DNA of 64,000 nucleotides from Halopseudomonas laoshanensis (GTDB lineage: Bacteria > Pseudomonadota > Gammaproteobacteria > Pseudomonadales > Pseudomonadaceae), in contig NZ_QOVF01000001.1 of the NCBI RefSeq assembly GCF_008365385.1, forward strand, positions 620,001 through 684,000. The letters run 5' to 3'. The position numbers and the translations under genes were made by a program. Of the stretch, positions 1 through 64,000 are shown piece after piece. The notes below the pieces were generated by a model. The model ran no database searches. It had not been told where the DNA came from and saw nothing but the letters and a program-made list of their open reading frames with translations. How positions within the stretch are numbered: the first letter of the stretch is position 1; each line of letters opens with the position of its first letter.

Positions 1-800
1 GGGTTGCCCAACTAGAAGAACGCTTGAATACCCGATTGATTCACCGCTCTACGCGTAACCTGATGGTTACGGACGTGGGTCAACGGTACTACGAACACTG
101 CAGAGCCATGGTGATAGAGGCGCAGGCCGCACAGGAAGTGATTGAGACAGTGCAGGGCGCCCCCAGAGGGGCTGTGCGCATGACTTGCCCGGTGGGTTTG
201 CTGAACTTTCATGTTGGCGAAATGCTGGCTCGGTTTATGGCGATTTACACCGAGGTATCCGTGCAGCTGGAGGCAACCAATCGGCGAGTGGATCTGATTG
301 CCGAAGGCGTCGATCTGGCGCTGCGAGTGCGGCCCCTGCCGTTGGAAGACACTGACCTGGTCAGCAAAACGTTGTCTGACCGGGGGCAGTGCCTGGTTGC
401 CAGTCCTGACCTGGTTGAACGTTATGGCATGCCTGCCTCGCCGCTGGAACTAGCAGACTGGCCTAGCCTGAATCGTGGTACACGAGAAGAGCTGGCGATA
501 TGGACGCTGGAGAGCGAGACCGGGGAGCGTATTCAGGTACGGCATCAGCCCCGGTATTTCACTACAGACATGCTGGCACTCAAATCGGCCGCGCTGGCCG
601 GCGTAGGCGTCGTCCAGCTGCCAGTGCTGATGCTGACCGATGAACTGGCCAGGGGCACATTGGTATCTGTGCTACCTAATTGGCGCCCGCCAAGGGAAGT
701 CATTCACATCGTATTCCCGTCACGGCGCGGCATGTTGCCTTCGGTCAGGGCGCTCATTGACTTTATATCGGCAGAGTACGCGGCGATCGAAGAGGACTAG
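1..800 (+). CDS. LysR-family transcriptional regulator, 5'-truncated by the window edge
   Basis: DNA-binding regulator of the LysR family, cut by the left edge. The reading frame is open back to base 3 and encodes the end of the winged helix-turn-helix (QLEERLNTRLIHRSTRNL), so the TTG at base 24 is only an internal codon. Most of the HTH lies outside the window. The rest is the periplasmic-binding-like effector domain, which opens with the GAPRGAVRMTCPVGL stretch usual for this family and contains the strand SAALAGVGVVQLPVLM. It sits 200 bp upstream of an old-yellow-enzyme reductase on the same strand. That reductase may be a target, although LysR targets are more often divergent. The effector is unknown. 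Confidence 0.93.
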   Translation, partial: VAQLEERLNTRLIHRSTRNLMVTDVGQRYYEHCRAMVIEAQAAQEVIETVQGAPRGAVRMTCPVGLLNFHVGEMLARFMAIYTEVSVQLEATNRRVDLIAEGVDLALRVRPLPLEDTDLVSKTLSDRGQCLVASPDLVERYGMPASPLELADWPSLNRGTREELAIWTLESETGERIQVRHQPRYFTTDMLALKSAALAGVGVVQLPVLMLTDELARGTLVSVLPNWRPPREVIHIVFPSRRGMLPSVRALIDFISAEYAAIEED

Positions 801-1001
801 ACGATGAGGGCTCGTATACAGATTAGGACGACTGTTTAAACCTGTTTCACATAGCTCAACAGAGCCTGTTAAACCGCTTAGCCGCGAGAGTTCGATACGC
901 TTAACTGATCGGCCTCATCGAAAGAATGCATTTTCGTCCTCTACGCTTGGCAACCATACTCGCGGCCTGTAAATCATTCAGTAACGCAAAAGGCCAAGTT
1001 T

Positions 1002-2102
1002 ATGAGCGATGTAATGCACAGTGTTCAATTTGCCAACCAGAAGTTGGCGAACCGGTTTGCACTGGCACCCATGACACGCACCAGCGCCGAGGCGGACGGT
1101 ACCCCTAATCAAGCCATGGCTGATCACTACGAGGCCTACGCCAAAGGCGGCTTTGGCCTGGTGATCACCGAGGGCACCTACACCGATAACGGCGCAAGCC
1201 AGGGCTACGGCAACCAGCCAGGCATCATCAACGACGCCCATGTAGCCGGCTGGAAAACCATTGTCGAGCGCGTGCACGCAGCTGGCAGCAGCATATTCGT
1301 TCAGTTGATGCATGCGGGTTCTCAATTCCAGGCGAACCACTATACCGACCAACCCATTGCGCCCAGTGCGGTTAAGCCAAAAGGTTCGCCCTTGGGCATA
1401 TATGGCGATCAAACCGAGTGGAAGACGCCAAAGAGCATGACCCTTGAGGACATCCAGTTCGCAATCGCGGGGTTCGTTCAGGCGTCGCAAAATGCCCAGG
1501 CGGCCGGTTTTGACGGCATCGAACTGCATGGCGCCAACGGCTACCTGTTGAACCAGTTCCTGAGCACCTATTTCAACCAGCGTGAAGACAGCTACGGCGG
1601 CAGCCTGGAAAACCGCCTGCGTATTATGGTTGAAACCATCAAAGCCATCCGCGCAGTGGTCGGCAAGGACTTCACCCTCGGTATTCGCCTGTCTCAGGTA
1701 GCAGTGACCGATCCTGACTATCAATTACCTGAGGGCGAAGCCGGATTCCGCCAGATCGTCGAGGCGGTGCGCGATGCAGGTGCTGATTTCGTGCATACCA
1801 CCGACGGCGATGTGCGCCGCGCAGCCTTCATCGAAGGGGACAAGTCCCTTGCCGATGTGGCTGCTGAAGTCCAAGGTGTGGCGCTGATCATCAATGGCGA
1901 TATTGACGAAACCAACCACCCCGATTTTGCTGCTGACTACCCACAAGCGTTGCTGGCCATCGGCAAGAAGGCGCTGGCCAATCCCGACTTCGTGCAGCGT
2001 TTGAAAGACGGCAAAGAGATTATGGACATGGACTTCGCCATGCTGCAGCCAAAGGCGACTATTGCTAACGAACAGGCATGGCGGCGCAAGCAGTCGGCCT
2101 AA
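1002..2102 (+). CDS. Old yellow enzyme family alkene reductase / NADH:flavin oxidoreductase
   Basis: FMN-dependent ene-reductase that reduces activated C=C bonds or nitro groups of electrophilic compounds with NAD(P)H in the cytoplasm. It is 366 residues, the full length for the family. Family signatures are the N-terminal NRFALAPMTRTSA, the beta-barrel segment FDGIELHGANGYLLNQFLS, where His176 and Asn179 form the H-x-x-N substrate-anchoring pair of NemA/OYE1-like enzymes, and the following NQREDSYGGSLENR. The C-terminal part (ALLAIGKKALANPDFVQRL) matches the FMN phosphate-binding end. The ATG start at 1002 gives the conserved N-terminus, although its ribosome binding site is weak. The exact substrate cannot be read from the sequence. 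Confidence 0.93.
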   Translation: MSDVMHSVQFANQKLANRFALAPMTRTSAEADGTPNQAMADHYEAYAKGGFGLVITEGTYTDNGASQGYGNQPGIINDAHVAGWKTIVERVHAAGSSIFVQLMHAGSQFQANHYTDQPIAPSAVKPKGSPLGIYGDQTEWKTPKSMTLEDIQFAIAGFVQASQNAQAAGFDGIELHGANGYLLNQFLSTYFNQREDSYGGSLENRLRIMVETIKAIRAVVGKDFTLGIRLSQVAVTDPDYQLPEGEAGFRQIVEAVRDAGADFVHTTDGDVRRAAFIEGDKSLADVAAEVQGVALIINGDIDETNHPDFAADYPQALLAIGKKALANPDFVQRLKDGKEIMDMDFAMLQPKATIANEQAWRRKQSA

Positions 2103-2257
2103 GCTAGCATTTAGTACGGCCGCGTTCGGCACGGCACCTCGCTATTGTAGGTGCCGGCAAAACATCAACGAAGCGGACGAGCGCATGCGCAAGAGCGATG
2201 TGAAATATCGTTTCGTGATCGACATGGCGACGTTGAAGGCCGCCTAACAGGCTCGCA

Positions 2258-2289
2258 GTACGGGCGCGGCCCTGCTTCCGCGCCCGTAC
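2258..2289. terminator. 12-bp perfect inverted repeat, possible terminator
   Basis: GTACGGGCGCGG is followed after 8 bases by its exact reverse complement. It lies in the gap after the ene-reductase gene. No T-run follows, so it could be a Rho-assisted terminator or a generic palindrome. Confidence 0.45.
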
Positions 2290-2333
2290 GCTAGCGCTCG
2301 TACGGTCTTGCGGGCTTGCCCGCGCCGTCTACC

Positions 2334-2348
2334 CACAACGTAGTTGTG
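2334..2348. promoter_or_regulatory. CACAACGTAGTTGTG palindrome upstream of the Mrr-like gene
   Basis: A 15-bp palindrome with 7-bp arms lies about 65 bp before the endonuclease start. The same element, with C for T near the centre, recurs at 5607-5621 upstream of the decayed copy of this gene. It is therefore probably an operator or transcript element belonging to the gene. Confidence 0.45.
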
Positions 2349-2412
2349 GTGTTTGCAGACGGGAAGGTTTACCTTTATGGGAAGGCATTATGCCACTCTC
2401 AGGAGCCCATGG

Positions 2413-3273
2413 ATGGCGCGCAAACGTACTTCAACCTTTGAAGACCTGGTAACCCTCCTTTCACGACTGCCCTGGTGGGCAAGTCTGCTGATTGGCGTTG
2501 TCAGTTGGCTGATCCTGCGGCCCGTTGCTACCAGTCCTATGGCTGCTCCCGCAGGCGCCACGCTCGATGACCTCTCCGGAATAATGCTCAGCCAGGCCTG
2601 GCGCGTCTTCGCGATGTTCGGCCAATACCTGATCCCGATTATCTGTCTCTTTGGCGCCATAGGCTCCATCGTTGGCCGCCAGAGCCGCAAGAAACTACTT
2701 AACAACGTCAAATCAGCTACCCAGCCCGGCAAAGCCATAGATGGCCTCGGCTGGCGGGAGTTCGAGCACCTGATTGGTGAGGCTTTTCGAAGAAAGGGCT
2801 ACAGCATCACTGAAACCGGAGGCAACGGCGCAGACGGCGGAATAGATCTCATCCTGCGCAAGAGCGGGGAAAAGTATCTGGTGCAGTGCAAACATTGGCG
2901 CTCGATGAAGGTAGGCGTACCGGTAGTGCGGGAGTTCTTTGGTGCGATGGCGGTTGAGGGTGCTGCCGGTGGTTTCGTTGTTACCTCTGGGCAGTTCACT
3001 GCAGAGGCTAAGAGCTTTGCGGAGGGGCGCAATATTCAGTTGGTGGATGGTGGCAATCTCAAACGTCTATTGGCGAACCGCAACCCGACAAGCTCTGTTA
3101 CTGAGCTCGATAGGACTTCGAAGCCAGCACCGCAGCCAGTAGAGGCAGAGCCTGCTTGCCCCTTGTGCAAGAGCGCAATGATCAAACGGACTGCGAGGAA
3201 AGGTGCCAATGCTGGAAATGTATTTTGGGGGTGTGGGACTTATCCAAAATGCCGTGGGGTGGTGAATGTCTGA
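2413..3273 (+). CDS. Mrr-like restriction endonuclease with N-terminal membrane segments and C-terminal zinc finger
   Basis: Predicted membrane-anchored nuclease of 286 residues. Two hydrophobic segments near residues 18-35 and 55-75 precede an Mrr-type catalytic domain at about 105-215. Its core is readable as the GWREFEHLIGEAFRRKGY helix, then GGNGADGGIDLIL and KYLVQCKHWR, giving the D-x(n)-Q-x-K pattern of the PD-(D/E)XK fold. A topoisomerase-type zinc ribbon ends the protein (CPLCKSAM, then CGTYPKCRG). The start at 2413 has AGGAG seven bases upstream. Mrr proteins act as type IV restriction enzymes on modified DNA. The membrane-plus-zinc-ribbon form is widespread and its role is less certain. 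The next gene overlaps its end by 8 bp. Confidence 0.85.
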   Translation: MARKRTSTFEDLVTLLSRLPWWASLLIGVVSWLILRPVATSPMAAPAGATLDDLSGIMLSQAWRVFAMFGQYLIPIICLFGAIGSIVGRQSRKKLLNNVKSATQPGKAIDGLGWREFEHLIGEAFRRKGYSITETGGNGADGGIDLILRKSGEKYLVQCKHWRSMKVGVPVVREFFGAMAVEGAAGGFVVTSGQFTAEAKSFAEGRNIQLVDGGNLKRLLANRNPTSSVTELDRTSKPAPQPVEAEPACPLCKSAMIKRTARKGANAGNVFWGCGTYPKCRGVVNV

Positions 3274-3916
3274 TCGCAAAAAAAAGCTGGAAGAGCTGTT
3301 GCTGCGCGCCGATTGGGATGATGCGCCCCTTCGGGCGCGGCAGAAGCGGGGCAGTCACAAAGGAATGTGGCTATCTTTTTTGGCGGTATGTATCGCATTT
3401 GTCGCCGTTGCCAACTATCTCGACTCGAAGCAATTGAGTCGCCAGAACATTCACACCTTAGCAAGCGAATCTCGGGTCGTTACCCGTGTCACGGCAACAG
3501 CGCAGGATGAAGCCAAACCAGCTGCGATTTCTCAGGCGAGCAAGCAGAAAGTGGATAGCTATGACGAGCAGGTCAAGCGCCTCCTGGCTGAACCTACGGA
3601 AGGGCCATCTACCACCCAACCCAAACAAACCGTGTTCAACGACGTTAACTACATTCCGGTGAAGCAGGTGAATACAGTCAGCATGGGAGTGGCACGTCCG
3701 CCCGCCGCATCGCAGTTAAGCCCAGTCTCGCGGCACGGATATGTCACGGTGGTTCAGGAAACGAAGCCGAGTTGCTGGCCGTACAAGCCTGGCAGTATCA
3801 GTTGTCGCAATTTCAAGAAAGCCATGAAGAGTGGGCATAACCAGCTCTGCTACAACAGCGCGCATAGCTACACAGAAGCGTGCCGCCGCGCTGCGCTCTA
3901 CAACCCTGTGCAATGA
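3266..3916 (+). CDS. Hypothetical single-pass membrane protein coupled to the Mrr-like gene
   Basis: I do not recognise this 216-residue protein. A charged cytoplasmic N-terminus (MSDRKKKLEELLLRADWDD) is followed by one transmembrane helix near residues 36-52. A long low-complexity linker leads to a C-terminal module with four cysteines spaced as if for two disulfides (CWPYKPGSISC, then CYNSAHSYTEAC). The predicted topology is N-in, so the cysteine module would be periplasmic. The ATG overlaps the last 8 bases of the endonuclease gene, which suggests translational coupling and a shared function. A role as a partner or regulator of the nuclease is inference only. Confidence 0.75.
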   Translation: MSDRKKKLEELLLRADWDDAPLRARQKRGSHKGMWLSFLAVCIAFVAVANYLDSKQLSRQNIHTLASESRVVTRVTATAQDEAKPAAISQASKQKVDSYDEQVKRLLAEPTEGPSTTQPKQTVFNDVNYIPVKQVNTVSMGVARPPAASQLSPVSRHGYVTVVQETKPSCWPYKPGSISCRNFKKAMKSGHNQLCYNSAHSYTEACRRAALYNPVQ

Positions 3917-4018
3917 ATGCCGAAGGGGAAATGAAGCCAACTGGAAATTTCGCAGCGCGATTCTTAATAAACCAAAGAAATGACTTTTGGAATGCAGGTT
4001 AAAAAAGGATATACGCAC

Positions 4019-5383
4019 ATGGAACGGCCCGAATACGTAATTCAAGCTGAAGTAGCCCGCCTGATACCCGTGGTAGCCGATACCAACCGAGAGCAACGCG
4101 CGGCTTCGATTTTGCTTGCAGCGCTGCGTGGTGTTTATGAATTCCGGCAGATGATGTTTGCTTCAATCGGGCATCGAGTTGCCGCTCGTGCCCGGATGGG
4201 AGCCTGGACTGAGGTAGCGCTGGAATGTGATTTGGACATACCCAAAAAGGATCGCCCTGACGGCCTGGTACAGATCGTGACCGGCAACAAACAATGGTCC
4301 GCATTGATTGAGGCGAAGATCGGCAACAACGAAGTAGGCGAAGAGCAGCTAAAACGTTATCTGTTGCAAGCCAAGAAGAACAAAATCGATGCCGTCATTA
4401 CCATCACTAACCAATTTGTAGCCTTGCCAACCCATCACCCCGTGAAGCTTCCCAAAACGTTGCTGAAAGGCATTGAGCTCTATCATTGGTCTTGGATGTA
4501 CGCCGTTACGCAGGCGACTTTGCTTCTGGATTCAGGCGACATTACTTCACCCGACCAAAGATTCATTCTTGAAGAAGTGCTCCGTTATTTCAGCCACGAC
4601 TCCAGCGGCGTAACGCGGTTCGACAGTATGAATCGTGAGTGGAAGGACGTAGTTGCCAAGGTGAAAAGCGGAGCCGTGCTGGGGAAGAGCACTGAAGAGG
4701 TAGAAAACACGGTCTCGAGCTGGCATCAGGAACAGCGTGACTTGAGCCTTGTCATGAGTCGCAAGCTCGGCCGGCAGGTGAAACAGAAAATCAGCAAGAC
4801 CCACCGCAATGAACCTGTCCTGCGCCTCAAGGAAGACTGTGAGTTACTTGCTAAAGAGCACAAGCTTATCTGTTGCTTGACGATACCTGATGCTGCTGCC
4901 GACCTGGATATCACCGCCGACCTGACCAAACGCACCATCACCTGCTCAATGCGCTTGAGCGCCCCACAGGACAAAGTGCGCAGTTCGGCACGTGTGAATT
5001 GGCTGATCAAGCAAGTTAGCAAAGCCAATGCGGAAGGATTTTACGTCAAAGCAATCCGCCCTGGCCGAGCAGAGGAAACCCAAACGCCGCTGGCGAAGCT
5101 ACTAGCTGACGGCAACGCCCTGGAGACGCTTTCCACCAACGTGGTGCCCAGCGCTTTTGAAGTCTTTTACATGGCCGATCTGGGGGCGCGCTTCTCCGGG
5201 GCGAGAATCTTTATCGAAGAGCTGGAAAAGGCGGTGCCGCATTTTTATCAGGAGGTTGGGCAGAGCCTTAGGGCTTGGGTGGCGCCGCCTCCGAAATTGC
5301 AGAAGCGTGATCCGGTTGAAGTGATGGGGATAGAAGATAGTGAGGAGGCTGAGGAGGCTGCCGCAGAGTCAGTTGGTGGTTGA
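4019..5383 (+). CDS. Hypothetical protein with probable PD-(D/E)XK nuclease-like N-terminus
   Basis: Soluble protein of 454 residues. I chose the ATG at 4019 because AAGGAT lies 8 bases upstream and the sequence from MERPEYVIQAEVARL looks native. In the first 130 residues RPDGLVQIV is followed by WSALIEAKIGNNEVGEEQL, the D...E-x-K arrangement of the PD-(D/E)XK nuclease fold. The rest is unassigned, and the C-terminus is rich in glutamate and alanine. It lies about 100 bp after the membrane protein gene on the same strand, so the three genes may form a restriction or defence locus. Comparable proteins are often annotated as hypothetical or stress-response proteins. Nuclease activity is inferred from motif spacing alone. 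Confidence 0.7.
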   Translation: MERPEYVIQAEVARLIPVVADTNREQRAASILLAALRGVYEFRQMMFASIGHRVAARARMGAWTEVALECDLDIPKKDRPDGLVQIVTGNKQWSALIEAKIGNNEVGEEQLKRYLLQAKKNKIDAVITITNQFVALPTHHPVKLPKTLLKGIELYHWSWMYAVTQATLLLDSGDITSPDQRFILEEVLRYFSHDSSGVTRFDSMNREWKDVVAKVKSGAVLGKSTEEVENTVSSWHQEQRDLSLVMSRKLGRQVKQKISKTHRNEPVLRLKEDCELLAKEHKLICCLTIPDAAADLDITADLTKRTITCSMRLSAPQDKVRSSARVNWLIKQVSKANAEGFYVKAIRPGRAEETQTPLAKLLADGNALETLSTNVVPSAFEVFYMADLGARFSGARIFIEELEKAVPHFYQEVGQSLRAWVAPPPKLQKRDPVEVMGIEDSEEAEEAAAESVGG

Positions 5384-5422
5384 GTGCAGGGAAAATGTTC
5401 GTGACAGGTTACAAGCATGGGA

Positions 5423-5446
5423 AAGATCAATCTGTCCCCCTTTTCC
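5423..5446. repeat. REP/RAYT-like motif, AAGATCAATCTGTCCCC followed by a pyrimidine tract
   Basis: The AATCTGTCCCC-plus-T-tract motif resembles repeats found around REP-associated tyrosine transposase elements. A related element that shares AAGATCAAT lies at 11158-11185. No transposase gene accompanies either copy, so this is a tentative call. Confidence 0.3.
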
Positions 5447-5606
5447 TCCAGAACCGGGCTAGATGAAAATTATCCGGGGCGCGCAATCAGCTAGAGAAGG
5501 TAGGCCAAGTCGACCAAAAATGTCAGCATTATGCGCGTGGCCAGCAAACGTTGGCAGAGCCTATGCGCGCGGCCCCTGCAACACAAAAACCGTTGCTGTG
5601 AATCCT

Positions 5607-5760
5607 CACAACGCAGTTGTGACGCTTATAGGCTGGAGCGGTTATTTCAGGACAGACCATCATGTCTCTCTCAGGAGCCCATGGTTGGCGCGGAAACATA
5701 CTCTGCGTTCGAAGACTTGATCCCCATCTCTAGCCTTGGCGGGCGAGTTTGCTAATTGAT
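5607..5760 (+). pseudogene. Decayed duplicate of the 5' end of the Mrr-like endonuclease gene
   Basis: This stretch repeats the upstream palindrome (CACAACGCAGTTGTG), the leader with TCAGGAGCCCATGG, and the first roughly 75 coding bases of the gene at 2413, with many substitutions. The start codon has become TTG at 5685, and a frame change after about ten codons leads to a stop. The copy then ends. The rest of the 5384-5942 gap holds no convincing gene. The remnant suggests an old tandem duplication, or deletion of a second related locus that once ended here. Confidence 0.7.
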
Positions 5761-5942
5761 GATATCGGTTGATTCATTAGGTTGCTGTTTGGTCGCGACT
5801 TTGATGCGTACCATAGGCAAGACCTGCCTCAAGCCATTTCGTTTTCCTAGAAAAATCGACATCAGTGCGAACACAAGGATAGGTATCAGGGACGTTAAGG
5901 AAAGTTCGAAATATCCTATACTCATAACGTGAGTGCGGATGC

Positions 5943-6470
5943 TTATATATAGTTTATAAGAAAGATAAAAAGCAATATTGCTAGAAGCCCAGCAGCAACA
6001 CCATATAGCTCTGGAAAGACTTTGTTGGCCGTCTTTATTAGACCTTTGTCAATGAAATAATACTGGTGAAAAGTGGTGTGAATTTTTTCGCAAACGTTGA
6101 GAGTATTTAATAATGATCTATTACTGATTTCGTCCTGTTTATTCTTCGACATAAGATCAAAGTCAAGATCGCGTAACGGTAGTAGGATTGTAGAAGATAT
6201 TATTTCTGATTTCACATGATAATTTATCTGGGTAATTCGAATTTCAATGTCTGAGAGTTTTGCCGAGTACAGCGTTTCAATTTTACTGGCATTACTACTT
6301 TTTGTTGCGACGGTTTTCTCAAGCCAGTCATTTAGCTTTTCGAGCTTGTCTATTATCGAATCTTTCTGTTTAAGTGCTTCGCTTCTATGTAAAGCTATAT
6401 GGTCTTTAGAGATAACAAAGATCCAACCAAGAACTAATGTTATGAAAGCTACCCAAGGACTTATAGTCAT
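5943..6470 (-). CDS. Two-TM coiled-coil protein, third gene of an AT-rich operon
   Basis: Unrecognised 175-residue protein. A transmembrane helix lies at residues 5-20 (WVAFITLVLGWIFVI). A long, probably coiled-coil region at about 28-95 is rich in Lys, Glu, Ile and Ser. A second hydrophobic helix ends the protein (VAAGLLAILLFIFLINYI). It would span the membrane twice with the coiled coil on one side. Its start is adjacent to the stop of the STAS-like gene, so it is the last gene of a three-gene minus-strand operon. The DNA is visibly AT-rich (one 60-bp line counted at 38% GC), unlike the flanking genes, which suggests acquisition. A role as membrane sensor or effector is inference. Confidence 0.75.
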   Translation of the reverse strand: MTISPWVAFITLVLGWIFVISKDHIALHRSEALKQKDSIIDKLEKLNDWLEKTVATKSSNASKIETLYSAKLSDIEIRITQINYHVKSEIISSTILLPLRDLDFDLMSKNKQDEISNRSLLNTLNVCEKIHTTFHQYYFIDKGLIKTANKVFPELYGVAAGLLAILLFIFLINYI

Positions 6471-6806
6471 CTAGACTTCCATGTCACGTGCGGCGGCAGA
6501 AATTCGATCGGCGATTATCTCTTCTATTGATTTTACTAAAGAGTGTGAATACGTAAGTCTTTCTTCTAGATCCTTTGCAGTAAAACCCTCTTCACGAATC
6601 AGGCCGCCAAAAGCTTCATCTAAAAAAGACCGACCATATCGATTGTAGCCATCCAGAACTACATGGACACTGCCATGTTTTAATAGCGCAGGAACTAAAA
6701 TCCGGCGCCTAAAAGCTTCTCCGCTAGTATCCCCGTCGACATCGATCGTTCGACCGTAAGGAGCTGAATTAAATTCTTTAACAATTATAAGATCATAAGG
6801 AGTCAT
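6471..6806 (-). CDS. STAS-like DUF4325 domain protein
   Basis: Small cytoplasmic protein of 111 residues that fits the STAS-like DUF4325 family. It begins YDLIIVKEFNSAPYGRTIDVDGDTSG, followed by EAFRRRILVPAL, a strand VHVVLDGYNRYG and a helix SFLDEAFGGLIREEGF. This is the order seen in anti-sigma-antagonist-like folds with the DEAFG signature. Proteins of this family usually sit beside or are fused to GHKL ATPases, as here, where the start overlaps the ATPase stop by 4 bp. By analogy with SpoIIAA and SpoIIAB it may be a phosphorylation-controlled switch partner of the ATPase. That is inference, because no sigma factor or phosphatase gene is adjacent. Confidence 0.85.
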   Translation of the reverse strand: MTPYDLIIVKEFNSAPYGRTIDVDGDTSGEAFRRRILVPALLKHGSVHVVLDGYNRYGRSFLDEAFGGLIREEGFTAKDLEERLTYSHSLVKSIEEIIADRISAAARDMEV

Positions 6807-7921
6807 TTTATTTCAATGTTCCACTGAAAAAGTGTGCCTTCAAGTTTTTTTGGAAGATGAAAAAGTTCGAAATGTTTGGTGTCGTAAAATTTATAGAGCC
6901 CATTATTGCTAAAGATCCATAGTTTTCCACCTTCTGTCTCCGAAACTAAGGCTCTGATGCTCTTACTGCCTTGACCATGCTTTTTCTCTTTGGTTCCAGT
7001 CACGTCGGCCTGGAGAGATAGGTGTATTAGCTGGGAATCCTTCAGATCCTTACGGATTGTAGGCAAAAGCCCAGAACTTATCAACTCTGGCTTTTTTTCA
7101 ATTAATTCCTGATAAACTTCTGGATAACTGGTTTTCAATGCGTCCACTACCCACGTACGTCGTAATACGGTTTTAGGAATTCCAACTCCGTTGTCGTATA
7201 TGGCCAAATATAGTTGCTTTCCTTGTACTTGACACAGCAGCCACCAACGGCGCTCTTGATTGGTGTTGTTGCTGTCTGGATAGGCATGGCGGTTAACATT
7301 GTTTATTGTTTCTGATACGGCGTCGCCAAAAACATGTTCGGTTTCCGGGTTCAGCTTTCCGTCATATATTTTGTCTCTTATATAGTCAAGTATGTCTTCC
7401 ATGTAGTCTTTTTTTGTACTTGATACTATGGGGAGGTGTTTGTAGGATTTAGGTGTGTATTTTGATATGCGAGACTTTATTACTTTGGGGAAATTTAGCC
7501 GGCACAAAGTTGAACGAACGGTGTCAGATGAGCTTGGTAATCTTATGATTGATTGTCTCGTGTTGTTATAGCGACTTTTTTCTGAGGCAATTTCTAACGC
7601 GGCGTAAGTGGCTATCAAAGCAGCCCCCGTTACTTGCTTTGTTTCTGAGAAATCTATAGAGCACGGTTGGAAGGGGATATATTTCTTTATATCCTGAATG
7701 AAGCGCAAAGTTCTTGTGAGTGCGTCGGCGGATTGTTCGTCGCCACCATAGATACAAAGCTTCTCTGGCGCCGGTATGGACTTATATCCCAAAAAACTTT
7801 TTTCTTGATTCGGTTTTTTATCGAGAAAGTATTTTTTATTTTTTCTTTTCAGCGCCGTTAGATGCCGTCTTGTTGAAGCTTTAATGAGAGTTAGTTTTTG
7901 TTCTGTTTTTAATAGCTTCAT
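6803..7921 (-). CDS. GHKL-type ATP-binding protein, first gene of the DUF4325 operon
   Basis: Protein of 372 residues with a basic, lysine-rich N-terminus, a middle region of unknown fold and a C-terminal GHKL ATPase domain. The ATPase N-box is ETINNVNRHAYPDS, the G1 box is LAIYDNGVGIPKTVL, and the G2 region is KEKKHGQGSKSIRALV. There is no obvious phospho-acceptor histidine domain or membrane segment, so it resembles anti-sigma-factor-type kinases more than a sensor kinase. It leads an operon with the DUF4325 and two-TM genes and shares their low GC. No Shine-Dalgarno sequence is clear before the ATG at 7921. The cellular role is unknown. A stress switch or a phage-defence module are both open. 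Confidence 0.8.
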   Translation of the reverse strand: MKLLKTEQKLTLIKASTRRHLTALKRKNKKYFLDKKPNQEKSFLGYKSIPAPEKLCIYGGDEQSADALTRTLRFIQDIKKYIPFQPCSIDFSETKQVTGAALIATYAALEIASEKSRYNNTRQSIIRLPSSSDTVRSTLCRLNFPKVIKSRISKYTPKSYKHLPIVSSTKKDYMEDILDYIRDKIYDGKLNPETEHVFGDAVSETINNVNRHAYPDSNNTNQERRWWLLCQVQGKQLYLAIYDNGVGIPKTVLRRTWVVDALKTSYPEVYQELIEKKPELISSGLLPTIRKDLKDSQLIHLSLQADVTGTKEKKHGQGSKSIRALVSETEGGKLWIFSNNGLYKFYDTKHFELFHLPKKLEGTLFQWNIEIK

Positions 7922-8846
7922 TTTTAAAAACCCTAAAGCGGGTTTGATTCCTTTTTTGGTCTCGTCCTGGTTTTAGAACTATAATCAATCCAGGCTCAAC
8001 GCACCACTAATTTGATGCCAATCACCCCGCACAGCCTCAGAAATTCTCACCTCGCTCACCGTAGACAATTATTACTCGACTTCTGTCCATGAGGTGCTGC
8101 TTCGACTCTATTTTAGAGCGGCAGTACGTGAATCACGATCTGCTTCTAGAATCTTGATGCGCCGACAAAAATCGAGGCTGCATTGTTGGCCGGGTGAAAA
8201 ATTAACATAGCGAGACTCTGTGAAAAAAATGGACGTTGGATTTATTTGTCACATCCCATATCCCAAACTCGAATCTGAGCGAACTGTTAAGCTGCGATCC
8301 CGTTACCCTTTTCATGTTCTGCTTTGAATTTGTGTTGATCCCTGCGCCTCTGAACTCGTGTTGTAACGTTCAAGCTCGCCAAACGTCCGCGAATCCAAAT
8401 AAAACAGCCACTCAGCCACCATAGTAGGCCGCCCATCCTCCAGCTCAGCTTCACCTCCTGCTTAAATATGCAGGCTCCGCTTGGCTGTACACCAGTTAAC
8501 GCGCGCCCACACGCACCCGAAATTTCGCCCCCACTGACATCTGCCCAACAAAGCGCAACCGATCAAAACCGTAATTTAGCGCAAAATTCTTGTCGATGAC
8601 TGGTCGGGCTTATGGCTTTGGCGTGCAGCTTGATAGGTGCGACACCTGCCGAAATCCCTGAACGATGGTGCCGCCGTAGCTTGGTTTCTGAGTGGCGCGT
8701 GCTGAGACCATTCGCCTTCATTGTTGCCGGTTAGCGCGGCGTATTCGCCCACCATGGCCTGGGTAATCACAAATCGCCTCGCAGTGTGCTGATCTTCACC
8801 TCGCACGATCTTCTTTGTCGTTACACCAGGCTTGGCTTGACCCCAA
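7922..8846. other. Gene-poor 0.9-kb stretch between the AT-rich operon and the HxlR gene
   Basis: I see no gene here. The first 80 bases must carry the promoter of the minus-strand ATPase operon (a TATAGT-like -10 is readable on that strand around 7980). The remainder has short frames only. One minus-strand frame at about 8576-8806 has a faint MaoC-like stretch (FVITQAMVGEYAALTG) but no full domain. The composition drifts from AT-rich to GC-rich, as expected at the edge of an insertion. Confidence 0.5.
8636..8659 (+). repeat. 24-bp direct repeat copy 1, GGTGCGACACCTGC core
   Basis: It matches 11806-11829 at 21 of 24 positions in the same orientation. The core AGGTGYGACACCT is close to palindromic. 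The two copies lie just outside the segment holding the HxlR, quinone reductase, F420-reductase-like and GNAT genes. Confidence 0.5.
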
Positions 8847-9239
8847 TTACCCTTGTACCTCTGGCGGCTTCGCTATCTGGTTTAACACCCCGCGGCGCTT
8901 GAGTGCCCAATCAATAAGCTCCGCCATTGATGGCCCCAGAGCTATGCCCATTTCGGTGAGGGTGTACTCCACCTTGGGCGGCACCTGGGGATAAACCTCC
9001 CGGCTAACGATTCCATCCGCTTCGAGCTGTTTCAGCTGCTGAATAAGCATTTTCTGGTTTACGCCCTCTACCCGGCGCTCCAATTCAGAAAAGCGCAAGG
9101 GCCCCTTTGCTGCAAAGAGCTGGCAAATGATGACGATTTTCCACTTCCCTTCAATGACTTGCAGCGCTTCCCTGGTGGCTGCAGCCCACACCAGTTGCTG
9201 CTTTGGATCCTCGCAATACCATTCACGCGGCTCTGCCAT
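8847..9239 (-). CDS. HxlR-family transcriptional regulator, probably redox or electrophile responsive
   Basis: Winged-helix repressor of 130 residues, normal length for HxlR proteins. I place the start at MAEPREWYC rather than the longer upstream frame because family members have a conserved cysteine about eight residues from the N-terminus, seen here as WYCEDPKQQ. The HTH runs through VIEGKWKIVIICQLF, LRFSELERRVEGVNQKMLIQQLKQLEADGIV and the wing PPKVEYTLTEMG. It is divergent from a zinc-type oxidoreductase gene, and a perfect 18-bp palindrome lies between them. Relatives such as YodB and QorR sense quinones or diamide through that cysteine. The inducer here is inferred. Confidence 0.9.
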   Translation of the reverse strand: MAEPREWYCEDPKQQLVWAAATREALQVIEGKWKIVIICQLFAAKGPLRFSELERRVEGVNQKMLIQQLKQLEADGIVSREVYPQVPPKVEYTLTEMGIALGPSMAELIDWALKRRGVLNQIAKPPEVQG

Positions 9240-9258
9240 ACTTACCTCTAGGTGGGTT

Positions 9259-9276
9259 ACCCACAATATTGTGGGT
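9259..9276. promoter_or_regulatory. Perfect 18-bp palindrome, probable HxlR operator
   Basis: ACCCACAATATTGTGGGT is identical on both strands. It lies 20 bp upstream of the HxlR start and about 60 bp upstream of the divergent oxidoreductase, so it could control both promoters. Confidence 0.75.
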
Positions 9277-9336
9277 TCTTGTTAAAACCTCAGTTGCCCT
9301 TTATTTTCTCAGAACATTCTCATAGAGGCTACGCCT

Positions 9337-10356
9337 ATGAAAGCTGTTCGATGGACGACAGGGCCCAAGCCCGACCTGGAATGCCATGACGAGCCCGTGC
9401 CCACACCTGGTCCACATGACGTATTGATTCGGGTGCACGCGGCTTCGCTGAATTTTCGCGATCAGGCCATTCTGGATGGCAGGTATGGCGCGCGGCTCCA
9501 GCAGAACGGGGTCCCGTTGTCAGATGGAGCAGGGGAGGTGATTGCCGTAGGCAGCGCAGTGCGCAGGGTGAAAATAGGTGACCGGGTTACGGCATCATGC
9601 CATCCAACTTGGGTCGGTGGCGTGGCAATGCCTGAGTATCAGGAAAACAGCCTGGGCATAACCAGTGATGGTTGGCTTGCGCAATACATCCTCCTGAACG
9701 AAGTTGCTTTGGTTCATATTCCTTCCTACATGTCTTATATCGAGGCCGCCTCCTTGCCGTGTGCCGCTGTAACCGCCTGGACTGGGCTTAACCTGACGGC
9801 GCCTCTACAGCCTGGTCAGACAGTACTTGTTCAAGGTACAGGTGGTGTCGCGCTGTTTTCACTCCAGATTGCGCGCATGTTCGGCGCGCGCGTTTTCGCT
9901 ATTACATCCTCTGATGAAAAGGCTGAAAAATTGAAAGGCTGGGGCGCTGAGGCGGTTGTCAATTACCGCACCTTTCCTGACTGGGAAAAGCACATCCTTG
10001 ATCTCACCGGAGGCAAAGGTGTCGATAAAGTGATGGATATCGCTGGCGAAAAAACGATCGTCAAATCGGCCGCTGCCACCCGAAATGGCGGGTCCATTTC
10101 AGTCGTTGGCTTCACTAGTGGATTTGGTGGTGGGTTACCTCCAATGGACATCCTCTCGCGCACCCTTACCGTGGCGGGTACTGCCATTGGGCCCCGCTCA
10201 GATTTTGACGCATTGATGGCCGCCATGGCACAGCATGAGGTCAAGCCTGTCATCGATCAGGTGTTTCCGTTCTCCTCATACCGTGACGCCTACCGTCGAC
10301 TTGAGAGCGGCGAGCACGTTGGCAAAATCGTCATCAATCAGTTCTCAGAGGAGTAA
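9337..10356 (+). CDS. Medium-chain NAD(P)-dependent alcohol dehydrogenase / quinone oxidoreductase
   Basis: Member of the medium-chain dehydrogenase/reductase superfamily, 339 residues. The GroES-like domain covers about 1-130 (HDVLIRVHAASLNFRDQAILDGRYG and the SDGAGEVIAVGSAVRRVKIGDRV stretch). The Rossmann domain follows with VLVQGTGGVALFSLQIARMFG. The usual catalytic-zinc cysteine is replaced by asparagine (SLNFRD) and the structural zinc cysteines are absent, which points to a zinc-independent quinone or enone reductase. It is divergent from an HxlR repressor with a shared palindrome and is followed after 4 bp by an F420-reductase-like gene, so the two probably form an HxlR-controlled operon for reactive carbonyls or quinones. 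Confidence 0.92.
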   Translation: MKAVRWTTGPKPDLECHDEPVPTPGPHDVLIRVHAASLNFRDQAILDGRYGARLQQNGVPLSDGAGEVIAVGSAVRRVKIGDRVTASCHPTWVGGVAMPEYQENSLGITSDGWLAQYILLNEVALVHIPSYMSYIEAASLPCAAVTAWTGLNLTAPLQPGQTVLVQGTGGVALFSLQIARMFGARVFAITSSDEKAEKLKGWGAEAVVNYRTFPDWEKHILDLTGGKGVDKVMDIAGEKTIVKSAAATRNGGSISVVGFTSGFGGGLPPMDILSRTLTVAGTAIGPRSDFDALMAAMAQHEVKPVIDQVFPFSSYRDAYRRLESGEHVGKIVINQFSEE

Positions 10357-10360
10357 CAGC

Positions 10361-11095
10361 ATGAAGATTGGAATCATAGGCGCCGGCAACATCGGGGTCA
10401 CCATCGCCCGCAAACTTTCCGCATGCGGCCATCTCGTCAAGCTCGCCAATTCCAAGGGGCCGGAGACCATCCACGAGCTAGCGAAGGACATCGGCGTGAC
10501 TGCGGTGACCAAGGAACAAGCCGTTTGCGATGTGGATGTGGTTGTACTTTCAATTCCCTTTGCCAGCTACTCCGAGCTGGGCGAGCTTTTCAATGGCGTG
10601 GCTGATGACGTTATCGTTGTAGACACTTCCAACTATTACCCCGCACGAGACGGATCAATCGCAGAAGTGGATGAGGGGAAACCCGAAAGCATCTGGGTCA
10701 GTGAACGCATTGGGCGACCGGTGGTGAAGGCATGGAATGCTTTACTCGCTGAAACGCTTGCCCATAAGGGTAAGCCAGAGGGGCTGCCTTCACGTATCGC
10801 GATACCTGTCGCGGGTGACGATACTCGGGCGGAGGCTGTGGTTCAGGAGCTGGTGGATCAGACCGGTTTCTATGCTTTAGCATCAGGTGGGCTTGTTGAC
10901 TCCTGGCGTCAGCAACCTGGTACTCCGGCCTACTGCACTGAACTAAGCCTGTCTGAATTGAAAGCAGCGCTTCTCGCCGCGGATAAGGATCGTGCGCCCC
11001 TTGATCGGGATGCGCTGATGAAAGAATTTTCGTCTGCTCAGGGCGAACTATCACATGATTATATCGTCGCCAGAAACCGCGCCGTTACCTCCTGA
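10361..11095 (+). CDS. NADPH-dependent F420 reductase-like NAD(P)-binding protein
   Basis: Rossmann-fold protein of 244 residues from the F420H2:NADP+ oxidoreductase-like family. It opens with the dinucleotide-binding motif IGIIGAGNIGVTIARKL and has LANSKGPETIHELA at the point where related enzymes recognise the NADP phosphate. VVLSIPFASY and VVDTSNYYPARDG follow. Pseudomonads are not known to make F420, so the electron partner is probably another flavin-like cofactor, or the protein is a general NADPH reductase. The ATG at 10361 follows an AGAGGAG site and lies 4 bp after the oxidoreductase stop. A second family member is encoded at 14006-14665. Confidence 0.88.
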   Translation: MKIGIIGAGNIGVTIARKLSACGHLVKLANSKGPETIHELAKDIGVTAVTKEQAVCDVDVVVLSIPFASYSELGELFNGVADDVIVVDTSNYYPARDGSIAEVDEGKPESIWVSERIGRPVVKAWNALLAETLAHKGKPEGLPSRIAIPVAGDDTRAEAVVQELVDQTGFYALASGGLVDSWRQQPGTPAYCTELSLSELKAALLAADKDRAPLDRDALMKEFSSAQGELSHDYIVARNRAVTS

Positions 11096-11101
11096 CCGCC
11101 G

Positions 11102-11118
11102 CGCAGCTTCGAGCTGCG
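11102..11118. terminator. Short hairpin after the HxlR-controlled operon
   Basis: CGCAGCT-TCG-AGCTGCG forms a 7-bp stem with a 3-base loop just after the stop at 11095. There is no T-run, so termination is plausible but not certain. Confidence 0.45.
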
Positions 11119-11157
11119 GTGTCAGGATCACTGAGGCGAGCGCTATTCCACCCCGGA

Positions 11158-11185
11158 AGATCAATGGGGTCAGAGTGATTGATCT
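11158..11185. repeat. Palindromic REP/RAYT-like element with GGGGTCAGAGTG centre
   Basis: AGATCAAT and ATTGATCT form a perfect 8-bp inverted repeat around GGGGTCAGAGTG. The centre resembles sequences that recur around REP-associated transposases in proteobacteria. No transposase gene is nearby. The rest of the 11119-11312 gap shows nothing else. Confidence 0.35.
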
Positions 11186-11312
11186 TTCATGTGTTGATTT
11201 TCTCCGAGCAGAAAGCCAGAGCCGTTGCCGACAGCGATCCACATAGCTACAAAGAGGGCGAACAAAGCCGTCATTTGTTAAGATCTCGCCCCCCCGATAA
11301 TGCTGCAAGGCG

Positions 11313-11777
11313 ATGCGCATGCTCCAGTTAGTTTTATTACGTGATCACTTGGAATACAGCGATACGTTTGCGTCGTGGCTGCATCAACAGTTTGCGTACG
11401 AATACAGTGAGCAGCCGCTCGCTGATTGGCAGAGAGAGTTTAGCGAAGGGCAGGGCAATGGGGATTGGCAAACCCTGATTGCCTTGGAAAATGGCCAGCT
11501 ATTAGGCGGGGCAGCTCTGGCAAAAGATGATTTGCCCGAGCGTCCGGAGCTGGGGCCCTGGCTTGCATGCGTGCTTGTCGCACCGCAGGCACGCCAGCGA
11601 GGCCTGGCCGAACGGCTGATTGCAGGCGTCTGCTCTCGCGCCAAAATCAAGGGCCATGAGCGACTGTATTTGCATACACATGATCGTGCTGACTATTACG
11701 CGAAGCGCGGATGGGAATATAAGGAGCCTTTCCATGCCTGGGGCAAGGAACACTGGTTGATGGAACGAACGCTCTAG
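11313..11777 (+). CDS. GNAT-family N-acetyltransferase
   Basis: Acetyl-CoA-dependent acyltransferase of 154 residues. The GNAT core is seen as GQLLGGAALAKDD (strand 2-3), the acetyl-CoA pyrophosphate loop ACVLVAPQARQRGLAERLI (Q/R-x-x-G-x-G/A type), and the C-terminal YLHTHDRADYYAKRGWEY, typical of small-molecule or protein N-acetyltransferases. The substrate cannot be predicted. It stands alone between a gap with a REP-like palindrome and a convergent LysR gene. Confidence 0.88.
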   Translation: MRMLQLVLLRDHLEYSDTFASWLHQQFAYEYSEQPLADWQREFSEGQGNGDWQTLIALENGQLLGGAALAKDDLPERPELGPWLACVLVAPQARQRGLAERLIAGVCSRAKIKGHERLYLHTHDRADYYAKRGWEYKEPFHAWGKEHWLMERTL

Positions 11778-11805
11778 TCCCGCAGGGTATTCTCATCGAT
11801 CATCA

Positions 11806-11829
11806 GGTGTGACACCTGCAAAAATCCCT
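11806..11829 (+). repeat. 24-bp direct repeat copy 2, GGTGTGACACCTGC core
   Basis: Second copy of the element at 8636-8659, with three mismatches in 24 and the same orientation. It lies in the short gap between the GNAT and LysR genes. Confidence 0.5.
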
Positions 11830-11830
11830 T

Positions 11831-12709
11831 TCAGCAATCTACCAGCGTCGCCCAGAACTCTTCCGCCGACCGGCTGATAGGCCCCGCTGGACGAGTGAGG
11901 TGAATTTCTAGGGGGATATCCCTGCTTTTATCGAGCGCTCGTACAAGACGCCCGTCGGCGACTTCCTGCTCAGTCAGGCTTCCTGGTAGCCAGGCAATAC
12001 CTTTGTTTTCCAGCGCCATGGACATCAGCACCGCTGCGAGATGGCTGCTGAAAAGGGGTTTGAGATGTGGGTAAGCGTCCTTGCCGTGCAGTCGATGAGC
12101 AACGATGCGCCCCAGCCCCGACTCATGGGTATAAGCCAGATAAGGCATTGCCGCTGCGGAGGTGTCGAAGTTGGCGGAAGCACCCGCCAGAGGAACGAGC
12201 ACGTCCTCGCCCACCTTCTTGCTGATGAACTGATCAGGGGGCAGTAAGGGCGGAACATCCGGGTGCCTGTGGCAGAGCAGAAACTGAACCTGGCCATGGA
12301 TCAGCATTTGCTCACAGACGGCCATGCTATCCGAGTGCAGTTGCACAGCCTCAATGGGGGCACCTTTTTCGGCGCTACGCAGCCATTTTGGGAAAAATGT
12401 AAAAGACAGGGAGTGAGTCGCAGCAAAGTGCAGGGACCTGGCTGCCAATCCGGCCACCTCCTGAGCTTCGTTACGCATGCTGTACAAGCGCCTGGCAGCC
12501 TCTTGAGCGCTGGGCAGAATTTGCCTGCCAGCGTCGGTCAGGGTTGCGCCTTGAGGCGTGCGAACGAAGAGTTGCACCCCCATCCAGTTCTCCAGCGAGC
12601 GCACTCTGCGACTGAATGCGGGCTGCGTAACGTGCCGGGCTTCAGCCGCGCGAACAAAGCTGCCGTACTCGGCAAGCGCTGAAAGGTCTTCGAGCCACAC
12701 AAGTTCCAA
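11831..12709 (-). CDS. LysR-family regulator divergent from tarD
   Basis: LysR regulator of 292 residues. The N-terminal HTH reads WLEDLSALAEYGSFVRAAEARHV and then TQPAFSRRVRSLENWMG, and the effector domain follows from residue 85 or so. I chose the TTG at 12709 over the upstream ATG because it puts the HTH at the usual distance from the N-terminus and has AGGAGG eight bases upstream. The gene is divergent from D-tartrate dehydratase with a 99-bp intergenic region, the usual geometry for a LysR activator and its target. It probably senses tartrate or a related hydroxy acid. This is inferred from position. Confidence 0.9.
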   Translation of the reverse strand: MELVWLEDLSALAEYGSFVRAAEARHVTQPAFSRRVRSLENWMGVQLFVRTPQGATLTDAGRQILPSAQEAARRLYSMRNEAQEVAGLAARSLHFAATHSLSFTFFPKWLRSAEKGAPIEAVQLHSDSMAVCEQMLIHGQVQFLLCHRHPDVPPLLPPDQFISKKVGEDVLVPLAGASANFDTSAAAMPYLAYTHESGLGRIVAHRLHGKDAYPHLKPLFSSHLAAVLMSMALENKGIAWLPGSLTEQEVADGRLVRALDKSRDIPLEIHLTRPAGPISRSAEEFWATLVDC

Positions 12710-12808
12710 GGGCCATGCCTCCTGTGCATAGGGTCCGGCATTAATAGCATTGGGCGGGTGACAGCGCAAAGCCTAATCTTCGCGCCAACACCAACTGAGG
12801 AACCCGTC

Positions 12809-13978
12809 ATGCGTATCGTCGACATCCGTGAAAAAACCGTTTCTATCGCCTCCCCAATTGCCAACGCCTACATCGATTTTTCCAAAATGACCTGCTCGGT
12901 AGTCGCAGTCATTACCGATGTGCTGCGTGATGGGAAGCCTGTCATCGGCTACGGCTTCAACTCAAACGGCCGCTACGGGCAAGGCGCGCTGATGCGTGAT
13001 CGCTTCCTGGCGCGTGTTATGGAAGCTGATCCGGACACTCTCATTGATCATGACAACAACAGCCTGGACCCGTTTGCCATCTGGAAGACGCTGATGACCA
13101 ACGAAAAGCCGGGTGGCCACGGCGAACGTTCAGTCGCAGTAGGTACCATCGACATGGCTGTATGGGATGCTGTGGCCAAGATTGAAGGTAAGCCGTTGTA
13201 TCGCCTGCTGGCCGACCGTTATCGCGGTGGCGTGGCGGATGACAAGGTGTGGGTCTACGCAGCGGGCGGCTATTACTATCCTGGGAAGGACCAGACCAAG
13301 CTCAAGCTGGAAATGCAGAGCTACCTTGATCGGGGTTACGACGTGGTCAAGATGAAGATTGGTGCAGCGCCTCTGGATGAAGATATCCGTCGCATCGAAG
13401 CGGTACTTGAGGTGGTAGGCGATGGTCGCCGGCTGGCCGTGGATGCGAATGGTCGTTTCGATCTGGAGACCGGCATTGCCTACGCCGAGGCGATCAAGAA
13501 GTACAATCTTTTCTGGTACGAAGAGGTTGGCGATCCGTTGGACTACGCGCTGCAGGCCGAACTCGCGAATCACTATGAACTACCCATGGCGACGGGTGAA
13601 AACCTGTTCTCTCATCAGGATGCCCGTAACTTGTTGCGTCACGGTGGTATGCGACCTGATCGCGACTACCTGCAGTTCGACTGCGCACTGTCTTACGGGC
13701 TCGTGGAGTACATGCGCACGCTGAAAGTGATGGAAGAACTGGGCTGGTCATCGCGTCGCGTCGTGCCGCACGGCGGCCATCAAATGTCCCTGAACATTGC
13801 CGCGGGCCTGCACCTGGGTGGCAATGAATCCTATCCGGACGTATTCCAGCCTTTCGGCGGGTTCGCTGATGGGATTCGCGTAGAAAACAGCTACGTGGGT
13901 CTGCCGGATATTCCTGGTGTCGGCTTTGAAGCCAAGTCTGCCTTGTACGCTGTCATGCGTGAGTTGGGCGAAGGCTGA
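12809..13978 (+). CDS. tarD: D(-)-tartrate dehydratase
   Basis: Enolase-superfamily enzyme of 389 residues that dehydrates D-tartrate to oxaloacetate. The sequence closely follows the Bradyrhizobium D-tartrate dehydratase as I remember it (NAYIDFSKM, GYGFNSNGRYGQG, NEKPGGHGERSVAVGTID, YAAGGYYYPGK, TGENLFSHQDARNLLR). The K-x-K catalytic motif is Lys181-Met-Lys183. The Mg2+ ligands are Asp212, Glu238 and Glu264, and the general acid/base is His321 of PHGGHQ. The ATG at 12809 starts the conserved RIVDIRE. The longer upstream frame lacks family sequence. A LysR gene is divergent. No tartrate transporter is adjacent, though a TRAP system lies 6 kb downstream. Confidence 0.93.
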   Translation: MRIVDIREKTVSIASPIANAYIDFSKMTCSVVAVITDVLRDGKPVIGYGFNSNGRYGQGALMRDRFLARVMEADPDTLIDHDNNSLDPFAIWKTLMTNEKPGGHGERSVAVGTIDMAVWDAVAKIEGKPLYRLLADRYRGGVADDKVWVYAAGGYYYPGKDQTKLKLEMQSYLDRGYDVVKMKIGAAPLDEDIRRIEAVLEVVGDGRRLAVDANGRFDLETGIAYAEAIKKYNLFWYEEVGDPLDYALQAELANHYELPMATGENLFSHQDARNLLRHGGMRPDRDYLQFDCALSYGLVEYMRTLKVMEELGWSSRRVVPHGGHQMSLNIAAGLHLGGNESYPDVFQPFGGFADGIRVENSYVGLPDIPGVGFEAKSALYAVMRELGEG

Positions 13979-14005
13979 AAGCCGCGAACTGTGGTCTGGA
14001 AGACA

Positions 14006-14665
14006 TCAACCGCCATTGGTGGTGAGTGCAGGGTCTGCCTTGGCAAGATTGGCTGTCAGTTCGGCCTGAGTCTGCCGCTCTTGCCGCCAGGCCGGTTGAC
14101 CAGGCGCATTACGCCAGGACTCGCTCAATGGGCTGTGATCGACAGCGTCGAAACCAAACTGATCATATAGCTGCGCGACCCACTCCGCAGCCTCTGGGAA
14201 ATCACTGGATAGCGCCAGGGCAAGACGATCCGGTGAACCCTTGGCGCGGTTCCACAGCGTGATGCGAGGAGCTTGAATATGCGTGAAAGCCTTTACCACC
14301 TTGGAGGCTGGAAGCTGCTCCTGACGCAGTTCGTGCGCGGTTTTCTCGCCTGAGTCGATCATCGGATAGTGGCCGTCTCGCCAGATCATATAGTTATTGG
14401 TGTCAATCACGACTTTGCCGGCTAACTCTTCGGCCGGCATGTTGTTTACCAGCTTCAGCGGCACAGCAATGACGATGAAGTCGCCTTGGGCAGCTGCATC
14501 GCGGGCGGTAGCGGCGCGCGCGGATGGCCCTAGTTCGTCGACCAGATCCTTGAGCGTTTCGGGGCCGCGCGAGTTGGAGATGACAACGTTGTAGCCGTTC
14601 GCGATGGCGGCGCGTGCAATCTGGCTGCCGACCTCGCCGGCGCCGATGATGCCTATGGTAGTCAT
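14006..14665 (-). CDS. NADPH-dependent F420 reductase-like NAD(P)-binding protein, second copy
   Basis: Rossmann-fold reductase of 219 residues in the same family as the protein at 10361-11095. It opens TTIGIIGAGEVGSQIARAAI and has SNSRGPETLKDLVDELG at the NADP-phosphate site, VVIDTNNYMIWRDG, and a C-terminal HSPLSESWRNAPGQPAW. The start at 14665 has GGAT upstream. The next gene on this strand lies upstream at 14747-15508 and encodes an SDR, so the two may be co-transcribed under the divergent TetR regulator. Its acceptor is unknown. F420 itself is unlikely in this host. Confidence 0.87.
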   Translation of the reverse strand: MTTIGIIGAGEVGSQIARAAIANGYNVVISNSRGPETLKDLVDELGPSARAATARDAAAQGDFIVIAVPLKLVNNMPAEELAGKVVIDTNNYMIWRDGHYPMIDSGEKTAHELRQEQLPASKVVKAFTHIQAPRITLWNRAKGSPDRLALALSSDFPEAAEWVAQLYDQFGFDAVDHSPLSESWRNAPGQPAWRQERQTQAELTANLAKADPALTTNGG

Positions 14666-14746
14666 ATGCTCTATCCACATGTGAGGACAGCGGCGAATGA
14701 AGACCGCTGTCCTGCAGGTTTATCTAAAGGGCCAGAAGGGTGCGAT

Positions 14747-15508
14747 TTAGATGCTTAGTCCGCCTGCTACATCGAGCACGCCACCAGTCATGTAACCGCC
14801 GTTAGGCCCCGCAAGGAAGCCGACAAGGGCTGATACCTCTTCCAGCGTAGCGATGCGGCGGATCGGATGCAGGTCCAGCAATGCGTCGGGGGCGCCGTCA
14901 TCGCCTAGCACTTGCGCAGCCATGTCGGTGGGCATGACGCCGGGTTGGACGACGTTCACCGTGATACTGCGACTGCCCAGATCGCGCGCTACGCCCTTGG
15001 CATAGCCAATGAGGGCGGCCTTGGTACCCGCGTAGTCAGCCGCCCCTTGGAAGGGGACTTGTGTACCCAACAACGAGCCGATGAAAATGATCCGACCGCC
15101 GTTCGACAGAACGGGAGCAGCTGCGCGCGTTACGCTCACTGGCCCCATGACGTTGATCTGCCACTGCCGGTCAAGGTTCTCGACATCCAGGTTGGGATCG
15201 TCAACCGTTTGGCCCTGCACGGCAATAGCGGCGTTGTTGACGAGAATGTCGAGCTTGCCAAAGTAGGCGACCACTTCGTCAATCAGCGGCTTCGCAGCGG
15301 ACGTATCAGCCTGATCATTTTTGATTGCCAGAGCACGAACGCCTTTGGCCTTTAGCTTCGCGACGACGGCCTCCGCTTTCTCGGCAGATGCCACATAAGT
15401 GATCGCAACGTCGGCACCCTGATCGGCAAGAGCTTGCGCCGTGACGGCGCCAAGGCCGCGAGAGCCACCAGTTACCAGTGCAACCTTACCCAACAATGAC
15501 TTTTCCAT
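14747..15508 (-). CDS. Short-chain dehydrogenase/reductase
   Basis: Classical SDR of 253 residues. The cofactor motif is TGGSRGLG at residues 14-21, with ITYVASAEKAEAV after the second strand, which suggests NADPH. ILVNNAAIAVQ is the NNAG-like motif. The catalytic set is Ser in IFIGSLLGTQ, and Tyr and Lys in DYAGTKAALIGYAKG. The C-terminus GGYMTGGVLDVAGGLSI is typical of 3-oxoacyl-ACP-reductase-like members. It is divergent from a TetR gene across a 126-bp region with a palindrome, and it is followed on the same strand by an F420-reductase-like gene. The substrate is not predictable. Confidence 0.92.
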   Translation of the reverse strand: MEKSLLGKVALVTGGSRGLGAVTAQALADQGADVAITYVASAEKAEAVVAKLKAKGVRALAIKNDQADTSAAKPLIDEVVAYFGKLDILVNNAAIAVQGQTVDDPNLDVENLDRQWQINVMGPVSVTRAAAPVLSNGGRIIFIGSLLGTQVPFQGAADYAGTKAALIGYAKGVARDLGSRSITVNVVQPGVMPTDMAAQVLGDDGAPDALLDLHPIRRIATLEEVSALVGFLAGPNGGYMTGGVLDVAGGLSI

Positions 15509-15549
15509 TTGAAACCTCGTGATGTGAATGACGTCTATTTAATAACGTG

Positions 15550-15562
15550 CGTTACGGTAACG
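15550..15562. promoter_or_regulatory. CGTTACGGTAACG palindrome, probable TetR operator
   Basis: A 13-bp palindrome with one central base, flanked by further AACG/CGTT half-sites, lies between the divergent SDR and TetR genes. Its size and position fit a TetR operator that controls both promoters. Confidence 0.6.
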
Positions 15563-15634
15563 GACATTATAGTTTTGGATTTGGCGCGTCAAGTGTTTTA
15601 ATATCGGTCGTTATGAAATTATGGAGGCAACGAA

Positions 15635-16213
15635 ATGGGGCGTCATCGTGAGTTCGACGTAGATCAGGCGCTTGAAGCAGCGCTTGCTGTGTTCTGGCGC
15701 AAGGGCTATGAAGGCGCGTCTTACACCGACCTCACTCAGGCCACCGGTGTAGAGCGACCGGGGCTATATTCGGCATTCGGTAACAAAGAGGCCCTTTTTC
15801 GCCTGGCGCTGGAACGTTACAACGAGCACTACCTCGCGTTCTTTCCCGCTGCGCTGTTAAAACCGAGCTCTCGCGAGGTGGCTGAACACATACTGCGTGG
15901 GGTGGTGGAACTTAATACCCGTTATCCCGCTTACCCTGGATGTCTTGGCGTACAAGGAGTACTGGCCGGGTCAGACGACGCCGAGCCCATTCGGCAGGCG
16001 CTGATCCAGTTGCGCGCGGACGGAGAGACTTCGTTGCGCGAGCGCTTTGAGCAGGCAAAGGCAGAGGGAGATCTACCAGAGTCAGTCAACTGTGCTGCGC
16101 TAGCGGCATTTGTCATGGCGGTTACCCATGGCATAGCTGTGCAGGCCAAGGCTGGCTTCAGCCGCGAGACGCTGGAGGCGGTGGCCGATCAAGCCCTGTC
16201 AACCTGGCCATAG
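15635..16213 (+). CDS. TetR/AcrR-family transcriptional regulator
   Basis: Repressor of 192 residues. The N-terminal HTH spans about residues 8-50 (DVDQALEAALAVFWRKGYEGASYTDLTQATGV, then YSAFGNKEALFRLALERY). The ligand-binding domain has YPGCLGVQGVLAG, a cysteine-containing segment typical of the family that represses oxidoreductases for aldehydes or quinones. A TGGAGG site precedes the ATG. It is divergent from an SDR gene with a palindromic operator candidate and probably represses that gene and itself. The inducer is unknown. Confidence 0.92.
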   Translation: MGRHREFDVDQALEAALAVFWRKGYEGASYTDLTQATGVERPGLYSAFGNKEALFRLALERYNEHYLAFFPAALLKPSSREVAEHILRGVVELNTRYPAYPGCLGVQGVLAGSDDAEPIRQALIQLRADGETSLRERFEQAKAEGDLPESVNCAALAAFVMAVTHGIAVQAKAGFSRETLEAVADQALSTWP

Positions 16214-16300
16214 GATTACTCACTTCTCTGGATGCGAGTGCTATCCTTTCGTGCTGCTGGATGGGCGCACACCTAATTATTTTTTGCTGAGCAGGACACT

Positions 16301-17482
16301 ATGCCTGACATTGACTTAGTCACACTCACGTCACTGACATTCGCTATAAACGCCATTGTCGCAGGTTACATGTTGTTATTAGCTCGGCTAAATATTGCCC
16401 AGCCCGCGTTTTACCATTGGGCTGCGTCATGCATCATTTTTATTTTTGCCAGCCTGCTTGCCGTGTCTCGGATGTATCAAGTTACCCCTGTTATCAGCGT
16501 CTGGCTTGCCCACAGCTTACTCGCCCTGCCACCCATTCTGATTGCAACCGGTTTGCTGCGCTTTTTTCGTGGCACCGAAACACCCTTGCCGATAAAAAAG
16601 CTGGGCATTATTTTTGCGGCTTACGCCACGCTGCTGTTTTTTACTTATAAATTGTCATACAGCGCGCCAATCCTGACGGCAACAGCGATAGCACTGGGAT
16701 GCTGTTGGTGTATTGCGCTACTCAATTTAAATACAACGCAGCGCGTCGTATCCAAACTATTGCAGGGTGTTCTGCTGCTGCATGCCCTGGCCATGGTTGC
16801 AGAAATTACACTGTATATTGATAACTGGCAGTTGCCGCTAACGCGTCACTCTGAGTTGTACTTAGAGTTCATACTTATCAGCCACCTGCTGCTGACAACC
16901 ATCGCCAGCATGATGTTGCCATTGCTGTTGTTTGTTCATCGTGAACAACATCTTATGTTGCAAGCAAACAGAGATGAACTGACACATCTACCTAACCGTC
17001 GGCATTTTTTACGTGAATCCTCCACCTTTATGGCAAGAGCTACTGACAGCTCGCCGGTAATAATCATGATGCTCGATCTGGATAATTTTAAATCCATCAA
17101 CGACACCTTCGGCCATGCCGTGGGCGACGCAGCACTAAAACAGGTCGCCGACGCCCTTAATATAGAGTTGCGGGCAACCGATTTAATTGGTCGTATGGGC
17201 GGCGAAGAATTTGCTATCGTGATGACCGAAACCACTGAAGCAGCAGCACGGAAAGTTGCGGAACGCTTGCGTCAGAAAGTTGAACTTCAAGCCCGTGTTA
17301 TTGAGGGAAATCAGATCAACTTGACCATCAGTATTGGTGCCATTTGCAGCTATAAAAACAATAGCTCAGATTTCCAGGCACTACTCAAACTGGCAGATGA
17401 TGCTTTATTTGAAGCAAAACGTCGTGGCCGCAACCAAATTATCTTTGACTACAGCACAAATGATGCGCAGGTGGTCGGCTGA
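16301..17482 (+). CDS. Membrane-bound diguanylate cyclase (GGDEF)
   Basis: Makes the second messenger c-di-GMP from two GTP at the inner membrane. The N-terminal half (about 1-215) has six or seven hydrophobic segments and looks like a 7TM-type sensory region without a recognised name. The GGDEF domain covers about 225-385: DELTHLPNRRHF, LDLDNFKSINDTFGHAVGD, and the active-site GGEEF at residues 300-304. The inhibitory I-site RATD lies five residues upstream of GGEEF, so feedback inhibition is expected. No EAL domain is present. The gene stands alone. What the membrane domain senses cannot be told. Confidence 0.93.
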   Translation: MPDIDLVTLTSLTFAINAIVAGYMLLLARLNIAQPAFYHWAASCIIFIFASLLAVSRMYQVTPVISVWLAHSLLALPPILIATGLLRFFRGTETPLPIKKLGIIFAAYATLLFFTYKLSYSAPILTATAIALGCCWCIALLNLNTTQRVVSKLLQGVLLLHALAMVAEITLYIDNWQLPLTRHSELYLEFILISHLLLTTIASMMLPLLLFVHREQHLMLQANRDELTHLPNRRHFLRESSTFMARATDSSPVIIMMLDLDNFKSINDTFGHAVGDAALKQVADALNIELRATDLIGRMGGEEFAIVMTETTEAAARKVAERLRQKVELQARVIEGNQINLTISIGAICSYKNNSSDFQALLKLADDALFEAKRRGRNQIIFDYSTNDAQVVG

Positions 17483-17499
17483 GTCTAGCGAGTAGAGCA

Positions 17500-17598
17500 A
17501 GGCGTCTCGATGGCGAAATCACCGGTGGCGGGCATGTCGCAGAGCAAATCTTGCCGCTGCAGAATGCCGCGCCGTTGTACCAGGCAATTGAGCACTGA
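17500..17598 (+). pseudogene. Possible C-terminal remnant of a zinc-type alcohol dehydrogenase
   Basis: A short open frame after the GGDEF gene encodes RRLDGEITGGGHVAEQILPL followed by QNAAPLYQAIEH and a stop. This resembles the last 30 residues of medium-chain dehydrogenases, where a PL-x-x-A-x-x-Y-x-x pattern closes the protein. There is no start codon or upstream domain. I read it as a decayed gene end, with low certainty. Confidence 0.3.
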
Positions 17599-17615
17599 TC
17601 CAAGCAGATGGTCGA

Positions 17616-17906
17616 TCAGGCAGACACGAGTCTCTCGTAGTCAGAGAAGGGCTTGAGCGCACAATACTGCACGTGTAGCAGATTCTCTTTGACGTAAGGC
17701 AGCGCCTCGATATATTCACGAGCCTCTTCGAAGGTATCGGACTCTAATTCAAACGCAGCACCTGGACTATCGGCTAGTCCATGGACCGCGCGAACAATAC
17801 CGTCGGCGAAGCCTTTCCACACGTGCGAAACCTCTGGCTTTGCTAACCGCGTGAACTCCTCTGCGGCTCCATCAGCACGGCGCGTCAGAATTACCAAGGT
17901 TTTCAT
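17616..17906 (-). CDS. YCII-like / dimeric alpha-beta barrel protein
   Basis: Small cytoplasmic protein of 96 residues. MKTLVILTRRADGAAEEF, a central FADGIVRAVHGLADSPGAAFELES, and EEAREYIEALPYVKENLLHVQYCALKPF follow the two beta-alpha-beta-beta units of the dimeric alpha-beta barrel fold, near the muconolactone isomerase and YCII families. It overlaps the end of the upstream flavodoxin-like oxidoreductase by 4 bp, so the two are translationally coupled. A role in handling a product of that oxidoreductase is plausible. No catalytic residues can be assigned with confidence. Confidence 0.78.
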   Translation of the reverse strand: MKTLVILTRRADGAAEEFTRLAKPEVSHVWKGFADGIVRAVHGLADSPGAAFELESDTFEEAREYIEALPYVKENLLHVQYCALKPFSDYERLVSA

Positions 17907-18721
17907 GACAGCACCTCCGTTTCCAGCGGCTGCGCCTGCGTTTCCTCGCTGTAAGCAATGTGCGCCATGATACCGGTCTGGCCGGTGGCCACGTGTGGCT
18001 TGAGCTCGTTGGTGCGAGTGTAATCACCTCCGTTTTGGGGCCGGAAAGGAATGGGCGCGTCCTCGAACAAACCTTCCAGACGGCTGCGCCAAACCTCCTT
18101 GGCCGCGTCAGCACCGGCGGCAGTCAAGTGCCCAGTGCCATATACGGCGAACGTAGGCAGCACATCGAAGCCAGGGAAGTAGAGTGAGCCATGGGTGATC
18201 GGAAACAGCAGTTGCTCTAGTGGCCCGTCGATTCCGCGCGGGGCGTAGTCTTCGGCGGGCCCGCCAACGGATACTGACAGCATGGCCCGTTTTCCTTTAA
18301 ACGCTCCGTCGCCATAACGGTAGGCGTTGCCTGCACCCTTGTAGCCATGCGCGAGTCCGGCTGCCCAAACGCGATCAATCCACCCCTTCATGATGGCCGG
18401 CATGCCAAACCACCAAAGCGGGAACTGAAAGATGACGGCATCTGCCGCAATGACCTTGGCTTGTTCTGCCGCTACGTCGGCGGTCTGGCGGCCATGAAGA
18501 TAGGCGTGAGCAGACTCGGCACCGAACGATAGCCGCTGAGTGTTCGCTCGCTCGGGAAAGTCGTGCTCATCAAACGTTGCTTTCCAGCCCATGGCGTACA
18601 GATCTGACTGCAACACCTCGTGCCCTTGTGCAGTCAAGGATTCAACAGATACTTCCACCAGTTGCCGCGTTAGCGACGAGGGCTCGGGTTGAGCATGGAT
18701 GATTAATACTTTTTTCGACAT
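17903..18721 (-). CDS. NAD(P)H dehydrogenase (quinone), flavodoxin-like fold
   Basis: FMN- or FAD-dependent quinone reductase of the NQO1/MdaB/KefF superfamily, 272 residues. The phosphate-binding loop is VLIIHAQPEPSSLTRQLVE, and the middle motif is DAVIFQFPLWWFGMPAIMKGWIDRVW, a hallmark of the family. SVGGPAEDYAPRGIDGPLEQLLFPI completes the fold. The C-terminal 40 residues are an extension. It carries out two-electron reduction of quinones and so avoids semiquinone radicals. It is divergent from a LysR gene that is now frameshifted and coupled to the small barrel protein downstream. The physiological quinone is unknown. Confidence 0.9.
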   Translation of the reverse strand: MSKKVLIIHAQPEPSSLTRQLVEVSVESLTAQGHEVLQSDLYAMGWKATFDEHDFPERANTQRLSFGAESAHAYLHGRQTADVAAEQAKVIAADAVIFQFPLWWFGMPAIMKGWIDRVWAAGLAHGYKGAGNAYRYGDGAFKGKRAMLSVSVGGPAEDYAPRGIDGPLEQLLFPITHGSLYFPGFDVLPTFAVYGTGHLTAAGADAAKEVWRSRLEGLFEDAPIPFRPQNGGDYTRTNELKPHVATGQTGIMAHIAYSEETQAQPLETEVLS

Positions 18722-18810
18722 AAATGAAGACTCCGCTGTGATTTCGGCGAAGTATCGCGGCGCTGGGACAATCTGTGAAATCGCAAAATTTTTCTGCTAG
18801 CATCAGTTTG

Positions 18811-19732
18811 ATGGATACCAGACGCCTTGATCTCAATCTGCTTGTGACATTGGAGGCCCTTCTCATCGAGCAGAACGTGACGAGGGCGGCCGCCCGTCTG
18901 CATTTGAGCCAGCCAGCGGTCAGTGCCCAGTTGGGCCGCCTGCGCGACATCTTCGACGACCCTCTTCTGATCCCCGCGCACCGCGGAATGACCCCCACCG
19001 TCAAAGCCTTGGAGCTGCTCGTCCCGCTTCGCCAGGCACTTGACCAAGTAAGGGCCACCGTCACTACTCACCTGAATTTCGAGCCCGCGACGGCAAGCTT
19101 GACGGTATCAATCGCCTGCACGGATTACGTGCAGGCGGCCTTGATCAAACATCTGGTTGTCGCCATGCGACGCGAAGCGCCGGGTGTGCGTATCGCACTG
19201 CGCCTCCTGGACGTACCACAACTGGAGTTGCAGATGACTCGCGGCGAGGTGGATCTGGCCGTGATAAACATGACCGGGGCTCCGCCTGCATTGCACGCGC
19301 AACACCTCTATGATGAGAGTTACGTGCTGATCGGGCGCCATGGGCACCCAAGCCTGCGCGCGGACCTGACTGTGGATGAGTTCGCGCAGCTGGACCATGT
19401 CGTGGTGTCACCACGCGGCGGAGGCTTCTCTACCTCGGTGGATAACGCCTTGGTAGCACGGGGGGCTGCGGCGTAACGTAGTGCTGTCAGCGTCGTCATT
19501 CCTTCCAGTACCGGAGTTGGTCGCGCAGTCGGATTGTGTGGCTCTGGTTCCACGTCTTCTTGTAGAAGCTCGTGACGAGCAACTGCTGTTCGTAGCCCCG
19601 CCATTGCCGGTGGAAGGTTTTGCGATTGGCATGTTCTGGCATGAGCGGTCGGATGGGCACGCCGGTTTCAGATGGGTGCGTGAATTCATCGCTCTCGTAG
19701 CCGATTCTCGGGCATCTACGCTAACAGGGTAG
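18811..19732 (+). pseudogene. LysR-family regulator interrupted by a +1 frameshift in a G6 tract
   Basis: The first frame encodes a good LysR N-terminus from the ATG at 18811 (MDTRRLDLNLLVTLEALL, then TRAAARLHLSQPAVSAQLGRL) and effector domain up to VDNALVARG. It then reads A-A-A-stop after a run of six G at 19460-19465. Removing one G restores ARGLRRNVVLSASSFLPVPE and the remaining 80 residues, which are typical LysR C-terminal sequence and end at 19732. So the gene is complete except for one extra base. The cause could be a sequencing error, a recent mutation or reversible slippage. It is divergent from the quinone reductase gene, its likely target. Confidence 0.88.
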
Positions 19733-19811
19733 AGCCCGGTTCAACTGAATCGAACAGTCTGGCTGGGTAGTTAGTCGCATTATTAGAATGCGACCTCACC
19801 TAGCTCGCGGC

Positions 19812-21737
19812 TCAGGCCAGCCCTGGCTTGCCCCGGTTCTGCTGCCAAACCATAGCTGCGAGCACGGCGGATGCCAGGCCGCCGATCAGGGTGGTCATCG
19901 GCCCCGGGAAGCTGAAAGCAAAGCCTGCGGCAATTAGTGGCAAGCGTTGCCAGGGTTTTACCAGACCAGCCCCCAGCAGATAGCCCTCCAGCCCGCCGGA
20001 GATCAGCATGATGCCGGCGATAATCGAGGGCAGGACGTAGAGCAGCGGTGTCAGGTCGCCCTGCAGCAGCAGGGCAGGCTGGAACAGGAAGAACAGCGGT
20101 ACGAAGTAGATCACTATGCCCAGGCGCATGGCGGTAAACGAGGTTTTCATCGGCTTGGCCCCAGCTATAGTGCCGGCGAGGAAGGCTGCCGCGCCGACCG
20201 GCGGGGTGATCACCGAGAGCATGGCGTAGTAGACGATAAAGAAGTGCACGGCGATGGTATTGAGCCCGTCCACTTCAATGATCGCCGGTGCCAGTGTCAC
20301 CGCCAGGAAGATATAGGCAACGATGGCCAGGCCGGCCATGCCCATGACGAAACAGGCGACGATGCCAAACAGGATCACCAGGAACAGATTGTCTCCGCCC
20401 AACCCTACCAGGCCGGAGGTGACCGAGCCGGTGACGCCGGTAATGGTAAGGGCGCCGACCACGAATGCGATGGGCAGAATGATGGCGGCGGTCTGGGTGA
20501 TGAGTACGCCGATCTGCCGTATAGCGTCATACAGCCGGGCGGGCGTCAGGCGGGTTTCCTTGCGCAGGAACGACAGGCCAATCATCAGGATGCAGGCATA
20601 CCAGGGCGTGTAATATTCCCAGCGCATGTACAGCAGCCCCCACATCAGAAACGCCATGACGAACAGAAAGGGCCAGCCGCGCATCAGCACCTTGCGCGTG
20701 GAGGGCAGGTCTTCCTTCGGCATGCCTTTCATACCGTTGCGCGCGGCATAGCCATCCACTTGCAGGATCAGGCCAAAGTAGAACAGCAGCGACGGCAGGA
20801 TGGCGGCGATCATGATGGTGGCGTAGTCCACGCCAATGGTGATCGCCATGACGAAGGCTATCGCGCCCATCACCGGCGGCATCACCACGCCGCCGGTCGA
20901 CGCGCAGGCTTCGATGGCGCCGGCGTAATGCGGCGGGTAGCCGGCTTTTTTCATGGTCGGGATGGTGATGGAGCCGGTGCCGGCGATGTTGGAAAAGATC
21001 GAGCCGGACAGGCTGCCCATAAAGGCGCTGGCGACCACCGCGACCTTGGCCGAGCCGCCGCGATAACGGCCGAAACCGGCATTGGCCAGGTCAATAAAGA
21101 AGGTGCCCGCGCCGGTTGCCAGTAATATGCCGGCGAAGACCAGAAAGCCCAGAATGATCTCGGCGACGATCTTGGTGGTGATGCCCATCATACCTTCGGC
21201 GCGGAAGACGTAGGATTCGATCATGTGGTCGAACTGATAGGGCACGCCCATGAACAGCCCGGGGAAATGGCTCGCGACCAACGGATACAGCCCGATCAGC
21301 ACGACCACCAGCAGGAAGGGCGTACCGCCGCTGCGCCGGGCCAACTCCATCATCAACAGCCAGATAAGGATGCCCAGGTACAGATTGCTCCAACCGGCCT
21401 GGACCATATCCCAGGCGTTGTGGGCGAAGAAGAAACTCGCGGCCAGCACGCTCAAGGCGGCCAGACCATCGTAAATCGGCACCTTGGTCTGTCCGGCTCT
21501 GGCGGGCAGCGCAATAAAGGCCGCCGCAGCGAAGAAGCCAATAAAGATCCAGTAATACTCGCCTTCCAGCAGCCGTCGGCCTTCCCAGGTAAAGCCGAAT
21601 ATATAGGCGATACCGCTGACCAGCCCGCAGACGCTCAGTACAACAAAGGCGATACTCTGCCATGAGTAGGCGTCACCCAGCCGCGTGACCTCGTTACCGG
21701 GTGCAGCTTCTTCAGCAGTGATGATGTCGGTTTTCAT
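19812..21737 (-). CDS. TRAP transporter fused permease (TAXI type)
   Basis: Inner-membrane permease of 641 residues that fuses the small (DctQ-like) and large (DctM-like) TRAP subunits. Many hydrophobic helices are visible. The DctM-like part has GAGTFFIDLANAGFGRYRGG, GSLSGSIFSNIAGTGSITIP and CASTGGVVMPPVMGAIAFVM, the signature helices of this family. It takes up a carboxylate-type solute driven by an ion gradient, using the binding protein encoded 20 bp upstream. The substrate is not known. TAXI-type systems are linked to dicarboxylates or glutamate-like acids, and tartrate is a conceivable substrate given tarD nearby. Confidence 0.94.
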   Translation of the reverse strand: MKTDIITAEEAAPGNEVTRLGDAYSWQSIAFVVLSVCGLVSGIAYIFGFTWEGRRLLEGEYYWIFIGFFAAAAFIALPARAGQTKVPIYDGLAALSVLAASFFFAHNAWDMVQAGWSNLYLGILIWLLMMELARRSGGTPFLLVVVLIGLYPLVASHFPGLFMGVPYQFDHMIESYVFRAEGMMGITTKIVAEIILGFLVFAGILLATGAGTFFIDLANAGFGRYRGGSAKVAVVASAFMGSLSGSIFSNIAGTGSITIPTMKKAGYPPHYAGAIEACASTGGVVMPPVMGAIAFVMAITIGVDYATIMIAAILPSLLFYFGLILQVDGYAARNGMKGMPKEDLPSTRKVLMRGWPFLFVMAFLMWGLLYMRWEYYTPWYACILMIGLSFLRKETRLTPARLYDAIRQIGVLITQTAAIILPIAFVVGALTITGVTGSVTSGLVGLGGDNLFLVILFGIVACFVMGMAGLAIVAYIFLAVTLAPAIIEVDGLNTIAVHFFIVYYAMLSVITPPVGAAAFLAGTIAGAKPMKTSFTAMRLGIVIYFVPLFFLFQPALLLQGDLTPLLYVLPSIIAGIMLISGGLEGYLLGAGLVKPWQRLPLIAAGFAFSFPGPMTTLIGGLASAVLAAMVWQQNRGKPGLA

Positions 21738-21757
21738 GGCGATACCTTTTTATTCGG

Positions 21758-22954
21758 TCAAAGACGCGTACGAAAGCCTTCCAGCCCCTGTGTATGCTTC
21801 TTCACAATGGCCATGAATTGGTCGTTGTTTGCGTCCGGCTTGATCCCGCTTGCCTGAGCTTCGGCCAGGGCTGCCTCGCGCGCGGCCATCCAGCTATCCA
21901 TCTTCTTGATAGCTTCCTGGTTCCACCCTTCGTCCTCCGCGGTCCAGACGTTGATCTCCTTGAGATAACGCACCGTGCCTGCATGCACCGGCAGTGGCGA
22001 GCGATCCAGATATTCCCTGAACACCTTCATACTCATCCGCGTGGAGAGCGGGTGAGAGCCTTTGTATTCATCGAAGGACTGGTGAAACCATTTGGCCATG
22101 CGGTAGGCGAACTCTTCGTCGACATCCGCCGGGGCGGCGTAGAGAAAGTTCGAGGCCAGGCCGTCGATGCCTTTGGAGGAGGAGACGCCCATGGTGATGG
22201 TGCCGGGCACGACCATGGGCCGGTGCTCAAGGAAGCCGGCCCAGGCCTCGGTATTGTCCAGATCCATGGGCAGCCAGCGTATGCCGCCGGGCGCGCCTTC
22301 CATTTCTGCCATCACCGAACTGACCGTGGCGCAGTAGGCGACATCGGCCCGGCCTTCAACAACGGTGCGGCAGTTCTCGACATAACTGCTGGCGGGTACA
22401 AATTGAAAGTTGGCAGCACCTTCTTCCGGCGTCATGCCGAGGTAGGCGGGCAGGCCATCACGGACGGCGGCGATCATCGGTGGCGAGAATTGCCCCTGGG
22501 CCACCCTGAGGCCGCCTTGCTTGAGGTCGTCCATGCTGTGCAGGTCAGAGTCGCCGGAGACGACAAAGCCCCAGGGGGTATCGTTGTGGTGCCAGATCAC
22601 GCGCTGGGGCACGGGCGTCATGGTCGCGTAATGGCCGATGCCCTGGATCTGAAAGCGCAGTTCCGCCGCTGAAACCGAGCTTAACGCCAGATCGCGACGC
22701 TCGGTGAGGCGCCGATGGCGCTGGACTTCGCTGTCCTCCGGCACCACGCGCACATTGATGCCCAGATCCTTCTGCAGCGTGGGCCCCCAGCCGTTGGTCG
22801 AGGCAAAGCTGCCGCTGGAGGTGCCGGGCGTGCCGATCACCAGCAGGTTCGGCATAGCGTATTCATCTGCATGGGCTGAAGTGATAGCGCCGAACGCCAG
22901 CGCGCCCGCCATGGAGCTGGCAGCCAACATCGACTTCAGCGATCTGATCTGCAT
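21758..22954 (-). CDS. TAXI-family TRAP transporter solute-binding protein
   Basis: Periplasmic substrate-binding protein of 398 residues. A signal peptide (IRSLKSMLAASSMAGALAF, with cleavage after ITSAHA) follows the ATG at 22954. I rejected the longer upstream frame because this start gives a clean signal sequence. The mature protein begins NLLVIGTPGTSSGSFASTNG, the ligand-loop motif of TAXI proteins, and contains VRVVPEDSEVQRHRRL and a C-terminal helix rich in Ala and Lys. It is in an operon with the fused permease gene. Members are longer than DctP-type proteins. The bound ligand is unknown. Confidence 0.93.
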   Translation of the reverse strand: MQIRSLKSMLAASSMAGALAFGAITSAHADEYAMPNLLVIGTPGTSSGSFASTNGWGPTLQKDLGINVRVVPEDSEVQRHRRLTERRDLALSSVSAAELRFQIQGIGHYATMTPVPQRVIWHHNDTPWGFVVSGDSDLHSMDDLKQGGLRVAQGQFSPPMIAAVRDGLPAYLGMTPEEGAANFQFVPASSYVENCRTVVEGRADVAYCATVSSVMAEMEGAPGGIRWLPMDLDNTEAWAGFLEHRPMVVPGTITMGVSSSKGIDGLASNFLYAAPADVDEEFAYRMAKWFHQSFDEYKGSHPLSTRMSMKVFREYLDRSPLPVHAGTVRYLKEINVWTAEDEGWNQEAIKKMDSWMAAREAALAEAQASGIKPDANNDQFMAIVKKHTQGLEGFRTRL

Positions 22955-23272
22955 AAGAGCGGTCTCCGATTTTGTTTTTGTTATCGTGATGACGCTTCTG
23001 TGTGCCTTCGGCACCGGCAAAATCAAACTAAAGTCGATAGCGCGTTGCTGTCAAGAAAGCGGATGCTCCATGCTGGTTGGGGAAATGACCGGATTCATGG
23101 GGTGAATGGCGGCTCCTGGAGAACCCGGGTTTGATATCGTGGCGGCATCTGCCTGGCAAACGCACGACCCTTATCATTGGCTCAATGCTGAGAGTAGTGC
23201 GCGGACGCAGCACCTATTGGAAACCACTGACATGCCGATTGACTGCATGGCCTCCGATCATAACGAGGCGCC

Positions 23273-24199
23273 ATGACCTCTTTGCTGTTACTCGCTTTGG
23301 TGCCTATTGCCATTCTGATTGCCCTGGGCACCTGGCTGCGTCAATCCGGCTTTCTGCAGGAGTCGTTCTGGCCGCAGGCTGAAAAGCTTGGCTACTACGT
23401 GCTGTTGCCGGCGCTGTTCTTTCATAGCCTGGCCACGGCAGAGCTGGGCGATGTGCCGGTGCGCAAGATGATGCTGACGCTGGTGCTCTCCATCCTGGTG
23501 GTTGCGGCGTTGCTGATTGTGCTGCGGCCGCTGTTCAAACTGGACGGCCCGGCTTTTACGTCACTGTTTCAGGGCGGGGTGCGTTTCAATAATTATGTGG
23601 GCGTATCGGCAGCGGCGGGGCTGTTCGGAGCGCAGGGCATTGCCCTGGCAGCGCTGGCGAACGCGGCGATAGTGCCCACCGTCAATGTGCTCTGCGTGCT
23701 GGTGCTGGCGCGCTACGGCTCCGCCGGGCGCTTGTCGCTTTTGGCGGTAGCTGGGCAACTGGTACGTAATCCGTTACTGGTTGCCTGCGTGCTGGGTATG
23801 GCGGCGCAGGCGATGGAATTGCGTATCCCCGGGGGAATAGAACCGGTGCTCAAGGCGCTGGGTCAGGCGTCTCTGCCGCTTGGTCTGCTGTGCGTCGGTG
23901 CCGCCTTGAATCTGAGCGCCGCTGCCGGCTGGATAAGGCCGATAGGCCTTTCGTCCGTCGCCAAGTTCCTGATCCTGCCGCTGATAACCCTAGGTTTCTG
24001 CCACCTGTTCGGTTTGCAAGGGGAGGCGGCTATAGCAGCGATCCTGTTCCAGGCGCTGCCGACAGCCTCCTCATCCTACATTCTGGCGCGCCACCTGGGC
24101 GGCGACGCGCCTCTGATGGCGGGCATCATTGCCGCCCAGACCCTTATCGCCGCCGTCGCGCTACCGGTAATGGTGATAACGCTGACGCCCTGGCTTTAA
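23273..24199 (+). CDS. AEC family (auxin efflux carrier-like) transporter
   Basis: Inner-membrane permease of 308 residues with about ten hydrophobic helices. It has the AEC pattern in FWPQAEKLGYYVLLPALFFHSLA at residues 29-51, FQGGVRFNNYVGVSAAAGLFG, and a second half with PLGLLCVGAALNLSAA and PTASSSYILARHLGGDA, which is the family's C-terminal signature. Bacterial members move malate, malonate or other organic acids. It is divergent from the TRAP operon, with 318 bp between the starts, and the two could handle related acids. The direction of transport and the substrate are not visible. Confidence 0.92.
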   Translation: MTSLLLLALVPIAILIALGTWLRQSGFLQESFWPQAEKLGYYVLLPALFFHSLATAELGDVPVRKMMLTLVLSILVVAALLIVLRPLFKLDGPAFTSLFQGGVRFNNYVGVSAAAGLFGAQGIALAALANAAIVPTVNVLCVLVLARYGSAGRLSLLAVAGQLVRNPLLVACVLGMAAQAMELRIPGGIEPVLKALGQASLPLGLLCVGAALNLSAAAGWIRPIGLSSVAKFLILPLITLGFCHLFGLQGEAAIAAILFQALPTASSSYILARHLGGDAPLMAGIIAAQTLIAAVALPVMVITLTPWL

Positions 24200-24226
24200 G
24201 CCTGACTGACTGCTTCGGGGTAGCGG

Positions 24227-24637
24227 TCAGTTGCCGCGGTAGGTCGAATACCCATAAGGGCTGAGTAGCAGGGGAATGTGGTAATGGTCCACCTCTCCGT
24301 CAGTTTGGAAGATGACCGGCACTTCCGGGAAGAACGTGTTTGTTTGCTGTTGTTCAAACCAGTCGCCGGTTTTGAAGGTCACCTTATAGGTGCCGCTCTC
24401 AAGTTCTTTGCCAGCAGGAAACAGCGCAGTCACACGCCCTTGCTGGTTGGTCGTGCCCTCACTCAGAGGCTGCCATCCTGTTGCTTGCAGCTGTTCCAGC
24501 GTTACTCGCACTTTGGGAGACGGCAGGCCGTTTTCCAGGTTGAGGACATGCACACTGAGGGGATTGTCGGCGGCCAATGCAGCGCCAGCGATGCCGGTGA
24601 AAAGCAGCGCCAGGCTGCAGCGGGAAATAAGCGTCAT
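24227..24637 (-). CDS. hiuH: Periplasmic 5-hydroxyisourate hydrolase (transthyretin-like)
   Basis: Hydrolyses 5-hydroxyisourate, the first product of urate oxidation. A signal peptide (SRCSLALLFTGIAGAALAA) makes it periplasmic, like E. coli HiuH. The mature 116 residues show LSVHVLNLENGLPSPKVRV, GRVTALFP, FFPEVPVIF and DHYHIPLLLSPYGYSTYRGN. The conserved His and Arg residues are present, but the last residue of the Y-R-G-S family signature is Asn. It is downstream of a GlcG-like gene, with divergent hprRS-like genes beyond, matching the E. coli hiuH-hprRS arrangement. The start at 24637 was picked for the signal peptide. Confidence 0.9.
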   Translation of the reverse strand: MTLISRCSLALLFTGIAGAALAADNPLSVHVLNLENGLPSPKVRVTLEQLQATGWQPLSEGTTNQQGRVTALFPAGKELESGTYKVTFKTGDWFEQQQTNTFFPEVPVIFQTDGEVDHYHIPLLLSPYGYSTYRGN

Positions 24638-24648
24638 GGTGTGTTCCT

Positions 24649-25161
24649 TTATTGGGGAGTTTGGGTTAACTGTTGAATGGCGCTGATGGCGCAACCTTCG
24701 TCAATGCTGGAGCCTCCAGCACCAGCTACGCCCAGCGCGCCGATAACCTGGCCATCGACCAGCACCGGTACACCGCCACCAAGCAGCAAGAGTTCACCCA
24801 GGGTGTTGAGGTTGGCCGCGCTGGGGTCGCTCTGGGCTCGTTTGGCCAGTTCGCTGGTAGCGGTTTTGGTGGAGAGGGCGGTGAATGCCTTGCGTTGTGC
24901 TGCCAGGGTGTTATGCGGGCCGACGTTGTCATCACGTTGCAGAACCATCAGATGGCCCGACCGGTCCACCACGGCTACTACGGCGCTGCGATCCTGGGCA
25001 TGGCAGGCACTCAGCGTGGCTTCGGCCAACTGGTTGCCCAGCGCCAAGGTCAGATCCTTGCGCTCGGCTACGCTTGGGGTGCCGGCTTCGGTGCCGGCCT
25101 GGGCGCCGCCCGCGGTCAGGCAGCCGACGAACAAGGTTATCAATGACATTCGATAGAGCAT
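24649..25161 (-). CDS. Exported GlcG/HbpS-family protein
   Basis: Protein of 170 residues with a signal peptide (MSLITLFVGCLTAGGAQA) and a GlcG/HbpS domain: TLALGNQLAEATLSACHAQD, VAVVDRSGHLMVLQRDDNVG, AQRKAFTALSTKTAT and LLLGGGVPVLVDGQVIGALGVAG, then the SSIDEGCAISAI end. HbpS-type members bind haem and help sense redox stress. Others have no known function. It precedes hiuH by 12 bp, so they form an operon, and it is divergent from the hprRS-like pair with a palindromic site between. A link to oxidative stress in the periplasm fits the context but is inferred. Confidence 0.9.
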   Translation of the reverse strand: MLYRMSLITLFVGCLTAGGAQAGTEAGTPSVAERKDLTLALGNQLAEATLSACHAQDRSAVVAVVDRSGHLMVLQRDDNVGPHNTLAAQRKAFTALSTKTATSELAKRAQSDPSAANLNTLGELLLLGGGVPVLVDGQVIGALGVAGAGGSSIDEGCAISAIQQLTQTPQ

Positions 25162-25261
25162 GGTTGTCTCCTGGATCTGTTGGTAATTGCCGGGGTTGTA
25201 GGCCCCCGGTTGAGCGCCTGGGCATATTGCGGTTCTCAATCGCTCAGCGGCATTGCTGGTT

Positions 25262-25279
25262 CATTACGTATTTGTAATG
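25262..25279. promoter_or_regulatory. CATTAC-N6-GTAATG box between the glcG-hiuH and hprRS-like operons
   Basis: CATTACGTATTTGTAATG is an inverted repeat with 6-bp arms 52 bp before the response regulator start. A related sequence lies at 27366-27381. It resembles the CATTACA-type boxes bound by E. coli HprR and CusR, so it is probably this regulator's operator. Confidence 0.65.
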
Positions 25280-25330
25280 GGCAGGCTTGCCGTTTGGTTC
25301 TAATCTGCTGGCATACCAATGGAGACGAAC

Positions 25331-26002
25331 ATGCGAATTCTGGTTGTAGAAGACGAGCCCAAAGCTGCCGAGTATTTGCAGAAAGGCTTGGGTGAGTCGG
25401 GCTATCAGGTGGCGGTAGCCAATGAGGGGTTGGACGCTCGGCATTTGATTGAAGAGGAGCATTTCGATCTGATTATTCTTGATGTGATGTTGCCCGGCAT
25501 GGATGGCTGGCAGTTGATCAAACTGATCCGTATGCGTAGCCAGACCCCCGTGCTGTTTCTCACCGCACGGGACAGTATTGAAGACCGAGTTAAAGGCCTT
25601 GAGCTGGGCGCGGATGATTACCTGGTAAAGCCATTTTCCTATTCGGAGTTACTGGCGCGCGTTCGCAGCTTGTTGCGCCGCGCCCCTTTACGTGAAGTGG
25701 AACAACACAAGTTGCTGGATCTGGAAGTGGATATTCTGCGCCGGCAGGTTAGTCGTGCCGGAAGCAGGATCGCGCTGACCAACAAGGAATTCGCGCTGTT
25801 GCAGCTGTTGATAAGCCACCCGGGTGAGGTGATGTCGCGCAGCCGCATCGCATCCGAGGTGTGGAATATCAATTTTGACAGCGACACCAACGTGGTAGAC
25901 GTGGCGATCAGACGCCTGCGCGCCAAACTGGATGACCCCTTTCAACACAAGCTGGTGCATACCGTGCGCGGCATGGGCTACAAACTGGACACCTCAGCGT
26001 GA
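25331..26002 (+). CDS. hprR: OmpR-family response regulator, HprR/CusR type
   Basis: Response regulator of 223 residues. The receiver domain has acidic residues in [19 protein letters not shown], the phospho-acceptor Asp51 in [15 protein letters not shown], and conserved Thr and Lys in [27 protein letters not shown]. The C-terminal winged helix ([45 protein letters not shown]) is OmpR-type. The heavy-metal regulator subfamily (CusR, CopR, HprR) shares these features. The neighbour hiuH favours HprR, which answers to peroxide, hypochlorous acid and copper in E. coli. I moved the start to 25331 because residues before it are not conserved. Confidence 0.88.
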
Positions 26003-27369
26003 GCGCCATCCTGCGCTCACTGAGCCTGCGCCTCGGCCTGGCTTTTGCTTTGGTAGGGACTCTGCTGTTGGGCAGCATCGGGCTGTATCTCTACCAGTCA
26101 TTGCAGCGTGAATTAGCATGGCGAGATGATCAGGCATTACTCGGGCGTCTCGAGCGAGTGCAGTTGCTGTTGCAAACAAGCCCGGACCTCAATGCGCCAA
26201 CGACCCGGCCCGAGCTTTACGCCAACATGCTCGGCAATACCCAGCATTTTCTCTGGGTGCTGGATGGCAACGCCAGGATGTTGGTCAGTATCAATCCTGC
26301 GGGCCTGCCATTGCCGCAACTGACCGCCACCGGTGAGCCGGTATTTCATCAGGACCCAGACGAATCCTATCGGTTGGTCATTCAGCAGGTGGAGGTCAAT
26401 CAGCAATCCCTGACCCTGATCGCCGGGCACCTGTTGAAGGAACAGCAGTTGATGCTGTCGGCGTATCGAGCCAACCTGATAACGGTGCTGAGCGTCGGTA
26501 TTTTGCTGGCGTTTCTGTTGGGCTTCTGGATCAGCCAGCGCGGCTTGCGGCCGCTCAGGCTGTTGGCTTTGCAGGCGGGCGACATCGACAGCGAACACCT
26601 GCATCACCGGTTGCATACGGCTAGTCATTACAATGAGCTGGGAACGCTGGTCAACAGTTTCAATCAGGCTTTGGAGCGGTTGGAGGAGGGGTTTGAACAA
26701 CTGACACGCTTCTCGGGTGATCTGGCCCACGAGATGCGCACACCGCTGAATAATCTCATTGGCCAGACCCAGCAATCGCTTAGCCTGCCGCGCTCAACTG
26801 AGCAGTATGAACAGTTGCTGGAATCCAACCTGGAAGAGTTTGAGCGCCTGTCGCGAATGATCGACAGCCTGCTGTTTCTCGCACGATGCGTTCAGCCCCA
26901 GCAAAGCCTCGAGCGCCGGACCACTGACCTTCATGCTTTGGCCGCGAGGCTTTGCGATTACTTTGAGGGGATGGCTGAAGATCAGCAACTGACGCTGAGT
27001 AATCTGTGCAATGGTCGGCTCCTGGTTGAGCCTGAGATGCTCACGCGCGCACTGGCCAACCTGATTGCCAACGCGATCCGGTACGCAGACCCGGGGAGCA
27101 CCATCAGCATCGCGAGCAGGATCGAAGACAGCCAGACATTCATTAGCGTGCATAACCGCGGCAGCAGCATAGAGGAGGCGCACCTGCCACGTTTGTTTGA
27201 CCGGTTCTACCGCGTGGATCCATCCAGAAGTCAGCCTGGAGACAGCGGTGGCTTGGGGTTGGCTATTGTCGAGGCGATCATGCGTCTGCATGGCGGGTCC
27301 GTCAGCGTGAGCAATGTCGACGCTGGCGTGCGCTTCGAGCTGTGCTTCCCGGCAACAGCGAACACATGA
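25999..27369 (+). CDS. hprS: Sensor histidine kinase, HprS/CusS type
   Basis: Inner-membrane sensor kinase of 456 residues. It starts at a GTG that overlaps the regulator stop. A first TM helix at about 12-32 and a second at about 158-178 enclose a periplasmic sensor domain of some 125 residues. A HAMP linker and the HisKA domain follow, with His244 in [16 protein letters not shown], then the HATPase boxes [15 protein letters not shown] and [20 protein letters not shown]. The architecture and length fit heavy-metal and HprS sensors. Overlap with the regulator gene indicates a single operon. The stimulus is inferred from the hiuH context, and metal sensing remains possible. Confidence 0.9.
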
Positions 27370-27381
27370 CATTTTTGTAAT
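27366..27381. promoter_or_regulatory. ATGACATTTTTGTAAT box upstream of the small exported peptide
   Basis: It matches 13 of 16 positions of the core of the 25262-25279 palindrome (ATTACGTATTTGTAAT) and lies 94 bp before the peptide start, overlapping the end of the kinase gene. It is a candidate second operator for the same regulator. Confidence 0.5.
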
Positions 27382-27475
27382 TCGCGCGTCATGCTGGCGT
27401 TGGTGGCACCCTCATATCCTGTTCAGGTCAAGCGAAGGCACTCGCCACCGCTCTTAACTGAACAAGGATTTAGCC

Positions 27476-27595
27476 ATGAAATTTCTCGTCGCCATTATGT
27501 TGTCTCTCTCCGCTCTTGCCTGCACAGTAGCCCAGGCCGAAGATGGCAGCACTCGCCTGAGTGAGTTCCACCAGAAACATCAGCAGCAGAACTAA
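27476..27595 (+). CDS. 39-residue exported peptide downstream of the two-component system
   Basis: A short gene with AAGGAT seven bases before its ATG. The product is a signal peptide (MKFLVAIMLSLSALACTVAQA, cut after AQA) and an 18-residue mature part, EDGSTRLSEFHQKHQQQN, rich in Gln and His. A strong terminator follows at 27616. The upstream box resembles the hprRS palindrome, so the peptide is probably induced with the system. Small periplasmic proteins of this type are often seen beside copper-responsive regulators (PtrA-like), but I cannot confirm homology. The His and Gln content would suit weak metal binding. Confidence 0.7.
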   Translation: MKFLVAIMLSLSALACTVAQAEDGSTRLSEFHQKHQQQN

Positions 27596-27615
27596 GACAA
27601 GGCTCGCTCTGCTGT

Positions 27616-27670
27616 AGCCCCGACCTTATCCGAGAATTCTTTGACCGGATAAAGTCGGGGCTTTCATTTG
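27616..27670 (+). terminator. Strong Rho-independent terminator
   Basis: AGCCCCGACCTTATCCG pairs with CGGATAAAGTCGGGGCT over 17 bp with one mismatch and a 13-base loop, followed by a T-rich end. It closes the small-peptide transcript and may also serve the convergent glutathione transferase gene. Confidence 0.85.
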
Positions 27671-27676
27671 CTGCAC

Positions 27677-28306
27677 TCAGCTCAGGTCTTGATCGTGCTC
27701 CCGCTCCAAGGCGTCAGCTTTTTGTGCTGCCGGCCTCGCCAGAATTCGCTGCATATAAGACTCAAGATGCGGATATTCACTGAGCCCACGTGTCTCGCTG
27801 ATTTTCTCGAATACAAACGAATTGAGCACATCCGCTCCGGTGAACTGATCACCCAGCAGATAGGTTTTGTCGGCCAGTTCGTTGTTCGCCAACGTCAGCA
27901 CGTCGGTCATCTGCTCGCGGGCAAATCCGCCGAGAAAACACTTCTGGCTATTGTCTGCGCTCAATAGATACAAGGCGATCAGTGGGAAGGCGGCGGTGCC
28001 TTCAGCAAAGTGCAGCCATTGAACATAGCGAGCGTGCGCTGGGGTCTGTGCAGGGGGCGCCAGGGTGTCTGCGCCGTAGCGGCTGACCAGATAGTCGATA
28101 ATGGCGCCGGATTCACATATCACCAGACCGTCATCCTCGATGACTGGCGATCTTCCCAGCGGGTTTATCGCCCTGAGCGCTTCGGGAGCGCGGCGGGTGA
28201 CAGGGTCGCGCTGGTAGGTAACCAATTGATATTCAATGCCGAGCTCTTCGAGCATCCAGATGATGCGTTTGGAGCGGGACTGGTTGAGGTGGTGCAAGGT
28301 GACCAT
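27677..28306 (-). CDS. Glutathione S-transferase
   Basis: Cytosolic glutathione transferase of 209 residues. The thioredoxin-like N-terminal domain has TLHHLNQSRSKRIIWMLEEL with the catalytic-region Ser, the cis-proline segment NPLGRSPVIEDDGLVICESGAII, and glutathione contacts ES. The helical C-terminal domain has LADKTYLLGDQFTGADVLNSFVFE, with the conserved N-capping box Gly-x-x-x-T/G-x-A-D. I prefer the ATG at 28306 over upstream ones because it starts directly at the first strand and has GGAAG upstream. It detoxifies electrophiles, and the divergent neighbour is an epoxide hydrolase-like gene. The substrate is unknown. Confidence 0.9.
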   Translation of the reverse strand: MVTLHHLNQSRSKRIIWMLEELGIEYQLVTYQRDPVTRRAPEALRAINPLGRSPVIEDDGLVICESGAIIDYLVSRYGADTLAPPAQTPAHARYVQWLHFAEGTAAFPLIALYLLSADNSQKCFLGGFAREQMTDVLTLANNELADKTYLLGDQFTGADVLNSFVFEKISETRGLSEYPHLESYMQRILARPAAQKADALEREHDQDLS

Positions 28307-28429
28307 ATGTGAGGCTTCCATGGCAGAACAGAGATAGGGCAACGATTGGCTTCCATCCTATGTCATATGGATATAGGTTTGAATCCGAGGGTTGAATTGT
28401 TCGCTGCGTATTCCAACGGATCATCATTA

Positions 28430-29590
28430 ATGTCCCAAATCTCTACAGCAATAAGCACCCAGAGCTTCCATTCGCCGCTGCCGCCCGGCATCCGCTCGCG
28501 CAGGCTGGACAATGGCAACGGCCTTGATATGCACATTCTTGAGGCGGGCTTTGAACAGCCCGGCCGCGAGTGCGTGTTGCTGCTGCACGGCTTTCCGGAG
28601 CTGGCTTTTACCTGGCGCAAGGTGATGTTGCCGCTGGCGGCTGCGGGGTACCACGTGGTGGCGCCGGATCAACGCGGCTATGGTCTTACCGAAGGGGCGG
28701 ATCTGCGCTTTGACGGCGAGCTTAGCCAATACCACTTGCTCAATCTGGTGCGCGACGCCTTGGGTCTGGTGTTCGCATTGGGCCATAGCTCTGTTGCTGC
28801 GGTGGTGGGGCACGATATTGGCTCGCCAGTGGCGGCGACCTGCGCCCTGACCCGGCCGGATATATTCCGCGCCGTCGCGTTGATGAGTGCGCCTTATCCT
28901 GGCGTACCCCACTTTCGCTTTGATGGCCGTAAGAGTGCCGAGCAAGCTGCGCGTTTGCATCAGGATCTGGCGGCGCTCAATCCGCCGCGGCTGCATTACC
29001 AACGCTATTTCTGCACCCCGCAGGCCAATGACGACATGCGCCATTGCCCACAGGGCCTGCACGATTTTCTGCGCGCCTATTTCCATATGAAAAGTGCGGA
29101 CTGGCCCGGCAGCACACCAGCGCCGCTGGCATCGGCCAGCGCTGCGGAGCTGGCGAGCATGCCTGAGTATTACGTGATGCAGGCCGGCAGGACCATGCCG
29201 GAGACGGTCGCCACGGCGATGCCGACACCGGAGCAGGTGAGTGCCTGTGCCTGGTTGCCCGACGACGAATTGGCAACCTATGCCCGCGTGTTTGCTGAAA
29301 CCGGATTCCAGGGTGGGCTGCAGTGGTATCGCGCTTTCGCCTCAGCCGCCTCCCAGGCGGAACTGTTGTTGTTTGCCGGCAAGACCATCAATGTGCCCTC
29401 CTGCTTTATTGCGGGAGAAAAAGACTGGGGCATCTACCAAAGCCCCGGCGCCTTTGAGGCTATGCAAAGCCGAGCTTGCACGGACATACGCAGTTGCGAT
29501 CTGTTGCCGGGCGCAGGGCATTGGGTGCAGCAGGAGCAACCTGAGCTGGTGGTGAATAAGCTGTTGGGATTTCTGGCTGGTTTGCGTTAA
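28430..29590 (+). CDS. Epoxide hydrolase-like alpha/beta hydrolase
   Basis: Alpha/beta hydrolase of 386 residues. VLLLHGFPELAFTWRKVM supplies the HGFPE oxyanion motif, APDQRGYGLTEG follows, and AAVVGHDIGSPVAA holds the aspartate nucleophile (G-H-D-x-G) that distinguishes epoxide hydrolases and haloalkane dehalogenases from esterases. IAGEKDWG is the acid region, and LLPGAGHWVQQEQPE carries the catalytic histidine. The start at 28430 begins MSQISTAISTQSFHS. The upstream frame is not family-like. It is divergent from a glutathione transferase gene, so both could handle epoxides. Dehalogenase activity cannot be excluded. Confidence 0.88.
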   Translation: MSQISTAISTQSFHSPLPPGIRSRRLDNGNGLDMHILEAGFEQPGRECVLLLHGFPELAFTWRKVMLPLAAAGYHVVAPDQRGYGLTEGADLRFDGELSQYHLLNLVRDALGLVFALGHSSVAAVVGHDIGSPVAATCALTRPDIFRAVALMSAPYPGVPHFRFDGRKSAEQAARLHQDLAALNPPRLHYQRYFCTPQANDDMRHCPQGLHDFLRAYFHMKSADWPGSTPAPLASASAAELASMPEYYVMQAGRTMPETVATAMPTPEQVSACAWLPDDELATYARVFAETGFQGGLQWYRAFASAASQAELLLFAGKTINVPSCFIAGEKDWGIYQSPGAFEAMQSRACTDIRSCDLLPGAGHWVQQEQPELVVNKLLGFLAGLR

Positions 29591-29695
29591 GCGGGGAGAC
29601 TGGGTCGGAGTGACCTTTGCGTTGGATTACGATGTGCTAATTTGAATGGTATTCAGATTCAGCTCTTTCCCGAAAGCGGCACGGGATGTTGACCA

Positions 29696-30367
29696 GTGGC
29701 TATCACCGATATCAAGTCTCGGCTGTTTCAGGGATCTCGCCTGTGTCATAGCAGCCTATGGCGGCTCGTGGGTCTTCTCTTGCTGACGACACTGGCGCTC
29801 AGTTTGTCCGGCCGGGTGTTAGCGGTGGAAGTTGAGCGTGTATCCCGTGACGGCCCGGATGAGATCCGCGCTACGGTCTCGGTCGCGGCACCGGTGACGC
29901 GGGTTTTGACGCTGCTTGAGCAGCCCTGCCACCTGCTGCAGTGGGTGCCAAAAGTTCGCTCCCTGACGGTTCTGGCAAGGCCTGGTGAAAACCTGACCCT
30001 GGTGTATATGGCGACAGACCTCGGTTGGCCCATGCAGCTCCGTGACAGCGTCACCCTGTTTACCCGTAGCGAAGGTCCGCCGGTCACACTGACTATGCAG
30101 TCCAGGCCCGATAGCGTGCCGGCTGTTGACGGCTACCAGAGAATCCCATTCAGCGAAGGCAGCTGGACGTTGTACGCCGAGCAGGCCGATACCACTCGTG
30201 TTGAGTATGTACAGCGTGTGGAGCCGGGCGGGCAGGTGTCGCAATGGTTATCTGATCGTGTCGGTGTGACCGAGGTGGCTGAACTGCTGCAAGCACTGCG
30301 GGACTATGCCGCCGGCAGCCGGAGCATTACGTGCGGTGATGATACTTCCGACCCCGGGCTTCCGTAG
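29696..30367 (+). CDS. START-domain protein, exported
   Basis: Protein of 223 residues that starts at GTG. An N-terminal hydrophobic stretch (WRLVGLLLLTTLALSLSGRV, cut after LAV) acts as a signal sequence. The rest resembles a START/Bet v1-like lipid-binding fold, with EIRATVSVAAPVTRVLTLL, HLLQWVPKVRSLTVL, TLVYMATDLGWPMQLRDSV and SEGSWTLYAEQADTTRVEYV. Related bacterial proteins are periplasmic and of unknown ligand. It lies 10 bp before a lipoprotein gene on the same strand, so the two are probably co-expressed. Confidence 0.8.
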   Translation: MAITDIKSRLFQGSRLCHSSLWRLVGLLLLTTLALSLSGRVLAVEVERVSRDGPDEIRATVSVAAPVTRVLTLLEQPCHLLQWVPKVRSLTVLARPGENLTLVYMATDLGWPMQLRDSVTLFTRSEGPPVTLTMQSRPDSVPAVDGYQRIPFSEGSWTLYAEQADTTRVEYVQRVEPGGQVSQWLSDRVGVTEVAELLQALRDYAAGSRSITCGDDTSDPGLP

Positions 30368-30377
30368 GTTTCCGCTG

Positions 30378-31892
30378 ATGCCATACGCTGCCAGACCAGT
30401 GTGTTTCCAGTTGGCACTGACCCTGTTGCTTACGGCGCTGGCCGGCTGTGCCGGAATCAATGTTGCTACGGTTGACCGGGTTCCCATGCGGGAGAACCAG
30501 GCGTCGATAAAGACGAGCCTTTATGACTGCCACGCAGGGTATGACGCTCTGGATGCAATGGCACGGAAGCTCGGCACAGTAGATGCCCGTTACCCGCGAG
30601 TAGAGGGTCTTGCGCATCTGCGCACGTCGCGGTTTCTCGCCAGTTTTGATGTGTCTGGGCTGTCTGAGGTTGCGTATCAGCGTTGGCTGATGCGTCAAAA
30701 CGCCAAGGCTGTCGAGGGGCTGTTCTTCGAGTGGTTACGTCTGCCGCCGGCCAGCCAGCAGCAGCTGAGTCATCACTGGCCAGGCGATCAGGCAGCGGTA
30801 AAACGTGCACTCAATGACTGCGGTGCTGTGCTGGTCGCGCACCAGGCTGAATTGCCACGCCTGACTGGCATGACCACTGACGGTCAGTATCAGAACTGGA
30901 AGCGCTGGGTAGGTCTTTACCCGTTGGCCGTCATGCCGTTCTATCTGGGCGTGATAAACGAACACCAGAATCTGCAACAGCAACAGCGCGAGTTTGCCAA
31001 TAACGATACCGAACGGGCAGGGCAGTGGACGCATTACCAACCACCGACACCCACGCCGTCTCCTACCGATGCGTTGGAATTGTTACGTCAGCAACCATTG
31101 GATGAATTGGGCATACCGCTGTTGGGTTCAGCCATAGAGGAACAGTTACTGGACGCCTTTATGCCGGCCCTGGCGATCAAGAATACCCAAGGCGCACCAG
31201 CCGACAATGACCGACCCGCGCAGTTGATTGCCGATGCTAACGGAGCCGTTCAACGGGATACGACCCAACCGACGATTTATACCCATGTCAGTCATGGTCG
31301 CTATCAAGGGCAGGTGACCCTGCAGCTGAATTACAGTGTCTGGTTTGCCGAGCGCAAGGCGGAGCAAGCGCTGGACTTGCTCGCTGGCCAGTTCGACGGC
31401 ATTACCTGGCGGGTTCATTTGTTGCCGTCAGGCGCTGTTCTGGGTTACGACAAGATGCATCAGTGCGGTTGCTGGTATCAGTTTTTTCCAGCTAGCGGGT
31501 TTGACGCCCAGCCCGCTTTGCCCCGTACTCAGGAGCCATTCAATATCGGGCGAACGCTACAGGCGGAGCAGCGGCATACTTTATGGTTGGCAGCTAACAC
31601 GCACCATTTGCTTGGCGTACAAGCTGCAAACGCGCCAAGCGCCACGCAGCCTCTGACTGTGCGAGCCTATGCGCAATTAAGGGCTCTGGAAAGCCCAAAC
31701 GGGCGCTATTTCAGTCCGTTCAACGCCCAGGGCCTGGTGACTGAATCCCGGCGACCTGAACGCCTGGTATTCTGGCCCATGGGCATTCCGAGCCCTGGTG
31801 CGATGCGCATTCATGGCACCCACGCTATCGCGTTTATCGGTTACAGGCACTTCGATGATCCCTGGCTACTGGAAGAGCTGGGGCTGGAATAG
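30378..31892 (+). CDS. Large lipoprotein of unknown function
   Basis: I do not recognise this 504-residue protein. A signal peptide with lipobox (LALTLLLTALAGC) gives a lipid-anchored cysteine near residue 24, and the following Ala suggests outer-membrane sorting. The mature protein is rich in Gln, Pro and Leu, has Cys residues late in the sequence (MHQCGCWYQF), and contains a proline-rich linker about 215-235. No catalytic motif was found. It follows the START-domain gene by 10 bp, and together they may act in envelope lipid handling. That link is inference. Confidence 0.75.
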   Translation: MPYAARPVCFQLALTLLLTALAGCAGINVATVDRVPMRENQASIKTSLYDCHAGYDALDAMARKLGTVDARYPRVEGLAHLRTSRFLASFDVSGLSEVAYQRWLMRQNAKAVEGLFFEWLRLPPASQQQLSHHWPGDQAAVKRALNDCGAVLVAHQAELPRLTGMTTDGQYQNWKRWVGLYPLAVMPFYLGVINEHQNLQQQQREFANNDTERAGQWTHYQPPTPTPSPTDALELLRQQPLDELGIPLLGSAIEEQLLDAFMPALAIKNTQGAPADNDRPAQLIADANGAVQRDTTQPTIYTHVSHGRYQGQVTLQLNYSVWFAERKAEQALDLLAGQFDGITWRVHLLPSGAVLGYDKMHQCGCWYQFFPASGFDAQPALPRTQEPFNIGRTLQAEQRHTLWLAANTHHLLGVQAANAPSATQPLTVRAYAQLRALESPNGRYFSPFNAQGLVTESRRPERLVFWPMGIPSPGAMRIHGTHAIAFIGYRHFDDPWLLEELGLE

Positions 31893-31938
31893 CTGTCGGG
31901 CCCAACTGTGGATTTTCAATCCGACCGACAAGCGCTTT

Positions 31939-32718
31939 CTACCATTTCTCATTCCACGGCCTTAACGCCACCTCGAATGCCCAGGTAGATCGGTGTTGCT
32001 GGTGCAGTTGCAGATAGACCTGGGCGATCTGATCCGGATCGGCCATGTTGTCATCCTTCGTTACCCCGGCGGCCCAATGTTTGCGGCTGCCGTCGGCTTG
32101 CGGTACACCAACTGCCGCATCAATGATGACTTGCGCCACATGAATGCCCTCAGGCATCAGCTCACGGGCCATGCTTTGTGCCAAGCCGGTCTTTGCCTGA
32201 CAGGCCATGGCAAAGGCTGCGCTCTTGGCAAAGCCCTTCAGTGTTGCACTGGCGTTGGTGAATATGACCGTACCGCGGTGGCCGGACTCGGGTAAGTCCC
32301 GGCCGCGCATCGAGCGCGCTGCCTGTTGGGCCACATTGAAGGCGCTGAGCGCCGAGTTCACCAGGGTATCCAGCACCAGATCCGCGTCGGCCTCGGCCAC
32401 GCCCTTGCGAAAAATACCGGCGGAGCGGCCGTCGATATTGTGAATCACCAGGGTAGGGGCGCCGAGATCTGCTGTGACCGCAGCAAACAGCTGCTCTACC
32501 TCTGCGGCGTTACCGGCGTCGCAGCTATAGCAATGGATAGCCGCATGCTTTGCCAGCTCCAACATCACCGGCTTGGTCGCGGTTCTCGCGGCGATGGCGA
32601 CCTGAAAGCCATTCGCAGCTAGCAGGCGTGCGCAGCTGGCGCTGATACCGGGCCCAGCGCCGACGATAAGTGCGATTTCAGTCTGAGCTGACGGGCTTAC
32701 TTCTGGATGATCTAGCAT
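31939..32718 (-). CDS. Atypical short-chain dehydrogenase/reductase-like protein
   Basis: SDR-fold protein of 259 residues. The cofactor loop is unusual (ALIVGAGPGISASCARLL in place of TGxxxGIG), and APTLVIHNIDGRSAG replaces the NNAG motif. The usual Y-x-x-x-K catalytic motif is absent. That region reads AAFAMACQAKTGLAQ, with Phe at the tyrosine position and no lysine four residues later. So it may bind NAD(P) but act differently, or not catalyse redox at all. It overlaps the end of the upstream HxlR gene by 41 bp on the same strand, which means they are co-transcribed. Related proteins are found in many proteobacteria without a known role. Confidence 0.8.
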   Translation of the reverse strand: MLDHPEVSPSAQTEIALIVGAGPGISASCARLLAANGFQVAIAARTATKPVMLELAKHAAIHCYSCDAGNAAEVEQLFAAVTADLGAPTLVIHNIDGRSAGIFRKGVAEADADLVLDTLVNSALSAFNVAQQAARSMRGRDLPESGHRGTVIFTNASATLKGFAKSAAFAMACQAKTGLAQSMARELMPEGIHVAQVIIDAAVGVPQADGSRKHWAAGVTKDDNMADPDQIAQVYLQLHQQHRSTWAFEVALRPWNEKW

Positions 32719-33241
32719 GTGCTATCTCCTTAATGGTTGCAGTGTCGGCCTCGACCTTCGAGGGAGCCAACATGGCGTGAATCTTGGCATCGGCGCCGGG
32801 TCCGGGACGCAGCCAGATCCTGTCGCGCGGGACGACTTGGCCGGTCTTCGGATCGACCAGAGCCAGGCGTAATTCGTTTTCGGTCTCACGATCAACCACT
32901 TCGATGGTCGGTGCGCCATAGCCCGAAGCATCCCAGCGATCGCCCCATTCGCGCAGGGCAGTGGTGACCTTCCAGAGATCGCGGCCTTTGTCAGTCAGGT
33001 GGTATTCATCACGTGGCGGGCGCTCGTTGTAGCGCGTGCGCTTGACCACTCCGTGTTCCTCCAGCGATTGCAGGCGCTTGGAGAGCGTGGTTGTGGGGAT
33101 GCCACAGCTCTTTCTGAAGTCGTCATAGCGCGATAGTCCCAGGCCAAGATCACGCAGCAGCAGCAGGGTCCAGCGGTCACCGATGATTTCCAGTGCGCCC
33201 GCTACCGAGCAGCGCATGCCCGCAAAGGATTTGGCTTTCAT
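32678..33241 (-). CDS. HxlR-family regulator with C-terminal extension
   Basis: Repressor or activator of 187 residues. The winged-helix domain covers about residues 8-105: MRCSVAGALEIIGDRWTLLLLRDL with the conserved N-terminal Cys10, SRYDDFRKSCGIPTTTLSKRLQSLEEHGVV and the wing PPRDEYHLTDKGRDL. The C-terminal 80 residues are an extension absent from small HxlR proteins. The 41-bp overlap with the SDR gene indicates that they share an mRNA, so the regulator probably controls its own operon. The effector is unknown. The cysteine suggests redox or electrophile sensing, by analogy only. Confidence 0.9.
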   Translation of the reverse strand: MKAKSFAGMRCSVAGALEIIGDRWTLLLLRDLGLGLSRYDDFRKSCGIPTTTLSKRLQSLEEHGVVKRTRYNERPPRDEYHLTDKGRDLWKVTTALREWGDRWDASGYGAPTIEVVDRETENELRLALVDPKTGQVVPRDRIWLRPGPGADAKIHAMLAPSKVEADTATIKEIAHARSSRSKPVSSD

Positions 33242-33254
33242 TTCAGATCCTCGC

Positions 33255-33278
33255 AGTTACTCTTATTATGAGAGTTAC
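33255..33278. promoter_or_regulatory. Repeated AGTTAC with ACTCT/AGAGT arms upstream of the HxlR gene
   Basis: AGTTAC occurs twice, 18 bp apart, and ACTCT-N7-AGAGT forms an inverted repeat between them. It sits 14 bp upstream of the HxlR start. This could be the HxlR operator and lies in its promoter, but the arms are short. Confidence 0.4.
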
Positions 33279-33465
33279 AAGTTCTTTTGCGTCTGTCAAG
33301 CCGATGAGCGCTGCCGTCCGTGATAGGCGACCGGTGGACGATCGGCCCCGCTTTAGCCTAGAGCAACGACTGTTGAACCAAGGTCAGAGCCAACCCCGGT
33401 TGGCTTTCTGGTTGTTGTTTTTCCGCTACACTGCGGGGGTTTTATTTAAACAGGCCCTGCTTTCC

Positions 33466-36183
33466 ATGACTGTAAGACGGTTTCCCTCCACTTGCTGGCT
33501 CCTTTTCACCAGTCTCATTCTGAGCTGTCTATTAGCGTCGCCCGCCATGGCGTCGGTTACCGATTTGTTGAATGCGGCCACCAGCGATGGACAGGAGGTG
33601 AGTGCCAGCGAAGAATCCGATGACCAGAAGGAATCCGAAGAGTCTACAGAGGAACCTCCGCCTGAGCCGTCCGCCAATCCGGTCCAGCCAATATTGGAGG
33701 CGGAGCCAGATCAGTTTTTGGAGAGTGATTTTTCGACGTCAGAGTCAGGTGATGCTCCCCAGCAAATTCAGATTTTGCGCGAGTCATTGAATAACCGTCA
33801 GGCTGCATTGGACGGCAGCCGCCGGCGGCTGGCTCATGCCCAGACTTTGCTGGAACGACTGGATAACGAGTACCGCAGTTTCGAGTTGCGGCTTGAGAAG
33901 GCTGGGTTGAACCTGACCGTGGACTATGCCCGTCTACTGCGCCAACGACTGGATCGGCTCAATAGCCAGACCATTGCTGTAGAGCTGACCGATGGCATCA
34001 GCGCCCGATTGTCAGCCGCCCGTGAAGAGCAGCTGCGTCTAGAGGAGTATGAGGCGATCAGCGATAACGATGCCCAAGAGGACTCTTCACAGGTACGCCA
34101 GGAGCTGATTACTCAGCTTCACGGTGTTGTCACAGAACACATCGATGTTCTCAACGAGTATTACAACACCGTGACCGAGCTACGGACACGTTTCGATGCC
34201 TACCAGCAGCTGCTTCAACAGCGCCTATTCTGGCTACCAAGCTCCGACCGGGTGGGTCCTGACACCGTCATTGATTTGTATCAGGGCAGCATTTGGTTTG
34301 TATCGAATTTTCATCTGGATGCCCTGACCGACGCCGTGCGTCATTCCTTTGCCGAAAGAACCATTCGTATACTGGTGGTACTGGCCGCGCTGATATTCCT
34401 GTTGGCGCGGCGCCGAGTCTTGCGGCAGAAGTTGGTGGATTGCGGGCAAGACGTAGGCAACGTGGGCCGTGATCGCATGGCCGCCACTTTCACCGCAGGG
34501 GGTGTGAGTTTTATCCTCGCATTACCTGGGGTCCTGGTACTCTTGCTCGCAGCACTGCTGCTCAGGGAAGGCAACAGTTTCTTCGCTGCCTTATCCTCCG
34601 GTTTCAGCTCGGCCGCCTTTGTCACATTGCTCCTGGAGTCGCTGCGCTCGGTAGCCCGTAGGGACGGGTTAGGTGAGCGTCACTTCAAATGGAATGGTCC
34701 GTCGCTGGCGGCTATTCGGCGTCAAATTCCGATACTGTTAGCGGTGCTTACTCCGGTAGTGATCGTCCTGCCAACAATGGACGCGCAGGAGGGAGCCGCT
34801 TTCGATGACAGTCTTGGGCGATTACTGTTCATAACCACTTCGGTGGCAATGGCCTGGTTCGCTTGGCGGGTGACGAGGGCTGTACTGCACGCTGCGCTCG
34901 ACCGCAAATTCCTGAAAAGCGCGCAAGTGCTCGCCGTCGCTACGCCCTTGGCGCTCGCCGTAGCAGCCCTTGGGGGCTATTACTATACGGCGGTCCAGTT
35001 GCAAGGGCTGATGTTCATCAGCATCTGCTGGGTAGCCTTCGTAATTTTGCTGTACTACCTGTGTCTTCGCGGCTTGGCCGTGCGCGAGCGACGCATGACC
35101 CTCAAACGGCTGCGGGAACAACGCATTGCCGAACGCAAGATGGCTGAAGCCCGCGAAGCTGCGGAGAATTCCGGCGAGGGCGTCCCCGTTGCTTTCGATA
35201 TGCCCGAAATGGACCTGGAAGACATCAGTCAGCAAAGTAAATCACTGATACGCATACTGGCGGTGACCCTTGCGCTTTATGTGCTGTGGGGCTTCTGGGC
35301 CGACGTCATTCCCGCTCTACAGATATTCGATAACATCACCCTGTGGAGCATCGGTGGCGAAGCGGAGGGCGAGACTTCAGTGGCCATCACCCTGGGTGAT
35401 CTGATGTTGGCATTACTGGCCGGCGTTGGCACTCTGCTGGCCGTTCGCAACCTGCCGGGTACTCTGGAGGTGATGGTGTTGAGTCGAGTCAATCTGGAGC
35501 CTGGCTCTGGGTACGCGATCACGACACTGGTTACCTACATCATTGTGTTCATTGGTGTGATCACGGCACTGGCCGTCATCGGCGTGCAGTGGTCCGAGCT
35601 GCAGTGGCTGATCGCTGCCCTGGGGGTGGGGTTGGGGTTCGGGTTGCAGGAGATTGTTGCCAACTTTGTTTCCGGCATCATCCTGCTGTTCGAACGCCCC
35701 ATTCGCGTGGGCGACACGGTGACTATCGGCGGAACAACTGGCACTGTGTCCCGTATCCGCATTCGGGCTACCACTCTGGTGGACTGGGATCGCAAGGAGC
35801 AGATTATTCCCAACAAGACCTTTGTGACCCAGGATCTGACCAACTGGACTCTCACCGATCCAATTACCCGCGTGATCATTCAGGTGATGGCGGCGTACGG
35901 CTCGGATGTGGACAAGGTTCGGGATCTGCTGCAGGAAGTCGCGGAAAATAACGAAAGGGTTCTGAACGACCCGGCCCCGGCAGTCTTTTGCGTGGGCCTG
36001 GGCGAGCGCGGAATCAATTTCGAAGTACGGGTATTTGTGCAAGACCTTCTGGACTTCATGCCCCTCTCACATGAGCTGCATTCGGCCGTCACCCGCGCGT
36101 TCAAAGAAGCCGAGATGGAAATTCCCTTTCCTCAGCAGGATATTCATATTCGCAGTGTGCCCATGCCCAAGAGCGCGTCCTGA
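33466..36183 (+). CDS. Large MscS/MscK-type mechanosensitive channel
   Basis: Inner-membrane tension-gated channel of 905 residues. A signal peptide (TCWLLFTSLILSCLLASPAMA) is followed by an acidic linker about 28-85 and a periplasmic coiled-coil region (ILRESLNNRQAALDGSRRRL and following). About ten hydrophobic helices lie from residue 300 on. The MscS pore helix reads WLIAALGVGLGFGLQEIVAN, and the beta-domain contains ERPIRVGDTVTIGGTTGTV. The start at 33466 begins the signal peptide, and the upstream frame is excluded. The architecture is that of MscK (KefA) rather than plain MscS. It protects against hypo-osmotic shock and may be ion-modulated. Confidence 0.92.
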   Translation: MTVRRFPSTCWLLFTSLILSCLLASPAMASVTDLLNAATSDGQEVSASEESDDQKESEESTEEPPPEPSANPVQPILEAEPDQFLESDFSTSESGDAPQQIQILRESLNNRQAALDGSRRRLAHAQTLLERLDNEYRSFELRLEKAGLNLTVDYARLLRQRLDRLNSQTIAVELTDGISARLSAAREEQLRLEEYEAISDNDAQEDSSQVRQELITQLHGVVTEHIDVLNEYYNTVTELRTRFDAYQQLLQQRLFWLPSSDRVGPDTVIDLYQGSIWFVSNFHLDALTDAVRHSFAERTIRILVVLAALIFLLARRRVLRQKLVDCGQDVGNVGRDRMAATFTAGGVSFILALPGVLVLLLAALLLREGNSFFAALSSGFSSAAFVTLLLESLRSVARRDGLGERHFKWNGPSLAAIRRQIPILLAVLTPVVIVLPTMDAQEGAAFDDSLGRLLFITTSVAMAWFAWRVTRAVLHAALDRKFLKSAQVLAVATPLALAVAALGGYYYTAVQLQGLMFISICWVAFVILLYYLCLRGLAVRERRMTLKRLREQRIAERKMAEAREAAENSGEGVPVAFDMPEMDLEDISQQSKSLIRILAVTLALYVLWGFWADVIPALQIFDNITLWSIGGEAEGETSVAITLGDLMLALLAGVGTLLAVRNLPGTLEVMVLSRVNLEPGSGYAITTLVTYIIVFIGVITALAVIGVQWSELQWLIAALGVGLGFGLQEIVANFVSGIILLFERPIRVGDTVTIGGTTGTVSRIRIRATTLVDWDRKEQIIPNKTFVTQDLTNWTLTDPITRVIIQVMAAYGSDVDKVRDLLQEVAENNERVLNDPAPAVFCVGLGERGINFEVRVFVQDLLDFMPLSHELHSAVTRAFKEAEMEIPFPQQDIHIRSVPMPKSAS

Positions 36184-36422
36184 AGCAAGAGCGGCCGCAG
36201 TCCTTCAACGCGGATCAGCCAGCCAGACTGCCGTTGCCAGCTAGATCCTCCACCACCACGGACATTTCCTGACTCAATGGGCCAGGAACTACTGAAAAAG
36301 CCTGCTGGTCCATTGGGGCAGACAGCCTAGGGTGTCTTCGCGGCCAAGCAGATGAATGCTGACGTGTGCATCATGCCGACGACACCCGCTGTACCAACCT
36401 ATTCGATCCCGTAGGAGCGACC

Positions 36423-37799
36423 ATGTCGACCATCACTACTGTTAACCCCGCAACTGAAGAACAACTCCACACCTACGATGTCATGTCTGAACAGGAAGCC
36501 ACTGAGCGTTTGGAAGCCTGTCATGCTGCTTTTCTGGAATGGCGCCAACTGACTCCGCAGGACCGGGCGCCATACTTGACGAAAATTGCGCAAAAGCTGC
36601 GTGACAATGCTGATGAACTGGCTGCATTAATGACCAGTGAAACCGGCAAGCTGCTGAAGGACGGCCGCGTTGAAGTCGAACTCTGTGCGGCTCTGTTCGA
36701 ATACGCCGCCAAGAACGGCCCCGAGTTGCTGGCCGATGAAGAGCGTGAGCAGGGGCTTAGCGGCAAGCGTGGCATCGTCAGCTATCAGCCCATCGGTGTG
36801 ATCTATTCGATTCAGCCCTGGAACTTTCCTTGCTACCAGGTGGTTCGAGTGCTGGCCGCAAACCTGATGGCGGGCAATGGCTGTGTACTCAAGCATGCCA
36901 GCATCTGCACCGGATCAGGCCTGCGCCTGCGCGAATTATGTATTGAAGCTGGCCTGCCCGAAAATCTGTTTCAGGTCGTCGTGATCGGCCACGACACCAG
37001 CGACAAGTTGATCGCCCACCCCAAGGTCCGCGGCGTTACGATGACCGGCAGCGACGGAGCAGGTCGACACATTGGCGCGACGGCAGCCAAAGCGCTAAAG
37101 AAAACGGTACTTGAACTGGGATCCAACGACGCCTACCTGGTACTTGACGATGCCGACATTGAAACGGCGGTGAAATATTCAGTGATGGGCCGGCTATACA
37201 ACAATGGCGAGACCTGTGTGTCTGCCAAGCGGTTCATCGTCACGGAAAAGGTCTATGACGCCTTTGTTGAAGCCTTCGTGGCTCAGATGAAAGCCATTAC
37301 CATGGGTGACCCCACGAGCAAGGACACACAACTGGGTCCGCTTTCCAGCCAGGACCAATTCGATACGGTCAAAGAGCAGGTCGAGAGTAGTGTCGCAAAG
37401 GGTGCGAAAGTCCTCTGCGGTGGTGAGGTGCCCGACCGCAAGGGTGCTTATTATCCTGCAACCGTGTTGACGGAGGTCACTCCCGGAATGCCGGCCTATG
37501 ACGATGAAATCTTCGGGCCTGTTGCGGCAGTCATCCGCGCCAAAGATGATGAAGATGCCATGCGACTGGCGAACGATAGTCGCTACGGCCTGGGTGGCGG
37601 GATTTTCTGCAAGGATGAGGAGCGCGCCATCAAGCTGGCCCGTGATCACTTCGATACGGGCATGATTCGTATCAACTCATTCGGCGCTGCGGATCCGAAT
37701 ATGCCCTTTGGCGGGGTCAAGGATTCCGGATACGGACGCGAACACGGCGGCTTCGGCATGAAAGAATTCGTCAACGTAAAGGCGATTTTCCTGCCATGA
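36423..37799 (+). CDS. NAD(P)-dependent aldehyde dehydrogenase, succinate-semialdehyde-like
   Basis: Aldehyde dehydrogenase of 458 residues. VNPATEEQLHTYDVMSE opens the protein, then IGVIYSIQPWNFPCYQVVRV (oxyanion Asn), VLKHASICTGSGLRL, the general-base region KKTVLELGSNDAYLVLDDAD, and the catalytic cysteine in NNGETCVSAKRFIV. PFGGVKDSGYGREHG is near the C-terminus. This fits the succinate-semialdehyde subgroup, with LGSND in place of the common LGGN/S. The true substrate is not certain. The start at 36423 follows GGAGCGACC. The stop overlaps the CIA30 gene by 4 bp. Confidence 0.92.
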   Translation: MSTITTVNPATEEQLHTYDVMSEQEATERLEACHAAFLEWRQLTPQDRAPYLTKIAQKLRDNADELAALMTSETGKLLKDGRVEVELCAALFEYAAKNGPELLADEEREQGLSGKRGIVSYQPIGVIYSIQPWNFPCYQVVRVLAANLMAGNGCVLKHASICTGSGLRLRELCIEAGLPENLFQVVVIGHDTSDKLIAHPKVRGVTMTGSDGAGRHIGATAAKALKKTVLELGSNDAYLVLDDADIETAVKYSVMGRLYNNGETCVSAKRFIVTEKVYDAFVEAFVAQMKAITMGDPTSKDTQLGPLSSQDQFDTVKEQVESSVAKGAKVLCGGEVPDRKGAYYPATVLTEVTPGMPAYDDEIFGPVAAVIRAKDDEDAMRLANDSRYGLGGGIFCKDEERAIKLARDHFDTGMIRINSFGAADPNMPFGGVKDSGYGREHGGFGMKEFVNVKAIFLP

Positions 37800-38293
37800 G
37801 CACCCGGGTAGCCGATATTTACCAAGCACGTCAGGGCGAGCGATCGCCCTGGACTGCTATCACCGATCAGGTGATGGGCGGGGTCTCGACGGCGGAGCTG
37901 CAGCAGTGCGAACGCCATGGCTCGGCTTGTACTTGTCTGTCTGGCCGCACAAGTCTTGAGAATAACGGCGGCTTTATTCAGATGAAGCTGGAGATCGAGC
38001 CGAGTTGGTCCTGCGGCGAGTACGCGGGCTTCTTTATCGAGCTATGCGGCCCGGCACATGACTACAATCTGAACGTCAAGACCACGCAGTTGGACAAGCC
38101 CTGGCAATCCTTTCGCTGCACTTTGACGGTGGAGCCGCAATGGAAGCGGTTTGTTGTGCCCTATAGCGAACTGCAAGCCCATCGCACAGACAAGGATCTG
38201 GATCCTGCAACAATCCGCAGCGTAGCGGTAATCGCTATTGGCGAGGCGTTCGATGTGGATGTCTGTGTTCGGCGGTTTGGTTTTTACCGCTAA
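37796..38293 (+). CDS. CIA30-family protein coupled to the aldehyde dehydrogenase
   Basis: Protein of 165 residues of the CIA30 family, named after the complex I assembly factor. Signs are SPWTAITDQVMGGVSTAELQ, the sandwich strands GFIQMKLEIE, FFIELCGPAHDYNLNVKTTQ, PWQSFRCTLTVEPQWKRFVVPYSEL and ATIRSVAVIAIGEAFDVDVCV. Bacterial members are not linked to complex I assembly and their role is unknown. The ATG overlaps the aldehyde dehydrogenase stop, so they are translationally coupled, which is a specific hint of shared function. A hairpin follows at 38296. Confidence 0.85.
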   Translation: MSTRVADIYQARQGERSPWTAITDQVMGGVSTAELQQCERHGSACTCLSGRTSLENNGGFIQMKLEIEPSWSCGEYAGFFIELCGPAHDYNLNVKTTQLDKPWQSFRCTLTVEPQWKRFVVPYSELQAHRTDKDLDPATIRSVAVIAIGEAFDVDVCVRRFGFYR

Positions 38294-38295
38294 GT

Positions 38296-38323
38296 CTACA
38301 CACCCTCCTTTTAGGGGGTGTAG
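38296..38323. terminator. Hairpin after the CIA30 gene
   Basis: CTACACACCC pairs with GGGTGTAG apart from a bulge, across a CTTTTAG-type loop. It lies two bases after the CIA30 stop and ends the aldehyde dehydrogenase-CIA30 transcript. Confidence 0.55.
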
Positions 38324-38421
38324 TTCTCCCCAGTAAGAGTCTGTCTCGATCTAGGCAATAGAGTGACAATGCCTGTCTCACGCTTGCGCAGCTAACTTAA
38401 GTGAGCACTCGGAGCTGTCAC

Positions 38422-39585
38422 ATGACGAAACTGGGCCTTTTCCTGTTTATCGGATTTGCCGGCATGCTGGGGGGCTGCTCCACAGGGTCGTCACAGTTCT
38501 CAAGTAGCCGGATGGACTACAACCAGGCTTTGCAGGAGACCGAGCAGAAAGAGTTGCTGCTGAATATTGTTCGCCTTCGATACAACGAACCACCTGCCTT
38601 CCTTCAAGTCACCGGGATTTCATCACAGTTCGAATTTACATCTGAACTGCTGATTGGCGGGGAGACCGACGGGGATGGACGCCTTGAGGTATTCAGTCCG
38701 GAAGCAGCCATCAGCTTTTCTTCCAGCCCCACGGTGACTTTTTCGCCGCAGCAAGAGAAGGAGTTTACCCGGCAGATCATGGCGCCAGTCGGTCCGGAAA
38801 CGCTCTATCGATTAATTGAATATGGCTGGGGACTGGAACGTGTGTTTGGGCTGATGGTTCGTAGAATCAACGACGTTGGCACGCCGGTCGGATTGGAGCG
38901 CGAGGCACTTGAGGTGCCTACCGAGCAGTTGGACGTTTTCAGGAAACTTGGGTTGTGGCAGCGCACGCACCAACTGGAACTCGCGCTGGTTTCGCGCTCT
39001 GTCGGTGTCCTGGACGGCTACTTCATCCACGAGTTGGGCCTTGATGATCTCACAGCGCTGCGAGAGAAAGGCTACGGGCTAATTCGTGAAGAGGACGGCT
39101 ACACGCTGACTGAGGAAAAAGAAAGTCTGGAGCTCATTGTCAGTGCGCCCCTTGCCGGTTCAGCGGATTGGTTGTCTCTGGCAGATAGGCTGAATCTTGA
39201 TGGGCAAGCGGGAACCTATAGGATCGATCCTATGCGCAACAGCCAGCAGAACAGTTTTCAGCTGACTGTGGCTTTGCGATCTCCGCTTGAAATGATGGCT
39301 TTCCTTTCAAGAGGCGTGTCGATTCCTGCTTCCCATCACACTGATAGAGTTGCTCCCGACTGGCCGATCCCCGACGGACTCGAGTTCTTTCACGTACACG
39401 CCAGCCAGCAAAAGCCAAGTGACGTCTACCTCGCAGTTGAACATTTGGGAACCTGGTTTTATATCCCCAAGGATGATCTTGAATCACGTCGAACGCTTGG
39501 CCTGATGTCTTCACTGATCCGGCAAGAGGTGCAAGCCGGTGGGGCGGAGAATCTGCCGGTTCTGACGCTTCCGGTAGGTCGTTGA
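38422..39585 (+). CDS. Lipoprotein of unknown function
   Basis: Unrecognised 387-residue lipoprotein. The signal peptide and lipobox are LFLFIGFAGMLGGC, with anchored Cys at residue 17, and the next residues Ser-Thr suggest outer-membrane sorting. The mature protein opens with a charged helix DYNQALQETEQKELLLNIVRLRY and has strands and loops such as PPAFLQVTGISSQFEFTSEL. No known domain was found. The ATG at 38422 follows a GGAG site. It stands alone after the CIA30 operon terminator and before a gap with the 37-residue ORF. Confidence 0.72.
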   Translation: MTKLGLFLFIGFAGMLGGCSTGSSQFSSSRMDYNQALQETEQKELLLNIVRLRYNEPPAFLQVTGISSQFEFTSELLIGGETDGDGRLEVFSPEAAISFSSSPTVTFSPQQEKEFTRQIMAPVGPETLYRLIEYGWGLERVFGLMVRRINDVGTPVGLEREALEVPTEQLDVFRKLGLWQRTHQLELALVSRSVGVLDGYFIHELGLDDLTALREKGYGLIREEDGYTLTEEKESLELIVSAPLAGSADWLSLADRLNLDGQAGTYRIDPMRNSQQNSFQLTVALRSPLEMMAFLSRGVSIPASHHTDRVAPDWPIPDGLEFFHVHASQQKPSDVYLAVEHLGTWFYIPKDDLESRRTLGLMSSLIRQEVQAGGAENLPVLTLPVGR

Positions 39586-39823
39586 ACGCAGTTTTCGCGC
39601 CGTAACATGTCTGCTGAACCGGTGACGCATCATACCTAGCACCCGTGCCCTATAGTATTTGAGACTGGTCGCTTATCAACTGTCATTCTGACATGGGTGA
39701 TCCTGCCTCGCGTTGATCAATAACCCGTCTTATCCAAAAGCGACATGCCTGTTCTATCGACGCGTTTGTGAATTATCTACGTTGTTATCTCCGGAGCCGA
39801 CGGTTCCTAAATGGGAGAGCATC

Positions 39824-39937
39824 ATGATCACGATTGCTCAAACTAGATCATCCGGCGCAGTCATTGTCCTCGCCGTTAGCGTTTGGGTTGCGTCTATTTT
39901 TATGGTCTCTCCCGCTGCAGAAAGGAGTGCGACATGA
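39824..39937 (+). CDS. Small 37-residue membrane peptide coupled to the secreted hydrolase
   Basis: A short gene with GGAG before its ATG. The product is [20 protein letters not shown], then [17 protein letters not shown], with one hydrophobic segment. Its stop TGA overlaps the ATG of the following hydrolase, whose AAGGAG lies inside the end of this ORF, so it looks like a coupling leader. No homology can be claimed. The upstream 39586-39823 gap may hold the promoter, and I see no clear site in it. Confidence 0.45.
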
Positions 39938-40863
39938 GAACCCCCAACCGTACCATTGCCGCGGCTTTGTTAGCAGTACTGCTGCCAATTACTTCACAAC
40001 TTGCTGCAGCACCCAGTAGCGAGCGCACAGAAAGCACTATTACCACCCAAGACGGCGTCGAGATCTACTTCAAGGACTGGGGCCCGAAAGACGGCGAAGT
40101 TGTTGTCTTCAGCCACGGCTGGCCATTGAACTCGGACAGCTGGGAGTCGCAGATGCAGTTTCTGGCAGACAACGGTTACCGCACCATCGCCCATGATCGC
40201 CGCGGTCACGGACGTTCCAGCCAGCCCTGGGAAGGCAACGATATGGACCACTACGCCGATGACCTGGCTGCAGTGGTGAACACGTTGAAACTGCAGGATG
40301 TCACTCTGGTGGGATTTTCTACCGGAGGCGGTGAGGTAGCTCGCTACATCGGCCGTCACGGTACAGGCCTGGTCAAGAAGGCAGCGTTGGTGAGCGCCGT
40401 GCCACCGCTGATGCTGAAAACCGATGACAATCCTGGCGGACTGCCCATTGAGGTTTTTGATGGGCTGCGCGAGGCATCGCTGGAGAACCGTTCACAGCTT
40501 TATCTCGACATCGCTTCCGGTCCGTTCTTTGGCTTCAATCGTGCCGACGCGAAGTCGTCCGAGGGCCTGATTCAGTCTTTCTGGCGGCAGGGCATGCTGG
40601 CTGGTGCCAAGAATACTTATGACTCCATCGCTGCATTTTCTGCGACCGACTTCCGCCAAGACCTAGCCAAGTTCGATGTGCCGACGCTGGTCATACATGG
40701 AGACGACGACCAGATCGTGCCGATTGACGGTTCCGGGAAAGCTTCTGCAGCCCTGATCGAGAATGCGGAGCTGCTGATATACGAAGGTGCACCCCATGGC
40801 TTGGCGGACACTCACAAGGATCGATTGAATCAAGACCTTTTGACCTTCCTGCGCAAAGAGTGA
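39934..40863 (+). CDS. Exported chloroperoxidase-like alpha/beta hydrolase
   Basis: Alpha/beta hydrolase of the cofactor-free haloperoxidase/esterase group, 309 residues. A signal peptide ([21 protein letters not shown]) makes it periplasmic, unlike its paralogue at 47822. [19 protein letters not shown] is the oxyanion motif, the nucleophile Ser is in [15 protein letters not shown], and [14 protein letters not shown] and the His of [12 protein letters not shown] complete the triad. Such enzymes hydrolyse esters or perform perhydrolysis, and halogenation is not their natural job. It is followed by a terminator at 40878. Its substrate is unknown. Confidence 0.9.
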
Positions 40864-40877
40864 ATGCAGGGTACGAC

Positions 40878-40907
40878 AGCGGCCGTTGAAACACGGCCGC
40901 TTTCTTG
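40878..40907 (+). terminator. Rho-independent terminator after the exported hydrolase
   Basis: AGCGGCCGT-TGAAAC-ACGGCCGCT forms a 9-bp perfect stem with a 6-base loop, followed by TTCTT. It lies 15 bp after the hydrolase stop. Confidence 0.75.
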
Positions 40908-41135
40908 CTGACCGTGATTAGTAGGCCACTGGACCCTGCAAGGCGTCTGAAGGCCGGTCTTGCTCCTTCGATATCAACTCGCCGTTCCCCGTTAGGCGAC
41001 AGTGTTTGACGGTCTTGGGTACTACCGGGCCTAGGGTAGACGCAGGACACTCCTTTACAGGAGACGTAGCCCCTGGCGGATCTCTTAACCGAAAACCAAA
41101 CCCACCTACGATGGCAACATATAGAGGATGTACTT

Positions 41136-41789
41136 ATGACTTTTCGTAATGGCCTGGCGTCTCTTCTTCGCCCTGAAGACTCTGTGCTGGTGCTGATTGA
41201 CCACCAGCCTTACCAGCTCGCGAATCTGAACAGCCACGAACCGACGATGGTAATTAACAATTCGGCGGCCCTGGCCAAGACTGCAAAAGCCTTCAATGTT
41301 CCGACCATCCTGACGAGTGTGGTCGCTGCCCAGGGCGGCAACATCTTTCCTCAGATCACGGATGTATTTCCCGGGCAGGAAATCATCGACCGCACTTTCA
41401 TCAACACTTGGGAAGACAAGCCGACAGTGGACGCGGTCAAGGCAACCGGCCGCAAGCAACTGATCATTGCTGGTCTTTGGACCGAAATCTGTGTCGCTAT
41501 GCCGGCTATCCAGGCTGCTGGCGAGGGCTGGGACGTTACTGTCATCACGGATGCGTCTGGCGGTACGTCGGTAGAGGCTCACGAAGTCGGCATACAGCGC
41601 ATGATTGCGGCCGGCGTGAACATGATGACCTGGATGGCATTGGCGTCCGAATGGCAGCGAGACTGGGCGCGGACCGAGCACCTTGACGGAATACTCGAGG
41701 TCATGAGGCAGCATGGCGGTGGCAGCAGTATTGCGTATATGTGGGAGCAGCAGTTGCTCAATACGCCGGTGCCTGCCAGCGCGGGTTAA
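41136..41789 (+). CDS. YcaC-like isochorismatase-family hydrolase
   Basis: Cysteine hydrolase of 217 residues. SVLVLIDHQPYQLANLNS carries the catalytic Asp, and KQLIIAGLWTEICVAMPAIQA carries the nucleophile Cys in TEICV. VITDASGGTSVEAHEVGIQRM completes the fold with the cis-peptide region. The pattern fits the YcaC subgroup of the isochorismatase superfamily. The substrate is not known, and YcaC proteins are octameric. A paralogue is at 54103-54789. The 228-bp region upstream has a short hairpin (CTCCT-TTAC-AGGAG at 41051-41064) and no other evident site. Confidence 0.9.
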   Translation: MTFRNGLASLLRPEDSVLVLIDHQPYQLANLNSHEPTMVINNSAALAKTAKAFNVPTILTSVVAAQGGNIFPQITDVFPGQEIIDRTFINTWEDKPTVDAVKATGRKQLIIAGLWTEICVAMPAIQAAGEGWDVTVITDASGGTSVEAHEVGIQRMIAAGVNMMTWMALASEWQRDWARTEHLDGILEVMRQHGGGSSIAYMWEQQLLNTPVPASAG

Positions 41790-41873
41790 TCCAGGCGGGG
41801 ATGACGAGGCTTCTCCGCGACCCTTCGCGAGACAACGCGTGATTATTCGAGTCTCGTCATCCTTTTGTGACAA

Positions 41874-41908
41874 GCGATCATGCCATTGGTTGTGACCGCA
41901 GCTGGCCC
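41874..41908 (+). repeat. 35-bp duplicated promoter element copy 1
   Basis: It matches 47677-47711 in the same orientation at 30 of 35 positions and ends in GTGAYCGCAGCTGGCCC. The inner part is an imperfect inverted repeat with GCGRTCA half-sites. It ends 29 bp before the start of the MoaF/SnoaL-like gene, so it lies in the promoter area. Confidence 0.65.
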
Positions 41909-41937
41909 GGTTGGGCTTTAATCTAGAGGGGCATGAA

Positions 41938-42651
41938 ATGTCCATAGATAGTTTCCCTGTTGGCTTGGAAATGCATGTTTCCTATCCAAAGCTTCAGGTC
42001 ATTCTGACGCTACTGTCTTTGACACACTTGAAATTCGAGATCAAGGAGGGGCCATTTGCCCGAGTCGAGACGGTCGCTATACAGGTCGTGCCACTTGGCA
42101 ACAACCTCTTCGCAGTAAGCTGGCAGGAGCATGATGGTGCGACGGTGATGAACCTTCAGGACTATGATCGGGGTCTGATTCACTCCTACGCCACCTTACC
42201 TGACGGTGAGTTTTTGAGGATGACTGGATCACTCACGGTCAAAGGTCCCGCGGATCTTATTACTGATGAGCGACCGCATCGCAACAAGGCCTTGGTCCTT
42301 GAAGCGATGACATCACTTTTCCAACGCCATGATGTCTCTGCGGTAGAGCGCCTCTATGCAGCAGATTACATTCAGCATAATCCAACCATTCCCCAAGGCC
42401 GCGAAGCTTTGCAAGCGCTCGTCGCTAGCCTGTCGCCTGACGTCTATTACGAGCCCGGCCGTATGATCGCCGAAGGCGATTACGTCGCCATACATGGACG
42501 TATCCGTGGCTGGGCGGAAGCACCCCAGATAGTGGTCGATATTTTCCGGGTTGATGGCGGCAAGCTGGCTGAACACTGGGATGTGTTACAGGAAGAAGTG
42601 CTGGCAGCGGAGGCCGCCGGTCAGGTCTCGATGTTCGAGCCCCGCAACTGA
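41938..42651 (+). CDS. MoaF-like plus SnoaL-like fusion protein
   Basis: Protein of 237 residues that appears to join two domains. Residues 1-105 (PKLQVILTLLSLTHLKFEIK, GPFARVETVAIQVV, NLFAVSWQEHDGATVMNLQD) resemble the MoaF-like lipocalin-type fold. Residues 115-230 (NKALVLEAMTSLFQRHDVSA, YAADYIQHNPTIPQGREALQ, VHGRIRGWAEAPQIVVDIFR, HWDVLQ) are a SnoaL-like NTF2-type domain. SnoaL members include cyclases and small-molecule isomerases. The pocket ligand is unknown. It is followed after 48 bp by a TPP-enzyme gene on the same strand, and a 35-bp element shared with another gene lies upstream. Confidence 0.75.
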   Translation: MSIDSFPVGLEMHVSYPKLQVILTLLSLTHLKFEIKEGPFARVETVAIQVVPLGNNLFAVSWQEHDGATVMNLQDYDRGLIHSYATLPDGEFLRMTGSLTVKGPADLITDERPHRNKALVLEAMTSLFQRHDVSAVERLYAADYIQHNPTIPQGREALQALVASLSPDVYYEPGRMIAEGDYVAIHGRIRGWAEAPQIVVDIFRVDGGKLAEHWDVLQEEVLAAEAAGQVSMFEPRN

Positions 42652-42660
42652 TTTGCATTT

Positions 42661-42678
42661 GGCCAGATCGTGCTGGCC
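42661..42678. terminator. Small hairpin before the TPP-enzyme gene
   Basis: GGCCAG-ATCGTG-CTGGCC forms a 6-bp stem between the MoaF/SnoaL-like and TPP-enzyme genes. There is no T-run. It could be an attenuator or mRNA-processing hairpin. Confidence 0.4.
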
Positions 42679-42699
42679 TGAGCTTAGGAGAACTTCATC

Positions 42700-44346
42700 A
42701 TGACCAAAGCAGCCGACCTGTTCGTCAGGTGCCTGGAAGAAGAGGGGGTAGAGTATATTTTCGGGGTTCCTGGTGAGGAGAATCTCGACATGCTCGACAG
42801 CCTTAGCCGCTCGACCAGGATTCAGTTGATCCTTACCCGGCATGAACAGGGCGCAGGCTTTATGGCCGCGACCTATGGACGGCATACCGGTAAGGCCGGT
42901 GTGTGCATGGCGACACTAGGGCCGGGCGCGACCAATTTGGTCACCGCTGCCGCCTATGCCCAGCTCGGAGGTATGCCTATCCTCATGGTCACGGGACAAA
43001 AGCCAATCAAGAAGTCGAAGCAAGGTCGTTTCCAGATCCTTGATGTGGTCGACATGATGAGGCCGCTGACCAAGTTCACCCACCAGCTCGCCAGCGCCGA
43101 CAACATCCCCAGCCGGGTGCGCGAGGCCTTCCGGCTCGCTGAAGAGGAGAAACCCGGCGCAACACACATCGAGTTTCCCGAGGACGTCGCCGACGAAAAA
43201 ACCGAATCGGTGCCGCTGACGCGTAGCCATACGCGGCGGCCCAATGCCGATGTGAAATCGATACGCGCTGCGGTGCATGCACTGGAAAAGGCCAAGTCGC
43301 CGGTCCTGGTGATTGGCGCAGGCGCCAACCGCACCATGACCTGCCGAATGTTGCGGCAGTTCATCGAGAAGACCGGCATCCCTTTTCTTACCACTCAGCT
43401 TGGCAAGGGCGTGATCGATGAACGTGACCCCAAATTTCTTGGCTGCGCGGCGCTATCGTCGGGCGACTTTGTCCATCGCGCAGTTGAGGCTGCTGACCTG
43501 ATCATCAATATCGGCCACGATGTGATCGAGAAGCCGCCGTTCTTCATGCGGCCGGGCGGCACCCAGGTGATTCATATCTCGTCCAAGACCGCCGAGGTTG
43601 ATCCGGTCTATTTCCCGCAGATCGAGGTTGTCGGCGACATCGCCAACGCGATCTGGCAGATCAAGCAGGATATCGTTCCGAATGGAAGCTGGACGTTCGA
43701 CGCGATGCTGGCGGCGCGCAAAGGCCAGATCGCGCATAGCGCGTCGATCTCGGACGATGCACGCTTCCCCATCTTCCCGCCCTATCTGGTTGAACAGGTC
43801 CGCGCGGCGATGCCCGAAGACGGCATCATCTGCCTCGACAACGGCGTGTACAAGATCTGGTTCGCGCGGGACTACACTGCATACCGTCCCAATACCGTGC
43901 TGCTCGACAACGCGCTCGCCACCATGGGCGCGGGTCTGCCCTCGGCTATGGCATCGGCGATGGTCTATCCCGATCGCAAGGTGATGGCGATCTGTGGCGA
44001 TGGCGGTTTCATGATGAACAGCCAGGAGATGGAGACCGCCGTGCGCTTGAAGCTCAATCTTACCGTGCTGATTCTCAACGACAGCAGCTATGGCATGATC
44101 CGCTGGAAACAGGCGCAGATGGGCTTCAAGGACTGGGGTCTGACCTATGGCAATCCCGATTTCGTCAAGTACGCGCAAAGCTATGGCGCGTTTGGCCACC
44201 GCGTGGAAAGCGCTGAGCATCTCCAGCAACTGCTCGTGCATACCCGCGATACGCCTGGCGTTCATCTGATCGACTGCCCAGTCGACTATTCTGAAAATGA
44301 TCAGATTCTCAATGTCGACATCAAGAATCTGTCGAAAAAATTGTAA
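42700..44346 (+). CDS. Acetolactate synthase-like TPP-dependent enzyme
   Basis: Thiamine-diphosphate enzyme of 548 residues with the three-domain acetolactate synthase form. The N-terminal PYR domain has YIFGVPGEENLDMLDSL, the activating Glu in TRHEQGAGFMAATYGR, and TLGPGATNLVTA. The central domain is about 190-330. The C-terminal PP domain has MGAGLPSAMASAMV and the metal-binding CGDGGFMMNSQEMETAVRLK with NDSSYGM. It lacks a small-subunit gene nearby. Many such genes are catabolic or unknown. An aldehyde dehydrogenase gene follows. Codon use (many C/G third bases) and the pairing look alphaproteobacterial, so it may be acquired. Confidence 0.88.
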   Translation: MTKAADLFVRCLEEEGVEYIFGVPGEENLDMLDSLSRSTRIQLILTRHEQGAGFMAATYGRHTGKAGVCMATLGPGATNLVTAAAYAQLGGMPILMVTGQKPIKKSKQGRFQILDVVDMMRPLTKFTHQLASADNIPSRVREAFRLAEEEKPGATHIEFPEDVADEKTESVPLTRSHTRRPNADVKSIRAAVHALEKAKSPVLVIGAGANRTMTCRMLRQFIEKTGIPFLTTQLGKGVIDERDPKFLGCAALSSGDFVHRAVEAADLIINIGHDVIEKPPFFMRPGGTQVIHISSKTAEVDPVYFPQIEVVGDIANAIWQIKQDIVPNGSWTFDAMLAARKGQIAHSASISDDARFPIFPPYLVEQVRAAMPEDGIICLDNGVYKIWFARDYTAYRPNTVLLDNALATMGAGLPSAMASAMVYPDRKVMAICGDGGFMMNSQEMETAVRLKLNLTVLILNDSSYGMIRWKQAQMGFKDWGLTYGNPDFVKYAQSYGAFGHRVESAEHLQQLLVHTRDTPGVHLIDCPVDYSENDQILNVDIKNLSKKL

Positions 44347-44350
44347 GGGC

Positions 44351-44386
44351 CATCTCGTTTCCCGACTTAAGCCGGGAAACGAGATG
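44351..44386. terminator. 14-bp perfect hairpin between the TPP-enzyme and aldehyde dehydrogenase genes
   Basis: CATCTCGTTTCCCG pairs with CGGGAAACGAGATG around an 8-base loop. There is no T-run, and the next gene starts 15 bp later, so it may stabilise or partly terminate the message rather than end it. Confidence 0.55.
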
Positions 44387-44400
44387 CTCGGGGAGTTCAA

Positions 44401-45834
44401 ATGACTAAGCTCAAGTCTGCCTATCCGTTATATCTCAATAATGCGGCGCAGCAGCCGAACGCCGATCTTGCGGTGACTGACAAGTTTACTGGCGAGGTCG
44501 CTTTCCACGTTGCTCAGGCCGATGCTGCGATGATCGACGCAGCGATCGCAGGTGCGGTTGCAGCGGCAGAACCGATGGCGCGAGTGGCAAGCTACCAGCG
44601 CCAGGCGGTGCTCACCCATTGCGTCACGCGTTTTACCGAGCGGTTCGATGAGTTCGCTTACGCGCTATGTGTTGAGGCGGGCAAACCTATCAAGGACAGC
44701 GAGGGGGAGGTCGGGCGGCTGATCGATACCTTCCGTATCGCCGCTGAGGAATCTGTGCGGACGTCAGGCGAAGTCCAGACGCTCGACATCTCGGCGCGTG
44801 CCAAGGGTTATCAGGGCATGTGGAAGCGCGTGCCAATCGGGCCCTGTTCCTTCATCTCGCCGTTCAATTTCCCACTCAACCTGGCTGCGCACAAGATCGC
44901 TCCAGCGCTTGCGGTGGGCTGCCCGTTCGTGATGAAACCGGCGAGCCGCACACCCTTGGGGGCGATACTCATAGGCGAAGTGCTGGCTGAGACCGACCTG
45001 CCCAGAGGCGCTTTCTCGATCTTGCCCGCCAGCCGTGATGGCGCCGCACTGTTTACCACCGACGACCGCCTCAAGCTGCTGTCGTTTACCGGGTCGCCCG
45101 ACGTTGGTTGGGACCTCAAGGCGCGCTGCGGCAAGAAGAAAGTGGTCCTTGAGCTCGGTGGCAATGCTGCTGTGATAGTAGATGCGGATGCCAATCTCGA
45201 CGATGCGCTCGAACGCGTCATTTTTGGTGCCTTCTACCAGTCGGGGCAGAGCTGTATCGGGGTGCAGCGGATTATCATCCATGCCGAGGTCTACGATCGT
45301 TTCCGCGACATGCTGGTCGCCAGGACAAAGACGCTGATAGCGGGCGATCCCAAGCAGCGCGATACCTTTATCGGCCCGATGATTCATGTCAAGGAAGCGG
45401 AGCGGCTCGAGGCCTGGATCAACGAAGCGCTTGCCGCGGGGGGTAAGCTGCTCTGCGGCGGCAACCGCGATGGTGCGATGCTGGATGCCACCCTGCTCGA
45501 GGATGTGCCTGCCGATACCAGAATAGTCACTGAAGAGGCCTTCGGCCCGGTCGCTGTGCTGTCACGCTTCAGTGACTTCAATGTTGCTCTGGCCGACGTC
45601 AACGCCTCTAGATTCGGGCTGCAGGCGGGCGTCTTCACTCGCGATCTGTTCAAGATGTTCGATGCCTGGGATCATCTGGACGTCGGTGGTGTGGTGATCA
45701 ACGATGTGCCCAGCTACCGCGTCGACAACATGCCCTATGGCGGGGTCAAGGATTCGGGCTTGGGCCGCGAAGGCGTGCGTTTCGCGATGGAAGACATGAC
45801 CGAGATCCGCAACCTGGTCATTCGCCGAGCTTGA
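44401..45834 (+). CDS. Aldehyde dehydrogenase in operon with the TPP enzyme
   Basis: Aldehyde dehydrogenase of 477 residues. IGPCSFISPFNFPLNLAAHK (oxyanion Asn), VMKPASRTPLGAILIGEVLA, the general-base stretch KKVVLELGGNAAVIVDADAN, and the nucleophile in QSGQSCIGVQRIIIHAEVYD are visible. MPYGGVKDSGLGREGVRFAM is near the C-terminus. It follows the TPP-enzyme gene by 54 bp, with a hairpin between. A TPP enzyme that forms or cleaves a keto acid and an aldehyde dehydrogenase that oxidises the aldehyde fit one short catabolic step, but the substrate is unknown. GC-rich third bases match the TPP gene. Confidence 0.9.
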   Translation: MTKLKSAYPLYLNNAAQQPNADLAVTDKFTGEVAFHVAQADAAMIDAAIAGAVAAAEPMARVASYQRQAVLTHCVTRFTERFDEFAYALCVEAGKPIKDSEGEVGRLIDTFRIAAEESVRTSGEVQTLDISARAKGYQGMWKRVPIGPCSFISPFNFPLNLAAHKIAPALAVGCPFVMKPASRTPLGAILIGEVLAETDLPRGAFSILPASRDGAALFTTDDRLKLLSFTGSPDVGWDLKARCGKKKVVLELGGNAAVIVDADANLDDALERVIFGAFYQSGQSCIGVQRIIIHAEVYDRFRDMLVARTKTLIAGDPKQRDTFIGPMIHVKEAERLEAWINEALAAGGKLLCGGNRDGAMLDATLLEDVPADTRIVTEEAFGPVAVLSRFSDFNVALADVNASRFGLQAGVFTRDLFKMFDAWDHLDVGGVVINDVPSYRVDNMPYGGVKDSGLGREGVRFAMEDMTEIRNLVIRRA

Positions 45835-45839
45835 GGCGC

Positions 45840-45870
45840 GCCTCTGGAGGGCATTTCAAGAGGCCTTTTT
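45840..45870. terminator. Convergent terminator between the aldehyde dehydrogenase and LysR genes
   Basis: GCCTCT pairs with AGAGGC, followed by CTTTTTAC. It overlaps the last codons of the LysR gene and could serve the plus-strand operon. Confidence 0.5.
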
Positions 45871-46785
45871 ACTCTCAGCAGCTGGGCGCGATGCACATCC
45901 CTCGCCCCATAGATACGCAGACTGTTCAAAGTACTTGATCAAGATCTCGGTAAGGACCTTGATCTTGCGTGTGGAGTGCTGGCCTGGTGGTCGGACAACA
46001 TAGGCACCGGCCAGAGGGGGAGGGTAGCGCGTCATAATCGGGACAAGCGCGCCGGATGCCATATATTCGTGGGTTATGAAATAAGGCAGCCACGCTATGC
46101 CAATCCCCGCTGCAGCGGCGGCGGCGAGGGCAGTGCCGCTGTCTGCCTTGAATCGCCCCTGCGGGTGCACGGTAATGATCCTGTCGCCGTCCATGAATTG
46201 CCAGGCTTCGTTACCTTGCATAAGAGCCTCATGGGCCAGAATGTCATCTGGCGTCTCCGGCGCCCCATATTTCCTGATATAGCATGGACTCGCTACGAGG
46301 TTCCCAAAAATCGGACCGACGCGCCGTGCTTTTAGCGTGGAATCCTCTAGCAGGCCAAGCCGTATCGCACAATCATAGCCATCGGTGATCAGATCAACTC
46401 GGCGATCGCTGTAGCAGGTGTGTATATGAAGTTGAGGGTGTAGTTGGGCCATTTTCGCGAGGATAGGTGCGAAATGAGTTGGTCCGAAAGAGAGTGGAGC
46501 CGCGATCCGCAGGCGCCCGCGAAGTGGACCGGTCGGTAGCATCGCTTCTCTGGCTACGTCGGTTTCGACGCATACCTTGGCCGCATAGTCTCTGAATGTA
46601 GTGCCGGCTTCGGTAAGAGCCGCTCCGCGGGTGGTTCGCGAAAGAAGCTGAACGCCCAGTTCCGATTCAAGACGGGCGAGGCGTCGACTGACGATCGACT
46701 TGGCGATACCGAGCCTTAGGGCGGCAGGTGAAATACCTCCAGCATGGGCAACCTCTACGAAGGTCTGCAATTCTTCAATGTCCAT
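45856..46785 (-). CDS. LysR-family regulator, paralogue of the one at 49234
   Basis: LysR regulator of 309 residues. The HTH reads LQTFVEVAHAGGISPAALRL, then AKSIVSRRLARLESELGVQLL, and the effector domain starts near LRGRLRIAAPLSFGPTHFAP. Sequence from MDIEELQTF on is very similar to the 297-residue protein at 49234-50127 across its length. The start at 46785 follows GGGGAA. It may control genes of this cluster such as the divergent azoreductase gene. The C-terminus is 12 residues longer than in the paralogue. Confidence 0.92.
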   Translation of the reverse strand: MDIEELQTFVEVAHAGGISPAALRLGIAKSIVSRRLARLESELGVQLLSRTTRGAALTEAGTTFRDYAAKVCVETDVAREAMLPTGPLRGRLRIAAPLSFGPTHFAPILAKMAQLHPQLHIHTCYSDRRVDLITDGYDCAIRLGLLEDSTLKARRVGPIFGNLVASPCYIRKYGAPETPDDILAHEALMQGNEAWQFMDGDRIITVHPQGRFKADSGTALAAAAAAGIGIAWLPYFITHEYMASGALVPIMTRYPPPLAGAYVVRPPGQHSTRKIKVLTEILIKYFEQSAYLWGEGCASRPAAESKKAS

Positions 46786-47027
46786 TTTGGCGTTCCCCGA
46801 ATAGCAACAATGGTTCCTGCAAAATGCTACTACCGGGCTGAAAACCTGAATAGGACAATACTGCTGCAAATAGGCGTCCGCTTTTTGGGCATGCCTTGCG
46901 GAATCAATCTTGAACCCAGTGGCAACAGCGGCTGACCTATGACTCGTCATAGCGACCGTGCTCCGGGCTTTCGCCAAGACAATGTGGTGCTCTTTCTGTG
47001 TGCCTATCTAGCAAAGGACGTACGACC

Positions 47028-47648
47028 ATGAACCATATTCTTGTTATAAACAGCAGCGCTCTGGGTGAGGCATCGGTTTCGCGACATTTGGTAGGGAGCA
47101 CAGTGCAGCGCATGCTCGAGCTAAACCCCAACGCTGTAGTGACTTATCGCGACCTCAACGACGCGCCCGTACCGCATCTCACATCCGCCACTGTTGCGGG
47201 CATCAGGGCTGTTGCCCAGACGCAAGACGAATTGGCCGCGCAGGCACTTTCAGATGAGCTGATTGCTGAGCTGAAGGCGGCCGACGTCCTTGTGATAGGT
47301 GCTCCGATGTATAACTTCAGTATTCCGTCGTCATTGCGCAGCTGGTTCGATTACGTGCTGCGTCCGCGGGTTACCTTTGCATACGGCGCAGGCGGTGTGC
47401 AGGGGTTACTTTCTTCAGATATGCGCGTCATCGTGATCGAATCACGCGGCGGGCTCTATTCGGAGGGGCCTACGAAGGCGATGGACTTCCAGGAGCCCTA
47501 TCTGAGGACGCTGCTGGGCTTCATCGGGATCACTGATGTCACCTTTATTCATGCCGAGAGGATCGGTTCCGGACCGGAAGCGCGCGAGCTAGCAATAGAA
47601 ACGGCGAAATCGCGGATTGAGGAAGTCGTCACTGTGTCTGGTCGATAA
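47028..47648 (+). CDS. azoR: FMN-dependent NADH-azoreductase
   Basis: Flavodoxin-like azoreductase and quinone reductase of 206 residues. The phosphate-binding loop is ILVINSSALGEASVSRHLV, and IGAPMYNFSIPSSLRSWFDYVLRPR is the AzoR signature, with RVTFAYGAGGVQGLL and VIVIESRGGLYSEGP. It reduces azo compounds and quinones with NADH and two electrons. The ATG at 47028 follows AAAGGAC. It is divergent from a LysR gene with 242 bp between the starts, so that LysR protein may control it. It belongs to the electrophile-defence genes of this section. Confidence 0.93.
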   Translation: MNHILVINSSALGEASVSRHLVGSTVQRMLELNPNAVVTYRDLNDAPVPHLTSATVAGIRAVAQTQDELAAQALSDELIAELKAADVLVIGAPMYNFSIPSSLRSWFDYVLRPRVTFAYGAGGVQGLLSSDMRVIVIESRGGLYSEGPTKAMDFQEPYLRTLLGFIGITDVTFIHAERIGSGPEARELAIETAKSRIEEVVTVSGR

Positions 47649-47676
47649 GCATCCCTGGCCTTTGTGTCCCGATTAT

Positions 47677-47711
47677 GCGGTCATGCCATGGGGCGTGATC
47701 GCAGCTGGCCC
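47677..47711 (+). repeat. 35-bp duplicated promoter element copy 2
   Basis: Second copy of 41874-41908 with five mismatches. It lies 110 bp upstream of the chloroperoxidase-like gene and downstream of azoR. Confidence 0.65.
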
Positions 47712-47821
47712 CAACTGGTAAGAAAAAACCGCGATTCATTCTAACGCGACATCCTTGTGCTATAGCCTCTATCCCTTCCGCCGTACTGTTTCTGTGGTTT
47801 TTACTCACAGGAGCCATACCC

Positions 47822-48643
47822 ATGACCACTTTCACTACCAGCGATAACGTCACACTCTTCTATAAAGACTGGGGCTCAGGGCAGCCGGTCTTTTTCTCCC
47901 ACGGTTGGCCGCTGTCATCCGACGCTTGGGATAGCCAGATGTTGTTCTTTGGTCAACAGGGCTACCGCGTCATTGCGCATGATCGTCGAGGGCATGGGCG
48001 CTCGGAGCAGACCTGGGATGGCAATAACATGGATCGTTACGCGGACGATCTCGCCGAGCTATTCGAATACCTGGATCTGCACAACATCATCATGATTGGC
48101 CATTCTACTGGCGGCGGGGAAGTGGCGCATTATGTCGGCCGCCATGGCTCGGCACGGGTGGCGAAAGCGGTTCTGGTCGGCGCGGTGCCGCCTTTGATGC
48201 TGAAAACCGACAGCAACCCTGACGGCACCCCGATGGAGGCATTCGACGGCATTCGGGCGGGTACCGCCGAGAATCGCTCACAATTTTTCCGCGATCTGAC
48301 TATGCCGTTCTACGGCTTCAATCGGGACGGCGCGAAAGTGAACGAAGGGCTTCAAGAATCGTTCTGGCTGCAAGGTATGCAGGGCGGCATCAAGGCGCAC
48401 TATGACTGCATCCATGAGTTTTCCGAGGTCGATTACACGGCAGACCTCAAAGCCATTAGCAAACCGGTGCTTTTCATCCACGGGGATGATGACCAGATCG
48501 TCCCGCTCGCCGCTTCTGCGGAGTTGGCGGTAGGGCTGGTCAAGGACGGCATCCTGAAGGTTTACCCTGGCGGCTCGCATGGGCTTGCCCAGATTGATGC
48601 CGGCCAGTTCAACTCAGATGTGTTGGCTTTTATCCGTAGCTGA
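47822..48643 (+). CDS. Cytoplasmic chloroperoxidase-like alpha/beta hydrolase
   Basis: Alpha/beta hydrolase of 273 residues that lacks a signal peptide. [40 protein letters not shown], the nucleophile in [35 protein letters not shown], and the His in [14 protein letters not shown] make the triad. It is a clear paralogue of 39934-40863 (shared [15 protein letters not shown] and VPPLMLKTD), differing by the missing signal peptide. It belongs to the bacterial non-haem haloperoxidase-like esterases. The promoter region contains copy 2 of the 35-bp element. A terminator follows at 48651. Confidence 0.92.
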
Positions 48644-48650
48644 AATGCTT

Positions 48651-48685
48651 GCGACGCCCGACCAGTTGGTCGGACGTCGCTTCTC
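48651..48685 (+). terminator. Terminator after the chloroperoxidase-like hydrolase
   Basis: GCGACGCCCGACC pairs with GGTCGGACGTCGC (one mismatch in 13) across the loop AGTT, followed by TTCTC. Confidence 0.65.
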
Positions 48686-48763
48686 AGGCAACCATTCCAC
48701 GTAGCCGCGCATCCAACAGCCAGCTTACCCGCGTGTTACATATCCGAATTTTGGAGTCGATCC

Positions 48764-49171
48764 ATGACCATAAAACTATCCAAAAGTGATGTAGGCACAT
48801 TTCGCCAACTACTGCATGCCGACCAACACGAAATAACCGCTGATGCACGCCTGGATTCGGCGTCTGATACCGGGCCCAATCCCCATGATCTCTATGACGC
48901 AGCGCTTGCTGCATGTAAGGCCATTACCCTGCTCATGTATGCCGAGAAAGCGAATATCCCTTTGGAAGATGTACAAATAACCGTCGACCGGGACAGCAGT
49001 GAAGAGCGATCTGGCAAGTACCATTTGCAGGTGGGTCTGGTCCTGATCGGCAAGCTGGACGCTACCCAGAAAGACCGTCTCGAACAGGTTGCTTCCAAGT
49101 GCCCTATTCACAAGTTGATGACTAACGCAGAAACCACGATCACGACAAGTTGTGAGGTCCCGGATCGTTGA
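48764..49171 (+). CDS. OsmC-family peroxide reductase-like protein
   Basis: OsmC/Ohr-fold protein of 135 residues. It has the two redox cysteines of the superfamily, one in LAACKAITLLMYAEKANIPL and one in ASKCPIHKLMTNAETT. TGPNPHDLYDAALAACK is the conserved approach to the first. OsmC-like proteins reduce hydroperoxides with lipoyl or thiol partners. The C-P-I-H-K context suggests the OsmC/YhfA branch rather than Ohr. It stands between terminators and is probably its own transcript. The reductant is unknown. Confidence 0.88.
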   Translation: MTIKLSKSDVGTFRQLLHADQHEITADARLDSASDTGPNPHDLYDAALAACKAITLLMYAEKANIPLEDVQITVDRDSSEERSGKYHLQVGLVLIGKLDATQKDRLEQVASKCPIHKLMTNAETTITTSCEVPDR

Positions 49172-49197
49172 AGGCTGGCCACGTGGGGTCAATCATC

Positions 49198-49233
49198 CGC
49201 GAGATCTGGTCCGGGTCTCGCGCTGCCTGTTTT
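49198..49233. terminator. Bidirectional terminator between the OsmC-like and LysR genes
   Basis: CGCGAGA and TCTCGCG form a 7-bp stem with an 11-base loop, followed by a T-rich stretch that abuts the LysR stop at 49234. It could serve both converging genes. Confidence 0.55.
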
Positions 49234-50127
49234 CTAGTTTTCCAGGCCCCATAGGTGCGGCGCCTGTTCGAAGTATTCGGTCAGTATTTCGATCAGGATC
49301 CTGATTTTGCGTGCGGGATACTGACCTGGCGGGCGGATGACATACACCCCGGCTGGGGGCGGGGGATGACGTGTCATTATCGGTACGAGCGAACCAGAGA
49401 CTACAGATTCATGGGTAATTGGATCAGGGAGGTACGCGATCCCTAGTCCTGCGATTGCTGCGGCGAGGAGGGCTGTGCCGTTGTCGGCCTTGAAGCGCCC
49501 GTGTGGATGAACCGTGATGATCTTGTCGCCGTCCATGAATTGCCAGGCTTCTGTGCCTTGCATGAGAGCTTGATGGCTCAGGATTTCGTCGGGCGTCTCG
49601 GGTGCGCCATATGTATTGATATAGCTTGGGCTCGCGACGAGCTTCCCGTAGAGCGGGCAGATGCGCCTCGCGATCAAGTTGGAGTCCTGCAGATAACCAA
49701 CCCGTATGGCGCAATCATAACCCTCTGTGATCAGGTCGACGAAATGATCGCTATAGCGGGTGTGGATGTGGAGGTCGGGGTGCCGTCGGCCCATTTCCGA
49801 CAGTGCCGGAGCAAAATGGGTTGGACCGAAAGACAGCGGCACTGCAACTCGCAGGCGCCCTCGAAGTTCGCCGGTCGGTAGAATCGCTTCTTCGGCCAGG
49901 TCGATTTCAGCGCAGACTTTGGCGGCATGGTCTCTGAATGTACTGCCGGCTTCCGTGAGTGCGGCGCCGCGAGTGGTTCGAGAAAGAAGCTGAACCCCAA
50001 GTTTCGCTTCAAGACGGGCGAGCCGACGACTGACGATCGACTTGGATACGCCAAGGCGGGCGGCAGCGGGCGAAATGCCTCCAGCGTGAGCAACTTCTAC
50101 AAATGTCTGTAGGTCTTCTATATCCAA
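49234..50127 (-). CDS. LysR-family regulator, paralogue of the one at 45856
   Basis: LysR regulator of 297 residues, the close paralogue of 45856-46785. HTH: LQTFVEVAHAGGISPAAARL and VSKSIVSRRLARLEAKLGVQ. Effector region: LRGRLRVAVPLSFGPTHFAP, and later WQFMDGDKIITVHPHGRFKA, which is almost identical in the other copy. It is convergent to the OsmC-like gene. With its start at 50127 it is not tightly divergent from any gene, since the AraC gene upstream is also on the minus strand. The two regulators probably share or compete for sites near these redox genes. Confidence 0.92.
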   Translation of the reverse strand: MDIEDLQTFVEVAHAGGISPAAARLGVSKSIVSRRLARLEAKLGVQLLSRTTRGAALTEAGSTFRDHAAKVCAEIDLAEEAILPTGELRGRLRVAVPLSFGPTHFAPALSEMGRRHPDLHIHTRYSDHFVDLITEGYDCAIRVGYLQDSNLIARRICPLYGKLVASPSYINTYGAPETPDEILSHQALMQGTEAWQFMDGDKIITVHPHGRFKADNGTALLAAAIAGLGIAYLPDPITHESVVSGSLVPIMTRHPPPPAGVYVIRPPGQYPARKIRILIEILTEYFEQAPHLWGLEN

Positions 50128-50279
50128 CGCAGTCTATCCATCTAGCAAGCGACAACGGAGCTTGCCAATGGTACTACCGGATTGAGTAGAGAAACAGAGC
50201 TCCGCTTCCTGCAGGTGTATCGCACCTAAAGTCACAATTATTGTAGATCGCTGCGCTCATCAGCTACAGGTTGCCTAGC

Positions 50280-50834
50280 TCAACAATGATCTACCTCTAC
50301 ACTGTACTGCTGAATAGAGTCGAGCTTTCCTGTGGCGCGTCTACGACTAGGAGTAACACAATGCAGTTTTCGCCACGTCTGCGGGGACAAACCTGTTTCG
50401 CGTCTGAATACCCGGCAGAAATGCGACTGGTCACAAAATCCGTGACTCAGTGCTATCTCGCTTAGCGAACTCGACGAGCAGAGCATATATTGTCCTGCGG
50501 CCTTCACTCGTCTCGCAGCTACGTACATCAGCGGCGTCATTCCCATCGTCTGTTTGAACAAGCGCGAGAAATGACTGGGGCTCAGACTCAATAGCCAAGC
50601 GAGTTCAGTTGTGCGGATGCATTGGTCGAGGTGCTGGTCTATGAAGTCGTCGACACGAGCCACTTGCCAAGGGGCTAAACCGCCGGTGATTTTGCGCTGC
50701 GAAGGCTCGCTTTGACTATCAGCGGTGAGCAAGGCGATGGCCTGACTCAGATGCGCTGCGGCACCGTCGGGATCGAGGTGAATGGCTCTTTTCGTCTCCA
50801 TTAGCAATATCAGCATTTGCCTGGTCTGTTTCAA
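50280..50834 (-). CDS. AraC-family regulator, short form, paralogue of the one at 63637
   Basis: Regulator of 184 residues with a short N-terminal helical part and the AraC DNA-binding domain at about 55-150. LAPWQVARVDDFIDQHLDQC, RTTELAWLLSLSPSHFSRLF, then KQTMGMTPLMYVAARRVKAA and GFCDQSHFCRVFRRETGLSP are visible. The start is a TTG at 50834 (AAGG ten bases upstream), with an in-frame stop just before it. There is no ligand-binding cupin, so how it is controlled is not clear. The paralogue at the right end of the window shares the N-terminal pattern (LKQTRQ, ET-R-IH-DPD). Confidence 0.85.
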   Translation of the reverse strand: MKQTRQMLILLMETKRAIHLDPDGAAAHLSQAIALLTADSQSEPSQRKITGGLAPWQVARVDDFIDQHLDQCIRTTELAWLLSLSPSHFSRLFKQTMGMTPLMYVAARRVKAAGQYMLCSSSSLSEIALSHGFCDQSHFCRVFRRETGLSPQTWRKLHCVTPSRRRATGKLDSIQQYSVEVDHC

Positions 50835-51216
50835 GCGGTCGGTCCTTCAGAATGGGTACTGTTTTATGGCGAGGCGCAGTTGCCTTCGGGAATCACTATG
50901 CCTGTTCGGAGTTTCGTTTCGGTAGTGGTGTCCGAGGCTTAGCTCTGTCGCAAAAAGGGGAACGCAAAAGAGGGATGGTAGGGCTTCAGTTCACCAAATC
51001 TGCCTCTACCGCCAACGCGACTACGCGCTCCATTCGGCAGATCACATACCTGTCCCAAACCTGGGGCAGCCATCCAATAGTAAGCGCCGCTTCTTTGCGA
51101 TAGTGACCACACCCTTCACGGGTTTCATCTTGCGACGCATTTGACCTATCTCGTGGATCAGGCCGCCGACCGCCGTGGAGGAGGACGAACTCCTAGAACC
51201 GAACTGGAGAGATGAA
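50835..51216. other. 382-bp gap between the AraC gene and pirin
   Basis: I see no gene here. It must hold the promoter of the minus-strand AraC gene and the plus-strand pirin gene. CTGTCCC-AAACCT-GGGGCAG at 51050-51069 is an imperfect inverted repeat that may be an operator. Another short frame at 50852-51103 has no gene-like features. Confidence 0.4.
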
Positions 51217-52116
51217 ATGATTGAAATGATTATTGAGCAAAGGCGCCGCGGACTGGGCGGTGGCTTGGAAGTCGGCCGCGTGTTGCCCTTTGCAAAGCGG
51301 CGCATGGTCGGGCCTTTCATCTTTTTTGACCATATGGGGCCGTTCGATATCGCTCCCGGTCTGGATCGCAGCTTCGACGTTCGTCCGCATCCGCATATTG
51401 GCCTGTCAACCGTAACCTATCTGTATTCCGGCGAAGTGATGCACCGTGACAGCCTCGGTTACGAGCAGGCAATCCGGCCACGTGAGGTCAACTGGATGAC
51501 GGCTGGGAGTGGCATTACCCACAGCGAGCGCTTCGAGCACGGGCGGATTCATGGGGATCGCCTGCACGGTATTCAGGCCTGGGTCGCCCTGCCAACAGAG
51601 CTGGAAGAAGTTGCCCCGTCTTTCACACATCATGCTGGATCAGACTTGCCGCAGTGGATTGACGCGGGTGTGGTCGGGCAGCTTATAGCCGGCAGCGCCT
51701 ATGGCCTGACCGCCAGTGCGCAAACCCATTCGCCGCTGTTCTACGCGCATCTCGACATGGCGTCGGGAGCCACTGCTGAAATACCTGACGGCTACAAGGA
51801 GCGCGCGCTCTACATAGCAACCGGTGCAGTGGAACTGGATGGTACGCGCTACGAGAGCGGCAGGATGCTGGTGCTCAGCGCGGGCGCATCGCGTGTTCGA
51901 GCCTGCGAACACACTACGCTGATGGTTCTGGGTGGCGAGCCGATCGGCGAGCGGTTCTTGCATTGGAACTTTGTATCCTCTTCCAGGGACCGGCTTGCTC
52001 AGGCCGCATCAGACTGGAAGGCCGGAAGGATGAAGCTGCCAGATGCCGACGACGCAGAGTTTATCCCCTTGCCAGATGAACCCGCGCTAGCCATACCACG
52101 TCACGAGGGGGTTTGA
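51217..52116 (+). CDS. Pirin-family protein
   Basis: Cupin protein of 299 residues. Pirin signatures are RVLPFAKRRMVGPFIFFDHM, FDVRPHPHIGLSTVTYLYSG with the metal-binding His pair, HRDSLGYEQAIRPREVNWMT, and SGITHSERFE with the third His and the Glu ligand. Bacterial pirins can be quercetinases or regulators. The start at 51217 follows GGAGAGATGAA. Its stop overlaps the ATG of a Kef-type antiporter gene by one base, so translation is coupled. In other proteobacteria pirin and Kef genes are also neighbours, which suggests a joint role in electrophile response. Confidence 0.93.
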   Translation: MIEMIIEQRRRGLGGGLEVGRVLPFAKRRMVGPFIFFDHMGPFDIAPGLDRSFDVRPHPHIGLSTVTYLYSGEVMHRDSLGYEQAIRPREVNWMTAGSGITHSERFEHGRIHGDRLHGIQAWVALPTELEEVAPSFTHHAGSDLPQWIDAGVVGQLIAGSAYGLTASAQTHSPLFYAHLDMASGATAEIPDGYKERALYIATGAVELDGTRYESGRMLVLSAGASRVRACEHTTLMVLGGEPIGERFLHWNFVSSSRDRLAQAASDWKAGRMKLPDADDAEFIPLPDEPALAIPRHEGV

Positions 52117-53903
52117 TGGCGGACGCTTCGGGCTTCAGCTTGGTACAAGCAGTTATTCTATTGGGAGCTGCTACCGTCGCAGTGCCGCTATTTCGTAGGT
52201 TGGGACTAGGCTCTGTGCTTGGCTACCTTGCCGCCGGGCTTGCTGTGGGGCCCTTCGGCCTCGGCTTGATTGACAACCCTGAAACGCTGCTTCATACCGC
52301 TGAACTAGGCGTTGTGATGTTTCTGTTCATCATCGGCTTGGAGATGCGCCCGTCCAAGTTATGGGCGTTGCGGCGGCAAATATTCGGGCTCGGTGCGGCG
52401 CAAGTGGTCACCTGCGGTATCTTGCTGACGCTGGTAGCGATGGCTGCAGGCGTCTCATTTCCCGTCGCCACGGTTGGGGCAATGGGCTTTGTGCTGTCTT
52501 CCACCGCAGTCATCATGCAATTGTTGAAAGAGCAGGGCGACACAGCATCGCCCCAAGGGCAGCGGGCGATCTCGATTCTGTTATTCGAGGACTTGGCGAT
52601 TGTGCCCTTGCTGGCTCTTGTCGCGTTGTGGGGTACGTTATCCAGCCCAGCAGACCTCAACAGCGAGCCGGTATGGCAAGCCGCAGCCATCGCCGTCACC
52701 GGTTTTGCCGCACTGTTGGTGGCGGGCCACTGGCTGCTTGACCCGTTTTTCAAAATTATCGCCCGATCCGGCGCACGCGAAGTTCTCACCGCCGCCGCGC
52801 TATTGGTTGTGCTGGGATCGGCCGTATTTATGCATAGCGTCGGCCTGTCGATGGCGATGGGCGCCTTCGTTGCTGGCGTACTCCTTGCTGAGTCGAACTT
52901 CCGGCATCAGCTGGAGGCCGATATAGAGCCGTTTCGCGGCATTCTGCTCGGCCTGTTTTTTCTGAGTGTAGGCATGTCGCTGAACCTGCGGATTGTCATT
53001 AATGAGTGGCACCTGGTACTGGGCGGTGTCGTCATCTTTATGCTGGTGAAGGCGATTGGTATCTATGCAATCGCACGACTGACCCGCGCCACACATGCCA
53101 CTGCGATGCACAGAACTGCGCTGTTCGCACAAGGTGGTGAATTTGCCTTTGTTCTTTATGCGGCAGCGCTGGCAGCGGGAATATTCGACGTGCGCGCGTC
53201 AGCTATTATGAGCGCCATTGTGATTCTCTCAATGGCGTTAACACCCATCGTGCTGATAGCTCAGGCACAAATGCGCCGGCGTGCGCCCACTGCCGTCGAC
53301 CTTGACGGCATTGATGCCGCGGAGGACCTGCGCGGAAGGGTGCTCTTTATTGGCTTTGGCAGGTTCGCGCAGGTGGCCAGTCAGGGGTTGCTAGCGCGTT
53401 CTGTTGAGCTGTCGGTCATTGAGAACAACGTTGAGATGATTCACGCGGCGGCTAATTTCGGATTCAAGATCCATTACGGCGACGGTACCCGTCTTGATGT
53501 GTTGCGCGCATCGGGCGCAGAAATGGCCGAGGTTATCCTGGTGTGCGTCGACGACCCGGCAGTGGCAGACCACATTGTCGAGCTATGCCAGGCGGAGTTT
53601 CCCATGACCAAACTGTATGTCCGCTCGTTTGACCGTGGCCATTCGCTGCGGCTGATCAATGCGGGAGTCGAGTTCCAGATCCGTGAAACCTTTGAATCCG
53701 CATTGGTGTTTGGCCAGGCAGTACTGACGGAGCTCGGCTTTGACGAAGAGCAGGCAAGGGACGCTATCGACGAGGTGCGCGAGCGCGACAAAGAGCGGGT
53801 AGAGCTGGAGCTGATCGGCGGTCTGGAGGGCGGACGCAAGATGTTTCGCGGCAACACCGAAGCGCCGGAACCCGCTCCTTTGTTCAAGACGCGGACTTCA
53901 TAG
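52116..53903 (+). CDS. KefB/KefC-type monovalent cation:proton antiporter
   Basis: Inner-membrane potassium efflux antiporter of 595 residues. The CPA2 transporter domain covers about 5-385 with about twelve helices: FRRLGLGSVLGYLAAGLAVG, MFLFIIGLEMRPSKLWALRR, AVIMQLLKEQGDTASPQGQR and LFEDLAIVPLLALVALWGTL. After it comes an RCK/TrkA-N domain (RVLFIGFGRFAQVASQGLLA, VIENN, YGDGTRLDVLRASGA). KefB and KefC are held shut by glutathione and open with its conjugates, which fits the azoreductase, OsmC-like and pirin neighbours. A KefF/KefG ancillary gene is not adjacent. Confidence 0.92.
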   Translation: MADASGFSLVQAVILLGAATVAVPLFRRLGLGSVLGYLAAGLAVGPFGLGLIDNPETLLHTAELGVVMFLFIIGLEMRPSKLWALRRQIFGLGAAQVVTCGILLTLVAMAAGVSFPVATVGAMGFVLSSTAVIMQLLKEQGDTASPQGQRAISILLFEDLAIVPLLALVALWGTLSSPADLNSEPVWQAAAIAVTGFAALLVAGHWLLDPFFKIIARSGAREVLTAAALLVVLGSAVFMHSVGLSMAMGAFVAGVLLAESNFRHQLEADIEPFRGILLGLFFLSVGMSLNLRIVINEWHLVLGGVVIFMLVKAIGIYAIARLTRATHATAMHRTALFAQGGEFAFVLYAAALAAGIFDVRASAIMSAIVILSMALTPIVLIAQAQMRRRAPTAVDLDGIDAAEDLRGRVLFIGFGRFAQVASQGLLARSVELSVIENNVEMIHAAANFGFKIHYGDGTRLDVLRASGAEMAEVILVCVDDPAVADHIVELCQAEFPMTKLYVRSFDRGHSLRLINAGVEFQIRETFESALVFGQAVLTELGFDEEQARDAIDEVRERDKERVELELIGGLEGGRKMFRGNTEAPEPAPLFKTRTS

Positions 53904-54102
53904 GGCTGCGTTGACATCCTGCCAGACTTCTTTCGTCCTGGGGGCTTCTCGGTCACCGCTTCTGCAATGCCCGAGTGCTGTTTTAGGACGCTGACCACAC
54001 GAATATCCCAAGCAAGGATTGTCGTCCAATAATCAGTGCGGGGGGCCTGCGATAGTCAATGGGCGTTTCACGAACCCATCGCATATGTCAAAGGTGAGCA
54101 CA

Positions 54103-54789
54103 ATGCAGAACCCCAAGCTTGAAGTCTTAACCCCCAGCAACTCTCAGCTGATTTTTATCGACCAACAGCCACAAATGGCTTTCGGTGTGCAGTCTATTGA
54201 CCGACAAACGCTGAAGAACAATGTAGTTGGCTTGGCCAAAGCAGCGAAAGTGTTTGGTATCCCGACGGTCATTACTACTGTCGAAACCGAAAGTTTCTCT
54301 GGGCACACCTATCCCGAACTGCTGGAAGTGTTTCCTGACGCACCCATCCTCGAGCGCACCTCAATGAACTCCTGGGATGATCAGAAAGTGCGCGATGCGC
54401 TTAAGAAAAATGGGCGTAACAAAGTGATTGTGTCGGGCCTGTGGACGGAAGTCTGCAACACCACGTTCGCACTGTCGGCGATGCACGATGCCGGTTACGA
54501 GATCTATATGGTCGCTGATGCTTCCGGCGGCACCAGCCAGGCGGCCCACGACTACTCAATGCAGCGCATGATCCAGGCCGGAGTGGTGCCGGTGACCTGG
54601 CAACAGGTGTTGCTGGAATGGCAGCGTGACTGGAAAAACCGCGACACCTACGACGCCGTCATGGCGGTGGCGAAAGAGCACTCCGGTGCCTACGGCATGG
54701 GCGTTGATTATGCCTACACCATGGTGCACAAGGCGGAAGAGCGGGTGAAGCACGGCCCCACGCTGGCACCGGTTCACGCTGAGATTTAG
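54103..54789 (+). CDS. YcaC-like isochorismatase-family hydrolase, second copy
   Basis: Cysteine hydrolase of 228 residues. LIFIDQQPQMAFGVQSIDR carries the catalytic Asp region, and KVIVSGLWTEVCNTTFALSA contains the nucleophile Cys. VADASGGTSQAAHDYSMQRM, and a C-terminal region DYAYTMVHKAEERVKHG follow. The family is YcaC-like, with a paralogue at 41136-41789 that shares DASGGTS, LWTE-C and EWQRDW. The start at 54103 follows AAGGTGAG. A hairpin lies 8 bp after the stop. The substrate is unknown. Confidence 0.9.
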   Translation: MQNPKLEVLTPSNSQLIFIDQQPQMAFGVQSIDRQTLKNNVVGLAKAAKVFGIPTVITTVETESFSGHTYPELLEVFPDAPILERTSMNSWDDQKVRDALKKNGRNKVIVSGLWTEVCNTTFALSAMHDAGYEIYMVADASGGTSQAAHDYSMQRMIQAGVVPVTWQQVLLEWQRDWKNRDTYDAVMAVAKEHSGAYGMGVDYAYTMVHKAEERVKHGPTLAPVHAEI

Positions 54790-54796
54790 GTCGTTA

Positions 54797-54818
54797 CGGG
54801 GCGGCTTTCGCCGCCCCG
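54797..54818. terminator. Terminator-like hairpin after the second YcaC gene
   Basis: CGGGGCGGC-TTTC-GCCGCCCCG is a perfect 9-bp stem with a 4-base loop. It has no long T-run but lies 8 bp after the stop, so it probably limits read-through to the next operon. Confidence 0.6.
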
Positions 54819-54836
54819 ATTCCGGAGTTGCCCACT

Positions 54837-55415
54837 ATGGCCCAACAGTTACCCGATATTGTGACGCTGGTCGTTCGCCACTGCGTGCGGGCAGCGCAGC
54901 TTAGCGCTTATGAAGTCTGGTTACGCCGGATCATGAACGTCGCAGAGCAGTTTGAAGGTCATCTGGGCGTGAACGTGATGCGTAGCCGAGGTGCAGGTCT
55001 GACCAACTTCACCATCGTCTTGCGCTTTAGCTGCATCGAGCGGTTGCAGGCATGGCTCGACTCGAATGAACGCAAACAGCTGATCAGTGAGGCGCTACCG
55101 CTGCTGGTGGATGGCGACCAGACAGAAGTCAGTATGGCCAACGAGTTCTGGTTTACCCCTGCCAGCGAGCACCCACAACCACCGCGCTGGAAACAGGCAT
55201 GCGTCACCTTTCTGGTGATCTTGCCGCTCAGCTTGCTGGTACCGCTGGCGTGGCGGCCGCTATTGGCCAGTGTGCCCTGGCTGAGCGGCTACTTTGCCAG
55301 CGGCCTGTTGATCACAGCCACTATCGTTCTGCTGGTGGTTTACATTTTCATGCCCATGGTCACCGGCTGGTTTGCAGGCTGGTTGCAGGGCGAGGATGAC
55401 GGGGCCAGGTCATGA
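54837..55415 (+). CDS. ABM-domain protein with two C-terminal membrane helices
   Basis: Protein of 192 residues. The first 105 residues resemble an antibiotic-biosynthesis-monooxygenase-like dimeric alpha-beta barrel (PDIVTLVVRHCVRAAQLSAY, FEGHLGVNVMRSRGAGLTNF, EVSMANEFWF). Two hydrophobic helices follow (ACVTFLVILPLSLLVPLAW and TATIVLLVVYIFMPMVTGWF). This form is known in pseudomonads beside exporters. The ATG at 54837 follows GGAG by ten bases. The stop overlaps the amidohydrolase start by 4 bp, so it begins a tight operon running to 59775. Catalytic activity is not proven. Confidence 0.82.
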   Translation: MAQQLPDIVTLVVRHCVRAAQLSAYEVWLRRIMNVAEQFEGHLGVNVMRSRGAGLTNFTIVLRFSCIERLQAWLDSNERKQLISEALPLLVDGDQTEVSMANEFWFTPASEHPQPPRWKQACVTFLVILPLSLLVPLAWRPLLASVPWLSGYFASGLLITATIVLLVVYIFMPMVTGWFAGWLQGEDDGARS

Positions 55416-57391
55416 CCAACAAACCAACAGACCAGGGCAGACGGGGTTTTATCGCCGCTGGATCACTGATCGGCGCTGCCGGCGCCCTATGGTCAACCTT
55501 TCCGTTCGCCGCGGCTGCAGGCGCGGCAACCTCAACTATTCCCGGAGGCAACATGACTGCCGACATCATCTTCTTCAATGGCGATCTGCATACAGTGGAT
55601 CGCGACAATCCCCGTGCGACAGCGGTTGCGATCAAGGACGGCAAGTTTACCGCCGTGGGCAGCGACGCCGAGGCCATGGCACTCCGGGGTGATGGCACGC
55701 ATCTGGTAGACCTGCAGGGACGCACTGTCATTCCGGGATTGAACGACTCGCACCTGCATCTGATTCGCGGCGGTCTTAACTACAATCTGGAGTTGCGCTG
55801 GGAAGGCGTGCCGTCGCTAGCCGATGCGTTACGCATGTTGAAGGTGCAGGCGGACCGCACTCCGGCGCCACAATGGGTACGGGTGGTCGGCGGGTGGAAT
55901 GAATTTCAATTTGCCGAGCGGCGGATGCCGACGCTCGATGAACTTAATCAAGCGGCACCGGATACTCCCGTATTTGTACTGCATCTGTACGACCGGGCGC
56001 TATTGAACCGCGCGGCCTTACGGGTAGTGGGTTATACGCGTGACACGCCCAATCCCCCGGGCGGTGAGATTCAGCGCGACGCCAACGGTGAGCCCACCGG
56101 CATGCTGGTGGCACGGCCCAATGCGATGATTCTGTATTCGACGCTGGCAAAAGGTCCGACGCTGCCTATCGAATACCAGGTCAACTCCACGCGTCAGTTC
56201 ATGCGTGAATTGAATCGACTGGGTGTGACCAGCGCCATCGATGCCGGCGGCGGCTTCCAGAACTATCCGGACGATTATGAAGTGGTGCGCGAGCTGGCGA
56301 GCAAGGACCAGCTCACCGTGCGTATTGCCTACAACCTGTTCACCCAGAAGCCGAAGGAAGAGCTGGCTGACTTCAAAAACTGGACCACGCAAGTCAAACC
56401 CGGGGATGGCGATGATTTCTTCCGCCACAACGGCGCGGGCGAAATGCTGGTGTTTTCGGCGGCGGACTTTGAGGACTTTCTTGAACCGCGGCCGGACCTG
56501 GCGCCGCAAATGGAGGCGGACCTTGAGCCAGTGGTGCGTCACCTGGTGGAACATCGCTGGCCGTTCCGTCTGCATGCGACCTATGACGAATCCATCTCGC
56601 GCATGCTGGATGTGTTCGAAAGGGTCAATCAGGATATTCCCTTCAACGGCTTGCCGTGGTTTTTCGATCACGCAGAAACCATTACACCGCGCAATATCGA
56701 ACGCGTGCGCGCCTTGGGTGGCGGCATTGCGGTTCAGGATCGCATGGCATTCCAGGGTGAATACTTTGTAGACCGCTACGGTAGCAAGGCGGCAGAACAG
56801 ACGCCGCCTATTCAGCGCATGCTGGCGGAGGGCGTACCGGTGGGCGCGGGTACTGACGCCACCAGGGTATCCAGCTACAACCCCTGGACCTCGCTGTACT
56901 GGTTGGTCAGCGGCAAGACGGTGGGCGGCCTGGCGCTTCATCCGGAGGGCTTGTCCCGTGCTGTAGCGCTGGAACTTTTCACCCATGGCAGCGCCTGGTT
57001 CTCTTCTGAGCAAGGCAAGAAAGGTATGCTAAAGGTAGGTCAGTTGGCCGATCTGGTCGCCCTCAGTGCAGATTTTTTCAACGTCGAGGAGGAGCAGGTC
57101 AAGTGGATAGAATCGGTGCTGACGGTAGTCGGGGGCAAGGTGGTATACGCTACCGGCGAATTTGGTCCGTTGTCGCCCGGTGAGCTGCCGGTCACGCCGG
57201 ACTGGTCGCCGGTAGCGCTTGTGCCTGGGCACTGGAAGCCCAACGCGCCATTGCAGGCAAGCGTCCATCAGTGCTCCGGACCCTGTGCAGTGCACGCCCA
57301 TAGCCATGACCGGGTAAGAACGTCCTCTGTACCGGTCAGCGATTACCAGGGTTTCTGGGGTGCTTTCGGATGTTCCTGCTTTGCGTTCTGA
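55412..57391 (+). CDS. Tat-exported amidohydrolase, YtcJ-like
   Basis: Metal-dependent hydrolase of 659 residues. A twin-arginine signal (QGRRGFIAAGSLIGAAGALW) precedes the mature start near ATSTIPGG. The Amidohydro_3 domain shows NDSHLHLIRGGLNYNLEL (the first metal-binding HxH), the DHAETITP stretch, GTDATRVSSYNPWTSLYWLV, and an AVALELFTHGSAWFSSEQ end. It hydrolyses amide or carbamate-like bonds, with the substrate unknown. The last 40 residues add a Cys/His-rich tail (CSGPCAVHAHSHDR). Its end overlaps the MFS gene by 32 bp. A periplasmic location follows from the Tat signal. Confidence 0.9.
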   Translation: MTNKPTDQGRRGFIAAGSLIGAAGALWSTFPFAAAAGAATSTIPGGNMTADIIFFNGDLHTVDRDNPRATAVAIKDGKFTAVGSDAEAMALRGDGTHLVDLQGRTVIPGLNDSHLHLIRGGLNYNLELRWEGVPSLADALRMLKVQADRTPAPQWVRVVGGWNEFQFAERRMPTLDELNQAAPDTPVFVLHLYDRALLNRAALRVVGYTRDTPNPPGGEIQRDANGEPTGMLVARPNAMILYSTLAKGPTLPIEYQVNSTRQFMRELNRLGVTSAIDAGGGFQNYPDDYEVVRELASKDQLTVRIAYNLFTQKPKEELADFKNWTTQVKPGDGDDFFRHNGAGEMLVFSAADFEDFLEPRPDLAPQMEADLEPVVRHLVEHRWPFRLHATYDESISRMLDVFERVNQDIPFNGLPWFFDHAETITPRNIERVRALGGGIAVQDRMAFQGEYFVDRYGSKAAEQTPPIQRMLAEGVPVGAGTDATRVSSYNPWTSLYWLVSGKTVGGLALHPEGLSRAVALELFTHGSAWFSSEQGKKGMLKVGQLADLVALSADFFNVEEEQVKWIESVLTVVGGKVVYATGEFGPLSPGELPVTPDWSPVALVPGHWKPNAPLQASVHQCSGPCAVHAHSHDRVRTSSVPVSDYQGFWGAFGCSCFAF

Positions 57392-58988
57392 TAACGGGAC
57401 AACCGCCCCCGCTGCAACGGCCTGGAGCCCGCTGCGCAATCCTGTATTCCGCTGGCTGTGGATTGCCAGCATAGCCTCAAACATCGGGACCTGGATGCAC
57501 GAGGTGGGGGCAGGTTGGTTGATGACCAGCCTTTCAGCCAGCCCGATTGCCGTCGCCCTGGTTCAGGTGGCCGGGGCTGCGCCAATGTTTTTCCTGGCGC
57601 TGCCGGCTGGCGCGCTGGCGGATGTGATCGACAAACGCCGCTACCTGTTGGTAGTGCAGCTGTGGATGGCGTCCTCGGCGCTGGTTCTGGCGCTGTTGAC
57701 GGTGTCGGGTCTGGTCACAGTGCCATTGCTACTGGGCATGACCGCTTGTATGGGTATTGGCACGGCCTTGATGATGCCCGCCTGGTCGGCTCTCACCCCG
57801 GAGCTGGTGGGCAAGACCGAGTTGCCTGCAGCCATTGCGCTGTCCAGTGTCGGGATCAACGTAGCCCGAGCAGTGGGCCCGGCCATTGCCGGAGTACTGG
57901 TGAGCCTTAGCGGGCCGTGGCTTACCTTTGCGCTGAACGCCGTGTCTTTTGTGGCGGTGATGGCGGTATTGTTCTTCTGGAAACGCCAGGTCGAGCCGGC
58001 TGTGCTGCCGGCGGAACGGCTGCTAGGTGCCATGCGCGCAGGATTGGTTTTCAGTCTGGAGTCGCCGCCGTTAAAACGCGCGCTGGCGCGGACCTTTGCG
58101 TTTTTCCTCGGCGCCAGTGCCGGGATGGCTCTGCTGCCCTTGCTGGTGCGCGGCGACATGCAGGGTGATGCCATGGACTTTGGGCTGCTGCTGGGCAGCG
58201 TTGGTGTTGGGGCGTTGGTGGGAGCGACGACCTTGCCGGCAATTCGCTTGCGTATCAGCAGTCACCTGCTGGTGGTGTTGGCCAGTCTGATTTACGCAGC
58301 GGTTCTAGCTGCATTGGCATTGCTGCGCGATATGTTCTGGTTGGTACCGATCATGGCACTCAGCGGAGCGGCGTGGATTGCGGTGCTGTCCAGTTTGCAG
58401 ATTGCGGTTCAAACGTCGGTGCCTTCCTGGGTCAGGGCACGAGTGCTCTCGGTCTACATTCTGGTGTTTTTCGGCAGCATGGCCGCAGGCGGGATGCTGT
58501 GGGGTGCCATTGCCAGTCGCTATGACCTGACTTTTGCGCTGCTATGCGCCAGCGTCACCCTGGTCCTGGGCGTCGTTGTAACGTTACGTCTCACTTTGCC
58601 GGTGACCGAGGCAGAAGACATTGCCCCTTCGCTGCACTGGCCCACGCCGATACCTCCCAAGGGCGAGGACAATGATCGTGGTCCGGTGATGGTGACGCTG
58701 GAGTACTCGGTCAGGCAGACAGATGCCGAGCCGTTCAAACTGGCCATGCATGAGGTTCGGGCGATGCGCAGACGCAGCGGGGCGCTTACTTGGGGGCTGG
58801 TGCAAAATACCGAAAACCCTGATAGCTGGTTGGAGTTCTTTATTGATGGCTCCTGGCTGGAGCACATGCGACATCACGGGCGTGTCACCAAGGCTGACCG
58901 GCGGATCGAAGCGGCTGCGCGACGCTTCCAGCAGCCGGGTGTGGCGCTTGTGATAAAGCACCATGTCATGCATGTAGCACGTCGCTGA
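57360..58988 (+). CDS. MFS transporter with C-terminal ABM-like domain
   Basis: Major-facilitator exporter of 542 residues, in the enterobactin exporter-like MFS_3 group. It starts at GTG, 32 bp inside the end of the amidohydrolase gene. Twelve hydrophobic helices cover about 25-420, with ADVIDKRRYLLVVQLWMASS after helix 2 and PAIAGVLVSLSGPWLTFALN. The C-terminal 110 residues (GPVMVTLEYSVRQTDAEPFK, GLVQNTENPDSWLEFFIDGS, HVMHVARR) form a cytoplasmic ABM/dimeric-barrel domain. That recalls the separate ABM protein at the head of the same operon. The exported compound is unknown. Confidence 0.88.
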   Translation: MLSDVPALRSDNGTTAPAATAWSPLRNPVFRWLWIASIASNIGTWMHEVGAGWLMTSLSASPIAVALVQVAGAAPMFFLALPAGALADVIDKRRYLLVVQLWMASSALVLALLTVSGLVTVPLLLGMTACMGIGTALMMPAWSALTPELVGKTELPAAIALSSVGINVARAVGPAIAGVLVSLSGPWLTFALNAVSFVAVMAVLFFWKRQVEPAVLPAERLLGAMRAGLVFSLESPPLKRALARTFAFFLGASAGMALLPLLVRGDMQGDAMDFGLLLGSVGVGALVGATTLPAIRLRISSHLLVVLASLIYAAVLAALALLRDMFWLVPIMALSGAAWIAVLSSLQIAVQTSVPSWVRARVLSVYILVFFGSMAAGGMLWGAIASRYDLTFALLCASVTLVLGVVVTLRLTLPVTEAEDIAPSLHWPTPIPPKGEDNDRGPVMVTLEYSVRQTDAEPFKLAMHEVRAMRRRSGALTWGLVQNTENPDSWLEFFIDGSWLEHMRHHGRVTKADRRIEAAARRFQQPGVALVIKHHVMHVARR

Positions 58989-58998
58989 TTGATCGGCC

Positions 58999-59775
58999 AT
59001 GGGCTATCAGGTCTGCTTTATACAGGGCGACTGGTTGGGCCCGGCGGTATGGGACAAGTTCGAGCGCCATTTCAAAGCCTGCGGCTACGTTTGCAGTGTT
59101 CTTTCACTGCCGGCAGCCGGAGAGCTGGGTTGGTACCGGGTCTTGCATGGCGCAGATGCCAGATCATCGCCCCTTGGTCGTCTGGTGGATTTCTACGCGG
59201 AGCAAATTGCCGCCTTTCCGGCGCCGCCAGTTCTGATTGGGCATGCGATGGGCGGGTTGGTGGTTCAACTGCTGCTCGATCGTGGCCTGGGTGTTGCTGG
59301 CATCGCAATTGCTCCGCGGCCGCCGCAGCGAGTCTTCCCAGGCATCCTTTCGCTACTGCAGATACTCACCGCAAGGTCTGAGCGACGCGATGGAATGCGT
59401 TTTCTGCGTATGACGCCTGGACAGTTTTCACGGCGGGTTGCCTATCCAGGAGCCCGGCAAGTCACCGGGCAGCTCTATGAAAAATTTGTCGGCAGAGTCC
59501 CGCAAAAGCTGATGACCACAGTCGCATTCGGCTTTGGGAGCAGACTGCACTTGAGCCACGAGCGCGGGCCCTTGTTACTGATTTCCGGCGATGACGATCA
59601 TATGGTTGCGAGTTCTGTCGTTTTAGCCAATTATTTCTATCAGAGGCGGTCGTTGGCGCCGACAGATTACATCTCCTTTCCTGGCTACGGGCATCTGCTT
59701 ATTACGCAACCGGGTTGGGAACATGTCGCGGACCGAATCATTGAATGGCTTCAGCAACAACTAGGCTGGTTTTGA
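58999..59775 (+). CDS. Alpha/beta hydrolase fold protein lacking the catalytic serine
   Basis: Protein of 258 residues. VCFIQGDWLGPAVWDKFERH opens the fold, the nucleophile elbow reads PVLIGHAMGGLVVQLLLDR with Ala83 where Ser is expected, and the acid (LLISGDDDHMVASS) and His (GYGHLLITQPGWEHVADRI) positions remain. So it keeps the fold but should not hydrolyse by the normal mechanism. It may bind a ligand or partner. It follows the MFS gene by 10 bp, in the same operon. A mutated esterase is the alternative, though nothing else in it looks decayed. Confidence 0.85.
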   Translation: MGYQVCFIQGDWLGPAVWDKFERHFKACGYVCSVLSLPAAGELGWYRVLHGADARSSPLGRLVDFYAEQIAAFPAPPVLIGHAMGGLVVQLLLDRGLGVAGIAIAPRPPQRVFPGILSLLQILTARSERRDGMRFLRMTPGQFSRRVAYPGARQVTGQLYEKFVGRVPQKLMTTVAFGFGSRLHLSHERGPLLLISGDDDHMVASSVVLANYFYQRRSLAPTDYISFPGYGHLLITQPGWEHVADRIIEWLQQQLGWF

Positions 59776-59821
59776 TGCCGTCCAGCAGCTGTAGAACTCA
59801 ACAGAGGCTGTGGGGTAACCC

Positions 59822-62800
59822 TTGCGAATAAACGCAATCTTGCTGCTGAGCCTCTTGCTCAGCTGCCTTGCGTGCCCAACTGCGTCGGCGCGCATCTCTG
59901 AGGAAATGGATCACCGCCGCTGGACTGCCAGCGATCAGGGTCCGAGTGCAGTGGGCGCGCTTGCGCAAACCGTTGATGGGTACCTTTGGCTGGGTACCCA
60001 TGACTCCTTGTATCGCTTCGATGGTTTCGAGTTCGAGAAGTTCGAACCTGCAGACGGTGAGCCGCTGGGCGTAGTCTCTGCACTTATCAGTACGGCGCAA
60101 GGGCTGTGGGTAGGTTTCCGTGCCGGTGGCGTCCGTCTGATCGATTCAAACGGGATGATGCAGCCGATTGATTCAGGGCTTCCGGATGGAGTGGTGTATA
60201 GCCTGGCCGAGGACCCGCAGGGGCACATCTGGGCGGCGGCGGATGCAGGGCTTGCTCAGCACAACGGCGCTGGCTGGCGCCTGGTAGGTGAGGACGAGGG
60301 CTTTGCTGGCCTCCATGCCCGAGCGGTGCATGTGGATGCACAGGGCTATACCTGGGCGGCGAGCGAAGAGGAGCTGTACATGCGCCCCCCGGGGGCATCT
60401 TCGTTCATGAAAACCGGCATCAGGAGTCCTTCGATCAGCAAAATAGCATCATCTCCTTCAGGCGAGGTATGGGTAACTGATCGCTCCAGGGAGCATGTAC
60501 TGCGTCTTACCAAGACCGGCCATGCCAGCATCAAACGTGAAGAAATACCGACATCAAGAGCAAACAGTATCGTTCTGGATGAGCAGGGAGGCGCTTGGGT
60601 GGGAACGCTGGGCGCCGGCTTGCACTACCTTGCTGCCGGAACGCGGCAGGAGTCTGTCGAGAAAACGGCTGTTATCGGCTCCTACACTGCTCGTGATGGA
60701 CTCAGCTCCGATTATGTACTGGCCCAGCTCGTCGACCGTGAAGGCATCCTCTGGGTAGGCACGGATGCGGGCCTGGACCGCCTCAAGCGCAAAACCCTCG
60801 ATCCCCTGGCTTTGCCTGCTGGTGCGGGAAGCCATGCGCTGGCTGTAGACAGTGAAGGTTCACTCTGGGTCGGATCCGATAGTGGCCAACTGAGAGGCTT
60901 CCGGGGTGATAGCCAATCCACCTTTGAGCTGGGCATGCCGATAAGCACCCTGGTGAACAGTGAGCAGTACGGTTTGCTGATTGGCGGTCACGAGGGGGTT
61001 TTCTCCCTTGCAGGCGATGGGCCGGAGCGCATCGCGGCACTCCCTGTGGAGACCGCCCCCGAATCTGCCATAAGGGCGATGGCGGTTGGAGAAGATGGCG
61101 ATATATGGATCTCTGTCAACCGCGCAGGCCTTTTCGTCTGGGCTGATCAGCAATGGCGTCAGGCTGATCCGGTCAGTGATTCACAGCGGCAGGTAATGCC
61201 TGTCAGCGCCTCCCGAGACCTGGCGGGGAACCTATGGTTCGGCTACCGCGATAATCTTCTGGTGTCTTTTTCCGAGCAGAAGTTCAAACGCTGGAGCTTC
61301 CAGGAGGGGCTGGATATTGGCCATGTCACAGCCATGCTGCATCTGCCCGAACGTACCTGGGTAGGTGGCCAGCATGGGTTGGCGTACCTTGAGGGTGATC
61401 GTTTTCATCGTCTGGATCTGCCAGGCGCTGGATCATTTCAGAATATCTACGCGTTGGTCGCCGTGCCCGCCCGTCAGGGCGCGGGCGAATCAGGTATGGA
61501 TATCTGGGTCCACAGTCGCGATGGCATCTTCAAACTGCCTGCGGCCGAAATTGAGCGGGTGATAGCCGGAGGCCAGGCGCTGCTTTACAGCTCACATGAT
61601 CAGATTGGCCGGCTACCCATGGACCCATACAAGGTTCTACCATTGCCGACCGGCGTCTATACGCCTGATGGCTCCTTATGGTTTGCTACCGGACATGGCG
61701 TCGTTCGTGCTGATCCGTATCAGGCCGAGGGTATGGCAGAGCCGCCCGTTGTCACGATCAAGCGGCTGACGGCTGATGGCGTCGATTTCGACATCTCCGA
61801 CGCGGCCGTTCAGCTGCCAGCCGCATCAAAAAAGCTGGTTATCGCCTATTCCGCGTTGAACCTTGGCGCACCGGAAACCATGCGCTTTCAATACCGGCTT
61901 AATGGCCATGATTCGGAATGGGTCGACGCAGGTCGCTCAAGGCGAGCGGTTTACTCCCACCTGCACCCAGGTAGTTATGAATTTCACGTACGTGTCATTG
62001 GCGAAAATGGGCGCTCCAACAGTCCCGACGGGATCTTGAATGTCCTCATTCCCCAGGTCTTCTATCTGCGGCCAGGATTTTTGCTGCTCCTTTCCGCGGC
62101 GCTGCTGTTGTTCCTGTTCTGGATTTCCAGTGTGTATATGTACCGTGAGAAAGCTGCCCTGCGGACGCGCCTTGAGGAGCGCTTCCAGGAGCGCGAACGC
62201 ATTGCGCGCGAGTTGCACGATACGTTGCTGCAAAGCGTGCAGGGCATGATGCTCAGCTTCCAGGCGGTGGCCGACAGCTTGCCGAGGGAGTCCGCCGCCC
62301 GACACTCAATGGAGCGGGCGCTGGATCGGGCCGAGCAGGTAATCGCTGAGGGCCGCGACCGGATCACGGGTCTGCGCGGCGAGATCGCCCCGGCGGAAGA
62401 TCTGGTTGTTGCATTTCAGGCGTTGCACCTGGAGGTCGGTGCTGCGGATTCTGCTGCCTACAGTGTTGGCAATGTAGGTAAACCGCTGCCGCTGCGCAGC
62501 GAAGTGCGCGACGCCTTTTACCAGGTGGGCAGGGAAGCGGTGTGCAATTCACTGCGCCATGCGCAGGCGTCCAGGGTCTCCGTCACTTTCACATACGCCG
62601 CAGACAGGTTCGAGATGCTGGTTGCCGATGACGGTGTAGGCATTGATCCGCTTTACCAGCGAATGCGCGGGCGCCCTGAACACGGTGGGATGAGGGGTAT
62701 GTACGAGCGTGCCCACAGAATTGACGCAACGCTGGAGATCGTGAGCAACGCCAGGAGCGGGACGAGTATCAGGCTGTCACTACCTGGCAGCATTGCCTTT

Positions 62801-62848
62801 GAAAATACCGTTGATTACAAATACAGCCGTTCAAGTAGGGCAGGATAA
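59822..62848 (+). CDS. Propeller-type sensor histidine kinase
   Basis: Membrane sensor kinase of 1008 residues. A signal peptide (AILLLSLLLSCLACPTASA) is followed by about 600 residues of two-component-regulator propeller repeats, each with a W-x-G/A-type strand: YLWLGTHDSLYRFDG, GAWVGTLGAGLHYL, ILWVGTDAGLDRLKR, SLWVGSDSGQLRGF and SLWFATGHGVVRAD. A Y_Y_Y-like domain comes next (about 660-745), then TM helix 752-772. The HisKA_3 His799 is in ERIARELHDTLLQ, and the ATPase ends the protein. It starts at a TTG with no strong ribosome site. The response regulator follows 4 bp later. The periplasmic ligand is unknown. Confidence 0.92.
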   Translation: MRINAILLLSLLLSCLACPTASARISEEMDHRRWTASDQGPSAVGALAQTVDGYLWLGTHDSLYRFDGFEFEKFEPADGEPLGVVSALISTAQGLWVGFRAGGVRLIDSNGMMQPIDSGLPDGVVYSLAEDPQGHIWAAADAGLAQHNGAGWRLVGEDEGFAGLHARAVHVDAQGYTWAASEEELYMRPPGASSFMKTGIRSPSISKIASSPSGEVWVTDRSREHVLRLTKTGHASIKREEIPTSRANSIVLDEQGGAWVGTLGAGLHYLAAGTRQESVEKTAVIGSYTARDGLSSDYVLAQLVDREGILWVGTDAGLDRLKRKTLDPLALPAGAGSHALAVDSEGSLWVGSDSGQLRGFRGDSQSTFELGMPISTLVNSEQYGLLIGGHEGVFSLAGDGPERIAALPVETAPESAIRAMAVGEDGDIWISVNRAGLFVWADQQWRQADPVSDSQRQVMPVSASRDLAGNLWFGYRDNLLVSFSEQKFKRWSFQEGLDIGHVTAMLHLPERTWVGGQHGLAYLEGDRFHRLDLPGAGSFQNIYALVAVPARQGAGESGMDIWVHSRDGIFKLPAAEIERVIAGGQALLYSSHDQIGRLPMDPYKVLPLPTGVYTPDGSLWFATGHGVVRADPYQAEGMAEPPVVTIKRLTADGVDFDISDAAVQLPAASKKLVIAYSALNLGAPETMRFQYRLNGHDSEWVDAGRSRRAVYSHLHPGSYEFHVRVIGENGRSNSPDGILNVLIPQVFYLRPGFLLLLSAALLLFLFWISSVYMYREKAALRTRLEERFQERERIARELHDTLLQSVQGMMLSFQAVADSLPRESAARHSMERALDRAEQVIAEGRDRITGLRGEIAPAEDLVVAFQALHLEVGAADSAAYSVGNVGKPLPLRSEVRDAFYQVGREAVCNSLRHAQASRVSVTFTYAADRFEMLVADDGVGIDPLYQRMRGRPEHGGMRGMYERAHRIDATLEIVSNARSGTSIRLSLPGSIAFENTVDYKYSRSSRAG

Positions 62849-62852
62849 ACCC

Positions 62853-63491
62853 ATGACCAGTCACCTCAAGCCCATCACCGTATTGATCGTGGACGACCAT
62901 CCGCTGATACGCGAGGGTATTGCGGCAGTAGTGAGCAACTATGCGGACATAACTCTGGTGGGTGAAGCCTCCAACGGGCTGGAGGCCATCCGGCTGTACC
63001 GAGCAACGCAACCGGACGTAACGCTGATGGATGTTCAGATGCCCGAGCTCAATGGCATTGGTGCCATCAGCTCCATCATGTCCGAGTTTCCCCAGGCGCG
63101 TATCGCGGTATTGACCACCTATCGAGGCGATGTCAGGGCGTTGCAAGCAATCAAGGCCGGTGCGCGCGGCTACCTTTTGAAAAGCACCTTGCGGCATGAG
63201 CTGATCGATACCATACGCGTACTGGCTGCCGGTAAACGCCGCTTTCCGCCGGAGATTGCCGAGGAATTAGCTGCTCACCTTGATCAGGAAGGGCTTACCA
63301 ACAGGGAGGTCCAGGTGTTGCAACACGTCGCCGAGGGGCTATCGAACAAGGAGACGGCTGATATTCTGGAAATAGGTGAAGACACCGTCAAAGGGCATCT
63401 TCGAAATATCATGGACAAGTTGGGAGCCAACAATCGCACGCATGCGGTGACTATTGGTATTCAACGAGGAATTATCGAGCTCGCGCAATAA
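62853..63491 (+). CDS. LuxR-family response regulator of the propeller sensor
   Basis: Response regulator of 212 residues. Receiver: VLIVDDHPLIREGIAAVVSN, phospho-acceptor Asp60 in VTLMDVQMPELNG, VLTTYRGDV and GYLLKSTLRHELIDTIRVLA. The C-terminal LuxR-type HTH covers about 145-212 (LTNREVQVLQHVAEGLSNKE, TADILEIGEDTVKGHLRNIM, LGANNRTHAVTIGIQ). The ATG at 62853 follows AGGATAAACCC, 4 bp after the kinase stop, so both are co-expressed. Targets are not known. The operon just upstream (54837-59775) is a natural candidate. Confidence 0.93.
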   Translation: MTSHLKPITVLIVDDHPLIREGIAAVVSNYADITLVGEASNGLEAIRLYRATQPDVTLMDVQMPELNGIGAISSIMSEFPQARIAVLTTYRGDVRALQAIKAGARGYLLKSTLRHELIDTIRVLAAGKRRFPPEIAEELAAHLDQEGLTNREVQVLQHVAEGLSNKETADILEIGEDTVKGHLRNIMDKLGANNRTHAVTIGIQRGIIELAQ

Positions 63492-63636
63492 ATACGGCTG
63501 CCCCCCCTCTTTAGTGTTGATCCACGCTCCCCCGTTTGGGGCTGTGTCAGGCTCAGGGACGCTGCGATGCTTAGCTACCTAGGGTGGTGCGCCTGGCGTG
63601 CCACCAGCAACAGGTCCCGGCCAAGGAGCGCGAGCG

Positions 63637-64000
63637 ATGAACGGGCGTGCCAGCACATGTTATTCGGTGGAAAATACCACTTCTCGTGATTCCGACTGCC
63701 TGAAACAGACCAGGCAACTGCTGACATTGTTGGCGGAGACGGAGCGGACGATTCACCGCGATCCCGACACGGCGTCGGCATACCTGAATCAGGCTATCGC
63801 TCTGCTAGCAGCCGAAAGTCAGAGCGGATCTTCGCAGCGTAAAAGCAGAGGTGGGTTGGCGCGCTGGCAAGTCACACGGATCGATGAGTTTATAAAGGAT
63901 CACCTCGATCATTGCATTCGAACAACTGAGCTTGCCTCGCTATTGGGGCTCAGCGTCAGTCATTTTTCGCATGCGTTCAAGCAGACGATGGGGGTAACCC
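63637..64000 (+). CDS. AraC-family regulator, 3'-truncated by the window edge
   Basis: The start of an AraC-family gene, cut at the right edge, so only 121 residues are seen. The ATG at 63637 follows AAGGAG by eight bases and reads MNGRASTCYSVENTTSRDS, then DCLKQTRQLLTLLAETERTI. The HTH begins with LARWQVTRIDEFIKDHLDHC and RTTELASLLGLSVSHFSHAF. It resembles the 184-residue protein at 50280-50834 throughout, with an additional 20-residue head. The two are paralogues. The 145-bp gap before it has only a small C4-loop-G4 hairpin. Confidence 0.85.
   Translation, partial: MNGRASTCYSVENTTSRDSDCLKQTRQLLTLLAETERTIHRDPDTASAYLNQAIALLAAESQSGSSQRKSRGGLARWQVTRIDEFIKDHLDHCIRTTELASLLGLSVSHFSHAFKQTMGVT

Follow-up and report, generated by a model that had tools for sequence, protein, structure and literature searches.

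A conserved gene trio of phages, plasmids and bacterial genomes joins a VapK-like putative kinase and a DUF4325 STAS-like protein to a candidate membrane effector

Three genes on the minus strand of the window, by which we mean the whole 64 kb stretch of DNA that was analysed, lie together as an operon. The first of them, K (6803..7921), encodes a STAS-GHKL kinase-like protein of 372 amino acids with matches to phrog_3364, to SpoIIAB/SpoIIAA and to VapK-like proteins. It is followed by S (6471..6806), which encodes the presumed switch protein, a DUF4325 STAS-like protein of 111 amino acids with matches to Pfam DUF4325 and to VapS-like proteins, and by T (5943..6470), which encodes the presumed effector, a helical membrane protein of 175 amino acids with hydrophobic segments and an all-helical structure model. 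In the list of open reading frames (ORFs) of the window, K and S overlap by 4 nt and S and T abut, as an earlier, sequence-only reading of this DNA had stated; the same reading had called the trio lower in GC than its surroundings, and the GC fraction is indeed 0.392 in the trio vs 0.571 in the rest of the window. The gene-poor stretch that it had described lies upstream of K at 7922..8846, where the list of ORFs of at least 60 amino acids holds none over 76. This stretch would hold the operon promoter; a simple scan of its minus strand gave no promoter-like site.

The trio sits among metabolic genes, according to our reading of the window ORFs. The restriction locus beside which it had been placed does exist in the form of an Mrr-type endonuclease gene (2344-3273; Mrr_cat, 1.8e-34), but at a distance of about 2.7 kb it is not far from the trio rather than adjoining it. 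The stretch that carries the trio is variable within the genus, judging from the gene at 9337-10356, for which a DNA match was obtained in only one of 37 genus genomes, its own. Outside its own genome the gene at 1002-2102 gave partial DNA matches only, and an empty site of the trio was thus not definable from these two flanking genes. The same region holds a 45-nt direct repeat, 87% identical between its copies at 2386-2430 and 5658-5702, which may be left over from a duplication or an insertion. One copy lies where the Mrr-type ORF begins and the other about 3.3 kb further on, between the trio and an ORF (3980-5383, plus strand) for a protein of 467 amino acids. That protein has no Pfam match at E 1, and by eye its EAKIGNNE stretch recalls a PD-(D/E)XK nuclease.

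The match of K to Pfam HATPase_c is weak (5.6e-4; 20.8 bits, under the cut-off of 26.4), and residues 48-371 match phrog_3364 at 2.8e-57. When the family profile of K was compared with known proteins, its C-terminal half resembled SpoIIAB (6.9e-4) and its N-terminal half, weakly, SpoIIAA (0.058), which gives K the order STAS then GHKL. The GHKL motif set is intact, and E204, N208, H212, D243, G245, G316, G318, T363 and W227 are invariant in all 97 aligned K proteins. Between the N box and the G1 box lies a pair of tryptophans, residues 226-227, present in 95/97 and 97/97 proteins, respectively; we know of no such signature in GHKL proteins, and the pair may therefore bind a ligand. Among the models of PADLOC-DB 2.0.0 (2023), K had one weak match (0.03, "trypsin-like") and S and T had none at E 1.

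S matches Pfam DUF4325 over residues 28-87 (4.4e-10; 39.6 bits, cut-off 23) and the C-terminal part of phrog_5816 (1.3e-13). The suggestion that the ATPase and the STAS-like protein resemble a partner-switching pair is right. In such switches, including SpoIIAB/SpoIIAA and RsbW/RsbV, a GHKL kinase likewise acts with a STAS protein, but in K the STAS and GHKL parts are joined in one chain, with a second STAS protein as partner. It had also been said that no sigma factor or phosphatase accompanies the genes, and none was seen in the operon when the neighbouring window ORFs were read and six of them, the trio included, were searched with Pfam.

The third protein had been read as a coiled-coil membrane protein with two TM segments, and the analysis supports a helical membrane protein. 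T of the window begins and ends with a hydrophobic segment, and its model (mean pLDDT 92.8) is all-helical, with helices at 5-55, 61-86, 93-100, 109-140 and 144-174. An N-terminal hydrophobic segment (mean hydropathy at least 1.2) is present in 91 of 104 representative T proteins, the other 13 having no clear segment at that threshold; such a segment occurs in 34% of shuffled starts, 4% of S and 7% of K. T is the fastest-changing part of the trio, with a median pairwise identity of 0.15, compared to 0.23 for K and 0.42 for S. Modelled T of the window had no PDB match at E 0.001, and T, whose alignment for the PDB search took in 75 of the 104 representatives, has no relative in fold or sequence that points to a pore or a toxin. 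It is the hydrophobic segments which suggest that T could act on the membrane.

The sequence-only reading had proposed a search for the trio in other genomes, and this search found the three genes conserved together. Of 184 sources examined, 180 contained S and four did not; of the 180 loci with S, K adjoined it in 174, T was present in 170, and 166 had all three genes in order. Most of these loci were picked through a motif of S, as the best 80 of 234 genome relatives (L007-L086) and the best 80 of 210 relatives on viral contigs (L105-L184), so that the counts for adjoining K and T presuppose the presence of S, and the same prophage may stand behind some of the genome and viral loci. After the loci had been thinned at 60% K identity and filtered by length, 104 representatives remained, which gave alignments of 97 rows for K and 104 for S; the alignments behind the structure models had 36 rows (T) and 70 rows (S). 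Among the trio loci the K-S gap has a median of -4 nt and lies within -60 to 30 nt in 162/166, and the S-T gap does so in 102/166, although S-T gaps are less sure because the starts of T were chosen by rule. A profile of T, made from the same loci, matched 172 of 9473 ORFs, and 171 of those adjoin S. Over the 104 representatives, the pairwise distances of K, S and T correlate at 0.53-0.64, as against at most 0.09 in permutations. Low GC is typical for the module: flanks of at least 4 kb were available for 73 of the 77 genome trio loci, and the trio had a lower GC than its flanks in 71 of them, with a median difference of -0.10.

The trio is thus a real, conserved module found in temperate phages, plasmids and bacterial genomes. 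Marinobacter phage AS1 carries the same ordered trio, two genes away from a Cro/CI regulator, and alignment confirmed it on the Vibrio plasmids pVS127 and plas4. Gene order and the annotation of S place it on a Leptospira plasmid, an Acinetobacter plasmid and a phage-like Pasteurella plasmid, in the last of which it adjoins an XRE regulator. In Francisella phage KIRK, according to a published table, the trio follows CI and the integrase is close by (PMC7924643). Two more genomes of the window's own genus carry it, among neighbours that look prophage-like by eye.

Close relatives of the window's own proteins are few. With tblastn, K of the window matched one of 50,697 phage records and two of 72,556 plasmid records, and S matched one and 13 of the same records, respectively; a single phage record for either protein means that the trio is rare among sequenced phages. 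The 13 plasmid records were all examined except H6, H10 and H11; among them, L099 and L104 were without K, L103 was without annotation, and in L097 a K cut short adjoins a transposase gene. Used alone as a query, the window's K found little or nothing among viral and genome contigs. A class-wide search with the K profile gave matches in 10 of 274 genomes, its own included; four of these (L092-L095) were without S and were taken as general GHKL matches, and one more (L091 and L096, overlapping places) had fragments only.

Among 108 immediate neighbours of the viral loci (of 124 listed, with repeats and one first row omitted), the commonest families are integrases and repressors, with 15 matches to phrog_1, 10 to phrog_216, 10 to phrog_4 and 8 to phrog_6201, these counts overlapping; IMG/VR being a viral collection, phage genes are expected there. 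Around the 77 genome trio loci, where a greedy rule gave 130 upstream and 141 downstream ORFs, the commonest Pfam family was Peptidase_S24 upstream (6/130) and Phage_integrase downstream (12/141). PADLOC matches among these genome-locus neighbours were to restriction, methylase and helicase families, at most three members per family. We make no claim that defence genes are enriched around the trio, as these matches are scattered and the scan had no control set. Three upstream neighbours among the loci L007-L086 are MutS; from the size and place of their ORFs we take these loci to be from Pseudomonas, a genus in which phage-tail clusters are known to lie beside mutS.

The closest described relatives of the trio were reported in June 2026 in the EMBO Journal, in a study of CapK/CapS and of a three-gene operon, vapKSC, which encodes a STAS-GHKL kinase, a STAS antitoxin and a PIN toxin (PMC13373217). 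According to that account, CapK is an HTH-STAS-GHKL kinase that, when activated by ssDNA, transfers phosphate to a serine of the STAS repressor CapS, and vapKSC protects against phage Bas42 by about 2 logs (PMC13373217). Activation by ssDNA is tied to a conserved aromatic residue, which in VapK is F54. The order of genes in our trio, kinase, STAS protein, third gene, is that of vapKSC, and the first two proteins are homologous to VapK and VapS over nearly their full length: with hhalign, K matched six VapK-like proteins, three of which come from operons with a PIN gene, at probability 99.5 (E 2.6e-22, 273 columns), and S matched six VapS-like proteins at probability 97.6 (E 3.8e-12, 101 columns). 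A fragment of VapS (PDB 9z7o) itself matches DUF4325 at 2.4e-14. The third gene differs. T gave a probability of 0.2 against three PIN proteins and no PIN match in Pfam, so that the homology to VapKSC covers K and S but stops short of T. K and S of the trio also stand apart as a family of their own that is more tightly knit (the K proteins of trios score 3e-7 or far better, mostly <1e-45, and those of PIN operons 2e-9 to 8e-15 and 6e-5), and the acceptor position of S is occupied by Arg or Ser. To judge from these comparisons, the trio is a sister branch of VapKSC in which a membrane protein takes the effector's place.

In architecture K and S match CapK/CapS too, as a STAS-GHKL kinase adjoining a STAS protein with a conserved serine. 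Unlike them, CapK has an HTH domain and CapS a DNA-binding wHTH (PMC13373217), whereas S, at 111 amino acids, is one STAS-like unit with no room for a wHTH; Pfam found no HTH match in it, and the model shows one helix only after residue 87. The output of the trio would accordingly be T rather than transcription. The earlier view that this set of genes belongs to no named system therefore holds in part: K and S have named homologs, and for the version whose third gene encodes a membrane protein we found no name or description in the literature searched, which took in few subscription papers and left preprints outside its scope. Among the matches listed, only PMC13373217 describes a related system, its main text containing neither DUF4325 nor transmembrane, and PMC7924643 has the trio in a table.

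A spread phylum sample of 398 genomes indicated how common each version is. DUF4325 was found in 29 of them, at 31 places. The 30 loci fetched comprised nine K-S-T loci (the window included), three K-S-PIN loci, four single chains and 14 unclassified loci. Eight of the nine K-S-T loci match the T profile and L213 was assigned by its hydrophobic start only, six are independent of that profile (L192, L195, L198, L208, L209 and L211), L209 has a T without a segment above the threshold, and L208 has a short K; two of the K-S-PIN loci were recognized by Pfam and the third by similarity to those two. With nine membrane forms to three PIN forms among 30 loci, 14 of them unclassified, the published PIN form may not be the main one. 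The four single chains (L191, L202, L203 and L212) are 335-424 amino acids long, with HATPase followed by DUF4325, and two of them have a weak or clear N-terminal HTH match. The family phrog_5816, which like phrog_3364 is listed with unknown function, is long (441 positions), as these chains are, with S matching its C-terminal part. Such chains appear to be a one-protein form of the switch, and their natural occurrence supports a direct pairing of K with S.

Taken together, we lean towards the view that the trio is a VapKSC-like switch on mobile DNA, in which the membrane protein replaces VapC and phosphorylation of S by K releases T. This view builds on the operon and its conservation, the homology of K and S, the GHKL set, the invariant serine, and the segments and third position of T, all of which are observed; we infer from them the phosphorylation, the binding of S to T, the toxicity of T, the trigger and any benefit in defence. 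At rest, S would be bound to T and keep it inactive; the place of T, which is that of the third gene VapC, suggests that T is what S controls. A trigger, which in the case of CapK is ssDNA, would then activate K, which, using ATP, could phosphorylate a serine where the second long helix of S begins. Once phosphorylated, S would let go of T, and freed T could perturb the inner membrane, such that the infected cell stops growing or a competing phage is excluded. A role in defence is plausible, given the homology and the place of the trio in phage lysogeny regions.

The position of the serine bears directly on this mechanism. In two alignments Ser48 of VapS (which is chain residue 66 only if there is an 18-residue tag) falls on position 59 of S, which is Ser in 86 of 104 representatives and Arg in the other 18, the window copy among them. 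All 18 belong to one clade (support 100/99 in a K tree of 102 rows). The next residue, S60, is invariant in 104/104, and in the model of S (pLDDT 97.1) R59-S60 lies at the start and first turn of helix 59-71; the acceptor may thus have moved by one. In the Arg59 clade, the phosphate would go to S60, or else the switch has another way of working. The same clade stands out in T, where a second, C-terminal hydrophobic segment occurs in 16/18 Arg59 and 0/86 Ser59 representatives and, over all 166 loci, in 27/32 Arg and 1/133 Ser loci, one being unreadable. This association comes from one lineage and counts as one event, yet it fits the trace expected of a partnership between S and T.

Other explanations have to be weighed. 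First, T could be the input rather than the output, a membrane sensor or anchor which tells K of envelope or phage-adsorption events, with S as the output, acting on something in the host that the operon does not encode. The fast change of T could suit a sensor of varied signals, and S occurs without an identified third gene in L205, L207 and L217. We nevertheless regard this arrangement as unlikely, since T stands where the homologous vapKSC operon is described as having a toxin held by S (PMC13373217) and since the second T segment goes with the Arg59 form of S, albeit in a single lineage. Second, the trio could be a regulator of the phage's own, tuning lysogeny, induction or superinfection immunity of its carrier with no general defence. 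The neighbourhood of CI-like repressors or integrases in AS1, the phage-like Pasteurella plasmid and KIRK (the last as tabulated in PMC7924643) would suit such a role, as would the prevalence of these families beside the viral loci; the trio is, however, also carried by plasmids with no phage genes in view and, in the window, stands among metabolic genes, and we think it improbable that regulation of the carrier is the whole of its function. Finally, it is quite doubtful that in the window clade the canonical serine goes unphosphorylated and ATP-bound K itself displaces S from T, as Arg59 in the place of the VapS acceptor might imply, given the invariant S60 on the first turn of its helix and the GHKL residues that K keeps.

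A wider form of the preferred reading, in which phosphorylation of S frees T, can be put forward only tentatively. A membrane effector freed on STAS phosphorylation, within a mobile module for abortive infection or superinfection exclusion, might be a main form of the DUF4325 kinase switch, and in the window clade the acceptor might have moved by one residue (Arg59-Ser60) as the effector gained its second membrane segment. The kinase-STAS kind of switch is already known (PMC13373217); new, to judge from the literature searched, is the membrane protein as third gene. If the preferred reading is true, the kinase-STAS switch found in CapKS and VapKSC would serve generally as a sensing unit to which different outputs can be fitted, namely transcription, RNA cleavage and action on the membrane, and an uncharacterised gene trio becomes a testable prediction. 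A role would also be suggested for DUF4325, phrog_3364 and phrog_5816, all of them listed with unknown function.

A last arrangement was seen in the two 0.9-Mb Vibrio plasmid records L099 and L104, where, at 7001-7723 in each, a DUF4325 gene without K beside it is followed by a gene for a protein of 126 amino acids with two hydrophobic segments, an S with a membrane partner and no kinase.
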